DNA of 12,936 nt from positions 1 through 12,936 of the forward strand of contig JANXYE010000641.1 in the NCBI GenBank assembly GCA_025350285.1. Reading direction: 5' to 3'. Positions within the stretch are counted from its first letter, which is position 1. Each line of letters starts with the position of its first letter. A program made the translations under genes and the position numbers. The notes under the pieces were generated by a model that was not told where the DNA came from, made no database searches, and was given only the letters and a program-made list of their open reading frames with translations. The stretch comes from Chloroflexota bacterium (GTDB lineage Bacteria; Chloroflexota; Dehalococcoidia; Tepidiformales; Tepidiformaceae). This document shows positions 1 through 12,936 of the stretch, piece by piece.

Positions 1-2
1 CG

Positions 3-203
3 CGTCCACTCGGCGATTCCGCCGCGCTCGTGCGGGGGCATGCCGCGTGGGGCATGGGCCGTCTCGCGGAACGCTGGGGTGGCGCCTGCTCGCTCCTTGC
101 AAAGACGATGCTTGAGATTCGGCTGATGATCGAGCACGATCCGTGGGTCCGGGATGAGATAGAAGCCGCGCTGCAGGCGATCGAGGCGCAGCGGGAGAGA
201 TGA
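3..203 (+). CDS. queG: C-terminal end of epoxyqueuosine reductase (QueG-like), 5' truncated by window edge
   Basis: The first open frame entering the window encodes 66 residues before a TGA at 201-203. It contains ALVRGHAAWGMGRLAER and, further on, EHDPWVRDEIEAAL. This pattern is typical of the C-terminal HEAT-like repeat that follows the 4Fe-4S domain in many bacterial QueG proteins. QueG reduces epoxyqueuosine to queuosine in the last step of tRNA wobble-base modification and is a cytosolic cobalamin and Fe-S enzyme. The catalytic and iron-sulfur parts lie upstream of the window, so the assignment rests only on this tail; another HEAT-repeat protein is possible. The stop lies 2 nt before the preferred start of the next gene, suggesting one transcript and coupled translation. 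Confidence 0.62.
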   Translation, partial: RPLGDSAALVRGHAAWGMGRLAERWGGACSLLAKTMLEIRLMIEHDPWVRDEIEAALQAIEAQRER

Positions 204-205
204 CC

Positions 206-697
206 ATGCCAGCAACCGCCACCGTCGAGGACCTTTCGCTGCTGGAGCGGCGGCGGATCGAGGCAGGCGTGCTCGTACCGATGATCCGCACCTTCCAGGC
301 CGAGTTCGGCGAGGAGCGCGTCAACCAGCTCGTCGGCAAGACCATCCGCGAAATCGCACGCACCCAGGGCGAGGCCATCCGCGAACGCGCCCACATCGAG
401 ACCATGGCCGACTTCAAGGTGCGCATGGGCGCCGGGCCAATCAGCGAAGGCTCGCTGATCGTGGATGTGGTGGACGACGGGCCAACCAGCTACGGATTCA
501 ACGTGACGACCTGCAAATTCGTCGAGATGTACCGGGAGATGGGCGCGGGCGACCTCGGCTTCCTGCTTTCCTGCAACCGGGACGCGGCCTCGTTCGAAGG
601 GATGGCCCCGGGCCTGGAGTTCGAGCGTACACAGACGCGCATGCAGGGCGCGGCCTTCTGCGACTTCCGCTACCGCACGCCGGAAGCGGCGGGGTAG
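206..697 (+). CDS. L-2-amino-thiazoline-4-carboxylic acid hydrolase family protein
   Basis: This is a small soluble protein of 163 residues from the preferred start. The C-terminal half carries the hallmark of the ATC hydrolase family: TCKFVEMYREMGAGDLGF, then SCNRDAASFEGM, then LEFERTQTRMQGAAFCDFRYR. In Pseudomonas the founding enzyme opens the thiazoline ring of L-2-amino-thiazoline-4-carboxylate on the way to cysteine. Most members have no proven substrate, so the reaction here is only family-level. The conserved cysteines in CKF, SCNRD and FCDFR are present. Two in-frame ATGs exist at 200 and 206. I prefer 206 because GGAG at 194-197 then sits 8 nt away, against 2 nt for 200, although 200 would give an ATGA overlap with the upstream stop. 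It probably shares a transcript with the queG-like gene, and lexA behind it has its own promoter. Confidence 0.82.
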   Translation: MPATATVEDLSLLERRRIEAGVLVPMIRTFQAEFGEERVNQLVGKTIREIARTQGEAIRERAHIETMADFKVRMGAGPISEGSLIVDVVDDGPTSYGFNVTTCKFVEMYREMGAGDLGFLLSCNRDAASFEGMAPGLEFERTQTRMQGAAFCDFRYRTPEAAG

Positions 698-721
698 CGC
701 GGGCTCGTTCACATGCCGCCC

Positions 722-735
722 ATACCGGATGTTCG
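722..735 (+). promoter_or_regulatory. Possible second, weaker LexA-binding site upstream of lexA
   Basis: ATACCGGATGTTCG matches the reverse complement of the main SOS box (CGAACGGATGTTCG) at 11 of 14 positions, including nine consecutive bases. One half-site (GTTCG) is intact and the other is degraded. Its centre is 56 bp upstream of the main box and it lies before the -35 hexamer. It could bind a second LexA dimer cooperatively, or be a decayed operator. Confidence 0.4.
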
Positions 736-744
736 GAACGGGGT

Positions 745-774
745 TTGACGATAACCCGGCGGCATCGTTAAAGT
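745..774 (+). promoter_or_regulatory. Putative lexA promoter (-35 TTGACG, -10 TAAAGT)
   Basis: TTGACG at 745-750 matches five of six bases of the sigma-70 type -35 hexamer. TAAAGT at 769-774 matches four of six of the -10 box, with an 18-bp spacer. The predicted transcription start near 781 falls inside the LexA box at 778-791, the expected layout for autorepression. Confidence 0.55.
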
Positions 775-777
775 GAG

Positions 778-791
778 CGAACATCCGTTCG
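778..791 (+). promoter_or_regulatory. LexA operator (SOS box) CGAACATCCGTTCG
   Basis: This is a perfect inverted repeat CGAAC-N4-GTTCG, the Bacillus-type SOS box, placed 14 bp before the lexA ATG and just downstream of the -10 hexamer. LexA bound here would block its own transcription, and RecA-stimulated self-cleavage after DNA damage would release it. Confidence 0.88.
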
Positions 792-804
792 GTGGAGTGT
801 CAGC

Positions 805-1443
805 ATGAGCCAGCTCTCCGGCAAGCAGGCCGATATCCTCGATTTCCTCAAGGAGTTCCTGCAGGAGAAAGACTACCCCCCGAGCATTCGCGACATCCAG
901 GAAGGCTGCAGGATCAGCAGCACCTCCGTCGTGGACTACAACCTGCGGAAGCTCGAAGAGAAGGGCCTCATCCGCCGCGACCGGGAAGTATCGCGCGGCA
1001 TCGAAGTGCTCGGGAACAAGGCGCGCCGGGCGAAGATCATCGATGTCCCCATCCTCGGGAGCATCGCCGCCGGGCAGCCGATCCCGGTCCCGAGCAGTGA
1101 CCGCTTCAACAACGATGTCGAAGACACGGTGACCGTCACGGAGGACATGATTCGGGGCAGGCAGAACGTGTTCGCGCTGCGCGTGAAGGGCACCTCGATG
1201 ATCGACGACCTGATCGACGACGGCGACATCGTCTTCCTCGAACCGGCGCAGGCGGCCCAGGACGGCGACCGCGTCGCCGTCTGGCTGAAGGACCGAGGAG
1301 AGGTGACGCTGAAGCGCTACTACCTCGAAGGCAACCGGGTGCGGCTGCAACCGGCGAACAGCACCATGCAGCCGATCTACACCTCGGCCGACAACGTAGA
1401 AATACAGGGACGCTTCATCAGTTCCTTCCGCCCGTTCGACTAA
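805..1443 (+). CDS. lexA: LexA, SOS-response transcriptional repressor and self-cleaving protease
   Basis: This 212-residue protein is of normal LexA length. Residues 1-70 form the winged helix DNA-binding domain, starting LSGKQADILDFL and containing YPPSIRDIQ, TSVVDYNLRKLEEKGLI and SRGIEV. The C-terminal S24-type protease domain follows. The autocleavage site is A89-G90 in GSIAAGQPIPV, the catalytic serine is S131 in KGTSMIDDLI, and the lysine is K170 in EVTLKRYY. LexA represses DNA-repair genes until RecA-ssDNA filaments trigger its cleavage. GGAG at 794-797 is 7 nt from the ATG and supports this start. A perfect SOS box overlaps the promoter, so the gene is almost certainly autoregulated. 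An ABC-transporter ATPase follows 50 bp later on the same strand with no clear terminator between them. Confidence 0.97.
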   Translation: MSQLSGKQADILDFLKEFLQEKDYPPSIRDIQEGCRISSTSVVDYNLRKLEEKGLIRRDREVSRGIEVLGNKARRAKIIDVPILGSIAAGQPIPVPSSDRFNNDVEDTVTVTEDMIRGRQNVFALRVKGTSMIDDLIDDGDIVFLEPAQAAQDGDRVAVWLKDRGEVTLKRYYLEGNRVRLQPANSTMQPIYTSADNVEIQGRFISSFRPFD

Positions 1444-1493
1444 ACTGCATATCGAGGCCAGCCCGCGCGGGGAGGCGGCCCGCACGGTGACCG

Positions 1494-2474
1494 ATGACCG
1501 AACCAATCGTCCGGGTCCGCAACCTCTCCGTCCGCTACCGGACGCGCGACGCCGTCACGTACGCCGTGGAGAACGCTTCGTTCGACCTGCACGAAGGCCG
1601 AGTGCTTGCCGTGGTGGGCGAATCGGGCTCGGGCAAAACCACCGCCGCCATGAGCATCCTCCGGCTTCTTTCGCAGGATGCGGAAGTGCTCAGCGGCGAA
1701 GTGCTGTTCGACGGCCACGACCTGCTGACCATGAACGACAAGGACCTGCGCACCTACCGTGGACGGCGCATCGCGACCATCTTCCAGGACCCGGTGGCCG
1801 GGCTGAACCCGGTCATCTCGATTGGCGACCAGGTGGCGGAGACACTGACAAGCCACCTGAAGCTCCCGAAGAAGGAGGCGAAGCAGCGCGCGGTGCGCAT
1901 TCTGCACGAAGTTGGGCTCTCCGACCCGGAGCGGGTGGCGAAGGCGTACCCGTTCCAACTGTCCGGGGGGATGTGCCAGCGGGTGATGATCGGCATCGCG
2001 ACGGCACTGGACCCGGAAGTCATCATCGCGGACGAGCCGACGAGCGCGCTGGACGTGACCGTGCAGGCGCAGATCCTCTACCAGTTAGACGAACTGCGGC
2101 GGACGCGGGGGACGGCAATTCTGCTCATCACGCACGACTTCGGCGTCGTCGCCCAGGTCGCGGACGAAGTGGCCGTGATGTACGCGGGCCGAATCATCGA
2201 ACAGGGGAGCGTCGATGAGATGCTTGCGCGGCCGCTCCATCCGTATACGCACGGGCTGCTGAACACACTGCCGCGGCTCGATAGCGCGGGGCGGCAACTG
2301 CACGCGATCCCCGGACATCCACCCGAGATGACCGCCCCGGCCGAACGTTGCCCGTTCATCCCGCGCTGCGGGAAGGTGATGAACGTTTGCCGGACCGAGC
2401 CCGCGCCCCCGCTGGCGACCGGGGAGCGCGCGAGCCATCCGGTGGCCTGCTACAACCCCATCTGGCAGGGCTAG
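1494..2474 (+). CDS. Oligopeptide/dipeptide ABC transporter ATP-binding protein (OppD/DppD family)
   Basis: This 326-residue cytosolic ATPase energises peptide or nickel-type uptake through membrane permeases. Visible motifs are Walker A GESGSGKT (42-49), Q-loop FQDP, signature LSGGMCQR (156-163), Walker B VIIADEPTSALD with D180 and E181, and H-loop H214. The end has the C-terminal oligopeptide-transporter region HPYTHGLL and a cysteine pattern CPFIPRC...VC, typical of OppD/DppD. The signature has Cys161 where most relatives have Arg (LSGGMRQR). No permease, substrate-binding protein or OppF-type partner lies in the window, so it is an orphan here and the substrate cannot be named. Start choice: the only purine-rich tract (GGGGAGG, about 1468-1474) is too far from the ATG to be a convincing ribosome site. 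The protein may be made from the lexA transcript. Confidence 0.93.
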   Translation: MTEPIVRVRNLSVRYRTRDAVTYAVENASFDLHEGRVLAVVGESGSGKTTAAMSILRLLSQDAEVLSGEVLFDGHDLLTMNDKDLRTYRGRRIATIFQDPVAGLNPVISIGDQVAETLTSHLKLPKKEAKQRAVRILHEVGLSDPERVAKAYPFQLSGGMCQRVMIGIATALDPEVIIADEPTSALDVTVQAQILYQLDELRRTRGTAILLITHDFGVVAQVADEVAVMYAGRIIEQGSVDEMLARPLHPYTHGLLNTLPRLDSAGRQLHAIPGHPPEMTAPAERCPFIPRCGKVMNVCRTEPAPPLATGERASHPVACYNPIWQG

Positions 2475-2532
2475 CGAAGGGGTCGTCGGCCGCGGGCGCA
2501 TGAGGCACGCGGCGGTTCGGGCATCGGCCATT

Positions 2533-2578
2533 GTCAGCGGCAGCGTGGCAACGCCAGACGCCGGTTGTGGCCGCTGAC
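2533..2578 (+). repeat. Inverted repeat with 9-bp perfect stem after the ABC ATPase gene
   Basis: GTCAGCGGC at 2533-2541 is the exact reverse complement of GCCGCTGAC at 2570-2578. Inside lies a smaller GCGT-GGCA-ACGC hairpin at 2543-2554. There is no following T-run, so it is not a textbook intrinsic terminator. It could be a factor-assisted 3' end, an RNA stabiliser or a REP-like palindrome. Confidence 0.45.
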
Positions 2579-2609
2579 CGCGGGATCATCCGGCCGCTCG
2601 TCGGGCTGC

Positions 2610-2615
2610 TACACT
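2610..2615 (+). promoter_or_regulatory. Possible -10 box (TACACT) for transketolase
   Basis: TACACT fits the TANNNT pattern of a -10 hexamer in the only gap upstream of tkt, and the same hexamer occurs upstream of tal-pgi at 5106-5111. No good -35 was found. Transcription from here would leave a leader of about 165 nt. Confidence 0.3.
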
Positions 2616-2640
2616 CATGATCGCGAATCCAAAGGTCTTT

Positions 2641-2771
2641 GCCGGCTCGTTGCTTGCCGGCCTCCCAATCGGGGCGAGTAGCCGCGTCCGGCCTGAACCT
2701 TGGACCGCTCGTTCTCACTGGCGGCTATGAGGCAGCCTTCGTGGCCCCTTGCTACTCGCTACTGGTCCTTT
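2641..2771 (+). other. Structured noncoding leader region upstream of transketolase
   Basis: This stretch precedes the tkt ATG and holds several inverted repeats. GCCGGC pairs with GCCGGC (2641-2646 and 2656-2661). GCGAGTAGC at 2674-2682 pairs perfectly with GCTACTCGC at 2751-2759. A small GGCT/AGCC hairpin lies at 2723-2737. GGACC at 2703-2707 could instead pair with GGTCC at 2764-2768, just before TTTTT, and this would compete with or cross the long helix. The layout could be an attenuator-like leader or a small palindrome-ended element. It resembles no riboswitch class I recognise. The rest of the gap (2475-2787) shows no convincing gene. Confidence 0.4.
2702..2727 (-). repeat. Short inverted fragment of the dispersed repeat family
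   Basis: Read on the minus strand, these 26 nt align to 5001-5027 of repeat copy 1 with 24 of 27 positions matching and one gap. The match includes 12 identical bases (AACGAGCGGTCC) and 7 identical bases (TAGCCGC). Flanking sequence does not align well, so this is a remnant or a shared structural motif. Confidence 0.45.
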
Positions 2772-2787
2772 TTCGTACGCTTGGGTC

Positions 2788-4788
2788 ATGCCGCCATCCG
2801 CCATCGACCAGATCTGCATCAACACCATCCGCGTCCTCGCCGCTGAGGCCGTCCAGAAGGCGAAGAACGGCCATCCGGGGACGCCGATGGGCGCGGCGCC
2901 GATGGCCTGGACCCTCTGGACGCGCCACCTGCGCCACAACCCCCGCAACCCGGCGTGGCCGGACCGCGACCGTTTCGTGCTCTCCGCGGGGCACGCATCG
3001 ATGCTGCTCTACAGCCTCCTTTCGCTCACGGGCTACGACCTCCCGCTGGAGGAGCTTCAGCATCTGCGTCAGTGGGGCAGCAAAACCCCGGCGCACCCGG
3101 AGTATGGCCACACGCCGGGCGTCGAACTGACCACGGGGCCGCTCGGCGCCGGATTCGCGATGGGCGTCGGCTTCGCCATCGCCGAACGGGCACTGGGCGA
3201 GCGGTTCAACCGCCCAGGCCAGGCGATCGTCGGCCACCACACCTACGGCATCGTGAGCGACGGCGACCTGATGGAAGGGGTCGCATCCGAGGCGGCGAGC
3301 CTTGCCGGCACGCTCGCCCTGGGCAAGCTCATCTACCTCTACGACAGCAACCAGATCACCATCGAAGGCGATACGCACCTCGCCTTCCGCGAGGACGTGG
3401 CCAAGCGCTTCGAGGCGTATGGCTGGCAGGTCCAGCAGGTGGATGGCGAAGACGTGGAGGCAATCGACGCGGCGCTCATCGCGGCCAAGGCGGAGGCGGC
3501 CCGGCCCTCCCTCATCGTCGTGCGGACAACCATCGGTTTCGGCAGCCCGCACAAGGCGGGTACGGAGGCGGCCCACGGATCCGCCCTTGGCGAAGACGAG
3601 GTGCGCCTCACGAAGCAGACGCTCGGCTACCCGGAGGAACCCCCGTTCTACGTCGCGGATGAGGTGCTCGCTGAGTTCCGCAAGGCGATCCCGCGCGGCG
3701 CCGCGTTCGAACAGAGCTGGGACCACTCGTTCACGGCGTACGAAGCCGCAGACCCGGATGCGGCGGCGGCCTGGCGGCGGGCGATGAGTGGCGAACTGCC
3801 CGCGAACCTCGCCGATCTGCTTCCGGTATTCGAATCGAAGGGCGGCGAGATCGCGACCCGGGTGGCCTCCGGCAAGACCCTGAACGCCCTTGCTCCGGCG
3901 CTGGAGAGCCTGATGGGCGGCTCGGCTGACCTCGCCAGCTCGAACAACACCCACCTGGATGGGTCCGGCGATTTCCTCCCGGAGGGGCAGCATGGACGCA
4001 ACATGCACTTCGGCGTGCGCGAACACGCAATGGGCTCGATCGCGAACGGCATGGCGATCCATGGTGGCTTCTTGCCCTATTGCGCGACCTTCCTCGTGTT
4101 CAGCGACTACATGCGCCCGAGCCTCCGGTTGGCCGCAATCATGCAGGCGAAGACGGTCTTCGTGTTCACGCACGACTCCATCGGCCTCGGCGAAGACGGC
4201 CCGACGCACCAGCCGATCGAGCACCTCGCCGGGCTGCGGGCGATGCCCGGCCTTTCCCTCTTTCGCCCGGCCGACGCGAACGAGACGGCCGCCGCCTGGC
4301 TGGCCGCGCTCAAGCACGCCGGCCCGACCGTGATCGTCCTTTCCCGTCAGAATCTGCCGGTGATGGACGATGTCGAAAACATTCGGGCGGGCGTGGGGCG
4401 CGGTGGCTACGTCCTGGCGGATGCGCCCGGCGGGCAGCCCGCGGTCATCCTCATAGGGACCGGCTCAGAGGTTGCGATCGCGCTCAAGGCGCAGGACCAG
4501 CTGGCCAGCGAGGGCATCGAGGCGCGGGTCGTCAGCCTGCCGAGCTGGGACGTCTTCGAAGCGCAGCCGCGGGAGTATCGGGAGTCCGTGCTCCCCTCGG
4601 CCGTTCGCGCGCGCGTCGCCGTGGAGGCGGCCTCACCCTTCGGCTGGCCCAAGTACACCGGCGACGCCGGGGAGATCGTGGCGCTCGATCACTTCGGCGC
4701 GTCGGCCCCGTACCAGGTGCTCTACGAAAAGTTCGGGATAACGGCCGAGAACGTGGTCGCGGCGGCGAAACGGTCGATGGCGCGGTAG
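2788..4788 (+). CDS. tkt: Transketolase
   Basis: This 666-residue enzyme has typical bacterial transketolase length. With thiamine diphosphate and Mg2+ it moves two-carbon ketol units between sugar phosphates in the non-oxidative pentose phosphate pathway and Calvin-type cycles. Motifs include GHPGTPMG with H29, the cofactor motif SDGDLMEG (157-164), N188 in [21 protein letters not shown], the catalytic glutamate E412 in [11 protein letters not shown], and H474 in [11 protein letters not shown] chose ATG 2788 because [15 protein letters not shown] aligns with the normal family N-terminus; a TTG at 2749 would add 13 unlikely residues. No clear Shine-Dalgarno precedes the ATG. The upstream gap has strong inverted repeats. 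Downstream are a stem-loop and then a MITE-like repeat before tal-pgi, the functional partner. Confidence 0.97.
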
Positions 4789-4793
4789 GAGCC

Positions 4794-4811
4794 GGGCGGC
4801 TCTGTCCGCCC
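4794..4811 (+). terminator. Stem-loop directly after tkt
   Basis: GGGCGG (4794-4799) and CCGCCC (4806-4811) form a perfect 6-bp GC stem with a 6-nt loop, starting 5 nt after the tkt stop codon. There is no T-run, so intrinsic termination is uncertain. Position favours a transcript 3' end or a pause site. Confidence 0.4.
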
Positions 4812-4861
4812 CATCGTCGTAAACGGCTTAGCGCCTGGCATCGACGGGCATCCTTCGGCGG

Positions 4862-5066
4862 AACGGGTGTGCGTCAGGTTTTTGCACGATGAGTAGGCAC
4901 CGACCTGGCGCCGCCTGGCCGCGGGCTCTCTCCAGGGAGCGCTCCGTATCCGTCGGGGCCAGGATTGGCGACGTGCGTTCGGGTCGGTGGGGGGCAATCC
5001 TAGCCGCGAGTGGCGAACGAGCGGTCCGTTCACGCCTGAGCCCACGTAAAAATCTGACGAACACCC
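4862..5066 (+). mobile_element. MITE-like noncoding element with terminal inverted repeats (copy 1)
   Basis: The left end GGGTGTGCGTCAGGTTTTT (4865-4883) and the reverse complement of the right end at 5048-5066, GGGTGTTCGTCAGATTTTT, agree at 17 of 19 positions. The element is about 200 bp with no credible ORF. Inside, GGCCAGGATTG (4957-4967) pairs with CAATCCTAGCC (4995-5005) with one C-A mismatch. A second copy at 8267-8441 shares 39 of the first 47 nt, an identical 16-mer (4940-4955), an identical 10-mer (4922-4931) and an identical 31-nt block (4994-5024). These features suit a non-autonomous miniature transposable element. No transposase is present and no clear target-site duplication is visible, so the family is unassigned. 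It fills most of the 343-bp gap between tkt and tal-pgi. Confidence 0.7.
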
Positions 5067-5105
5067 TGTGATCCCTTCGTAACTTTCCGGCGCGATGGCG
5101 GACGC

Positions 5106-5124
5106 TACACTTGAAAGACGGAGG
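5106..5124 (+). promoter_or_regulatory. Possible -10 (TACACT) and strong ribosome site before tal-pgi
   Basis: TACACT at 5106-5111 could be a -10 hexamer, though no good -35 is seen. GGAGG at 5120-5124 is a strong Shine-Dalgarno 7 nt before ATG 5132 and decides that start over an upstream TTG at 5111. Both lie outside the repeat element, so tal-pgi may have its own promoter. Confidence 0.5.
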
Positions 5125-5131
5125 TCCAGCG

Positions 5132-7756
5132 ATGCCAACCACCAACCGCACACAACAGCTCTGGCGAGAAGGCCAGAGCGTCTGGCTCGACTCCATCCGC
5201 CGGGAGATCCTCGTATCCGGCGAACTCGCCCGTATGGTGCGCGATGGTGAGGTCCGCGGCCTCACGTCCAACCCGAGCATCTTCGAAAAAGCGATCTCCG
5301 GCTCCACGGACTACGACGACGCGCTCGCCGCCATCGCCCTCCGCGGCCGGGTTGCGCCGTACGACGCGTTCATCGAACTGGCCGTGGCCGATATCCAGGG
5401 CGCGGCCGATGCGCTCCGGCCGGTCTACGACGAAAGCGGCATGCGTGACGGCTTCGTTTCGCTCGAAGTGCCGCCGGGCGTTGAACGGGACACGGCCGCG
5501 ACCGTGGCCGAGGCGAGGCGCCTGTGGGACCTCGTTAACCGCCCAAACCTGATGATCAAGGTGCCGGGCACGCCCGAGGGCCTGGCCGGCGTTGAGGAAC
5601 TGATCGCCGCCGGTCTCAACATCAACATCACGTTGCTCTTCAGCATGGAGCAGTATCTTGGGACCACCGAGGCATTCATCCGCGGCCTCGAACGGCGGCT
5701 CCCGGCGCCGATCGACCACGTTGCCAGCGTCGCCTCGTTCTTCGTTTCGCGGGTCGATACGGCGGCCGACCCGTTGCTCCCCGAAGGCTCTCCGCTGCGC
5801 GGGAAGGCGGCCGTCGCGAACGCCCAGGCGGTCTATCGCCGCTTCATGGAGACCTTCTCCGGGCCGCGTTGGCGGAAGCTGGCGGCGGCCGGGGCACAGG
5901 TCCAACGCCCGCTCTGGGCCTCCACTGGCACAAAGAACGCGGCCTACAGCGACATCCTTTACGTGCAGGAACTGATCGCGCCGGACACCGTGAACACGAT
6001 GCCGGAAGCCACGCTCAAAGCCGTGCTCGACCACCTGGAGGCGCGCCCAACGGTGGTCCCCAAGCTCGACCAGGCAGATGCCGAGCTAAGAGCGCTGGCC
6101 GCCGCCGGCATCGACCTGGACGCGATCACGAAGCGCTTGCTGATCGAAGGGCTGGCCTCGTTCGCAAAGGACTTCCACAAGCTGCTCGCGCGGGTCGAGG
6201 CGGGCATGGCCCTCGAACGCGCCGGGCACACGCTTCCCCTGAAGGCGGCGGGCGCCCTGGGCAGCGCGATGGACGCGAGGCTGAAGCGGCTCGCGAAGGA
6301 GAAGGTCGTCGAACGCATTTGGGCGAACGACCACACGGTCTGGAAGCCCGACCCGGCGGAGATCACGAATCGTCTCGAGTGGCTTACCGTGCCGGGCGAC
6401 ATGGAGCGGCACATCGGCGAGCTGACGGCGTTCGCGGGCGCGGTGCGGGCCGATGGCTTCACGACCGCCGTCGTGTTGGGCATGGGCGGCTCCAGCCTTG
6501 CGCCGGAGGTGCTGGCAACCGAGTTCGCGGGCGCGGCGGGCGGCCTCGAACTGCTCGTCCTGGACACCACCGACCCGGCCCAGATCCTCGAACTCGAGCG
6601 CGGGATCGACCTCGCGAAGACACTCTTCATCGTCGCCAGCAAGAGCGGCGGGACGATCGAAACGCGCAGCCACTTCGACTACTTCTGGGAGAAGCTCCCG
6701 GACGGCAAGCACTACGTGGTGATCACCGATGCCGGCTCGTCGCTCGAAGCCGCGGGCCAGGCACGGAGCGTGCGGCGTGTCTTCCGTAATCCGCCTGGCA
6801 TCGGCGGCCGCTACTCGGCGTTGAGCTACTTCGGCCTTGTGCCGGCGGCGTTGATCGGCGTCGATCTGGCCGCCTTGCTTGCCAGCGCCCGCGACATGGC
6901 GCTCGCCTGCGGTGCGGCCCTCCCGGCCGGGGAGAATCCCGGAGCCTGGCTCGGGGCCGTCCTCGGCGAAGCGGCCCTCGCCGGACGGGACAAGGTCACG
7001 TTCGTGCTCCCCGAAGCGCACGCCGCGCTCGGCTACTGGCTCGAACAGCTCATCGCCGAATCGACGGGCAAGGAAGGGCACGGCATCGTCCCCGTGGAAG
7101 GCGAACCGCTCGGCGCGCCAGGTGTCTACGGCGCCGATCGGCTGTTCGTGGCTTTCGGCGAACATCCCCGGCTGGCGAAGATAGAAGCGGCTGGCCATCC
7201 GGTCGTGCGGCTGCCGGCGGCGATGGGCACAGACCTCGGCCGCGAGTTCTTCCGCTGGGAGTTCGCGACCGCGGTCGCCGGGCAGATCCTCGGCATCAAC
7301 CCGTTCGACCAGCCGAATGTGCAGGAAGCGAAGGACCTCACGGCGAAAGTCCTCGCCGGCGAAGAGTTCGATTCCAGCACGGCGACGCTGGCGGAGACGC
7401 TCGCGTGCGTAAAGGCGGGCGACTACGTCGCGATCAACGCCTACCTCCCGCGCAACGCCAAGACCATGGCCCGGCTGGCGGCCGTCCGCCTGCGCCTGCG
7501 CGATCAGTACCACGTCGCGACGACGGTCGGGTTCGGGCCCCGCTTCCTCCATTCGACGGGCCAGCTGCACAAGGGCGGCGCGAATAACGGCGTGTTCCTC
7601 CAGGTAGTAACGGACGACCCGACAGATGTGGCTATCCCGGGTAAGCCCTACACCTTCCGCACGCTGAAGGCGGCCCAGTCGCTCGGTGACCTCGCGAGCC
7701 TGAAGTCGCACGGGCGGCGCGTCACGCGGGCCACCTTGGCGGAACTGGAGGCGTAG
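5132..7756 (+). CDS. tal-pgi: Bifunctional transaldolase / glucose-6-phosphate isomerase
   Basis: This 874-residue fusion has two enzymes in one chain. Residues about 1-370 are a transaldolase: LTSNPSIFEKAI, Schiff-base lysine K143 in LMIKVPGTPEG, LNINITLLFS, and WASTGTKN. It transfers a dihydroxyacetone unit between sugar phosphates. Residues about 400-874 are phosphoglucose isomerase with two SIS folds: LGMGGSSLAPEV, ASKSGGTIETRSHF, GIGGRYSALSYFGL, NPFDQPNVQEAK, and HSTGQLHKGGANNG near the end. It interconverts glucose-6-P and fructose-6-P. Such fusions are known in cyanobacteria, Chloroflexota and some other bacteria. With tkt upstream it would link the non-oxidative pentose phosphate pathway to the hexose phosphate pool. 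The oxidative-branch genes often found with it (zwf, gnd) are not downstream; the next gene converges 12 bp away. Confidence 0.96.
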   Translation: MPTTNRTQQLWREGQSVWLDSIRREILVSGELARMVRDGEVRGLTSNPSIFEKAISGSTDYDDALAAIALRGRVAPYDAFIELAVADIQGAADALRPVYDESGMRDGFVSLEVPPGVERDTAATVAEARRLWDLVNRPNLMIKVPGTPEGLAGVEELIAAGLNINITLLFSMEQYLGTTEAFIRGLERRLPAPIDHVASVASFFVSRVDTAADPLLPEGSPLRGKAAVANAQAVYRRFMETFSGPRWRKLAAAGAQVQRPLWASTGTKNAAYSDILYVQELIAPDTVNTMPEATLKAVLDHLEARPTVVPKLDQADAELRALAAAGIDLDAITKRLLIEGLASFAKDFHKLLARVEAGMALERAGHTLPLKAAGALGSAMDARLKRLAKEKVVERIWANDHTVWKPDPAEITNRLEWLTVPGDMERHIGELTAFAGAVRADGFTTAVVLGMGGSSLAPEVLATEFAGAAGGLELLVLDTTDPAQILELERGIDLAKTLFIVASKSGGTIETRSHFDYFWEKLPDGKHYVVITDAGSSLEAAGQARSVRRVFRNPPGIGGRYSALSYFGLVPAALIGVDLAALLASARDMALACGAALPAGENPGAWLGAVLGEAALAGRDKVTFVLPEAHAALGYWLEQLIAESTGKEGHGIVPVEGEPLGAPGVYGADRLFVAFGEHPRLAKIEAAGHPVVRLPAAMGTDLGREFFRWEFATAVAGQILGINPFDQPNVQEAKDLTAKVLAGEEFDSSTATLAETLACVKAGDYVAINAYLPRNAKTMARLAAVRLRLRDQYHVATTVGFGPRFLHSTGQLHKGGANNGVFLQVVTDDPTDVAIPGKPYTFRTLKAAQSLGDLASLKSHGRRVTRATLAELEA

Positions 7757-7768
7757 TGGCGCCAGTCG

Positions 7769-8026
7769 TCAGCGATAAATGGCGCTGCGGTGCCCAACGT
7801 GGCGAACGACTAACACGGACCGCGCTCGATCGACCTCATAGACGACCCGGTAGTCGCCGACGCGTAGTTTGAGCAGACCGGCGAAGGGGCCGGACAGCGC
7901 CTCGGCCCGGGCCTCCGCGAAGTGCTCGGCCATCCACTCCACGCGCAGGACGATCCGGGCGGCAACGCTTGGGCTGAGCTTCAGGAGAATCGCCGCCGCC
8001 GCGTCTTTCCATTCGATGGTGAGCAT
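7769..8026 (-). CDS. Type II toxin, RelE/ParE family
   Basis: This 85-residue basic protein has the RelE/ParE fold signature: MLTIEWKDAAAAIL at the start, then LKLRVGDYRVVYEVD and the end VVRHVGHRSAIYR. Arginines in GDYR and GHRSAIYR are where family members bind RNA or the target. RelE-type toxins cut mRNA on the ribosome, whereas ParE-type toxins poison gyrase; sequence alone does not decide which applies. The start codon overlaps the antitoxin stop by one base (TGATG), so translation is coupled to the antitoxin. Its 3' end converges on tal-pgi, leaving a 12-bp gap. Confidence 0.85.
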   Translation of the reverse strand: MLTIEWKDAAAAILLKLSPSVAARIVLRVEWMAEHFAEARAEALSGPFAGLLKLRVGDYRVVYEVDRARSVLVVRHVGHRSAIYR

Positions 8027-8229
8027 CAGGCCGCCGGTATCCCCAGTCGGCGCCGGAGCTCTTCCGTGGAGATGCCCGGGCCGTCGTCGGCCATCGACGC
8101 CCGCAGTTCCTGCTCGAACTCGGGCCGCAACTCGCCTTCATCGTCGGGCATGGGAGCGCGCATGGCTTCGGCGAAGGTCTCCCGCATGAGCGCCCGCAGT
8201 TCATCGTCGGTCATTTCGGAAACAGACAT
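8026..8229 (-). CDS. Antitoxin partner of the RelE/ParE toxin
   Basis: This 67-residue acidic protein is rich in Asp and Glu (TDDELRALM, PDDEGELRPEFEQEL) and ends with an ISTEELRRRLGI segment often seen in small antitoxins. Function is assigned mainly from position: it is transcribed first, is of antitoxin size and charge, and overlaps the toxin start by one base. It would bind and neutralise the toxin and perhaps repress the operon, though no clear DNA-binding fold is visible. The ATG lies 6 nt after a TATGAT box, suggesting a leaderless transcript. Repeat copy 2 begins 37 bp upstream. Confidence 0.75.
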   Translation of the reverse strand: MSVSEMTDDELRALMRETFAEAMRAPMPDDEGELRPEFEQELRASMADDGPGISTEELRRRLGIPAA

Positions 8230-8235
8230 GCCACC

Positions 8236-8244
8236 ATCATATCA
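8236..8244 (-). promoter_or_regulatory. Extended -10 promoter (TGATATGAT) of the RelBE-like module
   Basis: On the minus strand TG-A-TATGAT is a good extended -10 element. It ends 6 nt before the antitoxin ATG, which puts the transcription start at or next to the start codon. The -35 region (8259-8264) is poor and abuts repeat copy 2. Confidence 0.55.
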
Positions 8245-8266
8245 GTTCCGGGGCCGTGTTCGCGCA

Positions 8267-8441
8267 AACGGGTGCGCGTCAGATTTTCGCACAATGAGTC
8301 AGCATCGACGTGGTTCTGTCCACCCGGCTACGGGCTCTCTGGAGAGACCGCTCCGTATCCGTCGCGGCTAGGATTGGTGCTCGGTTCAAGCGCCGCCAGG
8401 GTGCAATCCTAGCCGCGAGTGGCGAACGAGCGGGCCGCTCC
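8267..8441 (+). mobile_element. MITE-like noncoding element, right-end-truncated copy 2
   Basis: It lies between the antitoxin start and the metH stop, in the same orientation as copy 1. It matches copy 1 at 39 of 47 positions at the left end (8267-8313). It is identical over 10 nt (8331-8340), 16 nt (8349-8364) and 31 nt (8403-8433). The internal hairpin is perfect here: 13 bp pair 8364-8376 with 8404-8416. The right inverted repeat found in copy 1 is missing; similarity fades after about 8441, some 40 bp before the metH stop. The rest of the gap to 8482 shows nothing recognisable. Confidence 0.65.
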
Positions 8442-8482
8442 AGTTGGGCCAGCATTCCTCCGACCGGTCGCTGCCGGCACAG

Positions 8483-11400
8483 CTAGCGGATGACGAAGTA
8501 CCGCGCACCGGGATGATGCACCACCACCGCGCTCGTCGACTGTTCCGGGTGCCACTGGAACGTATCCCCCAGCTCTACGCCGATGCGCGACGGTTGGAGC
8601 AGCGTCGCCATGCCCACCTGCTCCTCAAGGTCCGGGCAGGCCGGGTACCCGAAGGAATAGCGCGAGCCCTGGTACTCCTGCTGGAAGAGGCCCTTGTGCG
8701 TCGGTGCGTCTTTGGCGGCGATACCGAACTCTTCGCGCATGCGCTTGTGCCACATCTCGGCCAACGCTTCCGCGCATTCGACCGCGAACCCGTGGAAGTG
8801 CAGGTAGTCCTTGTACTCGTTCGCGGCAAACAGCTTCCGCGCGTACTCGGTCGCGTTCGGTCCCATCGTCACGAGGGAGAGGCCGACGACATCGAAGCGG
8901 CGGTTGGCCGTCGCGGCGTGCTCAGCATCCAGGAAGAAGTCGGCGATGCAGAGCCGGCGGCCCGAAGGCTGGCGCGGGAAGCGGAAGCGCACCGGTTCGC
9001 CCGAAGTCCGGCCATCTTCGCCAACTTCGGGCCAGGCGAGGAGGTCGTTCCCGTCGGCGAGGCAGGGGAAGTAGCCGTAGACCACCTGGGGCACGAGCAG
9101 GTTCTCGCGGATCGCGTCCTCCTGCATGCGCCGGAAGGTGGGGCGCACCTCATCCTCAATCTGTGCTTCGAACTCGGCCGTCGTGAGGGCCTTCTTCTGG
9201 TACTGCCACTGGCCGCGGAAGAGCGCGATTTCGTTGACGAACGAGTAGATATCGCGCAGCGGGATGCCCTTCACCACCCGCGAACCCCAGAACGGCGGCG
9301 ACGGTATCTCTGGCGAAGGCCCGGCCCGTACTTCGGACACGGCGTACTCACGTTCCGCCGCGATGGCGGTGGCCGGCGGCGTAGTCACCCGCACCGCGTC
9401 GTAGCCCGTCTCTTCGTCGCCCGGCGAGGACTGAGGAATCAGGACGTGGGACTCGGAACTCGGAACTCGGGACTCGGAACGCATCAATTCGTCCATCGTC
9501 GCGAGACCTTCGAACGCGTCCTGGCAGTAGAAAACGCGCCCCTTGTAGACCTCGCGCAGGTCGTGCTCCACGTATTTGCGCGTGAGGGCCGCGCCGCCGA
9601 GGAGCACCGGGTATCGCCACAACTCGCGAGCGTTGAGCTCCTCCAGGTCTTCGCGCATGACAACGGTGCTCTTCACCAGCAGCCCGCTAAGGCCAATGGC
9701 GTCGGCATCGACCTCCTCCGCCTTCTTGATGATCTCGGCGATCGGCTGCTTGATGCCGATATTGTGTGTGGTATAGCCGTTGTTGCTGAGGATGATATCC
9801 ACGAGGTTCTTGCCGATGTCGTGCACGTCGCCCCGCACGGTCGCGAGGACGATCCGGCCCTTGCTCGTGCTCTCGCTCTTCTCCATGTGCGGTTCGAGGT
9901 AAGCGACGGCCGTCTTCATCGTCTCCGCGCTCTGGAGCACGAACGGGAGCTGCATCTTGCCCGATCCAAAGAGGTCGCCGACCACCTTCATCCCGTCCAG
10001 CAGGTGGCGGTTGATGATCGTGAGGGCGTCCATCTGGTCGAGCGCTTCTTTGAGGTCGATGTCTATCCCGCGCCGGTCGCCATCAATGATGCGCTGCTTC
10101 AGCCGCTCATCGATGGGCATCGTAGCCCGGTCGATTTTCTCCGCCTTCTCGGCCCCCACGCCCTCGAACAGGCCGAGAAAGTGCGTGAGTGGGTCGTAAT
10201 CCTCCCGGCGGCGGTCGTAGATGAGGTCGCGGGCGGTAGCGAGGTGCTCCTCCGGGATGCGGTTCAGGGGCACGATCTGCTTGGGGTTGACGATCGCCGC
10301 GTCCAACCCGGCCTCGATCGCCTCGAACAGGAAGACCGAGTTCAGGACCCTCCGCAAGGCCGGCTTCAGGCCAAAGGAGACGTTCGAAACGCCGAGGACG
10401 GTGTGCACGCCCGGCAACTCGCCCTTCACCCGGCGGATCGCCTCGAGCGTCTCCATCGCGTCCTTGCGCAGGTCTTCCTGGCCGCCGGAAAGCGGGAAGG
10501 TGAGCATGTCGAAGAGCAGGTCGCCCGGCTCCAGCCCGTAGCGGCCGACCGCGATCTCGTGGATGCGATGCGCGACTCGCAGCTTCCAGTCCGTGGTCCG
10601 TGCCTGGCCCTCTTCGTCGATGACGAGCGCGATGGCGGCCGCGCCGTGGCGCCGGATGAGGGGGAGCAGGCGCGTGATCTTCCGCTCGCCATCTTCGAGG
10701 TTGATGGAGTTCACGATCGGCTTGCCACCGTAGAGCTTGAGCGCGGACTCGATCACCGGGACCTCGGTCGAATCGAACACCAGCGGCAGGGTCGATCGGG
10801 TGCGGAGGACGCCGGCGAGGGCCTCCATGTCCGGCACGCCCTTGCGCCCCACGTAGTCCACCATCACGTCCAGGACGTGCGCGCCTTCGGCGGTCTGTTC
10901 CTTGGCCAGGCCCGCCATCGCGTCGAGGTCGCCCGCGAGGAGCATGTCGCGGAAGGCGCGCGAGCCGGTGGCGTTCATGCGCTCCCCGATGACGAGAAAC
11001 GACGTGTCCTGCTCGTACGGCACGCTCGTATAGAGGGACGAGCAAGCAGCCTCGAACTTCGGCGACCGTGCTTTGGGCGCTGGCCGGCCGATCGTCGCGA
11101 TCGCGGTTTCGAACATCGCCGGGGTTGTCCCGCAGCAGCCCGCGACAATTGCCGTGCCGAACTCGCGCACGAAAATCCGGTGGTAGCGGGTGAACTCTTC
11201 AGGTGTTAGGGGGTAGACCGCCTCGCCATCGACGATGAACGGCATCCCCGCGTTCGGGCCAACGAACACCGGCCGCCGGGAATGTTCCGTCAGGTAGCGC
11301 ACGTGCTCGACCATCGCATCCGGCCCGAGCGAGCAGTTCACGCCGATGATGTCGACCACGTCCAGCGTCTCTAACGTTGTTAGGGCACAGGCGATATCGC

Positions 11401-12043
11401 TGCCGAGTAGCATCGTGCCGGTCGTTTCAATCGTGACGCTGACGATGACCGGGACGCGCTGGCCGGTCTCGGCGAAGACATCGGCGATGGCCGCCAGGGC
11501 CGCTTTGGTTTGAAGCAGGTCCTGACACGTTTCGACCTTCAGGACATCGATCCCGCCGTCCAGGAGGCCCAGCGTCTGCTCGCGGTAGCCGCGCACCAGC
11601 TCGTCCCAGGTGGTGTGCCCTAACGATGGTAGTTTTGTGCCCGGGCCCATCGTCCCGAAGCTGTAGCGTGGCCAATCGGGCGTGCTGTATTCGTCGCGCA
11701 CGGCGCCGATGACCTCGGCCGCGATGCGGTTCAGTTCGCGCGTGCGATCCGCCAGCCCGAACTCGGCGAGGACGATTTCGTTCGCTCCAAACGAGCAGGC
11801 ATCGACCGCGTCGCAGCCGGCTTCGTAGAACATCCGGAAGATGCGGCGTAGCGGGTCCGGGTTGGCGAGGTTGAGCCATTCGGGGCAGCTATCGTGGTTC
11901 TCTTCTCGCGGCGTGCCGGCGAAGGCCGTGTAGTCGGCCGCCTTCAGGTTGAACGAAAGCAGCGTCGAGCCGATTGGCCCGGCGGTGTAGAGCACACGCT
12001 CACGCAAGCGCGCAAGGAAGGGGTGGTCGAAGGGTTGGTACAC
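8483..12043 (-). CDS. metH: Cobalamin-dependent methionine synthase
   Basis: This 1186-residue enzyme moves a methyl group from 5-methyltetrahydrofolate via cobalamin to homocysteine, giving methionine and tetrahydrofolate. All four modules are present. The homocysteine domain (about 1-320) has zinc ligands C237 in VNCSLGPD and C303/C304 in AGCCGTTP. The pterin domain (about 340-600) starts GERMNATGSRAF. The cobalamin cap and binding domains (about 640-860) have the lower-ligand His741 in RGDVHDIGKNLV and SGLLVKST. The SAM-dependent reactivation domain (about 900-1186) has RYSFGYPACPD at 1128. Length is close to E. coli MetH (1227). Start is GTG 12043. A -10-like box lies within a few bases, so the message may be leaderless. 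The 47-bp gap to hicA has no room for a cobalamin or SAM riboswitch. The linker after the B12 domain is encoded by a heptanucleotide repeat. Confidence 0.97.
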   Translation of the reverse strand: MYQPFDHPFLARLRERVLYTAGPIGSTLLSFNLKAADYTAFAGTPREENHDSCPEWLNLANPDPLRRIFRMFYEAGCDAVDACSFGANEIVLAEFGLADRTRELNRIAAEVIGAVRDEYSTPDWPRYSFGTMGPGTKLPSLGHTTWDELVRGYREQTLGLLDGGIDVLKVETCQDLLQTKAALAAIADVFAETGQRVPVIVSVTIETTGTMLLGSDIACALTTLETLDVVDIIGVNCSLGPDAMVEHVRYLTEHSRRPVFVGPNAGMPFIVDGEAVYPLTPEEFTRYHRIFVREFGTAIVAGCCGTTPAMFETAIATIGRPAPKARSPKFEAACSSLYTSVPYEQDTSFLVIGERMNATGSRAFRDMLLAGDLDAMAGLAKEQTAEGAHVLDVMVDYVGRKGVPDMEALAGVLRTRSTLPLVFDSTEVPVIESALKLYGGKPIVNSINLEDGERKITRLLPLIRRHGAAAIALVIDEEGQARTTDWKLRVAHRIHEIAVGRYGLEPGDLLFDMLTFPLSGGQEDLRKDAMETLEAIRRVKGELPGVHTVLGVSNVSFGLKPALRRVLNSVFLFEAIEAGLDAAIVNPKQIVPLNRIPEEHLATARDLIYDRRREDYDPLTHFLGLFEGVGAEKAEKIDRATMPIDERLKQRIIDGDRRGIDIDLKEALDQMDALTIINRHLLDGMKVVGDLFGSGKMQLPFVLQSAETMKTAVAYLEPHMEKSESTSKGRIVLATVRGDVHDIGKNLVDIILSNNGYTTHNIGIKQPIAEIIKKAEEVDADAIGLSGLLVKSTVVMREDLEELNARELWRYPVLLGGAALTRKYVEHDLREVYKGRVFYCQDAFEGLATMDELMRSESRVPSSESHVLIPQSSPGDEETGYDAVRVTTPPATAIAAEREYAVSEVRAGPSPEIPSPPFWGSRVVKGIPLRDIYSFVNEIALFRGQWQYQKKALTTAEFEAQIEDEVRPTFRRMQEDAIRENLLVPQVVYGYFPCLADGNDLLAWPEVGEDGRTSGEPVRFRFPRQPSGRRLCIADFFLDAEHAATANRRFDVVGLSLVTMGPNATEYARKLFAANEYKDYLHFHGFAVECAEALAEMWHKRMREEFGIAAKDAPTHKGLFQQEYQGSRYSFGYPACPDLEEQVGMATLLQPSRIGVELGDTFQWHPEQSTSAVVVHHPGARYFVIR
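9450..9480 (+). repeat. Heptanucleotide tandem repeat inside metH
   Basis: Four consecutive 7-mers, GACTCGG, AACTCGG, AACTCGG and GACTCGG, are followed by a partial AAC. They lie in metH and encode the linker around residues 855-866 (SESRVPSSESHV) between the B12-binding and reactivation domains. Because the unit is 7 nt, a gain or loss of one unit would shift the frame, while a change of three units would be tolerated. Confidence 0.85.
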
Positions 12044-12047
12044 AAGA

Positions 12048-12056
12048 ATTATCGTA
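12048..12056 (-). promoter_or_regulatory. Putative -10 region of metH
   Basis: On the minus strand TACGATAAT contains two overlapping candidate -10 hexamers, TACGAT and GATAAT, 7 and 4 nt before the GTG start. No -35 match or Shine-Dalgarno is visible. Co-transcription with hicBA upstream is also possible. Confidence 0.35.
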
Positions 12057-12090
12057 GCGGATCGAGCGGGATGGGATCGCGGGGCGGGAG

Positions 12091-12315
12091 TCAGCGCTTC
12101 AGACGATTGAACTCATCAACGGTTATCCCCAGGCGCCGAATCAACTGCCGAAGTGTGCCCGCGCGCAGTTCAGTGCGGGCAGGAATGGACAGGTGTCCAG
12201 GTATCTCGGCATGGATGTAGACGTGGTGGCTGCCAGTTGCATGGTCGAACGTCCAGCCAAGCTGCGTTGCGGCCCGGACAGTCTCGGCGAACGTTGTGTT
12301 CGACAGCCGTCCCAC
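12091..12315 (-). CDS. hicA: HicA family mRNA interferase toxin
   Basis: This 74-residue protein has a double-stranded RNA-binding-like fold. It shows the HicA hallmark GSHHVYIH, with predicted catalytic His31, followed by LSIPART and the typical end LRAGTLRQLIRRLGITVDEF. HicA toxins cleave mRNA and tmRNA without needing the ribosome. The GTG start shares one base with the hicB stop (TAGTG), so translation is coupled. The gene order is antitoxin first, the reverse of the classic hicAB order. metH begins 47 bp downstream on the same strand. Confidence 0.92.
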   Translation of the reverse strand: MGRLSNTTFAETVRAATQLGWTFDHATGSHHVYIHAEIPGHLSIPARTELRAGTLRQLIRRLGITVDEFNRLKR

Positions 12316-12608
12316 TAGGCCGGGACCGCGACACGAATCGGGACGATCGCCGTCTCGACGACGCTATCAAGCCCTTCCTCCGCTCGATCCTCAAGAACCT
12401 CGCGGATCATCTCCGCGATTCGCTCCGGAGTTTCGGCGAGGGGCGGGTAGTTCCGCCGGGTGCCGGCCTCCAGCCACCCCTCCATCGCCTCAGCAATGTT
12501 ACGCAGGGCCTCATCGCGCGTATCGCCCTGACTGACGGCGCCCGGCATGGCGGGGACGCTCACGGAATATCCGCCGGAGTCGGGGGAAAGAATGACAGTG
12601 AACCGCAT
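12315..12608 (-). CDS. hicB: HicB family antitoxin
   Basis: This 97-residue protein has the partial RNase H-like HicB fold: FTVILSPDSGGYSVSVPAM, PGAVSQGDTRDEALRNIAEA, and MEGWLEAG. It should bind and block the HicA toxin encoded immediately downstream. The C-terminus ends in IVPIRVAVPA with no visible helix-turn-helix or ribbon-helix-helix domain, so the mode of autoregulation is unclear. I chose ATG 12608 over the GTG one codon upstream because TACAAT lies exactly 6 nt before it, as for two other antitoxins here, implying a leaderless message. Confidence 0.92.
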   Translation of the reverse strand: MRFTVILSPDSGGYSVSVPAMPGAVSQGDTRDEALRNIAEAMEGWLEAGTRRNYPPLAETPERIAEMIREVLEDRAEEGLDSVVETAIVPIRVAVPA

Positions 12609-12614
12609 CACGCA

Positions 12615-12623
12615 ATTGTACCA
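12615..12623 (-). promoter_or_regulatory. Extended -10 promoter (TGGTACAAT) of hicBA
   Basis: On the minus strand TG-G-TACAAT matches an extended -10 element. It ends 6 nt before the hicB ATG. No -35 match is seen. Confidence 0.5.
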
Positions 12624-12668
12624 CCGCCGACCAGCGCGCGATCTGAGAACGCATATCGACGAGCGAGT

Positions 12669-12914
12669 TCAATCGAGATCGTCGTCCATGTCGTCGAAGT
12701 CATCGAGCGGATCGTCGAAGTCTGGCGAAATCCACACCTTGCCCTTCCATTCACCGAAACCCAGAGCCGGCTCCTCGGCAGGCTCGCGCACGGGCACAAG
12801 CCGTGCGACGGTCTTACCGCCCTTCGCGACCAAAACTTCGTCGCCGGCGTCGAGGCCCGCGAGCACCCGAGGCCACCCAACGATGTCCAAGTCTGCGTCG
12901 ATGGTCAGCGTCAT
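12669..12914 (-). CDS. Phd/YefM family antitoxin, apparently without its toxin
   Basis: This 81-residue protein resembles Phd-type antitoxins. A central GDEVLVAKGGKTVARLVPV matches the typical 'GEEVLITRRGKPVARLVP' pattern, followed by WKGKVWISPDFDDPL. The C-terminus is very acidic (DDFDDMDDDLD), suited to masking a basic toxin. Related antitoxins usually precede a PIN-domain VapC toxin. Here only 60 bp separate its stop from the hicB start, so no toxin gene follows in the transcribed direction. It may be an orphan remnant, a solitary regulator or an anti-addiction antitoxin. A TATACT box ends 6 nt before the ATG. Confidence 0.82.
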   Translation of the reverse strand: MTLTIDADLDIVGWPRVLAGLDAGDEVLVAKGGKTVARLVPVREPAEEPALGFGEWKGKVWISPDFDDPLDDFDDMDDDLD

Positions 12915-12920
12915 GGGGAC

Positions 12921-12926
12921 AGTATA
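12921..12926 (-). promoter_or_regulatory. -10 box (TATACT) of the Phd-like antitoxin gene
   Basis: TATACT on the minus strand matches five of six -10 consensus bases and ends 6 nt before the ATG, predicting a leaderless start. Any -35 would lie beyond the window edge. Confidence 0.5.
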
Positions 12927-12936
12927 CCCGGTTGGT

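Follow-up and report, generated by a model that had tools for sequence, protein, structure and literature searches.

The window, by which we mean the whole 12,936-nucleotide stretch analyzed, contains tkt and, downstream on the same strand, a tal-pgi fusion gene, with a short repeat element in the gap between the two. The relevant features are as follows.

2749..4788, + strand: tkt (transketolase), upstream of the element; an open frame with tblastn partners in relatives
4785..4811, + strand: GTAG-tagged palindromic unit of a second repeat family, at the tkt stop codon; 0 mismatches at 4785
4865..5066, + strand: miniature element (MITE) with ISKra4-type ends; 202 bp, paired 17/19 ends, multicopy in its own genome
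4865..4883, + strand: left terminal inverted repeat; 1 mismatch to GGGTGTGCGTCAGATTTTT
4939..4966, + strand: interior unit A (RAYT-associated palindromic unit); differs from the family unit at 3 positions
4996..5025, - strand: interior unit B, inverted with respect to A; exact ACCGCTC-N-TCGCGGC at 5003-5025, B motif at 4996 with 0 mismatches
5048..5066, - strand: right terminal inverted repeat, facing tal-pgi; 1 mismatch to GGGTGTGCGTCAGATTTTT
5106..5111, + strand: -10-like hexamer TACACT of a putative tal-pgi promoter, 39 bp beyond the right end
5132..7756, + strand: tal-pgi fusion gene, downstream of the element; an open frame with ATG at 5132
8270..8433, + strand: second copy of the element, with the left end and both interior units; right end unrecognizable

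The element is short and non-coding (open frames that cross it are listed) and carries terminal inverted repeats, as is characteristic of MITEs. The original prediction had placed mirrored ends at 4862..5066; the match between the ends, 17 of 19 positions, holds, and the start has to be moved by 3 bp, from 4862 to 4865. The second copy that had been noticed inside the window is indeed present, with its left end at 8270 and the two interior units following at 8348 and 8405; a right end of this copy was not detected at up to 5 mismatches. Transaldolase and glucose-6-phosphate isomerase are encoded by the single open frame 5132-7756 (gene names were assigned by eye and from the original prediction); the long frame is also found in relatives of several genera, and elsewhere the match spans one part only. 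Small frames at 7769-8204 and 12315-12914 resemble, by eye, toxin-antitoxin genes (RelE-like, HicB/Phd-like). The GTAG-tagged unit of 4785-4811 has 6 occurrences at up to 4 mismatches in the window plus 69 further contigs of the same genome, and three of its copies (0-2 mismatches) lie around the Y1 transposase gene of one contig (L261, C368); this unit and this gene are a second repeat-transposase pair in the genome.

The Tal-Pgi protein finds a match at E<=0.001 in 35 of the 38 genomes of the family when the own genome is included, that is, in 34 of the 37 others, some of the matches being weak or partial. Both the end of tkt and the start of tal are held by 12 of the 29 loci of relatives that were examined. 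The gap between the two genes is 14-30 bp in 10 of these 12 and about 490-500 bp in the remaining two, compared with about 347 bp in the window. No end was found in the gap at up to 6 mismatches in any of the 12 same-family relatives that hold both genes; recurrence at the same locus was the case that the original prediction had set against a mobile element. The two relatives with the long gap are L185 and L186.

The genome from which the window comes (G000) belongs to Dehalococcoidia and is assembled to 3.24 Mb in 691 contigs, with 82% completeness. The 19-bp end has 70 matches in it at up to 3 mismatches, compared with 0 for the reversed pattern, and an interior 28-mer has 69 matches (control 0). 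A blastn search of the own genome with the 205 bp gave at least 45 matches (E<=0.001), with 40 of the 117 first-look candidates scored. The proposal of a multicopy miniature element with further copies that share the same ends is thus borne out many times over. The same search over 98 relatives returned two weak, short matches, one in G046, which is a lone end (L031, E 3.7e-4), and one in G035 (L032, E 5.4e-4), a 29-bp match that was dropped. Among viral contigs, the interior unit has 0 matches and the end has 1, a single exact end on one contig (L256, IMGVR_UViG_3300035135_001690, 7081-7099); the plasmid search gave no match.

Ends located 90-450 bp apart were paired across 484 kb of sequence, comprising the window and 69 contigs, yielding 30 pairs; the contigs had been selected by a match to the window copy, the end or unit A, which favors conserved ends and units. 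When 5 mismatches are allowed, this sample contains 109 end matches compared with 11 for the reversed pattern; therefore, a few of the ends are due to chance. The 9-bp flanks agree at 8 or 9 positions in 13 of the 30 pairs, as expected of target duplications, whereas shuffled partners give a mean of 0.47 such pairs and a maximum of 4 in 2000 rounds; the other 17 pairs fall below 8/9 agreement. Exact flank repeats peak at 9 bp (5/30), with no more than 2/30 at every other length from 2 to 15. The 13 counted duplications include two copies on one contig (C324) that share flanks and so are not independent, and one copy (L072 10572) whose ends are poor (4 and 5 mismatches) and which lacks an interior unit; duplication counts that allow for shifted boundaries came without a control and were left unused. 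Target duplication, sought as a sign of transposition, is accordingly evident in the family and absent from the window copy, the flanks of which agree at 2 of 9 positions. The copies are diverged, with pairwise identity from 47% to 96% and a median of 76% (24 copies).

Some copies have unusual arrangements. On C324 (L094), the two copies at 67-288 and 5945-6165 are inverted, have like flanks and lie near both ends of the contig, which could be either an inverted duplication or an assembly effect. Three contigs (L124, C375; L117, C351; L125, C142) carry tandem interior units with spacings of about 111, 155 and 163 bp, which look as if the element grew via internal duplication.

A search for the end pattern in named genomes produced 22 stretches, including MITEs with paired ends in Chloroflexota. 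At up to 2 mismatches, the pattern occurs in 13 of the 393 genomes of the class, 70 times in the own genome and at most 9 times in any other (the next three listed have 9, 6 and 4 matches). Ten MITEs outside the own genome were delineated (L134, L138, L141, L142, L146, L147, L149, L151, L238), in Chloroflexota and in one metagenome-assembled genome labeled Rubrobacter. Their outer 19 bp are related to the family pattern, with 0-4 mismatches, and the 9-bp duplication is perfect in seven, 8/9 in one (L142), 7 in one and 4 in one; six of the ten have a -10-like hexamer at the same offset as the copies described below. The interior of the window copy has no blastn match to any of the ten interiors (E 0.01). 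Eight stretches from outside Chloroflexota (L132, L133, L135, L136, L137, L140, L145, L152) have no second end within 4 mismatches and were set aside as chance matches; L143, L144, L148 and L153, each with an end that lacks a partner, were not used.

The original prediction held that the family could not be named for want of a transposase. As far as the own genome is concerned, this stands: neither the ISKra4 transposase model nor PF00872 has a match in the 82% complete assembly. The ends, in contrast, can be named. Matches to the ISKra4 model were found in 109 of 400 genomes of the phylum, 25 of them above the cut-off; 30 ISKra4 loci were scanned for ends and duplications, and 13 further stretches were added. 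In five of the 30 loci (L166, L167, L170, L171, L174), GGGTG-type ends that differ from the family pattern at 4-6 positions lie on both sides, and the 9-bp duplication is perfect; apart from these five and L173 (see below), the other 24 yielded no end pair with a duplication. Among the 13 further stretches, L224 has both ends at 1 mismatch from the pattern and a perfect duplication. The class to which the window belongs contributes L236/L244, whose two ends, each with 2 mismatches, enclose an ISKra4-like frame of 442 aa (ISKra4 E 6e-53, 180 bits, cut-off 205). In L173, an ISKra4 gene lies between two ends at 2 mismatches, but the duplication is absent (1/9). Autonomous elements with matching ends, which had been anticipated, are thus represented by complete ISKra4 elements of other Chloroflexota, and the ends of the present family, judged by their sequence, are of this ISKra4 type. 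Because the own genome yields no ISKra4 transposase gene, the element is a derivative by its ends rather than an autonomous member. The 8-9 bp duplications (13/30 pairs) are those described for the transposase superfamily that includes ISKra4 in passages of PMC3942029, which place the ISKra4 group as p-MULT 4 among prokaryotic Mutator-like DDE transposases.

Two apparent parents did not withstand inspection. In L139, the frame beside the end hits ISKra4 weakly (E 4.8e-5, below the cut-off), and the next frame hits the IS256 model NF033543 (E 2.5e-5, 23.5 bits, cut-off 150) and MULE (E 5.3e-4, below the cut-off); L139 was left uncounted because all its model matches are below the cut-offs. In L150, the frame 1192-2637 was considered as a transposase within an element; the end at 505, however, closes after about 160 bp and by eye is a separate MITE with a shortened right end.

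According to passages of PMC3942029, 13 named IS of the ISKra4 group insert at a fixed distance upstream of sigmaA promoters, with either side. A recurrent hexamer had been noticed in flanks of the copies, and we took the sequence outside 44 right and 39 left ends, or 42 and 37 once like and short flanks had been removed. TANNNT hexamers whose first base is 37-42 bp from the junction are present in 19 of the 42 right and 9 of the 37 left flanks (background 1.24%); the other 23 right and 28 left flanks have no hexamer at the set distance. In right flanks, the bin 36-41 holds 18 hexamers, with no more than 2 in other 6-bp bins from 0 to 65; right and left flanks do not differ significantly (Fisher p 0.06). 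Because both the hexamer and the range of offsets were settled on once the flanks had been inspected, p-values are not those of a blind test. Among 16 foreign elements (6 ISKra4 elements chosen for their duplications and 10 MITEs, 4 of which are of one family), 12 have the hexamer on at least one side, compared with 0.91 expected from their own loci; L150, L173, L236/L244 and the lone ends of L162, L181 and L226 were omitted from this count. Several of the foreign elements show, by eye, a TTGAC near offset 16. In the G000 flanks, alignment on the hexamer brings out no -35 consensus upstream of it, and the information content of the flanks shows no clear peak column by column because the position of the hexamer shifts by a few bases and its sequence is variable.

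The habit of some ISKra4-group elements of inserting at a constant distance before sigmaA promoters is thus seen here in the flanks within the own genome as well as in those of foreign relatives, and it follows that the published promoter-targeted insertion has been kept by the miniature form. The view that the element splits two genes, tkt and tal-pgi, is correct and needs an amendment: the window copy also sits at the distance from the tal-pgi promoter-like site that many sister copies keep.

The interior of the element is an inverted pair of ~31-bp units, A and B, which share with units that flank a Y1 gene (see below) the common frame ACCGCTC-N(7-9)-TCGCGGC(T/C)AGGAT. The pattern ACCGCTCN{5,12}TCGCGGC has 115 matches in the genome compared with 2 for the control; a longer unit pattern occurs in one of the 38 family genomes, the own one, with 91 matches compared with 0 for the control, and in 0 of the 37 others. 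Among 109 units on 73 contigs or contig parts, 36 are enclosed by two ends, 35 adjoin a single end and 38 adjoin none, 10 of the latter being within 200 bp of a contig end. As 38 of the 109 units have no recognizable end nearby, the units have a life outside the shell. Neighboring units form pairs inverted as + then - in 31 of 43 cases. Over an alignment of 22 copies, column identity is 96% (A) and 94% in the units, compared with 89% and 91% in the ends, and 59% in the A-B spacer; this alignment derives from the 30 pairs after six of other length (L083 4204, L100, L109, L117, L118, L124), L072 10572 and the second C324 copy had been dropped.

On contig C79 (L259), a 159-aa Y1/HUH frame at 560-1039 is bracketed by inverted units at 526(-) and 1033(+), the second of which overlaps the stop codon of the frame; the remaining two Y1 genes in the genome have no such units nearby. 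Units that bracket a transposase gene in inverted orientation are the arrangement expected of the REP sequences of a RAYT, and passages of PMC2817692, PMC3116915 and PMC3733652 describe this gene-unit layout for the RAYT/REP, REPIN and TIRYT/TIR families. The L259 protein matches the RAYT model NF047646 weakly (E 6.6e-5, 22.8 bits, cut-off 80) and PF01797 at 20.6 (cut-off 23); a protein with 53% identity to it (P0007) is named RayT by its source, as are others among the 120 listed. Neither of the two transposases has a match among solved structures up to E 0.1. The units read AATCCTAGCCGCGA... and lack the GTAG head, and are therefore called REP-like or TIRYT-type rather than REP proper. The element is thus layered, with ISKra4-type ends outside and, inside, a repeat pair tied to a second, unrelated transposase.

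Several other readings of these observations have to be weighed. A conserved cis-acting RNA or regulatory element, located before genes and spread by duplication rather than transposition, would be in keeping with the folding of the window element, which beats that of its shuffles (RNA z -3.0, DNA z -2.5), with the promoter-like site that often follows the element and with the nearly invariant columns of the interior units. Nevertheless, the 9-bp target duplications in the family and a junction free of the ends in all 12 relatives with both genes largely refute it; furthermore, covariation, with both sides changed, is confined to 1 of the 34 predicted pairs, Rfam has no match in the window up to E 1, and the interior unit pattern is limited to 1 of 38 family genomes, and we leave this reading hardly any probability. 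The ends could also derive from a different family whose duplications are 8-9 bp long, for instance IS256: passages of PMC3942029 likewise give duplications of 8 or 9 bp for IS256, and the second frame of L139 has the weak IS256 hit given above. The ends are, however, 1-2 mismatches away from those of elements with ISKra4 transposases, PF00872 is not matched in the own genome, and the copies are enriched near promoters at a set position, which the same passages do not report for p-MULT 1 (IS256); an origin from IS256 or the like appears highly improbable.

The fixed promoter distance might result from selection, such that insertions were random and those that spared promoters survived, given that insertions within promoters or genes would tend to vanish. 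Survival, however, permits any distance past the promoter, whereas the hexamer peak is about 6 bp wide, and the same offset recurs in foreign IS and MITEs; we consider this account quite unlikely. Finally, the interior pair itself might be the real mobile unit, moved by a RAYT-like protein, with the ISKra4-type ends as an old passenger. This reading draws on the units without recognizable ends, on the greater likeness of the unit columns than of the ends and on the transposase gene bracketed by units, which is still present while there is none for the ends. Yet it is from the outer ends that both the 9-bp duplications and the constant distance to the promoter are measured, some of the unit-only loci have decayed ends by eye (L093), the unit-only loci are putative as insertions, and the likeness of the units may be inflated because the contigs were chosen partly by unit A matches. 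Primary mobility of the pair therefore seems improbable, albeit worth keeping in mind.

The stretch is, in all likelihood, a non-autonomous MITE with ends of the ISKra4 family that has kept promoter-directed insertion and has taken in, or grown around, a REP-like doublet. Under this scenario, an ISKra4 transposase acting in trans would have recognized the ends and inserted the element about 15 bp before the -35 region of a sigmaA-type promoter, possibly with some preference for the orientation in which the right end faces the promoter. Such an insertion would leave the promoter and the gene intact, and we propose that copies are for this reason tolerated and accumulate; the tal-pgi copy would be one such insertion. 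The interior pair would be a captured REP-like doublet, and its likeness across copies could stem from its HUH protein acting on the doublet or from another constraint. Given that no transposase for the ends was found, either the family has stopped moving or the gene lies in sequence that the assembly lacks. That the element moves in trans, that the HUH protein binds the doublet and that tal-pgi is affected in any way are inferences.

A further possibility, advanced tentatively and open to considerable doubt, is that the two layers serve two unrelated transposition systems, with the ISKra4 DDE shell targeting promoters and a HUH protein of the RAYT/TIRYT kind, encoded in the same genome, binding the hairpin doublet and keeping it uniform. 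If so, some dozens of promoters would share one binding doublet, located about 80-170 bp before the -10 hexamer, and the doublets would constitute a ready-made dispersed control site. Repeats of a HUH transposase that travel inside a DDE-type element are a directly testable mix of two systems. Apart from this, a previously unassigned repeat family now has a name; a MITE can retain the promoter-seeking of its parent IS, placing the same sequence before many genes with none broken; and related MITEs of other Chloroflexota can be recognized and annotated by the ends GGGTGKSCGTCAGATTTTTG, which they have in common with this family.

Among described bacterial MITEs, the 187-bp element of Microcystis (PMC11448079) is similar in being short and multicopy; in the passages that describe it, it has 8-nt direct repeats, and it is set apart by imperfect ends of nine nucleotides, with ISKra4 unmentioned in that text. 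Nezha, a cyanobacterial MITE that is "active" according to its title, is likened here by mention alone. A search of titles and abstracts, in which subscription journals are thinly covered, returned no paper on an ISKra4-derived MITE or on RAYT-type units inside a DDE-type MITE. The family shares with the ISKra4 group, as characterized in passages of PMC3942029, the end type (18-39 bp), the 8-9 bp duplications, insertion at a promoter distance and the presence of Chloroflexi among the phyla; the elements of that group are complete with a transposase, unlike the 202-bp derivative described here, and the words MITE and miniature are absent from the main text of that paper. The interior resembles the RAYT-REP and TIRYT-TIR systems (passages of PMC2817692 and PMC3733652) in that a small HUH/Y1 gene is bracketed by inverted units that are scattered elsewhere, often as doublets; unlike those of RAYT-REP, the units lack GTAG, and the TIRYT layout fits at least equally well. 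The outer DDE-type shell is a feature of the present family that those passages do not describe. As in REPINs (passages of PMC3116915), two inverted units and a spacer can form a single hairpin; in contrast to REPINs, many of the doublets here lie inside an element with ISKra4-type ends.
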